NCBI GenBank assembly: GCA_017308495.1
Contig: JAFKES010000072.1
Span: 1 to 53,536 of the forward strand
DNA: 53,536 bases
Source of the DNA: Afipia sp.
GTDB taxonomy: Bacteria; Pseudomonadota; Alphaproteobacteria; Rhizobiales; Xanthobacteraceae
Direction of reading: 5' to 3'
In this document: positions 1 to 53,536 of the stretch, piece after piece
Position numbering within the stretch: the first letter of the stretch is position 1
How the letters are laid out: each line of letters starts with the position of its first letter
Made by a program: the position numbers and the translations under genes
Notes under the pieces: model-generated
The model's input: only the letters and a program-made list of their open reading frames with translations
Databases searched by the model: none
Told to the model about the DNA's origin: nothing

Positions 1-1673
1 TTATTCTGACAGTTCTGCAGATAATACGGCAGCGTGATTTCGGTCCGCGAAATCGAGTAGCGCAGCTGCAGGTTCAGGTCTTCGCGCAGCTGGAAGCCGA
101 GGCGCGGGCTGAAACCGAACGTCTTCGAGTTGTAGGACACGTAGCTCGAGGCAAGCTGCTCGCGCTGATAGAGGTCGAGGCCCAGCGCCACGCGATAGCC
201 CAGCAGATACGGCTCCACGAACGACAGTGCATAGCCGCGCGTGCGCTGGCCGTACTGCACCGACGCCTTGGCGAACAGGCCGCGGCCCAGCAGGTTGCGC
301 TCCGAAACGCTGACTTCGCCGAGCAGACCGTCCGCGGTCGAATAGCCACCGGACACCGAGAAGTCGCCGGTCGACTTCTCTTCAAGATCAACGTTCAGGA
401 TCACGCGGTCGGTCGACGAGCCGGGTTCGGGCGTGATCTTGATCGTCTTGAAGTAATCGAGATTCTTCAGGCGGCGCTCGGCGCGATCAACCAGCGCGCG
501 GTTGTAGGCATCGCCTTCGGAGATGTCGAACTCGCGGCGGATGACGTAATCGCGGGTGCGGGTGTTACCGCGAATATTGATTCGCTCGATGTAGGTGCGC
601 GGGCCTTCATCCACGGCGAACACGATCGACACCGTGTGGGCTTCAAAATTGCGGTCGCCGCGCGGCTTGACGGTCGCGAAGGCATAACCACGCCGCGACG
701 CCTCGATCGACATTTCCTCGACCGACTTCTCCACCGCCTCGGCATTGTAGACCGAACCGACGCTGACGCGCGACAGGCTGCGCAGCACGTTTCCGTCGAA
801 CGACGGAATGCTGGACTCAAATTCCACCGAACCGACGCGGTACTGCTGCCCCTCGTCGATCTTGAACGTCACGAGGAAGCCGCCACGGGCCGGATCGTAT
901 TCCGTCAGCGCGGCCAGGATCTGGACGTCGGCATAGCCATTCTTCAGGTAGAAGCGGCGCAGGACGTCGCGGTCGGCCTCGACGCGGTCCGAATCATAGA
1001 CGTCGCCGGAGCCGAGGAAGCTCAGCAGGTTGGATTCGCGGGTCCTGATGACGTCCTTGAGACGATAGGACGAGAACGCCTTGTTACCGACGAACTCGAT
1101 CGCCTTGACGGCGGTTTTCGGACCTTCGGTGATTTCGAACACCAGATCGACGCGATTATTCGGCTGCTCGATGATCTTCGGCTCGACGCGGACGTCATAA
1201 CGGCCGTTGTGGCGATAGATTTCGCTGATGCGCTGGGTATCGGCCTGCACCATGGCGCGGGACAGGGTTCCGCGCGCCTTGGACTGGACTTCGGCAATCA
1301 GCTGCTCGTCCTTGACCTTCTTGTTGCCCTCGAAGGCGACGCGGCCGATGACCGGGTTCTCGACCACCACCACGGTCAGGCGGCCGCCGGAACGATCGAT
1401 TCGCACGTCCTGGAATAGACCGGTCTCGATCAGGGCCTTGAGGCCGTCGTCGATACGGACGTTGTCGAGGCGACCGTCCGGGCCGGGCTTGAAATAGGAG
1501 CGGATCGTATCCGCCTCGATGCGCCTGTTGCCCTGGACACTGATGGAAGCCGCCGTTTGCGCCACAGCCTGCGACGGCACGAGCGATACCGCCGTCACCG
1601 TGGCAACCGGCAAAGCCACCATCATCAGGGCGGCGGCCAAACCACCCCGTAGCACTCGCATTCCAACCATCAT
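1..1673 (-). CDS. bamA: Outer membrane protein assembly factor BamA (3' end beyond window)
   Basis: BamA is the outer-membrane core of the BAM complex, which folds and inserts beta-barrel proteins. About 557 residues are visible. A signal peptide (around residues 1-39, ending near AVAQ) is followed by several POTRA repeats, seen as recurring GN-containing modules such as ISVQGNRRI, VAFEGNKKV, IEFVGNKAF and INIRGNTRTRD. The start of the beta-barrel follows (FSVSGGYSTADGL, SERNLLGRG). The frame stays open to the window edge, so the C-terminal barrel is missing. Three in-frame ATG codons are possible (1673, 1670, 1661); the outermost is used here. It lies directly downstream of rseP on the same strand, as in many alphaproteobacteria. 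The identity is firm; the exact start is not. Confidence 0.95.
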   Translation of the reverse strand, partial: MMVGMRVLRGGLAAALMMVALPVATVTAVSLVPSQAVAQTAASISVQGNRRIEADTIRSYFKPGPDGRLDNVRIDDGLKALIETGLFQDVRIDRSGGRLTVVVVENPVIGRVAFEGNKKVKDEQLIAEVQSKARGTLSRAMVQADTQRISEIYRHNGRYDVRVEPKIIEQPNNRVDLVFEITEGPKTAVKAIEFVGNKAFSSYRLKDVIRTRESNLLSFLGSGDVYDSDRVEADRDVLRRFYLKNGYADVQILAALTEYDPARGGFLVTFKIDEGQQYRVGSVEFESSIPSFDGNVLRSLSRVSVGSVYNAEAVEKSVEEMSIEASRRGYAFATVKPRGDRNFEAHTVSIVFAVDEGPRTYIERINIRGNTRTRDYVIRREFDISEGDAYNRALVDRAERRLKNLDYFKTIKITPEPGSSTDRVILNVDLEEKSTGDFSVSGGYSTADGLLGEVSVSERNLLGRGLFAKASVQYGQRTRGYALSFVEPYLLGYRVALGLDLYQREQLASSYVSYNSKTFGFSPRLGFQLREDLNLQLRYSISRTEITLPYYLQNCQN

Positions 1674-1843
1674 GCGCCAGGCGCCCTTGTCATTCCAAAG
1701 CCGGTCCGTCGCCGGGCCGGGAGATTCCCCAATGTTGCACCGCTTGTAGCCAATTTTCACCACAGGGCAAACGCCCTTTCGCGAAGCAATTTCAATTTCC
1801 TAACAGGACGTTGCCGTTAGGCAACGCCTGCAAAAAACCGCAA

Positions 1844-2992
1844 TCAGGACGCAGCCAGATGCAGGATGTCGTTATAGGTCGCGAACAGCATCAGCATCAG
1901 CACCAGCGCCAGCCCCACCCGGAAGCCCAGCTCCTGCGAGCGCTCCGACAGCGGCTTGCCGCGAATGGCCTCGATTGCATAGAACAAAAGGTGCCCGCCA
2001 TCGAGCAGCGGCACCGGAAACAGGTTCAGCAGCCCGATCGAGACCGACAGCACCGCCGCCAGGTGAATCAGCGCCGCGAGGCCGATGGTCGCCACCTGCC
2101 CGGAGATCTGGGCGATTCGAATCGGCCCGCCGACCTGATCGGCGCTCTCCCGGCCGGCGAAGATGCCGCCGATATAGGCGACGGTGCGATCCACCACGAA
2201 CCAGGTTTCCTTCACCCCCAGCCAAACAGCGGTCGCCGGATTCACAGGTTGGGTGACGGTGTCGCCCGGATTGGTGGAACGGGTGATTCCCAGGACGCCG
2301 ATGCGATGGGTGTTGCCGAAGGCGTCCTTCATCTCGCGGAGTTGCGGCGTGCCGGTCAGGCTGACGACGGCGTCGCCCCGCTTCACGGTGAACACCAGCG
2401 GAACGCCCGCCTGGGTGCTCACGAAGCGCTGCATGTCGGTGAAGCTCTCGATGGCGTCGCCATTGATCGCGGTGACGATGTCGCCGGGCTTGAAACCGGC
2501 GGCGGCGGCGGCGCTGTTCTCCTGCACGCTGTCGACCCGCGCAGTCTGGCTGGGCTTGCCGAAGAACGTGAACAGCGCGGCGAAAATCACGATTGCCAGA
2601 AGGAAGTTGGCGATCGGGCCCGCGGCGACGATGGCCGCGCGGGGGCCGACCTTCTGGCCGTGGAAGGAAACCTTGCGCTCGTCGTCTGTCATCGCCTTGA
2701 GCGTATCGGCGGACGGCGTCGAGGCTTCCGACTCGTCGCCGAAGAACTTGACGTAGCCGCCGAGCGGAATCGCCGACACCTTCCATCGCGTGCCGTGGCG
2801 ATCGTTGAAGCCGAACAGTTCCGGCCCGAAGCCGAGCGAGAACGTCAGCACCCTCACGCCGGCCCAGCGCGCCACCAGGAAGTGACCGAGTTCGTGGAAG
2901 AAGACGACGATGGTGAGAACGAACAGGAAGGGAATGGCATAGCCCAGCAGACCATGGCTCAACACATTGAAACTATGAAGAAAAACGTCCAC
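1844..2992 (-). CDS. rseP: Site-2 intramembrane zinc metalloprotease RseP (M50 family)
   Basis: RseP cleaves anti-sigma factors and remnant signal peptides within the inner membrane. The 382-residue protein has the M50 zinc motif HELGH in its first membrane segment (around residue 34), a central PDZ domain (around 165-220, with GFKPGDIVTAING), and the second active-site segment near the C-terminus (NLFPVPLLDGGH, an N-x-x-P-x-x-x-L-D-G match). It sits between dxr (47 bases upstream) and bamA, a common arrangement for envelope-stress and outer-membrane biogenesis genes. Its length and motifs are normal for the family. Confidence 0.95.
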   Translation of the reverse strand: MDVFLHSFNVLSHGLLGYAIPFLFVLTIVVFFHELGHFLVARWAGVRVLTFSLGFGPELFGFNDRHGTRWKVSAIPLGGYVKFFGDESEASTPSADTLKAMTDDERKVSFHGQKVGPRAAIVAAGPIANFLLAIVIFAALFTFFGKPSQTARVDSVQENSAAAAAGFKPGDIVTAINGDAIESFTDMQRFVSTQAGVPLVFTVKRGDAVVSLTGTPQLREMKDAFGNTHRIGVLGITRSTNPGDTVTQPVNPATAVWLGVKETWFVVDRTVAYIGGIFAGRESADQVGGPIRIAQISGQVATIGLAALIHLAAVLSVSIGLLNLFPVPLLDGGHLLFYAIEAIRGKPLSERSQELGFRVGLALVLMLMLFATYNDILHLAAS

Positions 2993-3039
2993 TCTCGAAT
3001 CCCTCTCCCGCAGGCCGCGAGGGCCCGCTCCCCTATCCT

Positions 3040-4263
3040 CTAGGATGCCTTTAAGGCAATTTGAGGCAAGAGGGTGTCCGCCGTATTTCGGGCAATATGG
3101 TCAATGGCCAGCACGTCCTCGACGCTCGCCGGCGCCCCCGCCGCGCCGTCACGGACCATCGCATTCATGGTCGCCTCGACGATGCGGGCAATCGCGCCGA
3201 AGCGGATTTTCTCGCCGATAAAGGCCGCCACCGCCACCTCGTTGGCGGCGTTGTAGATCGTGGTCGCGCCGTTGCCGGCGCGCAGCGCGTCATAGGCCAG
3301 CCGCAGGCCGGGAAAACGCTCAAAATCGGGAAGCTCGAAGGTCAGCTGGCCGATTTTGGCGAGATCGAGCGGCGCGGCCCGCCCCGGGATGCGCTCCGGC
3401 CAGCCGAGGCAGTGGGCGATGGGGGTACGCATGTCGGGTGTCCCGAGTTGCGCCACCACCGAGTAATCGGCGAATTCCACCATGCCGTGGACGATGGACT
3501 GGGGATGCACCAGCACGTCGATCTCGTCCGGCGCGAGCGCGAACAGATAGGATGCCTCGATCACCTCGAGCCCCTTGTTCATCATCGACGCCGAATCGAT
3601 GGTGATCTTCTGTCCCATGCTCCAGTTCGGATGCTTCAGCGCCTGCGCCAGCGTCGCCTGCTCGATGTCGGCGGCGGCCCAGGTGCGGAACGGTCCGCCC
3701 GAGGCGGTGATGATGACGCGGGTCAGTTCGTTGCGATTGCCGGAGGCCAGCGCCTGAAACAGCGCGTTGTGCTCGGAATCCGCCGGCAGAATGCAGGCCT
3801 TCGCCGTCGCCGCGCGGTGCATGAACAGGTCGCCCGCGGACACCAGGCATTCCTTGTTGGCGAGGGCGACGGTGGCGCCGCGCTCTACCGCCGCCAGCGC
3901 CGGCTTGAGGCCGGCCGCGCCGCTCACCGCCGCCATCACCCAGTCGGCCGAGCGCGCCGCGGCTTCCACCACTGCGCCCTCCCCGGCCCCGCTTTCGGTG
4001 TCGGTGCCCGCCAGCGCCGCGCGCAGGTCGCCAAGCTTCGAGGCGTCCGCCACCGCGACGAAACGGGCGCGAAATTCGCGCGCGAGCTTGGCCAGCGCGG
4101 CGACGTTGGAATGCGCTGTCAGCGCCTCGACGCGGTAGCGCTCCGGCGACGCGCGCAGCAGGTCCATGGTGCTGTCGCCGATCGAGCCGGTGGCACCGAG
4201 CACCGTGACGCTGCGCACGGACAATGCCGCCGCCTTGTCGTTACGCAATGGAACTGCACTCAT
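3040..4263 (-). CDS. dxr: 1-deoxy-D-xylulose 5-phosphate reductoisomerase
   Basis: Dxr catalyses the first committed step of the non-mevalonate (MEP) isoprenoid pathway, converting DXP to MEP with NADPH and a divalent metal. The 407-residue product has the N-terminal nucleotide-binding motif [12 protein letters not shown] and the central ITASGGPFR region of the family. The open frame runs further upstream to 4383, but that part overlaps cdsA and is not Dxr-like; the start at 4263 (MSAVPLRND) lies 4 bases after the cdsA stop. Its neighbours cdsA and uppS use isoprenoid or phospholipid precursors, so the cluster is functionally coherent. Confidence 0.95.
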
Positions 4264-4267
4264 CCCG

Positions 4268-5125
4268 TCACCACACCATGAAACCGCGACCGACGCCATC
4301 GAGGCCGCCGCGCATAAATCCAATGAGAGCGGCGACCACGATCGCCGCCACGAAGCCGTCGAGCCGGTCAAGCAGCCCGCCATGACCGGGAATGATTTGG
4401 CTCGAATCCTTGACGCCGAAGCGCCGCTTCACCGCGGATTCCAGCAGGTCGCCCAGTTGCGATGCCGCCGACAGCACCGCGCCGAGCAATAACAGCGGCA
4501 GCAGGCGGCCGAACCCGGACACGGCGAATCCCGCGGCCAGCGCCAGGCTGAGCGCCAGTCCGCCAATGGCGCCCGCCCATGTCTTGTTGGGGCTGACGCG
4601 CGGCCACAGCTTGGGGCCGCCGAGCCCGCGCCCGAAGAAATAGCCGCCGATGTCGGCGCCCCACACCACCAGCAGCACGAAGATCAGGGCCACGAACCCG
4701 ACGTCGGCGTCCCGGCGCACCAGGATGGCGGCGAACAGCGCCGCCGCCGCATAGACGAATCCGGCCGCGACCCACAGCCGCCGCTCGGGCGCGGCCAGCG
4801 CCGCCGCCGCGAGGCCCAAAGCGGCAACGCTAACCGCGATCCCGACCCATCCCGGCATCAGCAACACGCCAGCGGCGACCAGCGCCGCGATCCCGACGAC
4901 CGCCGGGACGCGATGATGCGACGCGCCGACCACCATCAGCCATTCGAAATAAAGCAATGACGCAGCAGCCGCGACGAGGCACAGCCACGGCCAGCCGCCG
5001 ACCCAGGCGATGCCGATGGTCAATGGCGCAAGCACCAGGGCGACCACGACGCGCATGGCCAGATTGCTCATGCCCTTGGTGGCGCCGGGGGAAGCGGGGG
5101 GATGATCCGGCGTCACGCCGCTCAC
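4268..5125 (-). CDS. cdsA: Phosphatidate cytidylyltransferase CdsA
   Basis: CdsA makes CDP-diacylglycerol from phosphatidate and CTP in the inner membrane, feeding phospholipid synthesis. The protein is mostly hydrophobic with many membrane segments. Its C-terminal signature is clear: [20 protein letters not shown] followed shortly by [13 protein letters not shown]. The start chosen is the GTG at 5125, which overlaps the uppS stop as GTGA and suggests translational coupling (285 residues). An ATG at 5071 (MSNLAMRV, 267 residues) is the main alternative. The family identity is secure. Confidence 0.93.
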
Positions 5126-5904
5126 GACCCGGTCTTCGCGACGGTCTTGCTCACCGTCTTGGCGACCAGCCCGCCGAAGCGGCGCTCGCGGGTCGCGAAT
5201 TCGGCGATCGCGCCTTCGAGCGCGGCCCGGTCGAAATCCGGCCAGTGGATCGGCACGAACACCAGTTCGCTGTAAGCCGCCTGCCACATCAGGAAGTTGG
5301 ACAGCCGCTGCTCGCCGCTGGTGCGGATGATGAGATCCGGATCGGGAATGTCGGCGGTGTCGAGATATTGGCCGATGGTCTCGGCCGTGATGGTCGCGGG
5401 ATCGCGCCTGCCGTCCGCAACTTCGCGAGCGAGGCGTTGCGCGGCGTTGGCGATCTCCTGCCGCGAGCCGTAGTTGAACGCCACCACCAGCGTCAGCCGC
5501 GTGTTGTTGCGCGTCAGTTCCTCGGCTTCAGTGAGAAGCGCGCAGATGTCCGACTCAAGGCCGTGGCGCTCGCCGATCACGCGCACCCGCACGCCATCGG
5601 CATGGAGCGAGGCCAGGTCGTTGCGGATGAAGCGGCGCAACAGGCCGAACAGGTCGCCGATCTCGCTCGCCGGCCGCGACCAGTTCTCCGAGCTGAACGA
5701 GAAGATGGTGAGGTAGGTGATGCCGAGTTCGTGCGAGGCCCGCACCACCTTGCGCAAGGCCTCGACGCCGCGGCGATGGCCCTCCGCGCGCGGAAGTCCC
5801 CGCGCCGCCGCCCAGCGCCCGTTGCCATCCATGATGATCGCGACATGCCGCGGCGCGCCGGACACCTCCGATCCCTCTGGCTGTGGCATGACGCCGTTCG
5901 ACAT
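5122..5904 (-). CDS. uppS: Isoprenyl transferase (undecaprenyl diphosphate synthase)
   Basis: This cytoplasmic enzyme condenses farnesyl diphosphate with isopentenyl diphosphate to make the C55 carrier lipid for peptidoglycan and other cell-wall polymers. The 260-residue protein has the cis-prenyltransferase signature [13 protein letters not shown] near residue 24, containing the catalytic aspartate. It also has [10 protein letters not shown] and the late [15 protein letters not shown] block. It begins 9 bases after the frr stop and its stop overlaps the cdsA GTG start, so it is part of the rpsB-to-bamA transcription direction. Confidence 0.96.
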
Positions 5905-5913
5905 TTCGGTCTC

Positions 5914-6477
5914 TCAGACGGTGAGGATTTCTTTTTCCTTGGTCGCGAGCAGCTTGTCCACGTCGCCGATGGCCGCGTCGGTCGCCTTCTGCACATCGTT
6001 GGCGAGACGCTTCTCGTCGTCCTCGGAAATCTGGTGATCCTTCTCCTGCTTCTTCAGCACATCGAGCCCGTCGCGGCGGACGTGACGAATCGCGACCTTC
6101 GCCGCTTCGGTATATTTGTGCGCGACCTTGACGAGTTCCTTGCGGCGCTCCTCGTTGAGTTCGGGAATGCGAAGACGGATGACCTGACCCTCGGTGGCGG
6201 GGCTGAGGCCGAGATTGGAATTGACGATGGCGGTCTCCACCGCCTTGACCATCGACTTGTCCCACACCTGCACCGACAGCAGGCGCGGCTCCGGCACGCT
6301 GACGGTGGCCACCTGGTTGAGCGGCATGTGGCTGCCATAGGCCTCGACCTGCACCGGCTCCACCATCGAGATCGAGGCGCGGCCGGTGCGCAATCCGCCC
6401 AGTTCGTGCTTGAGCGCATTGATCGCGCCTTCCATGCGGCGCTTGAGGTCGTTGAGGTCGAAATTCGCGGCAGCCAT
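5914..6477 (-). CDS. frr: Ribosome recycling factor
   Basis: The ribosome recycling factor acts with EF-G to split post-termination ribosomes. The 187-residue product has the normal length and the family landmarks near residues 20-60 ([28 protein letters not shown]) and in the middle ([15 protein letters not shown]). The C-terminal helix ends in [12 protein letters not shown]. It lies about 100 bases downstream of pyrH, in the conserved rpsB-tsf-pyrH-frr order. Nothing unusual is seen. Confidence 0.97.
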
Positions 6478-6579
6478 GTGATGGTACTCCCCTTCCAGTC
6501 CGGCGCGGCGCTGAAGGCCGGCCGCGTCGCATCTCGTGTCGTTCAGACGCGAACCGGACCGGTCCGCGCCGCCGCGCCG

Positions 6580-7296
6580 TCAGCCGGCGACCAGCGTGCC
6601 CCTGCCCTTGCCGTTCAGGATCGCGCCGATCGAGCCGGGCTCCGCGACCGAGAACACGATGATAGGCAACGCGGTTTCGCGGGCAAGCGCGAACGCGGTC
6701 GCATCCATCACCTTATAGCCGCCTTCGACCGCCTGCGAATGGGTCAGGCGCTCGAATCGCGTCGCGGATTTGTCCTTCTTGGGGTCGGCGCTGTAGACGC
6801 CGTCGACGTTGGTGGCCTTCAGCACGGCCTGGGCGCCGATCTCGGCAGCGCGCAGCACGGCGGTGGTGTCGGTGGTGAAATAGGGATTTCCGGTTCCGCC
6901 CGCCAGCAGCACGATCCGGCCTTCGGCGAGATAGCGGTGGGCGGCGGCGCGTGTGAACAGTTCGCTGACCTGCGGCATCACCAAAGCCGTCAGCGTGCGG
7001 GTGGACTGCCCCCGGCGCTCCAGCGCGGATTCCAGCGCCAGACAGTTCATCACGGTGGCGAGCATGCCCATGGTGTCGCCGGTGGTGCGCGACACGCCGC
7101 GCGAGGACACCTCGACGCCGCGGAAGATGTTGCCGCCGCCGACCACGACGGCAATCTCGACACCGAGTTCGCGCGCCTTGACGAGATCGCCGGCGATGCG
7201 GTCGAGGGTCGGCTGGTGGATGCCGAAAGCCTGATCTCCGGCAAGGGATTCGCCGGAGACCTTAATGACCACGCGCCTGTAAGCCGGCTCACCCAT
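6580..7296 (-). CDS. pyrH: UMP kinase
   Basis: Bacterial UMP kinase phosphorylates UMP to UDP and is a hexameric member of the amino-acid kinase family. The 238-residue product starts [18 protein letters not shown] and has the [11 protein letters not shown] nucleotide-binding loop. It also has the [14 protein letters not shown] and [14 protein letters not shown] motifs of UMP-kinase substrate binding. The open frame extends to 7332, but the first 12 codons are not conserved-looking and the start at 7296 gives the normal length. Its context between tsf and frr is canonical. Confidence 0.96.
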
Positions 7297-7391
7297 GCAA
7301 TCGCCCTGTCTGTCGCCTTGAGCGCATTCCAAAGCAGGTCCCGCCAGCAGACGCCGCGGCGTCAGCCACGATTGGCTCGTCAGCCCTGGTG

Positions 7392-8315
7392 TCAGCCTTG
7401 GCCCGCGGCCGCGGCGACCTCGGCGGCGAAGTCGGAATCCTGCTTTTCGATTCCCTCGCCCAGAGCATAGCGCACAAATCCGGCAAGCTTGATAGGCGCG
7501 CCGACCCGGCCTTCGGCTTCCTTCACCGCCTGCGCGACGCTCTTGCCGCTGTCGTGGATGAAGGGCTGCTCCAGCAGGGTGACTTCCTTGTAGTAGGTCT
7601 TGAGGCCCGATTCGACGATCTTCTCGATCATCGCGTCCGGCTTGCCCTGCTGACGGTACTTGTCGGCCATCACGTCCTTCTCGCGGCGCACCACCGCCGG
7701 ATCGAGGCTCGCGGCGTCAAGCGCCTGCGGATTGGAGGCGGCGACATGCATGGCGATCTGGCGACCCAGCGCCGCGAGTTCGTCCTTCTTGCCGGTCGAT
7801 TCGAGCGCCACCAGCACGCCCATCTTGCCGAGGCCGTCGAGCACCGCGTTATGCACGTAGCTCGACACCACACCCTCGCCAACCGACAGCCCGGCGGCGC
7901 GGCGCAGCGTCATGTTCTCGCCGATGGTGGCGATGGCGTCGGAGATGGCCTGCTCCACCGTGACCTCGCCCACCGGCGCGGCCTTGATCTTCTCGACGTC
8001 GGCTCCGGCCTTCATCGCCACCTGGGCGATCATCTTGACCAGGCCCTGGAACTGCTCGTTGCGGGCGACGAAGTCGGTTTCCGAATTGACCTCGACCACC
8101 ACGCCCTTGTTGCCTTCGGTCAGCGCTGCGATCAGGCCCTCGGCGGCGACGCGGCCGGACTTCTTGGCGGCCTTGGACAGGCCCTTCTTGCGCAGCCAGT
8201 CCACCGCGGCATCCATGTCGCCGTTGGTTTCGTTAAGCGCCTGCTTGCAGTCCATCATGCCCGCGCCAGTCTTGTCGCGCAGGTCCTTGACCAATGCTGC
8301 CGTGATCGTTGCCAT
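7392..8315 (-). CDS. tsf: Translation elongation factor Ts
   Basis: EF-Ts is the nucleotide exchange factor for EF-Tu. The 307-residue product begins [21 protein letters not shown], with the conserved MDCKQAL block that binds EF-Tu. It also carries the [12 protein letters not shown] motif near residue 80. Length and composition are typical. It follows rpsB after 139 bases that contain a strong GC-rich hairpin (8410-8434), which may set its expression relative to rpsB. Confidence 0.97.
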
Positions 8316-8409
8316 GTTCGAAAATCCTTGTGCCTGTGCGGGCCGCGCGGCGCAGCGAGTGCTGGCAAGCCGGATTCGACGCGCAGGATGTGGTCTTCAA
8401 TGGAAAATA

Positions 8410-8434
8410 TCGCGGCCGGGTTCGCCGGCCGCGA
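8410..8434 (-). terminator. Strong hairpin between rpsB and tsf (partial terminator or processing site)
   Basis: TCGCGGCCGG (8410-8419) and CCGGCCGCGA (8425-8434) form a perfect 10-bp stem around a 5-base loop, 20 bases after the rpsB stop. On the minus strand it is followed by TATTTTCC, a weak T-run. It may act as an attenuator that lowers tsf expression relative to rpsB, or protect the rpsB message. Confidence 0.55.
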
Positions 8435-8454
8435 CAGAACTGACGGGAAGCGGC

Positions 8455-9447
8455 TTATTCCGCTTCGGCGACCAGCGCCTTCGACTGGGCGACCCAGCCG
8501 TCGACGCGCGCCGGAAGACCGACTTCTTCGCCGATCTTGTGGGCGGTGTCGTGATCGAGCTCGGCGATCTGCCAGTAGTGGAACACGCCGAGGTCGTTGA
8601 GCTTCTTCTCGATGGCGCCGGAGACGCCCGAAAGCTTCTTGAGGTCGTCGGCGACGCCGCGCGGACCGGCGAGGCCCTGGAAGCCTTCCGACGCCGCCTG
8701 CACCACTTCCGGCGTCGGGCTGGCCAGTGCGCCGATGTCGATGCCGGAGTCGCCCTGGGCACGGGAAATGCCGTCGATGGCCGCGCGCGCGATCAGGTCG
8801 CAGTACAGCGAGATGGCGCGGCCGGCGTCGTCATTGCCGGGGACCACGTAGGTGATGCCCTTCGGGTCGCAGTTGGTGTCGACGATCGCGGCGACCGGGA
8901 TGTTGAGGCGCTGGGCCTCCTGGATCGCGATGTCTTCCTTGTTGGTGTCGATCACGAAGATCAGGTCGGGCAGACCGCCCATGTCCTTGATGCCGCCGAG
9001 CGAACGATCGAGCTTGTCGCGTTCGCGCTGCAGCGTCAGGCGCTCCTTCTTGGTGTACTGGGCGCTCTCGCCCGAACCGAGCATGTCGTCGAGCTGGCGC
9101 AGGCGCTTGATCGAGCCGGACACCGTCTTCCAGTTGGTCAGCGTGCCGCCGAGCCAGCGCGAATTGACGAAGTACTGCGCCGAGCGCTTGGCGGCATCCG
9201 CCACGCCGTCCTGCGCCTGGCGCTTGGTGCCGACGAACAGGATGCGGCCGCCCTTGGCGACGGTGTCGCTCACCGCCTGCAGCGCACGATGCAGCATCGG
9301 CACGGTCTGGGCGAGATCGATGATATGGATGTTGTTGCGGGCGCCGAAGATGTATTCGGCCATCTTCGGATTCCAGCGGTGAGACTGGTGGCCGAAGTGA
9401 ACGCCAGCTTCGAGGAGCTGGCGCATCGAGAAATCGGGAAGCGACAT
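8455..9447 (-). CDS. rpsB: 30S ribosomal protein S2 with C-terminal helix-hairpin-helix extension
   Basis: S2 is a primary component of the 30S subunit. Residues 1-228 are ordinary S2 ([50 protein letters not shown]). The protein is 330 residues long against roughly 240 in E. coli. The extra C-terminal part (about 229-330) holds a helix-hairpin-helix-like unit at around 268-318 ([19 protein letters not shown], then [11 protein letters not shown]). I recall similar extensions from rhizobial S2 proteins; their role is not known to me. The gene is first in the rpsB-tsf-pyrH-frr unit, and the promoter lies at 9588-9616. Confidence 0.96.
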
Positions 9448-9587
9448 TGTTCAATTCTCCGGTTGGTTCCTCCGGAAGCGCGTGAGCAGAACGAACCGGC
9501 AATTCATGCGCCTGAAAGGCGGACGATCGCGGCCCGGCTGCCACCGGACGGCTGTTGAGAGCCATGCTTCCGTGTGAGATGCGGCGG

Positions 9588-9616
9588 CTTATACCGGCGC
9601 GGTCCCGGTTAAGCAA
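9588..9616 (-). promoter_or_regulatory. Promoter of the rpsB-tsf-pyrH-frr unit
   Basis: On the minus strand, TTGCTT (9616-9611), a 17-base spacer and TATAAG (9593-9588) form a good sigma70-type promoter. Transcription would start near 9580 and leave a leader of about 130 bases before rpsB. This leader could hold an S2 autoregulatory structure, which I cannot define by eye. Confidence 0.65.
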
Positions 9617-9664
9617 GCCATTCCGCTGGCGTTTTCGCCCGTCTCTGCCCTTCCGCCAGGCGGA

Positions 9665-12061
9665 TCACTGGCCCGGCGGCTTGCGTGGGGGCGGTCCGGC
9701 GGGACGTGGCGGCGGAGCCGGGCGCGCCATCGCCGGCGGCGGAGCCATAGGACGCGGCGCCATCTGCGGTTGCGGCGGCCGCTGCATCTGCATCTGGGGC
9801 TGCGGACGGGGCATCGCCTGAGGAGGCATCGCCTGCGGCTGCGGCCGCTGGAATTGCGGTTGCGGTTGCGATGGACGCTGGAACTGCGGCTGCGGCGGCT
9901 GCGGCGCGCGCTGGAACTGCGGCTGCTGGGGCGGCCTCATCTGCGGCCGCGGCTCGACCGCCATCGGCCGCTGGAACTGGGGCGACATGCGCGGTCCGGC
10001 GTCGGGGCGCGGCATAGCCGACGGGCGCTCGAATCGGGGCTGCTGCCGCTGCGGCGGCTGGACCTGCGGCCGGGCCGCCGGTCCCGACGGCGACGGGCGC
10101 ATGGCCGACGGCATTTCCGGACGGGGGCTGCCGGGGCGATAGCCCGGCCCCGCTCTCTCCGGCCCGCGCCCGCCGGGCTCACGTCCACCAAGGTCCGGAC
10201 GAACGGCCCGCTCGGGACGGGCGCCCGGTCCAGCCGGACCACGCGCCGATGGAGCCGGCAAAGCCGTGCCGGGCAACGGACGCATGTTCTCACCCGGCCG
10301 CCCACCCGGGCCGCCGGGTCCCTGTCCCGGCAGCATGTTCCCGGGACGGATCGCGCCCGGCCGGGGTCCCTGCTCCGGTGTCGGCGCCGATCCCGGCATC
10401 CGGCCACGACCGGACGGTCCAGAAAGCACCCCGGCGGGCGCGGCGACCTTGCCCTGCCGGATCAGATCGCTTCGCTGCCGCGCCGAGGGCGGCAGTCCGG
10501 GGACGAACCCCGGCCGCGCCGCGAACTCCGCGGGCCGCGCGGGTCCCTTCGGCTGGTAGCGGCCGCCGGGCATCGGCCCGAACGCGCCAGGCGGCGGGCG
10601 CCGGTTGATGACGTTGTTGACGACATCGCGGTTATGGATGTTGGCGAACAGGAAGCCGTTCCTCGGCGGATGCACATAGCCGGGCGGCCGGATATAGACC
10701 GGGATCGGAATGAACACCGGCTGCGGCAGATAGAACGGACCATCGTCGTAATAGAACGGCGGATCGAGCAGCACGAAATCATCCGGCGGCGGCGGCAGAT
10801 AGAACACCGGCGGCGGCGGCGGCGGCGCGAAGTCGTAGGCCGGATCGCCGAACATCAGGTCCGGCTGATCGACATAGGCATATTCGTCCGGCATCGGCGG
10901 CGGCACGTCGTAGGCATAGGCATCGAAAGCCGACGGCGGCTCCGGCGGCGCCGCAATTGCCGCGAGGCGGCGGCGCGCGTCGGCGGCGTGCGGGCCTTTG
11001 GGATAGCGCTTGAGATAGGTCCAGTAAGCCCGCTCCGTGTTGGCGCGATAGGCCTCGCGCCACGTCGTCGCCTCGCGTCGCGCGGCGACGATCGCCCGCA
11101 CCCGCTTGGCCAGCGGATCGTCAGGATAGGCCGCGAGGAACGCCTCGTAGTCGGAGAGCGTGTCGCGCGCCAGCGCCGCCGTATAGGCATCCTGCGCGCT
11201 GAAATCACGGATGGGCTTGGCGCGCAGCGCCGCGTCCTGATCGGCTTGGACCGGCGGCGCATCCGGCGCGCGCTCGAAGAACAGGAAATCGCTATCGAGC
11301 TTGTGCGCGTCCCACGGCACCTGCGCGCCCTTGGTGACCTCGTTGACGCGCAGCCGTACGCGATTGAACACCTCCGGCAGCCCGATGCCGCCGGTGCGGA
11401 TCATTTCCGCCAGCGCCTGCGCATAAGGCCCGTAATTGCCGGTGGTCGGCGGCGCCACCGTGCCCGGCGCGGCGTTGAAGGCGATCAGGCCCCTGGGGGC
11501 CGGTTCCATCAGCGCGAGGCCGCCCGCCAGCGGCTGCCCCTCCCTCGCGAAAGGATGAGCGTAGGCAGCGTCCAGCACCACCACCGTGGCCTTAAGCGGC
11601 AACGCCGACAACTGCCGGACGTAATCGCCGATCCGCAGGCCCTCGACCGCCACGTCGGTGTCGCGCGCCATGACGGCATCGACCGGCACAAAGTAATTCT
11701 CGCCCGCGAGCTGCAGCCCGTAGCCCGCGAGATAGACGACGGCGACGGTATCGGGCCCGGCCGCCTGCGCCTTCTGGATGAAATCGTGGAAGGTTCGGCG
11801 CAGGGTCTCGCCATCGAGGTCGCGCGCGCCGATCACGTCGAAGCCCGCCGCCTGCAGGGTCTGGGCGACGAGGCCCGCGTCGTTGGCGGCGGTGGCGCGC
11901 GGCGACGCCTGATAGTTGCCGTTGCCGATCACCAGCGCGATGCGGTTCTGCCCGGCGGCCGCCGGCGGCTGCGGCGGTGTCTGCGCCCGCGATGGAACAG
12001 CCACGACCGCCGCGACCAGCACCAGCGCCGCCACTTTCAGGAACCCGAGCCATCCGCGCAT
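9665..12061 (-). CDS. Secreted caspase-fold protein lacking both catalytic residues, with Pro/Gln-rich tail
   Basis: The 798-residue product has a signal peptide (residues 1-27, ending SRAQ) and a caspase/peptidase C14 fold at about 40-265 (RIALVIGNGNYQ, AANDAGLVAQTLQAAGFDV, VVYLAGYGLQLAGENYFVPVD). In active members the two dyad segments read roughly S-G-H-G and D-A-C-R. Here they read AGYG, with Tyr114 in place of His, and DAAY, with Ala166 in place of Cys, so it should not be a protease. Residues 280-380 contain two short alpha-helical repeats (FLAAYPDDPLAKRVR, YLKRYPKGPHAADAR). A Pro/Tyr/Asp-rich stretch follows, and the last 250 residues are Pro/Gln/Arg-rich. The open frame extends to 12160, but the signal peptide places the start at 12061. 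It is probably periplasmic or exported; the function is unknown. Confidence 0.85.
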   Translation of the reverse strand: MRGWLGFLKVAALVLVAAVVAVPSRAQTPPQPPAAAGQNRIALVIGNGNYQASPRATAANDAGLVAQTLQAAGFDVIGARDLDGETLRRTFHDFIQKAQAAGPDTVAVVYLAGYGLQLAGENYFVPVDAVMARDTDVAVEGLRIGDYVRQLSALPLKATVVVLDAAYAHPFAREGQPLAGGLALMEPAPRGLIAFNAAPGTVAPPTTGNYGPYAQALAEMIRTGGIGLPEVFNRVRLRVNEVTKGAQVPWDAHKLDSDFLFFERAPDAPPVQADQDAALRAKPIRDFSAQDAYTAALARDTLSDYEAFLAAYPDDPLAKRVRAIVAARREATTWREAYRANTERAYWTYLKRYPKGPHAADARRRLAAIAAPPEPPSAFDAYAYDVPPPMPDEYAYVDQPDLMFGDPAYDFAPPPPPPVFYLPPPPDDFVLLDPPFYYDDGPFYLPQPVFIPIPVYIRPPGYVHPPRNGFLFANIHNRDVVNNVINRRPPPGAFGPMPGGRYQPKGPARPAEFAARPGFVPGLPPSARQRSDLIRQGKVAAPAGVLSGPSGRGRMPGSAPTPEQGPRPGAIRPGNMLPGQGPGGPGGRPGENMRPLPGTALPAPSARGPAGPGARPERAVRPDLGGREPGGRGPERAGPGYRPGSPRPEMPSAMRPSPSGPAARPQVQPPQRQQPRFERPSAMPRPDAGPRMSPQFQRPMAVEPRPQMRPPQQPQFQRAPQPPQPQFQRPSQPQPQFQRPQPQAMPPQAMPRPQPQMQMQRPPQPQMAPRPMAPPPAMARPAPPPRPAGPPPRKPPGQ

Positions 12062-12199
12062 CAGACGCAATCCCCATTCGCTATCACGGGCGCAGTCAAT
12101 CGCGCGCCGCCTGAACAGTGTTTGAATGAAACGTAGTCGGAATAAGGCGGGCGTCCTCAAGCCCGCGTCACGACGTCACGCCGCCGCGAGGGCCGCGCG

Positions 12200-15100
12200 T
12201 CACACCGTCTGCACATCCAACACCCCAGATACCGCCTTGAGCGCGCCGGCGATCTGTGGCGACACCGGGAAGCGGCCGGGCAGCCTGATCTCCACCGTGG
12301 TCTGCATATCGAGGATCATTTCCAGCACGATCTCCCCGGACGCGGCGGCGCTCGGCGGTGGCGACGCCAGCCGGCGCTGGATTGACTCGATCGGCTTGTC
12401 GTCACGCACAGTGATCCTGAGGCTGGAGGTGGTCTTGGCGGCGGCAGCGTCGAGCGGCTCGGCATGGAGGATGCGCGCGCGCACGTCCTCGCCCTGAAGC
12501 TCCGCGCCAAGTTGCAGCAGCACCGCGGAACCGGGTTCCAGCACGTCGCGATATTGCGCGAGGCCTTCGGAAAACAGCACCGCCTCGAAATGGCCGGTGG
12601 GGTCCGACAGGCCGATGATGCCCATCTTGTTGCCGGTCTTGGTGCGGCGTTCCATGCGCGACACGATGGTGGCGGCGACCCGCCCCGCCGTCGCCCCGGT
12701 CTTCACCGCGCGGGAGAACTCGCTCCACGACTGCACGCGCAGCCGCTTCAATGCGGTGGCGTAATCGTCGAGCGGATGGCCCGACAGGAAGAAGCCGATG
12801 GCGTCGTATTCGTGGCGCAGCCGCTCGGCCGGCAGCCATGGCTCGACGTTGGGCAGCACGATGCTCGGCGCGTCCGCCATGCCGCCGAACATGTCGTTCT
12901 GGCCACTGGCCGCCGCCTCGTGGCTGCGCTGGCAGGCGGCGAGAATGGCGTCGGCGCCGGCGAACACACGGGCGCGGTTGGCATCGATGGTGTCGAACGC
13001 GCCCGCCGCCGCGAGGCTTTCCAGCACGCGCTTGTTGATCGCGCGCGGCGACACCCGCGCGGCGAAATCCGCCAGCGACGTGAACGCCTTGTCGCCGCGG
13101 GCTTCGACGATCATCTCGACCGCCTGCGCGCCGACGCCCTTCAGCGCCGCGAGTGCGTAGAAGATGGTGTTGTCGCCGACCTCGAAGGTCGCGCCGGAGC
13201 GGTTGATCGACGGCGGTTCGACCCGGATGCCGAGCTTCTGCGCGTCGGCGCGGAATTCCGACAGCTTGTCGGTGTTGTTCATGTCGAGCGTCATCGACGC
13301 CGCCAGAAACTCCACCGGATGATGCGCCTTCATGTAGGCGGTCTGGTACGACACCAGCGCGTAGGCGGCGGCGTGGCTCTTGTTGAATCCGTAGTCGGCG
13401 AACTTGGCGAGCAGTTCGAAGATGGTCTCCGCCTGCCCCTTCGCGACATCGTTCTTCATCGCGCCCTTGACGAAGATCTCGCGCTGCTTGTCCATCTCGG
13501 CGCGGATCTTCTTGCCCATGGCGCGGCGCAGCAGGTCGGCGTCGCCGAGCGAATAGCCGGCCATCACCTGCGCGATCTGCATCACCTGTTCCTGGTAGAT
13601 GATGACGCCGAAGGTCTCCTTGAGGATCGGCTCCAGCATCGGATGCATATATTCCGGCTCTTCGTCGCCGTGCTTGCGGGCGCAATAGGTCGGAATGTTC
13701 GCCATCGGGCCGGGACGATAGAGCGCGACCAGCGCGATCAGGTCCTCGAGGCGGTCCGGGCGCATGTCCACCAGCGCCCGGCGCATGCCCTGGCTTTCAA
13801 CCTGGAACACGCCGACCACCTCGCCGCGCGACAGCATGTCGTAACTGGTGCGATCCTCCAGCGGCAGTGTGGCGAGATCGATCTCGATGCCGCGCTGCTT
13901 CAGCAGTTTCACCGCGACGTCGAGCACCGTCAGCGTCTTGAGGCCGAGGAAGTCGAACTTCACGAGGCCCGCGGGCTCCACCCATTTCATGTTGAACTGG
14001 GTGACCGGCATGTCCGATTTCGGATCGCGGTACATCGGCACGAGTTCGGACAGCGGCCGGTCGCCGATCACGATGCCGGCGGCGTGGGTCGAGGCGTGGC
14101 GCGTCAGGCCTTCGAGGCGCTGGGCGATGTCGAAGGCGCGGGCAATCACCGGGTCTTCGTCGCGGAACGCCTGCAATTTGGGCTCGCTCTCGATGGCTTT
14201 GGCCAGCGTCACCGGCGCGGCCGGATTCTGCGGCACGAGCTTGGTGAGGCGGTCCACCTGCCCATAAGGCATCTGCAGCACGCGGCCGACGTCGCGCAGC
14301 ACGCCGCGCGCCTGCAACGTTCCGAAGGTGATGATCTGGCCGACCTGATCGCGGCCGTAGCGTTCCTGCACGTAACGGATCACCTCGCCGCGCCGGTCCT
14401 GGCAGAAATCGATGTCGAAGTCCGGCATCGACACGCGCTCGGGATTGAGGAAGCGCTCGAACAGCAGGCCGAAACGCAGCGGATCGAGGTCGGTGATGGT
14501 GAGCGCGTAGGCGACCAGCGAACCCGCCCCGGAGCCGCGGCCCGGGCCCACCGGAATATCGTTCGCCTTGGCCCACTTGATGAAGTCGGACACGATCAGG
14601 AAGTAGCCCGGATATTTCATCCGGATGATGACGTCGATCTCGAACGCCAGCCGGGCGCGGTAATCCTCCTCCGACATACCCTGCGCGAGGCCATGGGTGG
14701 CGAGCCGCCGGGCCAGCCCCTCCTCTGCCTGCCGGCGCAGTTCCTCCGACTCCTCGCTCTCGGCATCGGCCGCGGCGGCGCTGGCGCCCACGGTGAAGCG
14801 CGGCAGGATCGGCTTGCGGGTGCGCGGGCGGAAGGCGCAGCGCCGGGCAATCTCCACCGTCGAGGCCAGCGCCTCCGGCAGGTCGGCGAACAGCACCGCC
14901 ATTTCGGCGCGGCTCTTGAACCGGTGATCGGGGGTCAGTTGCTCGCGGTCGGTGTCCGACACCAGCCGGCCGCCGGCGATGCACAACAGCGCATCGTGGG
15001 ATTCGTAATCGTCGGCGGTGGCGAAATAAGGCTCGTTGGTCGCCACCAGCGGCAGGCCGCGGCCATAGGCCATGTCGATCAGCACCGGCTCGCAGCGCCG

Positions 15101-15682
15101 TTCGCTGTCGAGGCCGTGGCGCTGCAGTTCGATGTAGAGGCGGTCGCCGAACAGCCGCACCAGCGCGTCGCAGCGTCCGTCCGCCAGCGCCGGAAGATCG
15201 GCGCTGATGGCCTGCGAGATGGGCCCCTCGGGCCCGCCGGTCAGAGCGATAAGGCCATCCGTTTCGCCGTCGAGCCATTCGATCTTGATGTGCGGGGCCT
15301 GATGCACCGGCGTGTCCTGAAACGCGCGGGAGTTTAGCTTCATCAGGCTGCGATAACCGGCCTCGTTGGTGGCGAGCAGGACGATCCGCGCCGGGGCGAG
15401 CGCGTGGCGCGCATTCGCGTCCTGATCCCCGAAATCCACCGCCACCGCGCAGCCGGTGATGGGCTGGATGCCATAGCCCGCCAGCTTCTCGGAAAACTCC
15501 AGCGCGCCGAACATGTTGTCATTGTCGGTCAGCGCCAGCGCGGGCTGGTGGTCGGCCTTGGCAAGATCGAGCAGCTTGCCGATCGTGATCGACCCGCGCA
15601 GCAGCGAATAGGCCGAATGGACGTGCAGATGGACAAACCCCGGCTCCGGGACGCCCGGCTTCGGCATAGTGGTTCTCGACAT
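12200..15682 (-). CDS. dnaE: DNA polymerase III subunit alpha
   Basis: This is the replicative polymerase catalytic subunit, about 1160 residues. It has an N-terminal PHP domain starting FVHLHVHSAYSLLRGS. The C-family polymerase core includes GPGRGSGAGSLVAYAL and the catalytic aspartates in MPDFDIDFCQDRRGE (around residue 420). The helix-hairpin-helix and OB-fold parts are C-terminal. Possible starts are 15697, 15682 and 15667; 15682 has a GGAT-like site upstream and is used here. It is the DnaE1 type rather than the error-prone ImuC, as judged by length, the intact PHP His motif and the absence of imuA/imuB neighbours. Confidence 0.96.
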   Translation of the reverse strand: MSRTTMPKPGVPEPGFVHLHVHSAYSLLRGSITIGKLLDLAKADHQPALALTDNDNMFGALEFSEKLAGYGIQPITGCAVAVDFGDQDANARHALAPARIVLLATNEAGYRSLMKLNSRAFQDTPVHQAPHIKIEWLDGETDGLIALTGGPEGPISQAISADLPALADGRCDALVRLFGDRLYIELQRHGLDSERRCEPVLIDMAYGRGLPLVATNEPYFATADDYESHDALLCIAGGRLVSDTDREQLTPDHRFKSRAEMAVLFADLPEALASTVEIARRCAFRPRTRKPILPRFTVGASAAAADAESEESEELRRQAEEGLARRLATHGLAQGMSEEDYRARLAFEIDVIIRMKYPGYFLIVSDFIKWAKANDIPVGPGRGSGAGSLVAYALTITDLDPLRFGLLFERFLNPERVSMPDFDIDFCQDRRGEVIRYVQERYGRDQVGQIITFGTLQARGVLRDVGRVLQMPYGQVDRLTKLVPQNPAAPVTLAKAIESEPKLQAFRDEDPVIARAFDIAQRLEGLTRHASTHAAGIVIGDRPLSELVPMYRDPKSDMPVTQFNMKWVEPAGLVKFDFLGLKTLTVLDVAVKLLKQRGIEIDLATLPLEDRTSYDMLSRGEVVGVFQVESQGMRRALVDMRPDRLEDLIALVALYRPGPMANIPTYCARKHGDEEPEYMHPMLEPILKETFGVIIYQEQVMQIAQVMAGYSLGDADLLRRAMGKKIRAEMDKQREIFVKGAMKNDVAKGQAETIFELLAKFADYGFNKSHAAAYALVSYQTAYMKAHHPVEFLAASMTLDMNNTDKLSEFRADAQKLGIRVEPPSINRSGATFEVGDNTIFYALAALKGVGAQAVEMIVEARGDKAFTSLADFAARVSPRAINKRVLESLAAAGAFDTIDANRARVFAGADAILAACQRSHEAAASGQNDMFGGMADAPSIVLPNVEPWLPAERLRHEYDAIGFFLSGHPLDDYATALKRLRVQSWSEFSRAVKTGATAGRVAATIVSRMERRTKTGNKMGIIGLSDPTGHFEAVLFSEGLAQYRDVLEPGSAVLLQLGAELQGEDVRARILHAEPLDAAAAKTTSSLRITVRDDKPIESIQRRLASPPPSAAASGEIVLEMILDMQTTVEIRLPGRFPVSPQIAGALKAVSGVLDVQTV

Positions 15683-15961
15683 GGCAGATCCGGGCATCTT
15701 GTCCGCAAGCTGCCGGGCCTGAATGTCAGGTCTGCGGCGGCGGGATCAGGCGACTCACCGGCCGATGGTGCGGCGTCGCGGCCGGGGAGTCCACGTGGAA
15801 CCGGCGACGACGGCCGGATCGCGATCCGCCATCACCGTTTTCCCCATCATCGGTTCGCCGTCACGCTCCCATTGTGGTTTTGCCGTCATGGCTCTGGCTC
15901 GCCGCGCCCGTGGCGTAGCCTTGGATCAGCGCGCCCGGGCTCTGGCTCGCGGCGCCATGGC

Positions 15962-16060
15962 CTAGAGCTGTTGGATCACCTGGGCCCAGACAACCACCAT
16001 TCCGACAAACAGCACCAGCGAGGTCAGCGCAGCCGCTTCTTCCACAAACGTCTTCAGCAT
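15962..16060 (-). CDS. 32-residue single-pass membrane protein under LexA-type control
   Basis: This short ORF encodes MLKTFVEEAAALTSLVLFVG followed by 12 more residues. A short acidic N-terminus precedes one hydrophobic segment (about residues 10-29). A strong ribosome binding site, GGGAGGGA at 16066-16073, sits 5 bases upstream of the ATG. Just upstream lies a sigma70-like promoter covered by two GAAC-N7-GAAC type boxes, the alphaproteobacterial LexA operator. This is the arrangement of a DNA-damage-induced small membrane protein, like the 29-residue Caulobacter division inhibitor SidA. No sequence homology to SidA is claimed; the functional analogy is inference. Confidence 0.75.
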   Translation of the reverse strand: MLKTFVEEAAALTSLVLFVGMVVVWAQVIQQL

Positions 16061-16086
16061 GATCGTCCCTCCCGTTCGCTCAATGA

Positions 16087-16119
16087 GAACGTAATAAGAA
16101 CATTGTTCCTTTTTTGTTC
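16087..16119 (-). promoter_or_regulatory. Double LexA (SOS) operator upstream of the 32-aa membrane protein
   Basis: On the plus strand, GAAC-N7-GAAC occupies 16087-16101 and GTTC-N7-GTTC occupies 16105-16119. The alphaproteobacterial LexA box is GTTC-N7-GTTC, so both are exact matches in opposite orientations, with centres 18 bases apart. They overlap the predicted -10 element and the spacer of the promoter reading leftward. No other gene start faces these boxes closely; the plus-strand DUF3551 gene begins 175 bases to the right. Confidence 0.8.
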
Positions 16120-16129
16120 TCAAAGTCAA
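16102..16129 (-). promoter_or_regulatory. Sigma70-like promoter for the 32-aa ORF
   Basis: Read on the minus strand there is a TTGACT -35 at 16129-16124, a 16-base spacer and an AACAAT -10 at 16107-16102. Transcription would start near 16095 and give a leader of about 35 bases carrying the GGGAGGGA ribosome binding site. Both LexA boxes overlap this region, so LexA binding would block polymerase directly. Confidence 0.6.
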
Positions 16130-16294
16130 GCCAATGGAAGCGCCACGGAACCATATCGTTAACAGGCCGTCTATTCGTCATTCCCCGCTGACGCCGGGCT
16201 CAGGAATGTGAGTTGACGCGCGGCTCGCCAGGCGGTCTGAGTTCCCGCACGAAAATCAAAAGAATCGGCGCAAAGGTGCCGAACGGAGACTTCC

Positions 16295-16570
16295 ATGCGA
16301 AATTTATTGTTGGCACTCGCGGCCGTCGCAACGATGACGGCCATTCAGGGAACCCCTGCCGAGGCCGGCGAAAGGGCATTCTGCATCATCGGCGGCAGCG
16401 CCTCCGCCAACCTGCGGGGCGATTGCAGGTTCGACACTTATGCCCAGTGCCTCGCGACCGCGTCCGGGACCCGCTCGTTCTGCGACCGGAACTATTTCTA
16501 CAATCCGGCCGCCAACGGCCCCTATCCAGGCGTCGCTCCCCGGGCCCGGTACTACCGCGGCTATCGATAA
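16295..16570 (+). CDS. DUF3551 family small secreted protein
   Basis: The 91-residue protein has a signal peptide (MRNLLLALAAVATMTA, cleavage near AEAG). The mature part has four cysteines, in AFCIIGG, GDCRF, AQCLA and SFCDRN, and an Asn/Tyr/Pro-rich end. This is the DUF3551 pattern, which is abundant in Bradyrhizobium and relatives and has no known function. The ATG is preceded by a GGAGA site with good spacing. It stands alone between the LexA-controlled small gene and lolD. Confidence 0.85.
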   Translation: MRNLLLALAAVATMTAIQGTPAEAGERAFCIIGGSASANLRGDCRFDTYAQCLATASGTRSFCDRNYFYNPAANGPYPGVAPRARYYRGYR

Positions 16571-16601
16571 GTCCGCATCCGGCCGCCGGGACAAACGCGA
16601 C

Positions 16602-17312
16602 TCAGTCGAGTTCAACCACCCGGCCGGCCTGGATGGATACCCGGCGATCCATGCGGGCCGCCAGTTCCATGTTGTGGGTCGCGATCAGCATCGCGACGCG
16701 GGTGGCCTTCACGAGCTGTGTCAGGGCGTGAAAGACATGATTCGCCGTTTGCGGATCGAGATTGCCGGTGGGTTCGTCCGCGAACAGGACACGCGGCGCA
16801 TTGGCCACGGCGCGGGCGATGGCGACGCGCTGCTGCTCGCCGCCGGACAGTTCGGCCGGCCGATGGGTGACCCGCTCGCCGAGGCCGAGATAAGCCAGAA
16901 TCTCGCGTGAGCGCGCCACGGTTTCCTTGCGCGACAGGCCGCGGATCATCTGCGGCAGCATCACGTTCTCAAGCGCGGAAAACTCCGGCAGCAGCCGGTG
17001 CGACTGATAGACGAAGCCGATATCGGTGCGCCGGATCTGGGTGCGCTCGGCGTCCGACAGGCCCGACGTCGCGGTGCCGGCAACATAGACCTCGCCCTCG
17101 TCGGGATGCTCGAGCAGGCCCGCGATGTGCAGGAGAGTAGATTTGCCGGTGCCCGACGGCGCGATCAGCGCTACCGACTGGCCCTCCCACAACGCCAGCG
17201 TGGCGCCGTCGAGAATGGTCAGCGTTGCCTCGCCCTGCCGGTAACGGCGGGAAATCTCGTGGAGATACACCACCGGAACGCTGTTTTCGCCCTGCTCCAT
17301 CGTCACGCTCAT
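16602..17312 (-). CDS. lolD: Lipoprotein-releasing ABC transporter ATP-binding protein LolD
   Basis: LolD powers release of outer-membrane lipoproteins from the inner membrane to the carrier LolA. The 236-residue product has Walker [13 protein letters not shown], the LolD-type loop [17 protein letters not shown], the ABC signature [14 protein letters not shown] and Walker [13 protein letters not shown]. The start at 17312 overlaps the stop of the upstream permease gene as ATGA, so the two are probably translationally coupled. The open frame extends to 17495, but that part overlaps the permease in another frame. Confidence 0.95.
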
Positions 17313-18577
17313 TCGTACCGGAGGGCTTCGATGGGATCGAGGCGCGCGGCGCGCCACGACGGATACAGCGTCGCCAGAAACGACAGCGTCAGCGCCATGA
17401 TCACCACGGCGGCGGTCTCCCCGGCGTCGACCTCGGCCGGCAGCTTCGACAGGAAGTAAAGCTCCGGCGAGAACAGCTCGGTGTTGGTCAGCCACGAGAT
17501 GAACTGGCGGATCGTCTCGATATTGAGACAGACGACGAGACCGAGCAGGAAACCGACCAGAGTGCCGACCACGCCGATGGCCGCGCCGGTGATCAGGAAC
17601 ACCCGCATGATCGAGCCTTGCGTCGCCCCCATGGTGCGCAGGATGGCGATGTCGCTGCCCTTGTCCTTCACCAGCATGATGAGGCCTGAGACGATGTTCA
17701 GCGCCGCCACCAGCACGATCAGGGTCAAGATCAGGAACATGACGTTGCGCTCGACCTGGAGCGCGTTGAAGAAGGTGGAATTGCGCTGTCGCCAGTCGAC
17801 CAGGAAGATCGGTCGCTGCGCAGCCTCGGTGATGGGCTTGCGGAAGCTGTCGATCCGGTCGGGATTGGTGGTGTAGATCTCGATGGCGGTGACGTCATTG
17901 GCGCGGTTGAAATAGGCCTGCGCCTCGGCCAGCGGCATGAAAACGAACGACGAATCGTATTCGGACATGCCGATCTCGAACACCGCCGTCACCTTGTAGG
18001 GCTTGATGCGCGGCGTGGTGCCCATCGGAGTCACCGCCCCGCGCGGCGCCACCAGCGTGATGCTGTCGCCGGCGCGCAGTGACAGCTGGTCGGCGAGGCG
18101 GCGGCCGATGGCCACGCCCTGGCCGTCGTCGAAGCCTTCGAGGGTGCCCTGCTTGATGTTCTTGGCGATGGAAGTGACCTTGTCGAGGTCGGCGGCACGC
18201 ATACCGCGCACCAGCACGCCGGAGGCATTGAACGGCGACGACGCCAGCGCCTGACCATCGATCACCGGGGCGGCAAGGCGGACACCCGCGACGGCGCTGA
18301 TGCGCTCGGCCACTTCCTTCCAGTCGGTCAGCGGCGATTCCAGCGGCTGCACCACGATATGGCCGTTGAGGCCGAGAATCTTGTCGAGCAGCTCCTTGCG
18401 GAAGCCGTTCATCACCGCCATCACGATGATCAGCGTCGCGACCCCGAGCATGATGCCGAGGAACGAGAAGCCGGCGATGACGGAAATGAAACCTTCCTTG
18501 CGCCGTGCCCGCAGGTAACGGGTGGACAGCATCCACTCAAAGGGCGCGAAAGGCGCTGTCCGAACTGGCTCGCTCAT
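17309..18577 (-). CDS. lolC: Lipoprotein-releasing ABC transporter permease (LolC/LolE family)
   Basis: This is the transmembrane component partnering LolD. The 422-residue protein has one N-terminal membrane helix ([21 protein letters not shown]), a large periplasmic domain (about 50-270) and three C-terminal helices. This is the FtsX/MacB topology of LolC and LolE. Only one permease gene is present beside lolD, which fits the homodimeric single-permease (LolF-type) arrangement of many alphaproteobacteria. The ATGA overlap with lolD supports coupled production. Confidence 0.92.
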
Positions 18578-18673
18578 ATCTGTTCCGTCGTCCGGATTTT
18601 CATACGAATCGGGCTAATTGTAGTCGCGACCCGCACAGACCGCGACCATGCCCGAGATTATTCCAGTGGACGG

Positions 18674-19996
18674 TCAGGACCGGGTGAAGCGGTTGATCGC
18701 CTCGTCCAGGCTCATGAATTCACGCGAGCCGTCGCTGCGCCGCTTGATCTCGACCTTGCCCTCCGCCAGACCGCGCGGGCCGATCAGCACCTGCCACGGA
18801 ATGCCGATCAGGTCGGCGGTCGCGAACTTGGCCCCCGGCCGCTGGTCGGTGTCGTCATAGAGCACGTCGACGCCTTTGGCGGACAGGGCGGCGTACAGCT
18901 TCTCGCAGGCCGCGCCGGTCGCGGCGTCATCCTGCTTCAGGTTGAGAACGGCGACGCGGAACGGCGCCACCTCCTCCGGCCATTTGATGCCGGCTTCGTC
19001 ATGACAGGCCTCGATGATCGCGCCCACCAGACGCGACACGCCAACGCCGTAGGAGCCGCCGTGGATCGGCACCTCGTTGCCGTCCGGGCAGGTGACCAGC
19101 GCCTTCATGGAGTCGGAATACTTGGTGCCGAAATAGAAAATCTGCCCGACCTCGATGCCGCGGGTTTGCACGCGCTTGTCGGCCGGCACCTCGCGCTCGT
19201 AGCGCGCGGCGTCATGGACATCCTCAGTGGCGGCGTAGAGATCCGTCCACTGTTTGATGATCGGGGTCAGGTCGCCGCCGTAATCGACGCCCTCGCCGGG
19301 CACCGGCAGGTCGAGCACATCCTTATTGCAGAACACGCCGGACTCTCCGGTCTCCGCCAGCACAATGAACTCGTGGCTGAGGTCACCGCCGATCGGCCCG
19401 GTCTCGGCCCGCATCGGGATCGCCTTCAGGCCCATGCGCGCAAAGGTGCGCAGGTAGGCGACAAACATGCGGTTGTAGGACAGCCGCGCCGCCGCCTCGT
19501 CGATGTCGAACGAATAGGCGTCCTTCATCAGGAATTCGCGGCCGCGCATCACGCCGAAGCGCGGGCGCTGCTCGTCGCGGAATTTCCACTGGATATGATA
19601 GAGATTGAGCGGCAGGTTGCGGTAAGACTTCACGTAAGCGCGGAAGATCTCGGTGATCATTTCCTCGTTGGTCGGACCAAACAGCAACTCGCGCTTGTGG
19701 CGGTCGGCGATGCGCAGCATCTCCGGACCGTAGGCGTCGTAGCGCCCGCTCTCGCGCCACAGGTCGGCCAGTTGCAGGGTCGGCATCAGCAGCTCGATGG
19801 CCCCGGCGCGGTCCTGCTCCTCGCGCACGATCTGCTCGATCTTCTTCAGCACCCGGAAGCCGAGCGGCAACCACGCATAGATGCCCGCCGCCTCCTGACG
19901 CAGCATGCCGGCGCGCAGCATCAGGCGGTGGGAAACGATCTCGGCTTCCTTCGGTGTTTCCTTGAGGATGGGCAGAAAGAAACGCGACAGTCGCAT
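18674..19996 (-). CDS. proS: Prolyl-tRNA synthetase (short, no editing insertion)
   Basis: ProS charges tRNA-Pro. The 440-residue protein has class II motifs ([35 protein letters not shown]; the motif 3 region [17 protein letters not shown]) and a C-terminal anticodon-binding domain. It lacks the large editing insertion of E. coli ProS, as is usual for alphaproteobacteria. The start at 19996 (MRLSRFFLP) gives the family length; the extended frame to 20188 crosses the divergent promoter region. Confidence 0.95.
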
Positions 19997-20180
19997 GGGA
20001 GCACTCGGTTTTTCCGGAATCGGAGGGGATTGGACGGCGCTAGTGAAAGCGGATCGGGCGGCAAAACACAAGGGAAAGCGCCCCGCAAAAACACCTTGGC
20101 CCGGCCCGCGCGCAGGGCCTCCGGCCAGGCCTTTGCGACCTGCCGCGGCCATGGTAACAGGGCATGGGGGTTCAACCGGA

Positions 20181-20558
20181 ATGTTCACGTCGCGTATCAG
20201 GATAATCGGACGTTTCGCCGCGCTTGCAGCGGCTTACGCCCTTGTCTTCAACGTGATGCTGACCAGTGCGGTGCTGGCGACCATCTCCCCGCTCAAGGCC
20301 GACGCCCTTCACGAACTTTGCCTTAACGGCAGTTCGGCGGCTCCCGATGCGGACGGCAACACCGGCGACAGCAAGCCCATCGTCCGCTGTCCGCTCTGTG
20401 TCGCGGGCGCGGTCGCCATCGATGTTCCGCCGCCCTCCCCGGCGCTGGCGATCCGGATCGCGCTGCAGATCACGTTCGAGCCGATCCAAGATGGCGACGG
20501 CGCGCCGCTGTTCGCCGCCAGCGACCACCAGCCCCGCGGCCCTCCTTTCCTGAGCTGA
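20181..20558 (+). CDS. DUF2946-like small exported protein
   Basis: The 125-residue protein has an N-terminal hydrophobic segment (about residues 8-35) and a cysteine pair in RCPLCVAG, the pattern seen in DUF2946 proteins. Such proteins are often found beside TonB-dependent receptors and copper genes, and a receptor gene follows here after 57 bases on the same strand. The start at 20181 was chosen because the hydrophobic leader begins there; the longer frame from 19905 overlaps proS. Metal binding through the Cys pair is inference. Confidence 0.65.
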
Positions 20559-20615
20559 CGACCCGCGCCCGCGCGCGCCCACTCCATTGTCGTTCTCTCA
20601 GGGGAAAATTCACCC

Positions 20616-22706
20616 ATGTTGCCCGTTTCAAGACGGATGCGCAGCGCATTGCTGGCATCCGTATCCCTCGCCGCCGTGCTGTGCCCGGCGGAACTCCTTG
20701 CGCAAGCCGCGCCGGAAACGCTTCCCGCCGTCACGGTGGAAGCCGAACAGAATTCGCCCGCCGCTCCTCCGATCGGCAGCAGGACCGCCGACCAGGCGCG
20801 CCGCGACATCCAGCAAACCCCCGGCGGCGTCGCCGTGGTGGCGGCGGAGGACTACAAGACCACCTCCGTCGCCAGCACGGTGAAGGATATTCTCGGTTTC
20901 GTGCCCGGCGTGTTCGCGCAGCCGAAATGGGGCGACGACACCCGCCTCTCCATTCGCGGCTCCAGCCTGTCGCGCAACTTCCACCTGCGCGGCGTCCAGC
21001 TGTTCATGGACGGCATCCCGATCAATACCGCCGACGGTTACGGCGACTTTCAGGAGATCGACCCAACCGCCTACAAATATGTCGAAATCTTCAAGGGCGC
21101 GAACGCGCTGCAGTTCGGCGCGAATTCGCTCGGCGGCGCCATCAACTTCGTCACCCCCACCGGCCGCGACGCCAAGATCAACAGCGCCGCGGTCGACATG
21201 GGAGCGTTCGGCTATCGCCGCTTTCAGGGCAGCGTCGGCGGAGCCAGCGGGCCGTGGGACGCCTTCTTTACCGCGTCCAATCAGCAGGCGGACGGCTTCC
21301 GCGACCACAGCAGCGGCCATGCCACCCGCGCCAGCGGCAACATCGGCTATCAGATTTCGCCGGATTTCGAGACGCGATTCTACATCAACGCCAACGACGT
21401 GCGGCAGCGCATTCCCGGCACTGTCTCGCGCTATTCGGCGCTGACCTCGCCGCAGACCGCCGCCCCCGGCAACGTCGCCCTCGACCAGCAGCGCAACATC
21501 GACACCGTGCGCATCGCCAACAAGACCACGATGCGGTTCGACGCCACCACGGTCGAATTCGGCGCGTTCGCGATCGACCGCCACCTGATGCACCCGATCT
21601 TCCAATGGCTCGATTATCAGTACAACGACTATGGCGGCTTTGGAAAAATCACCGACGATCGCCTCATTGGCGGCTATCGCAACCGGCTGGTCGCCGGCGT
21701 CAACCTGCTCAACGGCACCATCGATAACAAGCAGTACGCCAATATCGGCGGAGCCAAGGGCGCGCTGCTGTCGTCGTCGCTCGATAAATCGACCAACACC
21801 TCGGCCTATCTCGAGAACTCGTTTTACGTTCTGCCGGATGTCGCCATGATCGGCGGCACCCAGTTCCTGCATGCCACGCGCGACCGCGAGGCGCGCTTCG
21901 GCAGCGTCTCCGGCTCGACCGAATTCAACCTGTGGAGTCCCAAGGCCGGACTGCTGTGGGATATCGATCCGGCGTGGCAGGCGTTCGCCAACATCTCGCG
22001 CAGTGCGGAGGTGCCGAGCTTCGGCGAAAGCGCCAGCGGCCCGGGCATTCCGACCATCCCCTTCACCAGAATCCGCCCGCAGCGCGCCACCACCTATGAA
22101 ATCGGCACGCGCGGCAAACGTCCGGACATCACATGGGATCTCGCTGCCTATCGCGCCGAGATCAAGGATGAACTGATGTGCATCTACAGCGCCTATGGCA
22201 ACTGCAACGTCACCAATGCCGACAGAACGATCCATCAGGGCATCGAAGCCGGGCTCGGCATCGCCGTGCTCAAGAACCTGTTCACACAGGATGCGAAGGC
22301 GGACCGGCTGTGGCTCAACCTCACCTACGCCTATAACGACTTCCGCTTCGACCACGACGCAAGCTTCGCCAACAACTGGCTCCCCGGCGCGCCGCGCCAC
22401 TTCCTGCGCGCCGAACTGCTCTACAAGAATCCGAACGGCTTCTACATCGGCCCCAATCTCGAATGGGTGCCGCAGGCCTATTACGCCGACAGCGCCAACA
22501 CGCTGGCGACACAGGCGTACGCGATCTGGGGCCTCAAGGCCGGCGTCGATGACGGCACCTATTCGATGTATCTGGAGGCGCGCAACATCGCCAACACCGC
22601 ATACATCGCCAGCGTTTCGGTCATCGACCGCGCGACACGTTCATCGCCGCTGTTCGAGCCCGGCACCGGACGCGCGATCTATGCGGGCGCGCGCGTTCGA
22701 TGGTAA
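20616..22706 (+). CDS. TonB-dependent outer membrane receptor
   Basis: The 696-residue protein has a signal peptide (about 1-29), a TonB-box-like segment (LPAVTVEA) and a plug domain with LSIRGSSLSRNFHLRGVQLF and VEIFKGANALQFGANSLGGA. A long 22-strand-type barrel follows and ends in an aromatic residue (ARVRW). The plug resembles FecA-type ferric-siderophore receptors. The substrate cannot be told: iron-siderophore uptake is the default, while the adjacent DUF2946 gene leaves copper possible. No tonB, exbB or regulator gene is nearby. A ribosome binding site (AGGGGA) lies upstream of the ATG. Confidence 0.9.
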   Translation: MLPVSRRMRSALLASVSLAAVLCPAELLAQAAPETLPAVTVEAEQNSPAAPPIGSRTADQARRDIQQTPGGVAVVAAEDYKTTSVASTVKDILGFVPGVFAQPKWGDDTRLSIRGSSLSRNFHLRGVQLFMDGIPINTADGYGDFQEIDPTAYKYVEIFKGANALQFGANSLGGAINFVTPTGRDAKINSAAVDMGAFGYRRFQGSVGGASGPWDAFFTASNQQADGFRDHSSGHATRASGNIGYQISPDFETRFYINANDVRQRIPGTVSRYSALTSPQTAAPGNVALDQQRNIDTVRIANKTTMRFDATTVEFGAFAIDRHLMHPIFQWLDYQYNDYGGFGKITDDRLIGGYRNRLVAGVNLLNGTIDNKQYANIGGAKGALLSSSLDKSTNTSAYLENSFYVLPDVAMIGGTQFLHATRDREARFGSVSGSTEFNLWSPKAGLLWDIDPAWQAFANISRSAEVPSFGESASGPGIPTIPFTRIRPQRATTYEIGTRGKRPDITWDLAAYRAEIKDELMCIYSAYGNCNVTNADRTIHQGIEAGLGIAVLKNLFTQDAKADRLWLNLTYAYNDFRFDHDASFANNWLPGAPRHFLRAELLYKNPNGFYIGPNLEWVPQAYYADSANTLATQAYAIWGLKAGVDDGTYSMYLEARNIANTAYIASVSVIDRATRSSPLFEPGTGRAIYAGARVRW

Positions 22707-22831
22707 CTTCACCCCCGCGATCGCACGCTTCCATGCGGCAACGCCTCGAAGTTGCGGAAATGGCCGGTTTTCAAGTTAAAAACGGGAAATTTGTGCACTG
22801 CCGCACAACTGAACATTTAATGCTGAAAAAC

Positions 22832-22860
22832 GTGACAAGGCAGAATCCTTCCGGTACAAA
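22832..22860 (+). promoter_or_regulatory. Sigma70-like promoter of small RNA candidate
   Basis: GTGACA (22832-22837) and TACAAA (22855-22860) are separated by exactly 17 bases, in an AT-rich stretch. No coding sequence starts downstream before a strong terminator at 23007-23034, so the expected product is a short untranslated RNA starting near 22867. Confidence 0.5.
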
Positions 22861-22866
22861 TTTGCG

Positions 22867-23034
22867 GGTCAGAAGTGTGGCGATGAGCTTCACATTCTGG
22901 TGGTCCAAGTCTCGGGAGGAGCCCCTGACGCGCACAAGCAGCGTCGCCCCGCTCAATCAAGATCAAATCCATTTATGCGGGGGATAACAGGGTCGACACA
23001 ATTTTTGAGCGGGGCTGGGCCCCGCTCTTTTTTT
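22867..23034 (+). ncRNA. Candidate small RNA of about 168 nt with competing hairpins
   Basis: A promoter-like sequence at 22832-22860 and an intrinsic terminator at 23007-23034 bracket about 168 bases with no convincing ORF. Predicted folds include an AGAA/TTCT-closed hairpin near 22870-22900, a small hairpin exposing GGAG, and GACGC...GCGTC near 22927-22945. The segment at 22946-22956 is perfectly complementary over 11 bases to 23005-23015, the left arm of the terminator, and begins with the same nine bases as its right arm (23019-23027). The RNA can therefore adopt two exclusive 3' structures. I do not recognise it as 6S, SRP, tmRNA or RNase P RNA. Expression is unproven. Confidence 0.5.
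23007..23034 (+). terminator. Intrinsic terminator of the small RNA candidate
   Basis: GAGCGGGGC (23007-23015) and GCCCCGCTC (23019-23027) form a perfect 9-bp stem with a TGG loop, followed by seven T residues (23028-23034). This is one of the clearest terminators in the window. Confidence 0.85.
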
Positions 23035-23211
23035 GTTCTGAACATTTGTTCGATTCAGCCTTTTTCCTGCGCACGGGCTTCTCAGCGCACGGATATCCGT
23101 TCTTCCGCGTGGATTCTCGCGTCACGATACAGGTGCGCACGTGCTTGAGGTTTCGCTACGCGAAACAGCCTGCAACGTCGGCGAAGATCGGATGATGCAG
23201 CGGTGGCCCGC

Positions 23212-23487
23212 TCAGAGCGGGAGGCCCATCAGCTTGCTCAGGCGCTCGATGGTCAGGAAGCCCGCCTTGGACGCCGCCATTCCGATCCCGAACAGCACCG
23301 CCGAGATCAGCGTGGTCCACAGCAGCTTGCGACCCATGTGCGGCCTGATCGGCGCGCCGGGATCGGTGCCCGACAATTCGTCGCCGCTTTCCACCTGGCT
23401 GCGGACGCCGAACGGCAGCACCGCGAACAGCACGACCCACCACAGCACGAAGTAGATCGCGAAGGCTGTCGAGATCGAATAGGCCAT
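23212..23487 (-). CDS. DUF1467 family small membrane protein
   Basis: The 91-residue protein has two membrane segments, at about 5-25 (FAIYFVLWWVVLFAVLPFGV) and 55-75. The motif RSQVESGDELSGTDPGAPI between them matches DUF1467, a family common in Alphaproteobacteria and of unknown function. It is the last gene of the nuo-birA-rnj-mce series, 10 bases after mce. The start at 23487 (MAYSIS) excludes an upstream extension that overlaps mce. Its stop codon lies in a 15-base palindrome (23207-23221). Confidence 0.88.
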   Translation of the reverse strand: MAYSISTAFAIYFVLWWVVLFAVLPFGVRSQVESGDELSGTDPGAPIRPHMGRKLLWTTLISAVLFGIGMAASKAGFLTIERLSKLMGLPL

Positions 23488-23497
23488 CACATGCCTT

Positions 23498-23902
23498 TCA
23501 GGACTGCTCGATTTCGACCAGCGCGCCGGAGAAATCCTTCGGATGCAGGAACAGCACCGGCTTGCCGTGCGCACCGATCTTCGGCGTGCCGTCGCCGAGC
23601 ACGCGCGCGCCCTCCGCGATCAGCTTGTCGCGCGCAGCGATGATCTCCGGCACCTCGTAGCAAATGTGGTGAATGCCGCCATCGGGATTGCGCTCGACGA
23701 ATTTGGCGATGGGCGAATCCGCGCCAAGCGGCTGGATGAATTCGATCTTGGTGTTCGGCAGGGTCGCGAACACGGTGATGACACCATGCTCGGGCAGCGG
23801 CACCGCGCCGGAAATCTCCGCGCCGAAAGCGGTTCCATAAATCTTTGCGGCCTTCTCGGCGTCCTTCACCGCAATGGCCACATGATTCAGCCTGCCCAGC
23901 AT
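23498..23902 (-). CDS. mce: Methylmalonyl-CoA epimerase (VOC fold)
   Basis: This enzyme interconverts the R and S forms of methylmalonyl-CoA in propionyl-CoA catabolism. The 134-residue product has the two beta-alpha-beta-beta-beta modules of the VOC fold. Metal-binding residues are in LNHVAIAV, KIEFIQPLG, GGIHHICYEV and LVEIEQS. The start at 23902 (MLGRLNH) matches family length. It lies 31 bases after rnj. The mutase genes are not in this window. Confidence 0.93.
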   Translation of the reverse strand: MLGRLNHVAIAVKDAEKAAKIYGTAFGAEISGAVPLPEHGVITVFATLPNTKIEFIQPLGADSPIAKFVERNPDGGIHHICYEVPEIIAARDKLIAEGARVLGDGTPKIGAHGKPVLFLHPKDFSGALVEIEQS

Positions 23903-23933
23903 GTTCGTCTCCGCAAGATGTCGATCACGGCCA

Positions 23934-25604
23934 TCAGACCACCAGCACATGAACCGTGCAAAGCGTCTTCTTGCCCCACTGTTGGTTGATTTCCGCGCGC
24001 ACGGCGCGCCGCACCGCTTCCGCGATGGCGTCGGGATCGCGACGCTTGGCGCGCGGCAGCCCCTCCACCGTGGACACCACCACGTCGAACACGTCGTCCT
24101 CGATCAGGACGCCTTCGGCATTCTTGTCCGGAATGCCGATCAGCTCGACTTCGGGATCGTCGGCGAGTTCACCCTTCTCGGTCACGGCGAGGGCCACGAA
24201 GGCGCAGCCGGCGAACGCCAGCCGCCGCCGTTCGACCACGGCGCGCGCCTTGTCGGACTCCAGCAGGTTGCCGTCCTTGTAAGTGCGCCCGGCCTGGACC
24301 TGGGCGACCACGGCCGCTTCACCGGGGCCAAGCCGCACCACATCGCCATTCTTGCACACCAGCACCTGGGGCACGCCGCAGGCGCGCGCCAGCTTGGCGT
24401 GCTCCGACAGATGCAGCGCCTCGCCGTGGGCGGGAATGAGCACCTGCGGGCGCACCCACGAAATCATGTCGCGCAATTCCTCGCGCCGCGGATGGCCCGA
24501 CACATGCACCAGATGGGTCCGGTCGGTGATGATCTCGAGGCCCTGCGACACCAGCGCGTTGATGATCGCCCCCACCGCCTTCTCGTTGCCGGGAATGGTG
24601 CGTGACGAGAAGATCACGGTGTCGCCCTTGTTCAGCGTCACCTGCGGATGGTCGTCATTGGCAATGCGCGCCAGCGCCGCGCGCGGTTCGCCCTGGCTGC
24701 CGGTGCACAGCGCCAGCACCTTGTCCGGCGGGAAATGACCGTAATAGTCGGCGCTGCGGAACTCGCGCACGCCGTCGAGATAACCGGTTTCGCGCGCGAC
24801 CTGCACCACACGCTCCATGGCGCGGCCGACCACCACCACCTCGCGCCCGGCGGCCTGCGCGGCTTCCGCCACCGCGCGCAGCCGTGCGACGTTCGAAGCG
24901 AAGGTCGTCACCGCCACCCGCCCGCGCGCCGCCTTGAGCAGCTCCGTGATGGTGCGCGCCACCTCCTGCTCCGAGGGCGAGCGGCCCTCGCGCACGGCGT
25001 TGGTGGAATCGCCGACCAGCGCCAGCACCCCCTCGTCGCCGAGCGCGCGCAGCCGCGCCTCGTCGGTGGGCTTGCCGATGATCGGGGTCGGATCGATCTT
25101 CCAGTCGCCGGTGTGCAGCACCGTGCCGACCTCTGTTTTGATCGCCAGCGCATGGGATTCCGGAATCGAATGCGCCACCGGAATGAACTCGACGCTGAAC
25201 GGACCGACGTCGATGGTGCCGCCGGACGCGACGACGGTGATCGGGATCTTTGGCGGATTGCGCTCGGCGGCGCACTTGGCCTCGAACAGCGCCGCGCTGA
25301 ATTGCGTCGCGTAGATCGGACATTGCAACTGCGGCCACAGATCGATGATGGCCCCGAAATGATCCTCGTGGGCATGGGTGAGCACCAGCCCGACCAGATT
25401 CTTGCGCTCCTTCACCAGAAAGCCGATGTCCGGCATCACCACATCGATGCCGGGCAGATGCTCCTCGTTGCCGAACGACACGCCGAGATCGACCGCGAGC
25501 CAGCTGCGCTGGTGGCGGTTGCCGAGGCCGTAGATCGACAGGTTCATGCCGATCTCGCCGATGCCGCCGAGCGGCGCGAAGGTCAGTTCGTCAGGACGCG
25601 ACAT
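23934..25604 (-). CDS. rnj: Ribonuclease J
   Basis: RNase J is a metallo-beta-lactamase/beta-CASP nuclease with 5'-3' exonuclease and endonuclease activity in RNA processing and decay. The 556-residue protein carries the zinc-binding motif HAHEDH at residues 77-82, LHTGDWKID, the beta-CASP motif TGSQGEPRAALARIA, and HVSGHPRREEL. The start at 25604 lies 1 base after the birA stop. Its position behind nuoN-birA, with no terminator visible, suggests co-transcription with complex I. Confidence 0.95.
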   Translation of the reverse strand: MSRPDELTFAPLGGIGEIGMNLSIYGLGNRHQRSWLAVDLGVSFGNEEHLPGIDVVMPDIGFLVKERKNLVGLVLTHAHEDHFGAIIDLWPQLQCPIYATQFSAALFEAKCAAERNPPKIPITVVASGGTIDVGPFSVEFIPVAHSIPESHALAIKTEVGTVLHTGDWKIDPTPIIGKPTDEARLRALGDEGVLALVGDSTNAVREGRSPSEQEVARTITELLKAARGRVAVTTFASNVARLRAVAEAAQAAGREVVVVGRAMERVVQVARETGYLDGVREFRSADYYGHFPPDKVLALCTGSQGEPRAALARIANDDHPQVTLNKGDTVIFSSRTIPGNEKAVGAIINALVSQGLEIITDRTHLVHVSGHPRREELRDMISWVRPQVLIPAHGEALHLSEHAKLARACGVPQVLVCKNGDVVRLGPGEAAVVAQVQAGRTYKDGNLLESDKARAVVERRRLAFAGCAFVALAVTEKGELADDPEVELIGIPDKNAEGVLIEDDVFDVVVSTVEGLPRAKRRDPDAIAEAVRRAVRAEINQQWGKKTLCTVHVLVV

Positions 25605-25605
25605 A

Positions 25606-26406
25606 TCAGGCTGCTCCCGATGATTTGACCGAGCCGAAATGAACGTCACCGGCGGCGATCGGCGTGCGCCTGCCATCAGGCCCGGCGATCACCAGACAGC
25701 CGGCGTCGTCGATGGTTTCGAAGATGCCTTCGATGCGCGCCTCGCCGAACTGGATCGAGACAGGCTCGCCGAGTCCCGCCGCGCGTTCAAGCCACAGGTG
25801 GCGGAGATTCGGGAATCCCCGGCCGTCGTTCCATTTTTCGCGGAATTCGGCCCAGGAGTCCGACAGCGCCGTGAACAGATCGCCGGCGCCGATCGCGATC
25901 CCGGCGGCCGCCAGCGACGTGGCGGGATACGGGGTGCCTTCCGGCGCGGCGACGACATTGGTGCCCATGCCGACCGCGACCGCGAGGCCGCCGCTCACCG
26001 TTTCCGCTTCGAGCAGGATACCGCACAGCTTGCGGCCATCGGCCAGCACGTCATTAGGCCATTTGAGCTGAAAGCGCGGAACCGACCCGCCGCGCATCCG
26101 CTGCTCGGTGCTCACGGTCTGCAGCGCCGCTTCCAGCGCGAGCCCGGCGGCAAAACCGAGGGTGGCGGCGGCTCCCGGCCGCACGTCCAGCGTCTCCAGC
26201 ACGGTGGCGGCGAGGTTGCCGCGCGGCGCGGCCCATGCCCGCTGGCGGCGGCCGCGTCCGGCCATCTGCTGGTCGGTCACCAGCCACAGCGGACCTCGCT
26301 CCCCGGCTCGCGCCCGCGCCAGCGCCTCGGTGTTGGTCGATCCGATCCTGTCCAGCGCTTCAAGGCGATAGTTGCGGGCCCTGGCCCTGGGACCAAGCGC
26401 AAACAC
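25606..26406 (-). CDS. birA: Biotin-[acetyl-CoA-carboxylase] ligase BirA (no DNA-binding domain)
   Basis: This enzyme attaches biotin to the carrier protein of acetyl-CoA carboxylase. The 266-residue product has STNTEALARAR, the ligase signature MAGRGRRQRAW (GRGRxxRxW), KWPNDV and the GMGTNV block. It lacks the N-terminal winged-helix repressor domain of E. coli BirA. The open frame runs far upstream to 27210, but that part is a shadow of nuoN; the GTG at 26406 lies 2 bases after the nuoN stop. A TTG at 26412 overlapping the stop is an alternative start. Confidence 0.92.
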   Translation of the reverse strand: MFALGPRARARNYRLEALDRIGSTNTEALARARAGERGPLWLVTDQQMAGRGRRQRAWAAPRGNLAATVLETLDVRPGAAATLGFAAGLALEAALQTVSTEQRMRGGSVPRFQLKWPNDVLADGRKLCGILLEAETVSGGLAVAVGMGTNVVAAPEGTPYPATSLAAAGIAIGAGDLFTALSDSWAEFREKWNDGRGFPNLRHLWLERAAGLGEPVSIQFGEARIEGIFETIDDAGCLVIAGPDGRRTPIAAGDVHFGSVKSSGAA

Positions 26407-26408
26407 CG

Positions 26409-27845
26409 TCAAAACAGCGACCTGGCGGCAGCCGTGGCGGCGTTGATCAGCGGTGCGGGATAAACGAACAGCAGCAGGTTGAACACCCCGGTGACCGCCA
26501 GCACGAGGCGCAGTTCGCCGCGCATCGGCTCGACCGCGCCCTTCGGCTCGTCGAAATACATCACCTTGACGATGGCGAGGTAGTAGAACGCGCCGATCAC
26601 GCTGCTCAGCACGCCGATCACCGCCAGCGTGAACAGGCCGGCGCGGATCGCGGCGAGGAACACGTAGAACTTGGCGAAGAAGCCCGCGAGCGGCGGAATG
26701 CCCGCCAGCGAAAACAGGAACATGGCGAAGAAGAACGCCAGCGCCGGATTGGTGCGCGACAAACCGGCGAAATCGCTGATGGTCTCGACGGCGCGGCCGT
26801 TGCGGCGCAGCGCGATGATGATGGCGAAGGTGCCGAGCGTCATCGCCACATAGACCGCCATATAGACCAGCACGCCCTGCGCGCCCTGCGCGCCCTGCTG
26901 GGTGCCCGCGGCGAGGCCGACCAGCGCGAAGCCCATGTGGCCGATCGACGAATAGGCCATCAGGCGCTTGATGTTCTTCTGGCCGATGGCCGCGAACGAG
27001 CCCAGCGCCATCGAGGCGATGGAAACGAACACCACGATCTGCTGCCACTGCGGCACGATGCCGGGAAACGCGGTGAGCGCCACGCGGGTGAACACGGCGA
27101 TGGCCGCGACCTTCGGCGCCGAGGCGAAAAACGCGGTCACCGGGGTCGGCGCGCCCTCGTATACGTCCGGCGTCCACATGTGGAACGGCACGGCGGAAAT
27201 CTTGAAGCACAGGCCGGCGAGCAGGAAGACGAGGCCGAACAGCAACCCGACGTTGCCGCCCTTCGCCCCCGCCGCGATGCCGGCAAAATTCACCGTGCCG
27301 GTGAAGCCGTAGATCATCGAGGCGCCATAGAGCAGCATGCCGGACGACAGCGCGCCGAGCACGAAATACTTCAGGCCCGCTTCGGTGGACTTGGCGTTGT
27401 CGCGATGGCTCGCCGCCACCACGTAAAGCGCCAGGCTCATCAACTCGAGACCGAGATAGAGCATGATGAGATCGCCCGCGGAGATCAGCACCATCATGCC
27501 GACGGTCGAAAGCATGATCAGGATGGCGTATTCGAAGATCTTCGCCTGCTGCGCGAGATAGGTCCGCGACATCATCAGCGTCACGCCGGAACCGATCAGC
27601 GCCAGGATCTTGAGGAAGCGCGCGAAGTCATCGACGATGAAGCCGCCGCCGAACGTCGTGAGCTTGCCCGCCGGCAACCACAGCACCAGAACGCCGACCG
27701 CCGCGAGCAGGACAACGGCGATCCCCGTCACCAGCGGCGTGGTCTGCGGGCCGCGGAACGCACCCAGCATCAGCAGCACCATGGCGCCCGACGCCAGCAC
27801 CATTTCCGGCAGTACGGGAAGCAGCGAATATCCTGCGAAAGTCAT
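26409..27845 (-). CDS. nuoN: NADH-quinone oxidoreductase subunit N
   Basis: NuoN is one of three antiporter-like proton-pumping subunits in the membrane arm of complex I. The 478-residue, highly hydrophobic protein has the family segment [12 protein letters not shown] with the conserved glutamate, [20 protein letters not shown], and [19 protein letters not shown]. Length is normal. It is the last nuo gene; birA follows with almost no gap. Confidence 0.97.
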
Positions 27846-27860
27846 AAGCCGATCCCGCTG

Positions 27861-29384
27861 TTACTGAACCAGCGCCGCCGCTTTCACGGCGGTGATGGCG
27901 GTGTTGTAATTGGTGACAAGCTGCTGCACCGAGGCGGCCGACATATCGAGCACCGGCTTCGGATACACGCCAAACAGAATGGTGAGAACCACCAGCGGCG
28001 CCAGAATGACCACCTCGCGCGCGGTAAGATCCTTGATCGACGCCAGCGACGGTTTGTCGAGCACGCCGAACACCACCTTGCGATACAGCCACAGCGCATA
28101 GGCCGCCGACAGGATGACGCCGAGCGAAGCGACTGTCGCGGTCGGGATGCTCACCCGGAAGGTGCCGAGCAGCGTCAGGAATTCGCCGACAAAGCCCGAG
28201 GTGCCCGGCAGGCCGACATTGGCCATGGTGAACACCATGAACACGACGGCATAGAGCGGCATCCGGTTGACGAGGCCGCCATAGGCCGCAATCTCGCGGG
28301 TATGAAGCCGGTCGTAGATCACGCCGACGCACAGGAACAGCGCGCCGGAGACGATGCCGTGGGACACCATCTGGAACACGCCGCCGGCGACGCCCTGCGT
28401 GGTGCCGGCGAAAATGCCCATGGTGACGAAGCCCATATGCGCGACCGACGAATAGGCGATCAGCTTCTTGATGTCTTCCTGCATCAGGGCGACCAGCGAG
28501 GTATAGACGATGGCGATCGCCGACAGCGTCCACACCAGCGGAGCGAAATCCTGCGACGCCAGCGGGAACATCGGCAGCGAGAAACGCAGGAAGCCGTAAC
28601 CGCCCATCTTCAGCAGGATCGCCGCCAGCACCACGGAGCCCGCGGTCGGCGCCTCGACGTGGGCGTCCGGCAGCCAGGTGTGCACCGGCCACATCGGCAT
28701 CTTCACCGCGAAGGACGCGAAGAAGGCGAGCCACGCCCATGTCTGCAGGTTGCGCGGCACGGCGGTCTGCATCAGCGTCGGAATGTCGGTGGTGCCGGCA
28801 TTGAGATACAGCGCCATGATGGCGAGCAGCATCAGCACCGAACCGAGCAGCGTGTAGAGGAAGAACTTGAACGAGGCGTAGACCCGGCGCGGGCCGCCCC
28901 ACACGCCGATGATCAGGAACATCGGAATGAGGCCGCCTTCGAAGAACAGATAGAACAGCACGAGATCGAGCGCGGAGAACGTGCCGACCATCAGCGTTTC
29001 CAGGAACAGGAACGCCATCATGTATTCGCGCACGCGCAGCGTGACCGACTTCCAGCTCGCGAGGATGCAGAACGGCATCAGCGCGGTGGTGAGGATCACG
29101 AACGGCAGCGAAATGCCGTCCACGCCCATGTGATAGGTGATGGTGGTGGCGAGCCAGGGGGCCTTCTCGACGAACTGGAAGCCGGGCTGCGACGGATCGA
29201 ACCGCATCACCAGAATGATCGACACCGCGAAGGTGACGATGGTGGTCCACAGCGCGATCCAGCGCGCGTTGCGCCGCGCCGCCTCGTCGTCGCCGCGGGC
29301 GAGATAGATCAGGATCGCGCCCACCACCGGCAGGAAAGTGACGACCGACAGGATGGGCCAGGTCATGACAGAATTCGTCATCAT
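27861..29384 (-). CDS. nuoM: NADH-quinone oxidoreductase subunit M
   Basis: NuoM is an antiporter-like proton-pumping subunit of complex I. The 507-residue protein shows [21 protein letters not shown], containing the key membrane glutamate, then [19 protein letters not shown] and [19 protein letters not shown]. The start at 29384 overlaps the nuoL stop as ATGA; a second ATG at 29381 directly follows. Spacing to nuoN is 15 bases. Confidence 0.97.
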
Positions 29385-31480
29385 TGGCCCCCAAGACCGA
29401 AGATGAACCACGTGATGAAGCCGGCCACGCCGATCAGCATCGCGAAGGCATAGTGGTAGAGATAGCCGGACTGCAGCCGCGCCACGTTGCGCGTCACGTC
29501 GAGCACGCGGGCGGAAATGCCGTTCGGCCCGAGCCCGTCGATGATGAAGCCGTCACCCTTCTTCCAGAGAAAGTGCCCGAGCCACTTCGTCGGCCGCACG
29601 AAGATGAAGTCGTACAGCTCGTCGAAGTACCACTTGTTGAGCAGGAACCTGTAGAGCAGCGGCTGCTGGTTCGCCAGTTCGACCGGCAGGTACGGCTTGC
29701 GGATGTAGAACAGCCACGACACCAGGAAGCCGACCACCATCATCACAAACGGCAGCCAGCCGACCAGCGCCGGAATGTGGTGCATCTCGTCGAGGATGCC
29801 CGGCTTCATCTTCAGCGACCCGCGGAAGAATTCCTCGACGCCATGGTGGCCGACGAACACCTCCTTGAACGGGAAGCCGGCGAGGATAGAGCCCGCCGCC
29901 AGCACGCCGAGCGGGATCAGCATCACATAGGGGCTCTCGTGCGCGGCCTCGTAGTGATGCCGGTCATGCGGCTCGCCGAAGAAGGTCTTGAAGATCAGGC
30001 GCCACGAATAGAACGAGGTCAGGCAGGCCGCGATCACGGTGGCGAGGAAGGCATAGAGCGCGAACGGATTGTGCGCGACATAGGCCGCCTCGATGATCGC
30101 GTCCTTCGAGAAGTAGCCGGCGAACAGCGGGAAGCCGGTGAGCGCCAGCGTTCCGATCACCATGGTGATGAAGGTGAAGGGAATGCGGTCCTTCAGCCCA
30201 CCCATGTGGCGGATGTCCTGCTCGTGATGCATCGCGTGGATCACCGAGCCTGCGCCGAGGAACAACAGCGCCTTGAAGAAGGCGTGGGTGAACAGGTGGA
30301 ACATGCCGACCGAATAGGCCCCCGCTCCCATCGCCACGAACATGTAGCCGAGCTGCGAGCAGGTCGAATAGGCGATGATGCGCTTGATGTCGTTCTGTAC
30401 CAGGCCGACGGTGGCCGCGAACAGCGCGGTGGTGCCGCCGATCAGCATCACGAAGGCCTGCGCGTTCGGCGCGAGTTCGAACAACGGCGACAGCCGCGCC
30501 ACCATGAACACGCCGGCGGTCACCATGGTCGCAGCATGGATCAGCGCCGACACCGGAGTCGGGCCCTCCATCGCATCCGGCAACCAGGTGTGCAGCAGGA
30601 ACTGCGCCGACTTGCCCATCGCGCCCATGAACAGGAACAGGCAGATCAGCGTCAGTGCATCGATGTCCCAGCGGAAGAAGTGGATGGTCTTTCCGGTCAG
30701 GCCCGGCGCGGCCGCGAAGATGGTGTCGAAATCGACCGAGCCCACCAGCATGAAGATCGAGAAAATGCCGAGCAGGAAGCCGAAGTCGCCGACGCGGTTG
30801 ACGACGAACGCCTTGATGGCGGCGGCGTTGGCGGACGGCTTCTGGAACCAGAACCCGATCAGCAGATAGCTGGCGAGGCCGACGCCCTCCCAGCCGAAGA
30901 ACATCTGCACCAGATTGTCAGCGGTCACCAGCATCAGCATCATGAAGGTGAACAGCGACAGATAGGCCATGAACCGCGGCCGGTTCGGGTCCTCGTGCAT
31001 GTAGCCGATGGAATAGAGGTGCACCAGCGACGACACCGAGGTCACCACCACCAGCATCACGGCGGTGAGCGTATCGACGCGCAGCGCCCAGTTCACCACG
31101 AGGTCGCCGGAGCCGATCCACGACAGCAGCTGCACGCGGGCGTCATGATGCATGAAGCCGACATCAACCAGCGTCACCCACGACAGCGCGGCAGATGCGA
31201 GCAGCAGCACCGTAGTGATGACCTCGGCCGCGCGCGAACCCGCCGCCGCCGGCTCCGCCGGGCCGTGATCGTCGTGCGCGTGAGCGTGGCCGGCGTGATC
31301 ATGCGCGGCGCTGGCGTGCGCATGGTCGCCATGTCCGTGACCGTCATGGCCGTGACCGTCATGCCCGTGGGCGTGATCCATCTCGTCGCCGCACGGATTG
31401 CGCCGATGGGCACCATAAAGCGTGATCGCGCCCGCGAGCAGCGCGCCGATCAGTGGCAGGAAAACGATGGCCTGAATCAT
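29381..31480 (-). CDS. nuoL: NADH-quinone oxidoreductase subunit L with histidine-rich insertion
   Basis: NuoL is the distal proton-pumping subunit of complex I and carries the long lateral helix. The 699-residue protein has [45 protein letters not shown] (split here as family landmarks) and [16 protein letters not shown], plus C-terminal membrane helices. Between the first two membrane segments (about residues 25 and 85) is an insertion with 15 histidines in residues 36-72, arranged as H-A-H, G-H-D and G-H-G units. This loop is absent from E. coli NuoL as I know it, and may bind metal ions. The stop overlaps the nuoM start. Confidence 0.96.
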
Positions 31481-31487
31481 TGTCCTG

Positions 31488-31796
31488 TCAGCCCTTCATC
31501 AGATTGATGTCCTCGACCGCGATCGATCCCCGATTGCGGTAGAACACCACCAGCACGGCGAGGCCGATCGCGGCCTCGGCGGCGGCGACCGTCAGCACCA
31601 GCAGCGCGAACACCTGCCCGACGATGTCGCCGAGGAACGACGAGAACGCCACGAGGTTGATGTTCACCGCCAGCAGAATGAGCTCGACCGACATCAGGAT
31701 GACGATCACGTTCTTCCGGTTGAGGAAGATGCCGAGAATGCCCAGCGTGAACAGAATGGCGGCGACCGAGAGATAGTGCCCGAGACCGATCGTCAT
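31488..31796 (-). CDS. nuoK: NADH-quinone oxidoreductase subunit K
   Basis: NuoK is a small three-helix membrane subunit of the complex I E-channel region. The 102-residue product shows [20 protein letters not shown] with the conserved glutamate, and [17 protein letters not shown] with the second. The start at 31796 overlaps the nuoJ stop as ATGA; the three codons before it are not needed. Confidence 0.97.
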
Positions 31797-32431
31797 CGCA
31801 CCCACTCCCCGGAATCCGCTTCCTGAAGCCCCTGCCCGGACGAGACCTTGCGCACGCTCATCGCCGCATCCTTGGTCCGCGCGTTCTGCGCGCTGATGCT
31901 CTGCCGCTTCACGCTCGGCTTGTGGCGCAGCGTCAGCACGATGGCGCCGATCATGGCCACCAGCAGCACCAGGCCCGCGAGCTGGAAGTACGGCAGATAG
32001 CGCGTATACAGCACGAGGCCGAGCGCCTCGGTGTTGCTCATACCACCCGGGATCGGCGCGGTGATCGCCTTGGCCATTCCCGGATTGATCGCCCAGCCGC
32101 CCGCGACCAGCAGCAGCTCGGCAAGGAACACGGCGCCGATCAGCAGGCCGAACGGCAGGTAATTCAGGAAACCCTGGCGCAGCTCGGTGAAGTCCACGTC
32201 CAGCATCATGATGACGAACAGGAACAGCACCGCCACCGCGCCGACATAGACCACGACCAGGATCATCGCCAGGAATTCGGCCCCGAGCAGCAGGAACAGC
32301 CCGGCCGCATTGACGAAAGCGAGGATCAGGAACAGCACCGAATGCACCGGGTTGCGTGCGGTCACGACCATGACCGCGGACGCGACGCAGACGCCGGCGA
32401 ACAGATAGAAGAAAAGCGCGGGACCGTTCAT
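31793..32431 (-). CDS. nuoJ: NADH-quinone oxidoreductase subunit J
   Basis: NuoJ is a membrane subunit of complex I with five helices. The 212-residue protein includes the [20 protein letters not shown] segment and the conserved [18 protein letters not shown] helix containing the pi-bulge region. The cytoplasmic C-terminal tail is about 40 residues of polar sequence, within the range for alphaproteobacteria. It lies 9 bases after nuoI. Confidence 0.96.
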
Positions 32432-32440
32432 GCTGTCACC

Positions 32441-32929
32441 TCACCGGTACGGCGCATCGAGTTCGATGTTCTTCGCAATCTCGCGCTCCCAGCGGTCGCC
32501 GTTGGCGAGCAGTCTCGCCTTGTCATAGAAAAGCTCCTCGCGGGTTTCCGTCGCGAACTCGAAATTCGGCCCCTCGACGATGGCCTCCACCGGACAGGCC
32601 TCCTGGCAAAATCCGCAATAGATGCACTTCACCATGTCGATGTCGTAGCGCACGGTGCGGCGAGTGCCGTCGTTGCGGCGCGGACCGGCCTCGATGGTGA
32701 TGGCCTGCGCCGGGCAGATCGCTTCGCACAGCTTGCAGGCGATGCAGCGTTCCTCGCCGTTGGGATAACGGCGCAGCGCGTGCTCGCCGCGGAAGCGCGG
32801 CGAGATCGGCCCCTTCTCGAAGGGGTAATTCAGCGTCGGCTTCGGCTTGAAGAAGTAGCGCATGGCGAGAACGAACGCCGCGACGAACTCTTTCAGCAGA
32901 AGCGAATTGGCTGTGCTTGCTATGCCCAT
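32441..32929 (-). CDS. nuoI: NADH-quinone oxidoreductase subunit I
   Basis: NuoI carries the two [4Fe-4S] clusters N6a and N6b that pass electrons to NuoB. The 162-residue protein has both motifs: [16 protein letters not shown] at about residues 62-77, and [16 protein letters not shown] at about 101-116. The start at 32929 (MGIASTAN) gives the alphaproteobacterial length; the frame extends 15 codons further upstream into nuoH. Confidence 0.97.
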
Positions 32930-32939
32930 GACGAAAACC

Positions 32940-33980
32940 TCATTTCGGAGCAAGCCCCCCGAATTGCAGAACACCGGCGACGATGACGACCATCGCCAGC
33001 GACAACGGCAGGAACACCTTCCAGCCGAGCCGCATGAGCTGGTCGTAGCGGTAGCGCGGCACGATCGCCTTCGCCATCGCGATCAGGAAGAACATGAAGA
33101 ACAGCTTCAGCATGAACCAGATCACGCCCGGCACCCAGGTGAATGGCGCGAACGGGATCGGCGACAGCCAGCCGCCCAGGAACAGGATCGTCGCCAGCGC
33201 ACACATGGTGCAGATCGCGACGTACTCACCGAGCATGAACAGCAGGTACGGCGTCGATCCGTATTCGGTCATGAAGCCGGCGACCAGTTCGGATTCGGCT
33301 TCCACCAGGTCGAACGGCGGACGGTTGGTTTCCGCCAGAGCCGACACGTAGAACACCACGAACATCGGGAACAGCGGCAGCCAGTACCAGCCGAGAATGC
33401 CGAGCTTGGTGTCCTGCGCCGCCACGATGGCCGACAGGTTCAGCGAGCCGACGCACAAGAGCACGGTGATGATGACGAAACCGATGGAGACTTCGTAGGA
33501 CACCATCTGCGCCGCCGAGCGCAGCGCGGCGAGGAACGGATATTTCGAGTTCGACGACCAGCCGGCCATGATGATGCCGTAGATCGACAGCGACGAAATC
33601 GCAAAGATGTAGAGAATGCCGACATTGATGTCGGCGATCACCCAGTTGAGATTGACCGGGATCACCGCCCACGCGGACAGCGCCAGCACGCAGGACACCA
33701 GCGGCGCCAGCAGGAACACGCCCTTGTTGGAGCCGGCCGGGATCGTCGGCTCCTTGAGCACGAACTTCAAAAGGTCGGCGAACGATTGCAGCAGGCCCCA
33801 CGGGCCGACCACATTGGGCCCGCGCCGGATCTGCACCGCCGCCCAGATCTTGCGGTCGGCGAGCAGGATGAACGCGATGGCGACCAGCAGCACCACCAGC
33901 AGCAGCACGCTCTGCGCCAGCATGATGATGATCGGCCACAGATAGCCGGTCCAAAGCTCGCTCGCGAAAAACTCGGTCAT
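32940..33980 (-). CDS. nuoH: NADH-quinone oxidoreductase subunit H
   Basis: NuoH forms the quinone-binding chamber at the junction of the two arms of complex I. The 346-residue, eight-helix protein has [20 protein letters not shown], the acidic loop [20 protein letters not shown] and [10 protein letters not shown]. All are in the expected order. It lies 10 bases after nuoG. Confidence 0.97.
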
Positions 33981-33990
33981 CGGATCACTT

Positions 33991-36066
33991 TTACTCCGCT
34001 GCCGTCAGGATCTGCCCGGCCGCGAGCCGGGAGCACTCGGCCATCACGGCCGACGCCCGGGCGATCGGGTTGGTCAGGTAGAAGTCGGCGACCGGGCTCG
34101 TGAACGCGCCCTTTTCGACCGAACCGCCGCGCGCCGCAAGCGCCTTGACGCCGGCCGCATCCGCCGCCTCGACTTGGTCGATGCGCATCAGGTGCGGCAC
34201 CGCCTTGAACATCGCCTGCCGCAACTGCACTAGCGAGTCGTAGGGCAGCTTCTTGCCCACCGCCTCGGACAGCGCGCGGATGATGGCCCAGTCCTCGCGG
34301 GCGTCGCCCGGCGGGAACGCGGCGCGGCTGGCCATCTGCGCGCGGCCCTCCAGATTCACATAAAGGCCGGATTTCTCGGTGTAAGCCGCGCCCGGCAGAA
34401 TAACGTCGGCGCGGTGCGCGCCGCGGTCGCCATGGGTGCCGATATAGACCACGAAGGTTCCGTCCGCGGCAACGATCTCGTCCGCGCCGAGCGAGAACAG
34501 CACGTCCACCCCGCCGGGGTCCGCCATCTGCACGGCGGTGAGCCCACCGGCGGCCGGCGCGAAGCCGATATCGAGCGCGCCGACCTGCGACGCCACCGAA
34601 TGCAGCACGGCGAAGCCGTTCCAGCCGTCCTTGATCGCGCCGACATCGAGCGCGAGCTTGGCCACGGCGGCGAGCACCGCCGCGCCATCCGCACGCGCGG
34701 CCACGCCCGCCCCCACCAGCACGATGGGATTCTTCGCCCCCTTGAGGACCTCGGCAAAAGAATGCTTGCCGGAAGCGAGATCAGTCAGCGTCTCCGCGCC
34801 CGCGCCAAGATGATCGTATTGATAGGTCAGATCGGCCTTCTCGCCGATCACGCCGACCTTGAGCGCGCCGGAGCGCCAGCGCTTGCGGATGCGGGCGTTG
34901 AGGATCGCCGCTTCCTTGCGCGGGTTGGCGCCGACGATCAGCAGCGCGTCGGCCTGGTCGATGCCGGCGATGGTCGGGTTGAAGATGTAGGAGGCGCGGC
35001 CCGCTTTCGGATCGAAGCCCGCGCCGCTCTGGGTGGCGACGTTGGTCGACCCGAGCCGCGCCAGCAGATCCTTGAGCGCGAACATGTCCTCCACCGCGGC
35101 GAGATCGCCGGCGATGGCGCCGATGCGCTTGCCGTCCTTGCCCGCGACACGCGCGGCGATGGCGGCGAACGCCTCGGACCATGAGGCCGCGCGCAGCTTG
35201 CCGTTGTCGCGCACATACGGACGGTCGAGACGCTGGGTGCGCAGGCCGTCGACGACGTGGCGGGTCTTATCGGAGATCCACTCCTCGTTCACGTTCTCGT
35301 TGACGCGCGGCAGGATGCGCATCACCTCGCGGCCGCGGGTATCGACGCGGATGGCCGAGCCGACCGCGTCCATCACGTCGACGGATTGGGTCTTGCCCAG
35401 TTCCCACGGCCGCGCCGCGAAGGCGTAAGGCTTCGACGTCAGCGCGCCAACCGGGCAGATATCGACCATATTGCCCTGCAGTTCGGAGGTCAGCGCGCTT
35501 TCGAGATAGGTCGTGATCTCGACGTCCTCGCCGCGGCCGATCAGGCCCATCTCCGGCACGCCGCACACTTCCGTGGAGAAGCGCACGCAGCGGGTGCACT
35601 GGATACAGCGGGTCATCACGGTCTTGATGAGCACGCCCATATATTTGTCTTCGACCGCGCGCTTGTTCTCGGCGAATCGGCTGGTGTCGACGCCGTAACC
35701 CATCGCCTGGTCCTGCAGGTCGCACTCGCCGCCCTGGTCGCAGATCGGACAATCGAGCGGATGGTTGATAAGCAGGAACTCCATCACGCCTTCGCGCGCC
35801 TTCTTCACCATCGGCGACTTGGTCTTCACCGCCGGCAGTTCGCCGTTCGGGCCCGGGCGGCAATCGCGCACGCCCCAGGCGCAGCTCGCCACCGGCTTCG
35901 GCGAGCCCGCGACCTCGACGAGGCACATGCGGCAGTTGCCGGCGATGGACAGCCGCTCGTGATAGCAGAACCGCGGAATTTCAGCGCCCGCCGCCTCGCA
36001 GGCCTGCAGCAGCGTGTAGTCCGCCGGAACGTCGATCTCTTTGCCGTCGATGAGGATCTTGGTCAT
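33991..36066 (-). CDS. nuoG: NADH-quinone oxidoreductase subunit G
   Basis: NuoG is the large iron-sulfur subunit of the peripheral arm. The 691-residue protein begins with a ferredoxin-like [2Fe-2S] domain ([19 protein letters not shown]). The [4Fe-4S] ligands follow in [19 protein letters not shown] and [17 protein letters not shown]. After these come a molybdopterin-oxidoreductase-like domain without cofactor and a C-terminal NuoG domain. Length is typical for alphaproteobacteria and mitochondria rather than the longer E. coli form. Confidence 0.97.
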
Positions 36067-36071
36067 AGCCC

Positions 36072-37397
<1,326 letters not shown>

Positions 37398-37407
37398 GAT
37401 CGCTACC

Positions 37408-37587
37408 TCAAGACCCTGAACGCTTGGATTGCTGATAGGCGAGCCCGGCCGCCATCGCGCCAAAGCCGATCGCCCAGAACACGGCAGATTCCAGTTCGGT
37501 TTTCAGGATGTAATAGTTCAGCACAAAGATGAACACCGCCGCGCAGGCGGCGTGAAACGCCATGTGCTTGAGAAGCTCAGCGCTCAT
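37408..37587 (-). CDS. 59-residue membrane protein inside the nuo operon
   Basis: This small ORF between nuoE and nuoF starts at an ATG (37587) that overlaps the nuoE stop as ATGA. It ends 10 bases before nuoF. The product begins [20 protein letters not shown] and has two hydrophobic segments (about residues 9-28 and 35-52) with a short polar hairpin between and a basic tail (QQSKRSGS). It looks like a two-helix membrane protein. I do not recognise a family. Paracoccus nuo loci also carry unassigned reading frames among the subunit genes, so an accessory or assembly role for complex I is possible but unproven. Confidence 0.7.
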
Positions 37588-38351
37588 GAGGCACCTTTCG
37601 GCGGCTTCGTTGCGGTGGCGTCGCCCATCGGCGGCTTCGGCGCGGGTCGCTCCTGCACGTTGGCGGATTCGCTGGCCTTCTTCGGCTCGGCGTCGGTCAG
37701 CGCCGGCGCCGCGGGAGCGGACTTGCCGTTGGCATCAGCCTTCGCCGCGGAGTTCAGCGTGGTCGGGCCGGTGACCGGCGCGGCGTACTGGCGCGCGATC
37801 TGCGGGCCGGGCTTGGGCGGATGGCCGGAGGCGAAGCCGTCGAGCACCTTGTTGAGAAGCTCCGGCGTCAGGTCTTCGTAAGTGTCCTTCCAGATCATCG
37901 CCATCGGCGCGTTCACGCAGGCGCCGAGACACTCGACCTCTTCCCACGAGAAATTGCCGTCCTCGGACAGATGGAACGGGTCGTGATGGATGCGGTGCTT
38001 GCAGACCTCGATCAGGTCTTTCGAGCCGCGCAGCATGCACGGCGTGGTGCCGCACACCTGCACATGGGCCTTCTTGCCCACCGGCTGAAGCTGGAACATG
38101 GTGTAGAAGGTCGCGATTTCGAGCACGCGGATGTAGGGCATGCCGAGCAGATCGGCGACCGCGCGGATCGCAACCTCCGACACCCAGCCGTCATGCTGTT
38201 CCTGCACCCGCCACAGGATCGGGATCACTGCCGACTGCTGCCGGCCTGGCGGATACTTTTCGATCTGCGCCTTTGCCCAGGCAAGATTCTCCGCCGTGAA
38301 CGTGAAGCTCGCGGGCTGCAGTTCTTTCGGGGCCAGACGACGAACGGCCAT
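37584..38351 (-). CDS. nuoE: NADH-quinone oxidoreductase subunit E with Ala/Pro/Lys-rich tail
   Basis: NuoE carries the [2Fe-2S] cluster N1a. The thioredoxin-like core spans residues 1-170, with cysteines in [10 protein letters not shown] and [10 protein letters not shown]. After about residue 170 comes an 85-residue low-complexity tail rich in Ala, Pro, Lys and Asp, absent from E. coli NuoE. Alphaproteobacterial NuoE proteins can be longer than the enterobacterial form. The stop overlaps the start of the 59-residue membrane protein. Confidence 0.96.
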
Positions 38352-38371
38352 CGGTACGATCTTTCAATCTG

Positions 38372-38452
38372 TCAGTGCGCCGGAACGCCGGCGAACGGTG
38401 TCACGGTCATCGCGCCAAACCCGGCGCAGCGGTCGAATTCGAAAACCGGCAT
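38372..38452 (-). CDS. Possible 26-residue ORF coupled to nuoD
   Basis: An ATG at 38452 overlaps the nuoD stop as TGATG, a common translational restart signal. It opens a 26-codon frame encoding [20 protein letters not shown] plus six residues, ending 20 bases before nuoE. It may be a tiny accessory peptide, or a leader that carries ribosomes across the 100-base nuoD-nuoE gap. There is no family match that I know. Only the overlap and the position support it. Confidence 0.35.
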   Translation of the reverse strand: MPVFEFDRCAGFGAMTVTPFAGVPAH

Positions 38453-39672
38453 CAGCGATCCACCTCACCGAACACGATGTCGAGCGATCCGAGGATCGCC
38501 GACACGTCCGCCAGCAGATGGCCCTTGCAGAGAAAATCCATCGCCTGAAGGTGGGCGAAGCCAGGCGCGCGAATCTTGCACTTGTAGGGTTTGTTGGTGC
38601 CGTCGGCGACCAGGAACACGCCGAACTCGCCCTTGGGCGCTTCCACCGCGGCGTAAACCTCGCCGGCAGGAACGCGCACGCCCTCGGTATAAAGCTTGAA
38701 GTGGTGGATCAGCCCTTCCATCGAGCGCTTCATCTCGCCCCGGCGCGGCGGGGTGATCTTGTTATCCTCGATCACCACGGGGCCCTGCCCCTCGGGTTCA
38801 CGGAGCTTGCGGATGCACTGCTTCATGATGTGCACCGACTGGCGCATCTCCTCCATGCGGATGCAGTAGCGGTCGTAGCAGTCGCCGTTCTTGCCGATCG
38901 GGATGTCAAAATCCATCTCGGCGTAGCATTCGTACGGCTGCGCCTTGCGCAGGTCCCACGCCGCGCCCGAGCCGCGCACCATCACGCCGGAGAAGCCCCA
39001 CTTCCAGGCGTCCTCCAGCGACACCACGCCGATATCGACGTTGCGCTGCTTGAAGATGCGATTGTCGGTGAGCAGGGTTTCGAGGTCGTCCACCACCTGA
39101 AGGAACGGATCGCACCACGCCTCGATATCGTCGATCAGCTTGGGCGGCAGATCCTGATGGACGCCGCCGATACGGAAGAATGCCGCATGCATGCGCGAGC
39201 CGGAAGCGCGCTCATAGAACACCATGAGCTTTTCGCGTTCCTCGAAGCCCCACAGCGGCGGCGTCAGCGCGCCGACGTCCATCGCCTGGGTGGTGACGTT
39301 GAGAAGGTGCGACAGGATGCGGCCGATCTCGCTGTAAAGCACGCGGATCAACTGGCCGCGGCGCGGCACCTCGATAGCGAGCAGCTTCTCGGCGGCAAGG
39401 CAGAAGGCGTGCTCCTGATTCATCGGCGCGACGTAGTCGAGCCGGTCGAAATACGGGATCGCCTGCAGATAGGTCTTCTGCTCGATCAATTTCTCGGTGC
39501 CGCGATGCAGGAGGCCGATATGCGGATCGACGCGCTCGACCACCTCGCCGTCCAGCTCCAGCACCAGGCGCAGCACGCCGTGCGCCGCCGGATGCTGCGG
39601 TCCGAAATTGATGGTGAAGTTGCGCATGCCGGTGGCGTCGTGCAGGGCTGTGTCGGCTTCGGTGGTGCTCAT
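38452..39672 (-). CDS. nuoD: NADH-quinone oxidoreductase subunit D
   Basis: NuoD lines the quinone site with NuoB and is related to the large subunit of NiFe hydrogenases. The 406-residue protein has [38 protein letters not shown] and the C-terminal DIVFGEVDR end. The start at 39672 ([10 protein letters not shown]) overlaps the stop of the upstream thioesterase gene as ATGA; an internal ATG at about residue 16 is less likely. Confidence 0.97.
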
Positions 39673-40100
39673 GCGGTTACTCCCGCGTTCGCGGCCTTGC
39701 TGGCAACCCGCGCATTGAACTTGTCCCACATCACCGCGTAACGTTCGTGGCGGCCTTCGCCGATGACGTCGACGCCGTCATGGGCGCGAAGGTTGAAGCG
39801 CATCAGCTTGCCCGCCATCTCGGTGCATTCGACATCGACGGTGATGGTTAGGCCGGGCGGCGTCGCCGCGGTATGACTGACATCAATCATGGTGCCGAGC
39901 GTGCCCTCGCCTTCCTCGAGATGGGGGCGGATCATCTCCATGCAGGCCCATTCCATCAGGCCAACCATGTAGCCGGTGGCGAAAACCTCCGGCATGCCCT
40001 GAAACTCCCGCGATTCGGGGAACAGGTGCGGAACGGTTCTGTTCTCCGGGACGCGGTAGGACAGGCGATGGGTCAATCCCGCAGTGAGCGTCGGCTTCAT
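39669..40100 (-). CDS. FlK-type hotdog thioesterase inside the nuo operon
   Basis: The 143-residue protein lies between nuoC and nuoD with 4-base ATGA overlaps on both sides, so it should be made with complex I subunits. It resembles the FlK (fluoroacetyl-CoA thioesterase-like) hotdog family. Thr42 (FATGYM), Glu50 (LMEWACMEM) and His76 ([10 protein letters not shown]) fall at the positions reported for the FlK catalytic triad. The late [10 protein letters not shown] segment also fits. Predicted activity is hydrolysis of a short or aromatic acyl-CoA. The physiological substrate is unknown; fluoroacetate specificity is not implied. A housekeeping or assembly role linked to complex I is inference from position only. 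Confidence 0.82.
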
Positions 40101-40720
40101 GACGACTTCGCTCCGTCCGTGCTTTTCTTCTCATCGCCCGGCAGCGGATAGTCCGCGCCTTCCCACGGCGAGAGAAAATCGAACTTGCGGAATTCCTGAT
40201 TGAGCCGAACCGGCTCGTAGACGACGCGCTTTTCCTGGTCGTCGTAGCGAACCTCGACGAAGCCCGTGGTCGGAAAGTCCTTGCGCAGCGGATGGCCGTC
40301 GAAGCCGTAGTCCGTCAGCAACCGCCGCATGTCGGGATGGCCGACGAAGATCACACCATAGAGGTCGTAGGTCTCGCGCTCGAACCAGTCCGCGCCAGGA
40401 AACACGTCGATGATCGACGGCACCTGCGTCGCCTCGTCAGCCTCGCCGCGCAGCCGCAGGCGGGCGTTCAGCACCGGCGACAGGAAGTGGTAGATCACGT
40501 CGAAGCGCTTCTCGCGGCCGGGATAATCCACCGCCGTGACATCGGTGATGTTGACGAAGCGGAAGCGCGGATCGTGGCGCAGCGCGCGCACGACCTCGAC
40601 GATCCTGTCGATGTTCACCGTGACCGTGAGCTGGCCGAAAGCCACCGCGTGCCCAACCGCCGCCCCCGGCAGCGCGGCCACGATGGTTTCACCCAGTGCG
40701 TTGAGTTTGGCGTCATCCAT
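40097..40720 (-). CDS. nuoC: NADH-quinone oxidoreductase subunit C
   Basis: NuoC (30 kDa subunit) belongs to the hydrophilic arm connecting to NuoD and NuoB. The 207-residue product has the family signature [20 protein letters not shown] followed by [17 protein letters not shown]. The start at 40720 (MDDAKLNAL) excludes an upstream frame that overlaps nuoB. nuoC and nuoD are separate genes here, not fused as in E. coli, with a thioesterase gene between them. Confidence 0.97.
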
Positions 40721-40740
40721 GGGCGTACCCGTTCGCAGCC

Positions 40741-41334
40741 TTACCGTTCGATGGTGCCGGTGCGCCGGATTTTCTTCTGCAGCAGCAGCACGCCATAGAG
40801 CAGCGCTTCCGCCGTCGGAGGACAGCCCGGAACATAGATATCGACGGGCACGATGCGGTCGCAGCCGCGCACCACCGAATACGAATAGTGATAGTAGCCG
40901 CCGCCATTGGCGCACGACCCCATCGAGATCACGTAGCGCGGCTCCGGCATCTGGTCATAGACCTTGCGCAAAGCCGGGGCCATTTTGTTGGTCAGCGTGC
41001 CCGCCACGATCATCACGTCCGACTGACGCGGCGAAGCGCGCGGCGCGAAGCCGAAGCGCTCGACGTCGTAGCGCGGCATCGACACCTGCATCATCTCGAC
41101 GGCGCAGCAGGCGAGGCCGAAGGTCATCCACATCAGCGAGCCGGTGCGCGCCCAGGTGATGAGGTCGTCGGCTGCGGCGACGAAGAAGCCCTTGTCGGAC
41201 AGCTCGTTGTTGATTTCCAGAAAGTACCTGTCGTCCGCGCCGACCGGCTGGCCGGTGCGCGGATCGATGATCCCGGTCGCGGCCTGCGACACCGCAGGCT
41301 GGCGAACGGGAGCCGGGGTCGGGCTCAATCCCAT
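40741..41334 (-). CDS. nuoB: NADH-quinone oxidoreductase subunit B
   Basis: NuoB holds cluster N2, the last electron donor to quinone. The 197-residue protein has the tandem cysteines in [11 protein letters not shown], then [19 protein letters not shown] and [18 protein letters not shown]. The start at 41334 (MGLSPTPAP) overlaps the end of nuoA by 10 bases, with a GGGAG site upstream. The N-terminal 35 residues are a variable extension. Confidence 0.97.
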
Positions 41335-41690
41335 TCGAGCGCTCCCTTCTTCCACTCATACGCAAAGCCGACGGTGAGCACGCCGAGGAACACCATCATC
41401 GACCAGAACCCGGCGAGGCCGAGCTTCCCGAACGCCACCGCCCACGGAAACAAGAAGGCCACTTCGAGATCGAAGATGATGAAGAGGATGGCGACCAGAT
41501 AGAATCGCACATCGAACTTCATGCGGGCGTCGTCGAAGGCGTTGAAGCCGCACTCGTAGGCGGACAGCTTTTCCGGATCGGGCTGCTGATAGGCCACGAG
41601 GAAAGGCGCCACCAGAAGCGCCAGGCCGATCACGGTGGCTACCCCTATGAATACCACAAGTGGCAGATAATCCTGCAAAATTCCGCCCAC
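41325..41690 (-). CDS. nuoA: NADH-quinone oxidoreductase subunit A
   Basis: NuoA is a three-helix membrane subunit near the quinone site. The 121-residue product has the conserved loop [21 protein letters not shown] and the segment [20 protein letters not shown]. It is the first gene of the complex I operon, preceded by a 205-base gap that holds two consecutive hairpins at 41703-41736. Confidence 0.97.
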
Positions 41691-41702
41691 GCCGAGCCTC
41701 GT

Positions 41703-41736
41703 CCTGACCGATCAGGTCCCGCGGATTCGCGGAACC
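41703..41736 (-). promoter_or_regulatory. Two adjacent hairpins in the nuo operon leader
   Basis: Immediately upstream of nuoA, 41715-41723 and 41728-41736 form a 9-bp stem (one G-T pair) with a 4-base loop. 41703-41707 and 41712-41716 form a second 5-bp stem. They share bases at 41715-41716, so they may be alternative rather than simultaneous. They would lie in the 5' leader, 13 bases before the ATG. Their role is unknown. Confidence 0.35.
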
Positions 41737-41895
41737 TTAGAATGGGTCGAAGGGATAGCGCAGCGCAGCAGAGAGGGCAAGACAAGCCGGCCTGACGGGC
41801 GGCCGCGAGACCTCCCATCCCTGCATGGGAGATCACCTTTTTGAATGGCACCGGCGGCGGCGACCGGTCCGGGCAGCCGCCACCCGGCCCCACCG

Positions 41896-42987
41896 TCACG
41901 ACAGCAGCCGAGCAATCTCCTTGCCGCACGCCACCGTGTCGGCCTTGCCACCGAGGTCACGGGTCCGCAGCCGCTCGTCGGCCAGCACGGTCTCGATGGC
42001 CGCAACGATGGCCTTCCCGGCCTCGGGTTCGCCGAGATGATCCAGCATCATCGCCGCCGACCAGATCTGGCCGACCGGATTGGCGATCCCCTGCCCCGCG
42101 ATATCCGGCGCGGAGCCGTGGACCGGCTCGAACAGCGAGGGAAACTTGCGCTCCGGATTGAGGCTGCCGGACGGGGCGATGCCGATGGTTCCAGTACAGG
42201 CCGGGCCGAGATCGGACAGGATGTCCCCGAACAGGTTCGAGCCCACCACGACATCGAACCAGTCCGGATGCAGGACGAAGTTCGCGGCCAGAATATCAAT
42301 ATGATACTTGTCCCACTTCACGCCGGGATAGGCCTTGGCCATCTCCTCCACCCTCTCATCCCAATAAGGCATGGTGATCGAGATGCCGTTGGACTTGGTG
42401 GCCGAGGTCAGGTGCTTCCTGGGGCGGCTCTGGGCGAGGTCGAAGGCGAATTTCAGGATGCGGTCGACGCCGGTGCGCGACATGACGCTTTCCTGAAGCA
42501 CCACCTCGCGATCGGTGCCGGGGAACATGCGGCCACCGATGGATGAATACTCGCCCTCAGTGTTCTCGCGCACGACGAAAAAGTCGATATCACCGGGCTT
42601 GCGGCCGGCCAGCGGCGACTTCACGCCGGGCATCAACCGCACCGGGCGCAGGTTGACGTACTGGTCGAACTCCCGGCGAAACTGGATCAGCGAACCCCAC
42701 AGCGAAATGTGGTCCGGCAGAATCGAGGGCATCCCCACCGCGCCGAAGAAAATCGCGTCGTGGCTGCCGATCTGCGCCTTCCAGTCGTCCGGCATCATCT
42801 GGCCGTGCTTCTGATAGTAATCGCAGGAGGCGAAATCGAAACTGTCCAGCGTCAGTTCGAAGTTGAACTTCTTCGCCGCCGCCTCCAGCACCCGCAGCCC
42901 CTCCGGCACCACCTCCTTGCCGATTCCGTCGCCGGGAATCACCGCCAGCCTGTAGGTTCTATTGGTTCCGGTTCGTGCGGCGGACAT
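41896..42987 (-). CDS. Tartrate dehydrogenase / D-malate dehydrogenase (decarboxylating) family
   Basis: This is an NAD-dependent beta-decarboxylating dehydrogenase of the isopropylmalate dehydrogenase superfamily. The 363-residue protein has VIPGDGIGKEV, PDHISLWGSLIQFRREFDQY, YVNLRPVRLMPGV and FVVRENTEGEYSS. It also has SATKSNGISITMPYWDERV and VVVGSNLFGDILSDLGPA. It matches E. coli DmlA (YeaU) and Pseudomonas tartrate dehydrogenase much more closely than LeuB. It likely oxidises D-malate or tartrate. It stands alone, with an AGGAG site before the ATG; no transporter or LysR regulator is adjacent. Confidence 0.9.
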   Translation of the reverse strand: MSAARTGTNRTYRLAVIPGDGIGKEVVPEGLRVLEAAAKKFNFELTLDSFDFASCDYYQKHGQMMPDDWKAQIGSHDAIFFGAVGMPSILPDHISLWGSLIQFRREFDQYVNLRPVRLMPGVKSPLAGRKPGDIDFFVVRENTEGEYSSIGGRMFPGTDREVVLQESVMSRTGVDRILKFAFDLAQSRPRKHLTSATKSNGISITMPYWDERVEEMAKAYPGVKWDKYHIDILAANFVLHPDWFDVVVGSNLFGDILSDLGPACTGTIGIAPSGSLNPERKFPSLFEPVHGSAPDIAGQGIANPVGQIWSAAMMLDHLGEPEAGKAIVAAIETVLADERLRTRDLGGKADTVACGKEIARLLS

Positions 42988-43180
42988 CGGGGCGCTCCTC
43001 GGCTGGATGGAAAGAGAGTGAACCGGCAGGTGCGAACGGCCCGTCCGGCGGTCGTTTCTGTTCCTATATGAAGACCGCCAGATTCAGAAACCGCGAAGAC
43101 GCGGGACGGCGCGTCGAACGGCTTGACTTGCCACGCCCCCCCCTTTAAGTCCCACCACCTGCGGATCGTCTTGCGGTCCT

Positions 43181-43257
<77 letters not shown>

Positions 43258-43424
43258 GATTTCCCCATAAAATCAATCAGATTCTCGGTTCTCGCGGCCA
43301 CGCGCCGGTTTCGCGCGCCGCACCGCTTAGAGCCCCCGCGCCCTGTCGGCGGCGTCGGAATCCGGGGCCGCACGCTCCGAAAACACGCAGTTGCGAATCC
43401 CCCCGTCAAACGGCCGCTTTTCCT

Positions 43425-43465
43425 TTGTCGATTCAAAAAATGCGCTGTTTACAGGCAAAACAGCG
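43425..43465 (+). promoter_or_regulatory. HU gene promoter with palindrome over the -10 region
   Basis: TTGTCG (43425-43430) and TTTACA (43448-43453) are spaced by 17 bases. A perfect 8-bp inverted repeat, CGCTGTTT...AAACAGCG with a 7-base gap, spans 43443-43465 and covers the -10 element. The leader to the ATG is about 85 bases. The palindrome could be a regulator site or an RNA hairpin at the transcript 5' end; no regulator can be named. Confidence 0.4.
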
Positions 43466-43546
43466 TAGGCAGGATGCGCCCGAATCAATTAAGCCCTGAA
43501 GCACAGTTAGTTCTGCACTACCAAGCGCTCAAGAGGAGGACCAGAC

Positions 43547-43846
43547 ATGGCCAAGAAAGCAGCGACCCCCGCGACCGTTACCCTGAAGCACCTTGCCGCC
43601 GCGCTCGCCGAGGAGCACGAGCTGTCGAAGAAGCAGACCGAGGCGATCCTGACCGACATGGTCGCCCGCATCACCAAGCACCTGAAGAAGGGCGAGCGCA
43701 TCCGCATCGTCGGCCTCGGCATCCTCCAGGTCCGCAAGCGCGCCGCCCGCATGGGCCGCAACCCGGCCACCGGCGAAGCCATCCACATCAAGGCCAGCAA
43801 GAAGGTCGCCTTCCGCGCCGCCAAGGAGCTGAAGGAAGCCATCTAA
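43547..43846 (+). CDS. HU family DNA-binding protein
   Basis: HU is a small nucleoid protein that bends DNA. The 99-residue product shows the family core SKKQTEAILTDMVARITKHL, the LKKGERIRIVGLGILQVRKR strand region, and the DNA-contacting arm RMGRNPATGEAI with the intercalating proline. The N-terminus (MAKKAATPATVTLKH) is slightly extended compared with E. coli HU. A strong GAGGAGG site precedes the ATG and a clear terminator follows. Confidence 0.95.
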   Translation: MAKKAATPATVTLKHLAAALAEEHELSKKQTEAILTDMVARITKHLKKGERIRIVGLGILQVRKRAARMGRNPATGEAIHIKASKKVAFRAAKELKEAI

Positions 43847-43866
43847 CCTGCGGCATTCCTGTTCTG

Positions 43867-43906
43867 AAAACGCCACCTCGTGTTTCGCGGGGTGGCGTTT
43901 TTCTTT
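43867..43906 (+). terminator. Intrinsic terminator after the HU gene
   Basis: AAAACGCCACC (43867-43877) pairs with GGTGGCGTTTT (43891-43901) around a 13-base loop region, followed by a T-rich tract. It lies 20 bases after the HU stop. Confidence 0.85.
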
Positions 43907-43943
43907 GTGCCGGGATCATCAGTGGAAAATCGGGCTCGCGCGG

Positions 43944-44038
43944 ATCGTCGTTGCCAGACTTGACCCGGCCGTCCATCTCTCGGGAAATGGATTTCCCCAA
44001 GCTGGATGGATACGCAGGCCAGGCCCGCGTATGACAAT
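43944..44038. repeat. Degenerate REP-like palindromic element
   Basis: The sequence CGTCGTTGCCAGACTTGACC followed by CGGCCGTCCAT on one side, and ATGGATACGCAGGCCAGGCC followed by CGCGTATGAC on the other, resembles intergenic palindromes common in Bradyrhizobium-group genomes (inward half-sites around a TTGACCCGG core and ending in CCAT/ATGG). It is degenerate. It overlaps a misleading ATG (44006) in frame with pepT, which would add a repeat-derived N-terminus (MDTQARPAYDN). Confidence 0.6.
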
Positions 44039-44056
44039 CGGAAACGGAGCAGCATC

Positions 44057-45301
44057 TTGAACGCGACCTTCTCCCACACCGTGCTCGACCGCTTCCTGCG
44101 CTACGTGCGCATCGACACCCAGTCGGACGCCTCGTCCCCCACCTGCCCCTCCACCGCGAAGCAGAAGGACCTCGGCCGCCTGCTGGCGCAGGAACTGCGC
44201 GACATGGGCCTGTCCGACGCGCATATGGACGAGCATGGCTATGTCTACGCCACCCTGCCCGCCAACACCGCCAGGACCGTGCCGGTGATCTGCTTCTGCG
44301 CGCACATGGATACTTCGCCGGACTGCACAGGCACCAACGTGAAACCACAGATCGTGCGCCGCTATCAGGGCGGCGACATCGTGCTGCCGGCCGATCCGAC
44401 ACAGGTGATCCGCGCCGCCGAGCACCCGGCGCTGGCGCAGCAGATCGGCAACGATATCGTCACTACCGACGGCACCACCCTGCTCGGCGCGGACAACAAG
44501 GCCGGCGTCGCCGAGATCATGGACGCGGTGCAGGTGCTGCTGGCCAATCCGCAGATCAGGCACGGCACGATCAAAATCCTGTTCACCCCGGACGAGGAGA
44601 TCGGCCGCGGCGCCGACAGGGTCGATCTGGCCAAGCTGGGCGCCGCGTTCGGCTACACCATCGACGGCGAGAGCGCCGGCCACCTCGAGAACGAGTCCTT
44701 CTCGGCCGACGGCGTGACCATCACGATCCAGGGTGTCAGCGCCCATCCCGGCTTCGCCAAGGGCAGGATGGAGCACGCACTCAAGATCGCCGCGCGCATC
44801 GTCGACCGCCTGCCGAAGGACCTCGCGCCCGAAACCACCGAGGGCCGCGAAGGCTTCCTGCATCCGACGGGCCTTCAGGGCGGGCTCGACAGCGCGACGC
44901 TGTCGCTGATCGTGCGCGATTTCACCGAACAGGGGCTGACGGACAAGGAGGTCCTGCTGGAGACCATCGTGCGCGAGGTGATGGCGGACTTCCCGCGCTC
45001 GTCCTACACGTTCGAGGTGAAGCAGCAGTACCGCAACATGAAGGTGGTGCTCGACCGCCACCCCGAAGTGGTCGCCTATGCGCTGGAGGCCATCGCCCGC
45101 GCCGGTCTTGAGCCGGTGCGCAGCAGCATCCGCGGCGGCACCGACGGATCGCGGCTGTCGTTCATGGGGCTGCCCTGCCCCAACATCTTCGCCGGCGAGC
45201 ACGCCTTCCATTCCCGCCTCGAATGGGTCAGCGTGCAGGACATGGAAGCTGCGGTGCGCACCATCGTGCATCTGGCGGCGGTGTGGGAGGAAAAATCGTG
45301 A
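44057..45301 (+). CDS. pepT: Peptidase T (tripeptide aminopeptidase, M20 family), TTG start
   Basis: PepT removes N-terminal residues from tripeptides in the cytoplasm using two zinc ions. The 414-residue protein has the metal motifs CAHMDTSPD, LGADNKAG, FTPDEEIGRG and the late EHAFHSRLEWV histidine region. The TTG at 44057 is preceded by GGAGC at 44046-44050 and gives the family N-terminus (TFSHTVLDRFLRYV). The upstream ATG at 44006 lies inside a REP-like element and is rejected. The stop overlaps the GTG start of the next gene (GTGA). Confidence 0.93.
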   Translation: MNATFSHTVLDRFLRYVRIDTQSDASSPTCPSTAKQKDLGRLLAQELRDMGLSDAHMDEHGYVYATLPANTARTVPVICFCAHMDTSPDCTGTNVKPQIVRRYQGGDIVLPADPTQVIRAAEHPALAQQIGNDIVTTDGTTLLGADNKAGVAEIMDAVQVLLANPQIRHGTIKILFTPDEEIGRGADRVDLAKLGAAFGYTIDGESAGHLENESFSADGVTITIQGVSAHPGFAKGRMEHALKIAARIVDRLPKDLAPETTEGREGFLHPTGLQGGLDSATLSLIVRDFTEQGLTDKEVLLETIVREVMADFPRSSYTFEVKQQYRNMKVVLDRHPEVVAYALEAIARAGLEPVRSSIRGGTDGSRLSFMGLPCPNIFAGEHAFHSRLEWVSVQDMEAAVRTIVHLAAVWEEKS

Positions 45302-45903
45302 GCGGGATTCTGAAACGTCTTGGCGTGATCGTTGCGGTCGCGCTGTTCGCCTCCTCCCTCGCGCAGGCGCAACAACAGAAGCAAGAACAGAAGCAAGAGC
45401 AGCGCTTCGATATCACGGTGACTGCGGACGCGACCAAGACCAACGGCAGCCCGTGGGACGGCGTGCCGGGGCTCGGCAATTCCAAGCTCAATCTCAACGC
45501 CGCGCCCGATATCGCCGTATGCCTCGTGCGCGCCCATGCCAAACCGGACTGCCTGTGGCGGCCGCAGGGGCCTCGTCTGTTATCGAAGTGCCAGAACGCC
45601 TGGACCTGCCGGTTCGACAACGTCGCGCTTGGACCGCTGCCGATCGGGCTGGTGTTCGTCGATATCGACGCCCGCAACCACGACATCATCGACGTCGCCA
45701 TTCTCACTGACAACAACGACGCCAAGGCGACTGACGACATCAGGGATTCGCTGCGCGTCGCGATGACGGTGCTGACGCCGCAGCGCTCGGAGAACACCCA
45801 GGAGCATCTGGCCCGCGACGCGAAGCTGCTCGCCCTGTCCGACTGCGCGAGCGGCAAGCCTTGCCGCCTGACGCAATCGCAATTCACGCTGACGAAGCGA
45901 TAG
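45298..45903 (+). CDS. Secreted protein of unknown function coupled to pepT
   Basis: The 201-residue product starts at a GTG overlapping the pepT stop and has a strong GGGAGG site inside the end of pepT. A signal peptide (about 1-22, ending AQA) is followed by a Gln/Lys/Glu-rich spacer (QQQKQEQKQEQR). A compact beta-rich domain comes next, with cysteines in IAVCLVRAHAKPDC and KCQNAWTCRF and a pair near the C-terminus (DCASGKPCRL). The middle part (VDIDARNHDIIDVAIL) suggests a C2-like sandwich, but I cannot assign a family. Its co-production with a cytoplasmic peptidase is unexplained. Confidence 0.75.
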   Translation: MSGILKRLGVIVAVALFASSLAQAQQQKQEQKQEQRFDITVTADATKTNGSPWDGVPGLGNSKLNLNAAPDIAVCLVRAHAKPDCLWRPQGPRLLSKCQNAWTCRFDNVALGPLPIGLVFVDIDARNHDIIDVAILTDNNDAKATDDIRDSLRVAMTVLTPQRSENTQEHLARDAKLLALSDCASGKPCRLTQSQFTLTKR

Positions 45904-46007
45904 AGCGCGATTTCGACCGGACCGCCGTCACGGCCAGACAATGAAAAGAGCCGCCGACAAAGAGCGGCCTTGCGTCCTGCGGCAAGGCGGGGCAATACAA
46001 GCCGGAC

Positions 46008-46084
46008 GGGCGGTTAGCTCAGCTGGTTAGAGCATCTCGTTTACACCGAGAGGGTCGGCGGTTCGAATCCGTCACCGCCTACCA
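46008..46084 (+). tRNA. tRNA-Val (TAC)
   Basis: The 77-base cloverleaf has acceptor GGGCGGT pairing with ACCGCCT (one G-T pair). The D-arm is AGCTCAGCTGGTTAGAGC, the anticodon arm CTCGTTTACACCGAG has anticodon TAC, and the T-arm is GGCGGTTCGAATCCGTC. The 3' CCA is encoded (46082-46084). Confidence 0.97.
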
Positions 46085-46107
46085 CCGCAATCCAGCATTC
46101 CCGATCG

Positions 46108-46233
46108 CTAGCCATAGACCTGCTTGCTCCACAGCCGCGTGGTGGCGTCGGGATCGTGCGCCGGCAGTGCTAGCGCAAGGATGCGGTTCTGAAACAGCGC
46201 GATATCGACGCCATCAGCGGCGAATTCCGCCAA
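46108..46233 (-). pseudogene. C-terminal remnant of an unidentified gene
   Basis: Between the lon terminator and tRNA-Val, a minus-strand frame reads as ordinary protein for 41 codons (LAEFAADGVDIALFQNRILA, then LALPAHDPDATTRLW and SKQVYG) to a TAG stop at 46108. The composition looks like a real C-terminus. There is no ATG or GTG start and no clear ribosome binding site, and upstream the frame runs into the lon terminator. I therefore read it as a decayed fragment. The family is not recognised. Confidence 0.4.
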
Positions 46234-46247
46234 TACACAGCACCAAC

Positions 46248-46273
46248 AAAAACGGCGCCGGAAGGCGCCGTTT
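46248..46273 (-). terminator. Intrinsic terminator of lon
   Basis: On the minus strand, AAACGGCGCC and GGCGCCGTTT form a perfect 10-bp stem with a TTCC loop, followed by a short T-run. It lies about 25 bases after the lon stop. Confidence 0.85.
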
Positions 46274-46295
46274 CGATTTCATCATGCACAGCCGC

Positions 46296-48722
46296 TCAGT
46301 GCGCGGTCAGACCGCCCGCGGCCTCGTCGGCGCTATCGGCCTTCGGAGGCACCGAGGTGTCCTCTTCCCACACGATCGGCACCGGCGGGCGCACCAGCGC
46401 CTTGGAGATCACCTCGTCCATGCGCGAGACCGGAATGATGTCCAGCCCGCCCTTGATGGCGTCGGAAATCTCCGTGAGGTCCTTGGCGTTGTCCTCCGGG
46501 ATGAAGACCGTCTTGATGCCGCCACGGGCGGCCGCGAGCAGCTTCTCCTTGAGGCCGCCGATCGGCAGCACCCGGCCCCGCAACGTGATCTCGCCGGTCA
46601 TGGCGACATCGTGACGGATCGGAATGCCGGTCAGCACCGAGACGATCGCCGTGGTCATCGCCACGCCGGCGGACGGACCGTCCTTCGGCGTCGCGCCTTC
46701 CGGCACGTGGACGTGGATGTCGCGGCGGTCGAACAGCGGTGGCTCGATGCCGTAGTTGATCGCCCGCGAGCGGACGTAAGACGCCGCCGCCGAGATCGAC
46801 TCCTTCATCACCTCGCGCAGGTTGCCCGTCACCGTCATGCGGCCCTTGCCGGGCATCATGACGCTTTCGATGGTGAGCAGCTCGCCGCCCACCTCGGTCC
46901 ACGCAAGGCCGGTGACGACGCCGACCTGATCGTCGGTGTCGATCGCGCCGAAGCGATACTTCGGCACACCGAGGAACTCCTCGACCACCTCCGACGTCAC
47001 CTTCACCGTCTTCTTCTTCGACATCATGAGTTCCTTCACCCCCTTGCGGGCCAGTGTCGAAATCTCACGCTCGAGGTTGCGCACGCCCGCTTCGCGGGTG
47101 TAGCGGCGGATCAGGAACAGCAGCGCGTCATCGTCGATCGACCACTCCTTCGCCGTCAGGCCGTGCTTGCTGATCGCGTTCGGGATGAGATGCTTGCGGG
47201 CGATCTCGACCTTCTCGTTCTCGGTGTAGCCGGCGATGCGGATGATCTCCATGCGGTCCATCAGCGGCCCGGGAATATTGAGCGTATTCGCGGTGGTGAT
47301 GAACATCACGTTCGACAGATCGTAGTCGACTTCGAGATAGTGGTCGTTGAACGTCGCGTTCTGCTCGGGGTCGAGCACCTCAAGCAGGGCCGACGACGGA
47401 TCGCCGCGGAAGTCGGCGCCCATCTTGTCGATCTCATCGAGCAGGAACAGCGGGTTCGAGGTCTTCGCCTTGCGCATCGACTGGATGATCTTGCCGGGCA
47501 TCGAGCCGATATAGGTGCGGCGGTGTCCGCGGATCTCCGCTTCGTCCCGCACGCCGCCGAGCGACACGCGCACGAACTCGCGTCCGGTCGCCTTCGCGAT
47601 CGACTTGCCAAGCGAGGTCTTGCCGACGCCCGGAGGGCCGACGAGGCACAGGATCGGGCCGGTCAGCTTGTTGGCGCGGGACTGCACGGCGAGATATTCG
47701 ACGATGCGGTCCTTGACTTTCTCAAGCCCGTAGTGATCGCTGTCGAGCACTTCCTGCGCGGCATTGAGGTCCTTCTTGACCTTGGACTTCTTGCCCCACG
47801 GAATCGACAGCAGCCAGTCGAGATAGTTGCGCACGACCGTCGCCTCGGCGGACATCGGAGACATCTGCCGCAGCTTCTTCAGTTCGTGCGTCGCCTTCTC
47901 GCGCGCCTCCTTCGAGAGCTTGGTCTTGGCGATCTTCTCTTCCAGATCGGCCAGCTCGTCACGACCTTCATCGTCGCCGAGCTCCTTCTGGATCGCCTTC
48001 ATCTGCTCGTTGAGGTAGTACTCGCGCTGGGTCTTCTCCATCTGGCGCTTGACGCGCGAGCGGATCTTCTTCTCGACCTGCAGCACCGAGATCTCGCTCT
48101 CCATCAGGCCCATCACCTTCTCAAGGCGCTGGGACACGGACAGCGTTTCCAGGATGGCCTGGCGGTCGGAAATCTTGACCGCGAGATGCGAGGCCACGGT
48201 ATCCGCGAGCTTGGCGAAATCCGTGATCTGCTGAACGACGCCCACCACCTCGGCGGAAATCTTCTTGTTCAGCTTCACATAGCTTTCGAAATCGGACACC
48301 ACCGAGCGCGCCAGCGCTTCCGCCTCGACGCTCTTGGCATCGAGATCGGCCAGCGCCACCGCTTCGGCCTCGTAGAAATCGGCGCGATCGGAATACTTGC
48401 CGGCCTTGGCGCGCTCCAGCCCTTCCACCAGCACCTTTACGGTGCCGTCGGGAAGCTTGAGGAGCTGCAACACGCTGGCCAGCGTGCCGATCTCGTAGAT
48501 GGATTCCGGCGACGGATCGTCATCGGACGCATTCTTCTGCGTCGCGAGGAAGATCAGCGCATCGTTCTTCATCACCTCTTCGAGCGCCTTGATCGACTTC
48601 TCGCGGCCGACGAACAGCGGCACGATCATGTGCGGGAAGACGACGATGTCGCGAAGCGGCAAGACCGGATAGGAATGGCTTTCGCCATGAACGATGGTGG
48701 GACGGGGCTTCGAGGCAGTCAT
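46296..48722 (-). CDS. lon: ATP-dependent protease Lon
   Basis: Lon degrades misfolded and regulatory proteins. The 808-residue product has the N-terminal substrate-binding domain ([20 protein letters not shown]), the AAA+ module with Walker [13 protein letters not shown], and a C-terminal serine-lysine protease domain. In that domain the catalytic Ser is in [11 protein letters not shown] (about residue 683) and the Lys is in [10 protein letters not shown]. The ATG at 48722 (MTASKPRPT) is placed 8 bases after an AAGGA site; 48728 is an alternative. It is downstream of clpX on the same strand. Confidence 0.97.
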
Positions 48723-48902
48723 GCCCATATTCCTTTCGTTGCGCCCCCTTGCACGCGGCCCGTCATGCTGACGCAACCACCACAAGGTGCCTTGTGTGCC
48801 GGACGGGTCAGAACTCCCTTGAGCCATCGGCCGCGATGCGGCCCCTCACCTGTCCGGGTCGAATGCCACGAATCTCAGTAGGTCCTCGTTTCGCAGCACA
48901 CC

Positions 48903-48934
48903 ATTAGGTGGCTATGGCGCGGGGGGGTGTCAAG
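48903..48934 (-). promoter_or_regulatory. Possible lon promoter
   Basis: On the minus strand there is a CTTGACA at 48934-48928 and CCTAAT at 48908-48903. The 19-base spacing is long for sigma70, and the -10 is weak. It lies about 180 bases upstream of the lon start. Confidence 0.3.
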
Positions 48935-48990
48935 AGAGCGAAAAGCCTCTGTGAACACGGGCTTAATCGACGATCCCGCGCAACAGAAAC

Positions 48991-49018
48991 GAGGCTGCCG
49001 GCAAGGATCGGCAGCCTC
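48991..49018 (-). terminator. Probable terminator of clpX
   Basis: GAGGCTGCC and GGCAGCCTC form a perfect 9-bp stem (48991-48999 with 49010-49018). On the minus strand it is followed by GTTTCTGTTG, a weak T-rich tract. It lies 37 bases after the clpX stop. Confidence 0.65.
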
Positions 49019-49055
49019 CGCATGACAGCGAACCCGACGGTCTGCGGTTCCGGGC

Positions 49056-50330
<1,275 letters not shown>

Positions 50331-50679
50331 TCCTGTCTCCGTCCGCCGTCCGGTCTCATCTCGGGATCATGCTCCGCTCCGGCACATGGGTGCACGGCCT
50401 GTAGATAGGAGCAAAATCCATACCAAAAAGACCCGGTTCTCCACTTCTCTCAACGAATCACGGGTCATCGAATCCCGGTCATCATAGCCCCAATGTCTTA
50501 GCCAATCATGCTGCCATCGGACTATCAAGAATTCGCTAACCTCTGAACCGGCCAACTCTGTGATCCCGGCGTGTTTTTTCCGATTTTTAACAATCGGGCA
50601 GCCGGAATTCATTGCAGCGTTGCGTGAATGACACGCGAATCCGCCCCGTGGAACCCGCTTGGCGGGCAAAATCGGCGGA
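50331..50679. other. 349-base region upstream of clpX
   Basis: This gap lies between the zinc-ribbon gene stop and clpX and must hold the clpX promoter, which I cannot place with confidence. The zinc-ribbon operon end has a small hairpin (CCCGC-CAA-GCGGG near 50655-50675), and CCGATT/AATCGG repeats lie near 50580-50597. No convincing gene is present, although an open frame covers it on the minus strand. Confidence 0.4.
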
Positions 50680-51450
50680 TCAGGAGCCAATAATACCTTT
50701 GAGGCCGGCATAGATCGAGCCGGCGGCCGTCGACACCAGCCCGAACGTCGGGCCGATTGTCCGCATCAGGTTCTGAATCAGCCGCGCCCGGCGGCGGATC
50801 TCATCCTCCCCGTCATGCGGCCCCAGCATGCGCGCGACACTATAGACGGCCGGGTTCGGCCCACTGCTACCCTGCCCCATCGTTCCCAGCAGCACCTGGA
50901 AGATCAGCAGGCCAAGAATGTTGCCGGTGACGAACGCCAGCGCGATGCTCGCCGCATATTCGATCACCTCCCGCCATTCCATGCCCGACTGCGGCAGGAT
51001 CGGCACCTGGTCGTTGAGGCCGGTCACCGTCAGCATGCACAGCACGCTGACCGCCGCGGTGACGACCCCGACCACCGCCGCGCCGCGCACACCGATTTTC
51101 TGGATCGCGTAGATCGCGACGCCGAACGGCAGCGGGATGGCCACCGATGCCAGGCGCAGATACAGCGGCGATACGTTCAGCACGATGGTGACGATGATGT
51201 GCGCGGCAACCAGCAGGATGGTCGGGATCAGCACATAGGCCACGCTGTGCACGGCGAGATGCCGCCACGGATGCTTGCGGCGATAAATCCGCGCGTTGAC
51301 GCGGTCGAGCTCACGCCCGAGCTTGTCGAGATCGGCGACGAGGCTCTGAACCTCGAGCACCACCGGCCGCACGATGCGCAGGTCGCGCCCGCAATGCTTG
51401 CAGACCAGCGCCTCGTCCTTGGTGTCTTCCGTGCAGAACGGACATTCCAT
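50680..51450 (-). CDS. Zinc-ribbon, coiled-coil membrane protein of unknown function
   Basis: The 256-residue protein begins with a zinc ribbon (MECPFCTEDTKDEALVCKHC: Cys pairs C3/C6 and C17/C20). A short helical, probably coiled-coil segment follows (about 30-57), then four or five membrane segments between about 65 and 195. The C-terminal soluble helix has another hydrophobic end (about 230-256). It is the third gene of an operon with another zinc-ribbon protein and a secreted protein. I recognise no family beyond the zinc ribbon. Confidence 0.75.
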   Translation of the reverse strand: MECPFCTEDTKDEALVCKHCGRDLRIVRPVVLEVQSLVADLDKLGRELDRVNARIYRRKHPWRHLAVHSVAYVLIPTILLVAAHIIVTIVLNVSPLYLRLASVAIPLPFGVAIYAIQKIGVRGAAVVGVVTAAVSVLCMLTVTGLNDQVPILPQSGMEWREVIEYAASIALAFVTGNILGLLIFQVLLGTMGQGSSGPNPAVYSVARMLGPHDGEDEIRRRARLIQNLMRTIGPTFGLVSTAAGSIYAGLKGIIGS

Positions 51451-51480
51451 CAGGTCGCCTACGCCGCTTGCATACGCATG

Positions 51481-51702
51481 TCATTTCCGCCGTATGTGAA
51501 AGCGGAGGCGCCCGCGCAACTGGTCCAATTCCGCCCTGGCATTGACCAGATCCTCGCGCGCGCGGGCGCGCTTGCGGGTCAGGTCGTCGCGCTCGGCGAT
51601 CAGCGATGCCGGAACGGCGATGTCGCGCGAGCAGGCCCAGCAGACAAGGGCCTGCGGGGCGTTCTCCTGCGCGCAATAAGGGCACACAAGCTCGGCTGAC
51701 AT
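51481..51702 (-). CDS. Small zinc-ribbon coiled-coil protein
   Basis: The 73-residue protein has a zinc ribbon (CPYC at about residues 7-10 and CWAC at 21-24). An acidic-basic helix follows (about 34-66: ERDDLTRKRARAREDL, then VNARAELDQLRGRL), typical of a coiled coil. It has no membrane segment. It lies 30 bases upstream of the zinc-ribbon membrane protein, whose N-terminal half has the same zinc-ribbon-plus-helix layout. The two proteins may interact through these regions (inference). Confidence 0.72.
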   Translation of the reverse strand: MSAELVCPYCAQENAPQALVCWACSRDIAVPASLIAERDDLTRKRARAREDLVNARAELDQLRGRLRFHIRRK

Positions 51703-51712
51703 GCCCTGCGGC

Positions 51713-52162
51713 TTACGGTGCGATCTTGAGGGTGAAGCTGGTGGTCGCGGTGCGCCCGTCGGAATCCTTCACATCGACGCGGATGATGTGATCGCCGGCG
51801 GGCAGCTCCGCATCCGGAACATCGATGCCATCCGGCTTGACGAACGATTTCAACCGCGGCGTCAGATCGACGGCCGGATTCTTGAGATAGGTCACCTTCA
51901 GGGAGTCGGTGTCGATCTTGGCGCCGCCGAAGGATTCGAACTTCAGTTGCAGGCGCATCGGCGACTGCGCCTCGGCCTTGCCGACCAGCGCCACCTTCGG
52001 CCCCCGGGTGATGCCACGGCTCGTGACCGACACCGCGCCCTTGGGCGGCGGCAGCTTGGCCTCGTCGGCGGAAATGAGAAGCGTGCCCGCACGCGCCTCA
52101 GCAGTGGTCAGATAGATCGCGACGGCCGCCGCGCAGCCAAGATACATCCATAGACGCCGCAT
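51713..52162 (-). CDS. Secreted beta-sandwich-like protein of unknown function
   Basis: The 149-residue protein has a signal peptide (MRRLWMYLGCAAAVAIYLTT, cleavage near ARAG). The mature domain ends in an Ig/fibronectin-like strand pattern (GDHIIRVDVKDSDGRTATTS). An AGGAGA site lies 7 bases before the ATG at 52162. It is the first gene of the three-gene unit with two zinc-ribbon proteins (gap 10 bases). An extracytoplasmic protein with cytoplasmic zinc-ribbon partners and one membrane protein suggests a trans-envelope unit, which is inference. Confidence 0.72.
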   Translation of the reverse strand: MRRLWMYLGCAAAVAIYLTTAEARAGTLLISADEAKLPPPKGAVSVTSRGITRGPKVALVGKAEAQSPMRLQLKFESFGGAKIDTDSLKVTYLKNPAVDLTPRLKSFVKPDGIDVPDAELPAGDHIIRVDVKDSDGRTATTSFTLKIAP

Positions 52163-52303
52163 CGGGAAATCTCCTAAACGCAATGGCGAAACTCTACAGC
52201 ACGGCGCGGCGTTGCGGAAGGCTGTTGCCGCCGCCGCCACGGGGTTGGTAGGCTTTCGGCGTCAGGCCAGCACGGCCGCAACGTCCAGTCGGGAGAACCA
52301 GCG

Positions 52304-52834
52304 ATGTCGATAGCCTGCAAATTCGAACGCAGCCTGCTGAGTCATGATGAATACGAGGTTGTCAAAGGATCGCATCACCCCGAACTGTACGGTCTCGACC
52401 TCGCCGGCCTGCAGGCACTGCAAACCCGGTTGCGGCAGATGCGCGACAAGGAGCGGACGCTGGCCCGCCAGAAGCAGCGCGAGACGCGCGGCAAGGCGGA
52501 GCCGCGCGGCGGCAGCTTTCCCGGCACCGGCGATCAGCCGCAGCAGCGCAAGCAGGTGTTCGCCAACGCCCTCAAGCGCGTGAACAGGGAGGCCGCGCGC
52601 ATCCGCAACATCGAGGCGCGCGCCGCCAATGTCGATGCGGCGCGCCGGGCGCTGGCCATGCGGCGGGCGGCGGAGTTCACCAGCCCTCCCCCGGCGGGCC
52701 GCACCGCGAACGAGGGTATGCTCCCGCGCCCCAGCCGCCGCCGCAGAACCACCGTGTCGCGCAAGCGGATCGGCAGCATCTCCCAGGCGACCAAGGCCGC
52801 GCAGGCCAGGCGCGACAGCAAGGGGCGATCCTGA
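52304..52834 (+). CDS. Basic hypothetical protein
   Basis: The 176-residue protein is soluble and strongly basic. Its N-terminal third is moderately conserved-looking (SIACKFERSLLSHDEYEVV; HHPELYGLDLAGLQALQTRL). A helical charged middle follows and an Arg/Lys-rich tail from about residue 140. A GGGAGA site precedes the ATG. It is divergent from the secreted/zinc-ribbon operon and convergent with the CHAT gene. The charge suggests nucleic-acid binding, but no family is recognised. Confidence 0.6.
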   Translation: MSIACKFERSLLSHDEYEVVKGSHHPELYGLDLAGLQALQTRLRQMRDKERTLARQKQRETRGKAEPRGGSFPGTGDQPQQRKQVFANALKRVNREAARIRNIEARAANVDAARRALAMRRAAEFTSPPPAGRTANEGMLPRPSRRRRTTVSRKRIGSISQATKAAQARRDSKGRS

Positions 52835-52937
52835 GGGCTCGCACGAAGCGTGATCGGCGACATCGGGGGCCGCCCGCGACGGGCGGACCGCGGTCTTTCC
52901 GGCTCGCTGCGTCTTGCGACAACCGGCAGCGGGATCG

Positions 52938-53536
52938 TCAGCGCCCGCCGCCGTCGCCGATGATGGTGTAGGGCGCCCAGAACAACGGATGGGCGTAAGC
53001 GAATTCGGTCTTGCCGTCGGCGCCGACAAAGCCCGGCCCGTCGGCCAGCGCCATCATCGCCTGCCGCAGCGCCTCGCCGCGCGTCAGCTTCGGATCATCC
53101 GCCTGCCGCTTGAACAGGTCGGTCACCAATTCGCGCGCCGACTGCGAATGCACCGACCAGTTGGTGACCAGCAGCGCCCGCGTGCCCGCATAGAAGAAGG
53201 CGCGGCCGAGACCGGAGGCGGCTTCCGCCCCAGCCCCCGCGCCCGCGCCGGTGTTGCAGGCCGACAGCACCACCCAGTCGGCGTCGAGCTTGAGCGACAG
53301 GATTTCCTCCATGGTCAGGAGGCCGTCGCCGCCCTCGCCAGTAACGTCCGGCGACGACAGCGCCAGCGCCGGCTGGGTCAGGCCGTTGAGTTCACCCGGC
53401 ACCAGACCATGCGTGGCGAAGGCCAGCACCTTGAACCCGGACAGGTCCATGGTCTTGACTACTTTCTCGTTGGCGTCCTTGCCGAGGTTCAGCACCTTGC
53501 TGGGATCGGCCTGTAGCGCCAGCGCGATGGACTTCA
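52938..53536 (-). CDS. CHAT-domain protein, C-terminal part (5' end beyond window)
   Basis: About 199 residues of a frame open to the window edge are visible. They form the end of a CHAT domain, the caspase-like fold of separase and TPR-CHAT proteins. The putative catalytic His (LAFATHGLV) and Cys (VVLSACNTGAG) are both present, and the domain continues through ALLVTNWSVHSQSARELV to HPLFWAPYTIIGDG. The N-terminal part, which is usually TPR repeats in CHAT proteins, is outside the window. Its partner or substrate cannot be told here; the enzyme looks catalytically intact, unlike the caspase-fold protein at 9665-12061. Confidence 0.88.
   Translation of the reverse strand, partial: KSIALALQADPSKVLNLGKDANEKVVKTMDLSGFKVLAFATHGLVPGELNGLTQPALALSSPDVTGEGGDGLLTMEEILSLKLDADWVVLSACNTGAGAGAGAEAASGLGRAFFYAGTRALLVTNWSVHSQSARELVTDLFKRQADDPKLTRGEALRQAMMALADGPGFVGADGKTEFAYAHPLFWAPYTIIGDGGGR

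Follow-up and report, generated by a model that had tools for sequence, protein, structure and literature searches.

The window, which is the whole 53,536-nt stretch of Afipia sp. DNA that was analyzed, carries on its minus strand a 32-codon open reading frame (ORF) that is likely to be a LexA-repressed gene for an SOS cell-division inhibitor of the SidA family (Table 1). Its operators, selection, position, and homology were computed, and the function is proposed on their basis. The Hyphomicrobiales (Bradyrhizobium, Rhodopseudomonas, Afipia, and kin) are not known to have SulA, and the present finding names one short gene as a candidate for the control of their division after DNA damage. The excerpts covered, drawn from the open-access literature with few subscription papers, described no SidA relative from bacteria other than Caulobacter, which is weak evidence of novelty.

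An earlier note, made from the letters of the window, had described the 32-codon ORF, a strong ribosome binding site, and two LexA boxes. The ORF and the boxes were found where it had placed them, with both boxes exact.

Table 1. Features of the short gene and its surroundings (window coordinates)
Feature	Position	Strand	Basis
dnaE, DNA polymerase III alpha, usual downstream neighbor	12200..15697	-	profile match and neighborhood counts
SidA-like peptide ORF, 32 codons plus stop, one hydrophobic segment, MLKTFVEEAAALTSLVLFVGMVVVWAQVIQQL	15962..16060	-	translation, homologues, dN/dS
Ribosome binding site GGGAGG	16068..16073	-	read from sequence
LexA operator 2 (predicted), GTTCTTATTACGTTC on minus strand; starts 18 bp after operator 1, inverted to it	16087..16101	-	exact motif, conserved
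Promoter-like -35 TTGACT / -10 AACAAT	16102..16129	-	1 found vs 0.2 expected
LexA operator 1 (predicted), GAACAAAAAAGGAAC on minus strand; in promoter spacer, running into -10	16105..16119	-	exact motif, conserved
lolD-like ABC ATPase, frequent upstream neighbor	16602..17495	-	profile match and neighborhood counts
lolC/E permease, upstream neighbor	17309..18577	-	profile match

The short ORF is under purifying selection

The GGGAGG element ends 7 nt before the ATG, in keeping with the strong ribosome binding site of the earlier note. The encoded peptide has a hydrophobic stretch at residues 9 to 25, predicted to be a membrane segment, and charged residues near its N terminus (K3, E7, and E8). 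Scans of the ORF found no Pfam or NCBIfam family, and searches of phages and plasmids returned no match to the peptide. Rfam gave no match between positions 15500 and 16700 of the window; any antisense RNA there would be an uncatalogued one. An ORF of 32 codons is easily missed by gene finders.

Comparison with relatives showed the reading frame to be clearly under purifying selection. A set of 115 distinct sequences of 32 codons, from which L095, L097, L100, and those of any other length had been left out, gave 1,822 pairs that differ at 3 to 20 positions. The dN/dS ratio had a median of 0.096 and never reached 1 in the 1,789 pairs for which it could be computed; these pairs are not independent owing to the ancestry that they have in common. 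Of the 30,148 differences in the 1,822 pairs, 20,709 fell on the third and 2,469 on the second codon position. The conservation of codons in relatives, for which the earlier note had called, is thus borne out.

A protein search within the same family matched 111 of 149 genomes, in 37 of 47 genera, at an E value of ≤1. Two of the loci returned, L095 (G140:C1:2803266-2803352) and L097 (G022:C13:5582-5665), are second, weaker matches that have no LexA boxes, while the better matches in both genomes are boxed; they may be paralogues or chance matches. An order-wide profile search at E ≤ 0.1 matched 109 of 397 genomes. Boxed family members in the order are 27 to 38 residues long, and F18 and W25 are invariant in an alignment of 42 sequences. 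The corresponding class-wide search, run at the same threshold, matched 31 of 385 genomes. Of 28 loci from this search, 5 (L253, L258, L259, L262, and L270) are preceded by an exact LexA box, and L258 belongs to the window's own order. At L248, a family-like peptide is encoded upstream of dnaE without an exact box; the remaining class-wide loci look mostly like chance stretches.

Two predicted LexA operators lie over the putative promoter

Both operators are exact matches to GTTCN7GTTC, on opposite strands, and operator 2 lies just downstream of the promoter-like site, over the presumed start site. The window holds five matches to this motif, compared to 1.49 expected; the other three are elsewhere in the window. 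The genome encodes one LexA, and the same motif is found ~140 nt upstream of the DNA-binding domain of this LexA (G000:C47:1935-1949). Across the genome, the LexA motif has 118 matches, compared to 59 for the reversed pattern.

The conservation of both boxes in relatives was another check proposed in the earlier note. GAACN7GAAC followed by GTTCN7GTTC precedes the ORF in 79 of 80 relatives from a named collection (the best 80 of 295, a selection that leans to close kin), and in the remaining one, L179, both boxes are present with mismatches. The nearest of these relatives are Bradyrhizobiaceae and Afipia records, pointing to a probable Afipia-like source in the Nitrobacteraceae. As controls for the boxes, 8,299 other ATGs from these loci were used: none had the double box, and 86 had any single box within 120 nt. 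We considered chance occurrence of the boxes and reject it on this comparison. The family was represented by 70 loci from the protein search: the 30 top-ranking matches returned and 40 lower-ranking ones picked to widen the sample. In the 200 nt upstream of the ORF, 63 of these loci have two exact boxes, 5 have one, and 2 have none.

When each box may have one mismatch, the two boxes are inverted and 18 bp apart in 78 of the 80 named loci and 16 bp apart in the other 2; among 68 family loci (L095 and L097 left out), the 18-bp inverted pair is present in 55, other spacings in 6, and no pair in 7. Apart from the omissions named here and for dN/dS, the locus counts include every locus of their sets. 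Control upstream regions yielded such a pair in 3 of 1,352 cases at the same tolerance. From the weaker order-wide profile matches, 40 more divergent loci were fetched. In 31 of them, an exact box lies no more than 250 nt ahead of the ORF; one of these is L227, where the exact box is 153 nt away and a near match lies closer in. Inspection by eye found near-matching boxes at the expected place in L214, L220 to L222, L227, L232, L233, and L246, and no box there in L230 and L242, which may be false matches. A box pair of any kind was detected in only 5 of these 40 loci; most have one box.

The gene lies between lolCD and dnaE

In the window, the short gene is followed by dnaE and preceded by lolCD (Table 1). 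The LolD profile matches the lolD-like ORF only from residue ~79, and the true start is therefore probably near there. Between the peptide ORF and lolD, on the plus strand (16294-16570), there is an ORF for a 92-residue, secreted-looking, cysteine-containing small protein that has no good Pfam match.

The same neighborhood recurs in relatives. dnaE is present in 29 of the 30 best family loci, 26 of the 40 further family loci (each only 901 bp long), 75 of the 80 named loci, 33 of the 40 divergent order loci, and 49 of 50 Caulobacteraceae loci. lolD or lolC is present in 29 of the 30 best family loci, 5 of the 40 further family loci, 63 of the 80 named loci, and 11 of the 40 divergent order loci. 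Among the named loci, all 75 dnaE genes follow the ORF and share its strand, with a median gap of ~147 nt, and lolD is upstream in all 63. The five named loci from which dnaE is absent (L149, L184, L187, L190, and L197) keep the ORF and both boxes, indicating that the peptide together with its operators makes up an independent unit.

The peptide is probably related to a 29-residue peptide of the Caulobacteraceae

SidA of Caulobacter is a 29-residue, LexA-controlled membrane protein that binds FtsW, according to an excerpt of PMC4211646. At one locus of the class-wide search, L259 (E = 0.0136; genome G902), an ORF of 29 residues lies between lolD and dnaE and is preceded by a LexA box. The three sampled members of the family of G902 were the closest in CtrA to C. 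crescentus CtrA, with 87 to 90% identity to the query sequence. Against the same query, CtrA identity in 10 members of genus g475 of this family was 99% in four, 96% in one, and 89 to 92% in five, and in five members of other genera, including G902, it was 90 to 92%. From these identities, the family is very probably Caulobacteraceae, with part of g475 being Caulobacter.

The 29-residue peptide was found in 96 of 119 Caulobacteraceae genomes at a lenient E value of ≤5 and in 60 of 61 genomes of g475 at E ≤ 1. Among 80 Caulobacteraceae loci (L310 to L359 and L442 to L471), in which some genomes are counted twice, the length is exactly 29 residues in 78, an exact box lies within 120 nt in 50, and direct box pairs 16 to 18 bp apart are present in 75 (one mismatch per box). 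By this count with mismatches, the promoter of the peptide mostly has two boxes, in contrast to the ~97% of Caulobacter SOS promoters that have one box by the authors' count in an excerpt of PMC12700426.

A pattern search for a box, an ATG, and F-x6-W matched 57 of the 119 Caulobacteraceae genomes and was discarded, as its matches were other LexA-boxed genes and chance sites; the 29-residue peptide does not have that tryptophan and is therefore missed by the pattern. Many of these genomes share a recurrent LexA-boxed ORF that reads approximately M-R-E-D-G-K-I-D-Y-V-E-x-P-G (L281, L284, L296, L305, L306, L308, and others), apparently another conserved SOS gene of the Caulobacteraceae.

Alignment of the two groups with hhalign (89 Hyphomicrobiales sequences against 57 Caulobacteraceae sequences) gave an E value of 2.4e-6, a score of 25.8, and a probability of 89%, over 29 columns with 34% identity. 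Likeness among hydrophobic helices inflates such profile scores, a problem that shuffling within hydrophobic and polar classes meets only in part; the highest score was 19.7 in 200 column shuffles and 19.2 in 200 class-preserving shuffles, so that none of the 400 was as good as the real alignment, and the reversed alignment scored 6.4. F18 is invariant in both groups (89/89 and 57/57). E/D8, A11, L12, S14, M21, and A26 predominate in both, and Q27 is the commonest residue at its position in both; the common core reads E-x2-AL-x-S-x3-F-x2-M. The groups differ in their tryptophans: W25, invariant in the 89 Hyphomicrobiales sequences, is mostly V in the Caulobacteraceae, which have their own invariant W one residue before M21 (57/57).

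We take dnaE (CC1926) and sidA (CCNA_02004) to be neighbors in Caulobacter; a statement that CC1926 adjoins CCNA_02004 was not found in excerpts of the open-access literature. The designations are those of published excerpts, which give CCNA_02004 as sidA (PMC10769358) and CC1926 as dnaE copy 1 (PMC1839093). We equate the Caulobacteraceae peptide with the published SidA on grounds of kinship, length, LexA boxes, and position rather than of a named record.

On sequence, position, and operators, the window peptide is a member of the SidA family, its function being proposed from these. It resembles SidA in size (32 and 29 residues), in its one hydrophobic segment, in its predicted LexA control, and in the position beside dnaE seen in the Caulobacteraceae. 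In a comparison made through the Caulobacteraceae peptides rather than the published SidA sequence, it is three residues longer, has W25 instead of the W before M21, and has the second LexA box inverted instead of direct. The earlier note had suggested a SidA type, and the profile match to the 29-residue peptide, the place beside dnaE, and the LexA boxes support it; with evidence from both sequence and position, the link to SidA is no longer one of analogy alone.

Boxed membrane peptides recur upstream of dnaE in scattered families

A survey of the regions upstream of dnaE was carried out blind to the peptide sequence. dnaE was located in 197 of 210 genomes of the class, and 80 upstream regions, approximately one per family, were taken in order from a best-first list, larger genomes being preferred; they were chosen before any region was inspected, and orientation was checked in all 80. 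The criteria were an ORF of 22 to 60 residues that includes a hydrophobic segment and has an exact LexA box no more than 110 nt away. Such an ORF was found in 13 of the 80 regions, one of which (L373) is from the window's own order and two of which (L377 and L441) are weak. The opposite strand gave a match in 2 of 80, both at loci that also have a sense match (L407 and L424), and other tiles gave 1 of 660 and 0 of 110. Of 110 tiles in the window, only the one with the 32-codon ORF matched. Several of the survey peptides have a family-like reading (e.g., L362, L391, and L421), and L401 (genome G685) matches the profile with an E value of 4e-5 without an exact box.

Boxed membrane peptides ahead of dnaE thus recur in scattered families and, by these criteria, are absent from most of the families sampled. 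None was detected in 67 of the 80 regions, nearly all of them from other families, and no match was obtained in 38 of 149 genomes of the window's family (E ≤ 1) or 288 of 397 genomes of its order (E ≤ 0.1); the gene is therefore often lost, moved, or unrecognizable.

Proposed function and alternative explanations

In the undamaged cell, LexA would occupy the two operators over the promoter and keep the gene shut; since the operators cover the promoter, repression should be tight. Upon DNA damage, LexA would be cleaved. A burst of the 32-residue peptide could then come from the promoter, aided by the favorable ribosome site. The peptide would insert as one membrane helix, with its charged N terminus (K3, E7, and E8) probably cytoplasmic. 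Of 60 distinct family peptides, 59 have basic residues within the first nine positions and only 3 have them within the last eight, a bias that predicts a cytoplasmic N terminus under the positive-inside rule. The peptide would block septal wall synthesis, as SidA does via FtsW in Caulobacter, and division would be delayed until LexA recovers. By analogy, the septal wall synthase FtsW is probably the target. LexA binding, induction, topology, target, and phenotype are what we infer in this scheme. FtsW is likewise the site of action of YneA, and AlphaFold models of low confidence put SidA on TM7 of FtsW (excerpts of PMC13396833).

Three other explanations were weighed. The gene could encode an SOS-induced membrane peptide of the TisB or DinQ kind that depolarizes the membrane and makes cells dormant, with no inhibition of the divisome. 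TisB of E. coli is itself under LexA control, and type I toxins have a long folded leader; the leader in the window, as deduced from the promoter-like site, is short (~35 nt) and leaves the ribosome site open. Size does not separate the two, since TisB, part of a type I toxin system, is also a 29-residue membrane peptide (excerpt of PMC11449926). Nevertheless, a TisB-like role is unlikely: the peptide resembles that of the Caulobacteraceae in profile and in gene position, and no Rfam match, and with it no catalogued antisense partner, was found nearby. We regard it as highly improbable that the ORF is a short leader and that the LexA promoter really serves dnaE, adjusting the polymerase supply after damage. 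Such a role would agree with the position of dnaE, which follows the ORF in the same orientation in 75 of the 80 named loci, and with the finding of no terminator-like site in the 264-bp gap in the window, but the amino acid sequence is conserved and the five named loci that are devoid of dnaE retain the ORF with both boxes.

It is also conceivable that an SOS division inhibitor or envelope peptide of independent origin arose at a convenient site and converged on SidA. Single hydrophobic helices converge easily, the operator pair is inverted in one group and direct in the other, and the conserved tryptophan is at different places. Nevertheless, the same gene position in distant families, a profile score above all 400 shuffles, and the similar box spacing (16 to 18 bp) make convergence improbable. 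We favor descent from a common SidA-family gene and lean toward a broader reading, in which SidA would be an ancestral alphaproteobacterial checkpoint peptide that has been beside dnaE since before the Hyphomicrobiales and Caulobacterales split, with its double operator in two orientations. For much of the class, it would then supply the SOS division inhibitor that has been missing, and a length of ~30 codons would explain why it was overlooked.

The proposed inhibitor is distinct from other known systems. SulA has the same role in the SOS response but is an FtsZ inhibitor of another sequence, and the peptide has no PF03846 domain. The claim of the earlier note that this group is not known to have SulA is supported: PF03846 was detected in 0 of 31 genomes, in a search whose control was positive only in E. 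coli. YneA, SosA, ChiZ, and DivS are likewise SOS-induced division inhibitors other than SulA but are different proteins; YneA, for example, has an extracellular LysM domain (excerpt of PMC13396833), whereas the peptide here is only 32 residues long and has no Pfam match. DidA of C. crescentus is also a small, damage-induced membrane inhibitor of division, but it has 71 residues, is SOS independent, is activated by DriD, and binds FtsN (excerpt of PMC4211646). The 146 distinct sequences collected here (89 and 57) make up a natural alignment that shows which residues a minimal inhibitor would retain, namely F18 in every sequence and E/D8, A11, L12, S14, and M21 in most.
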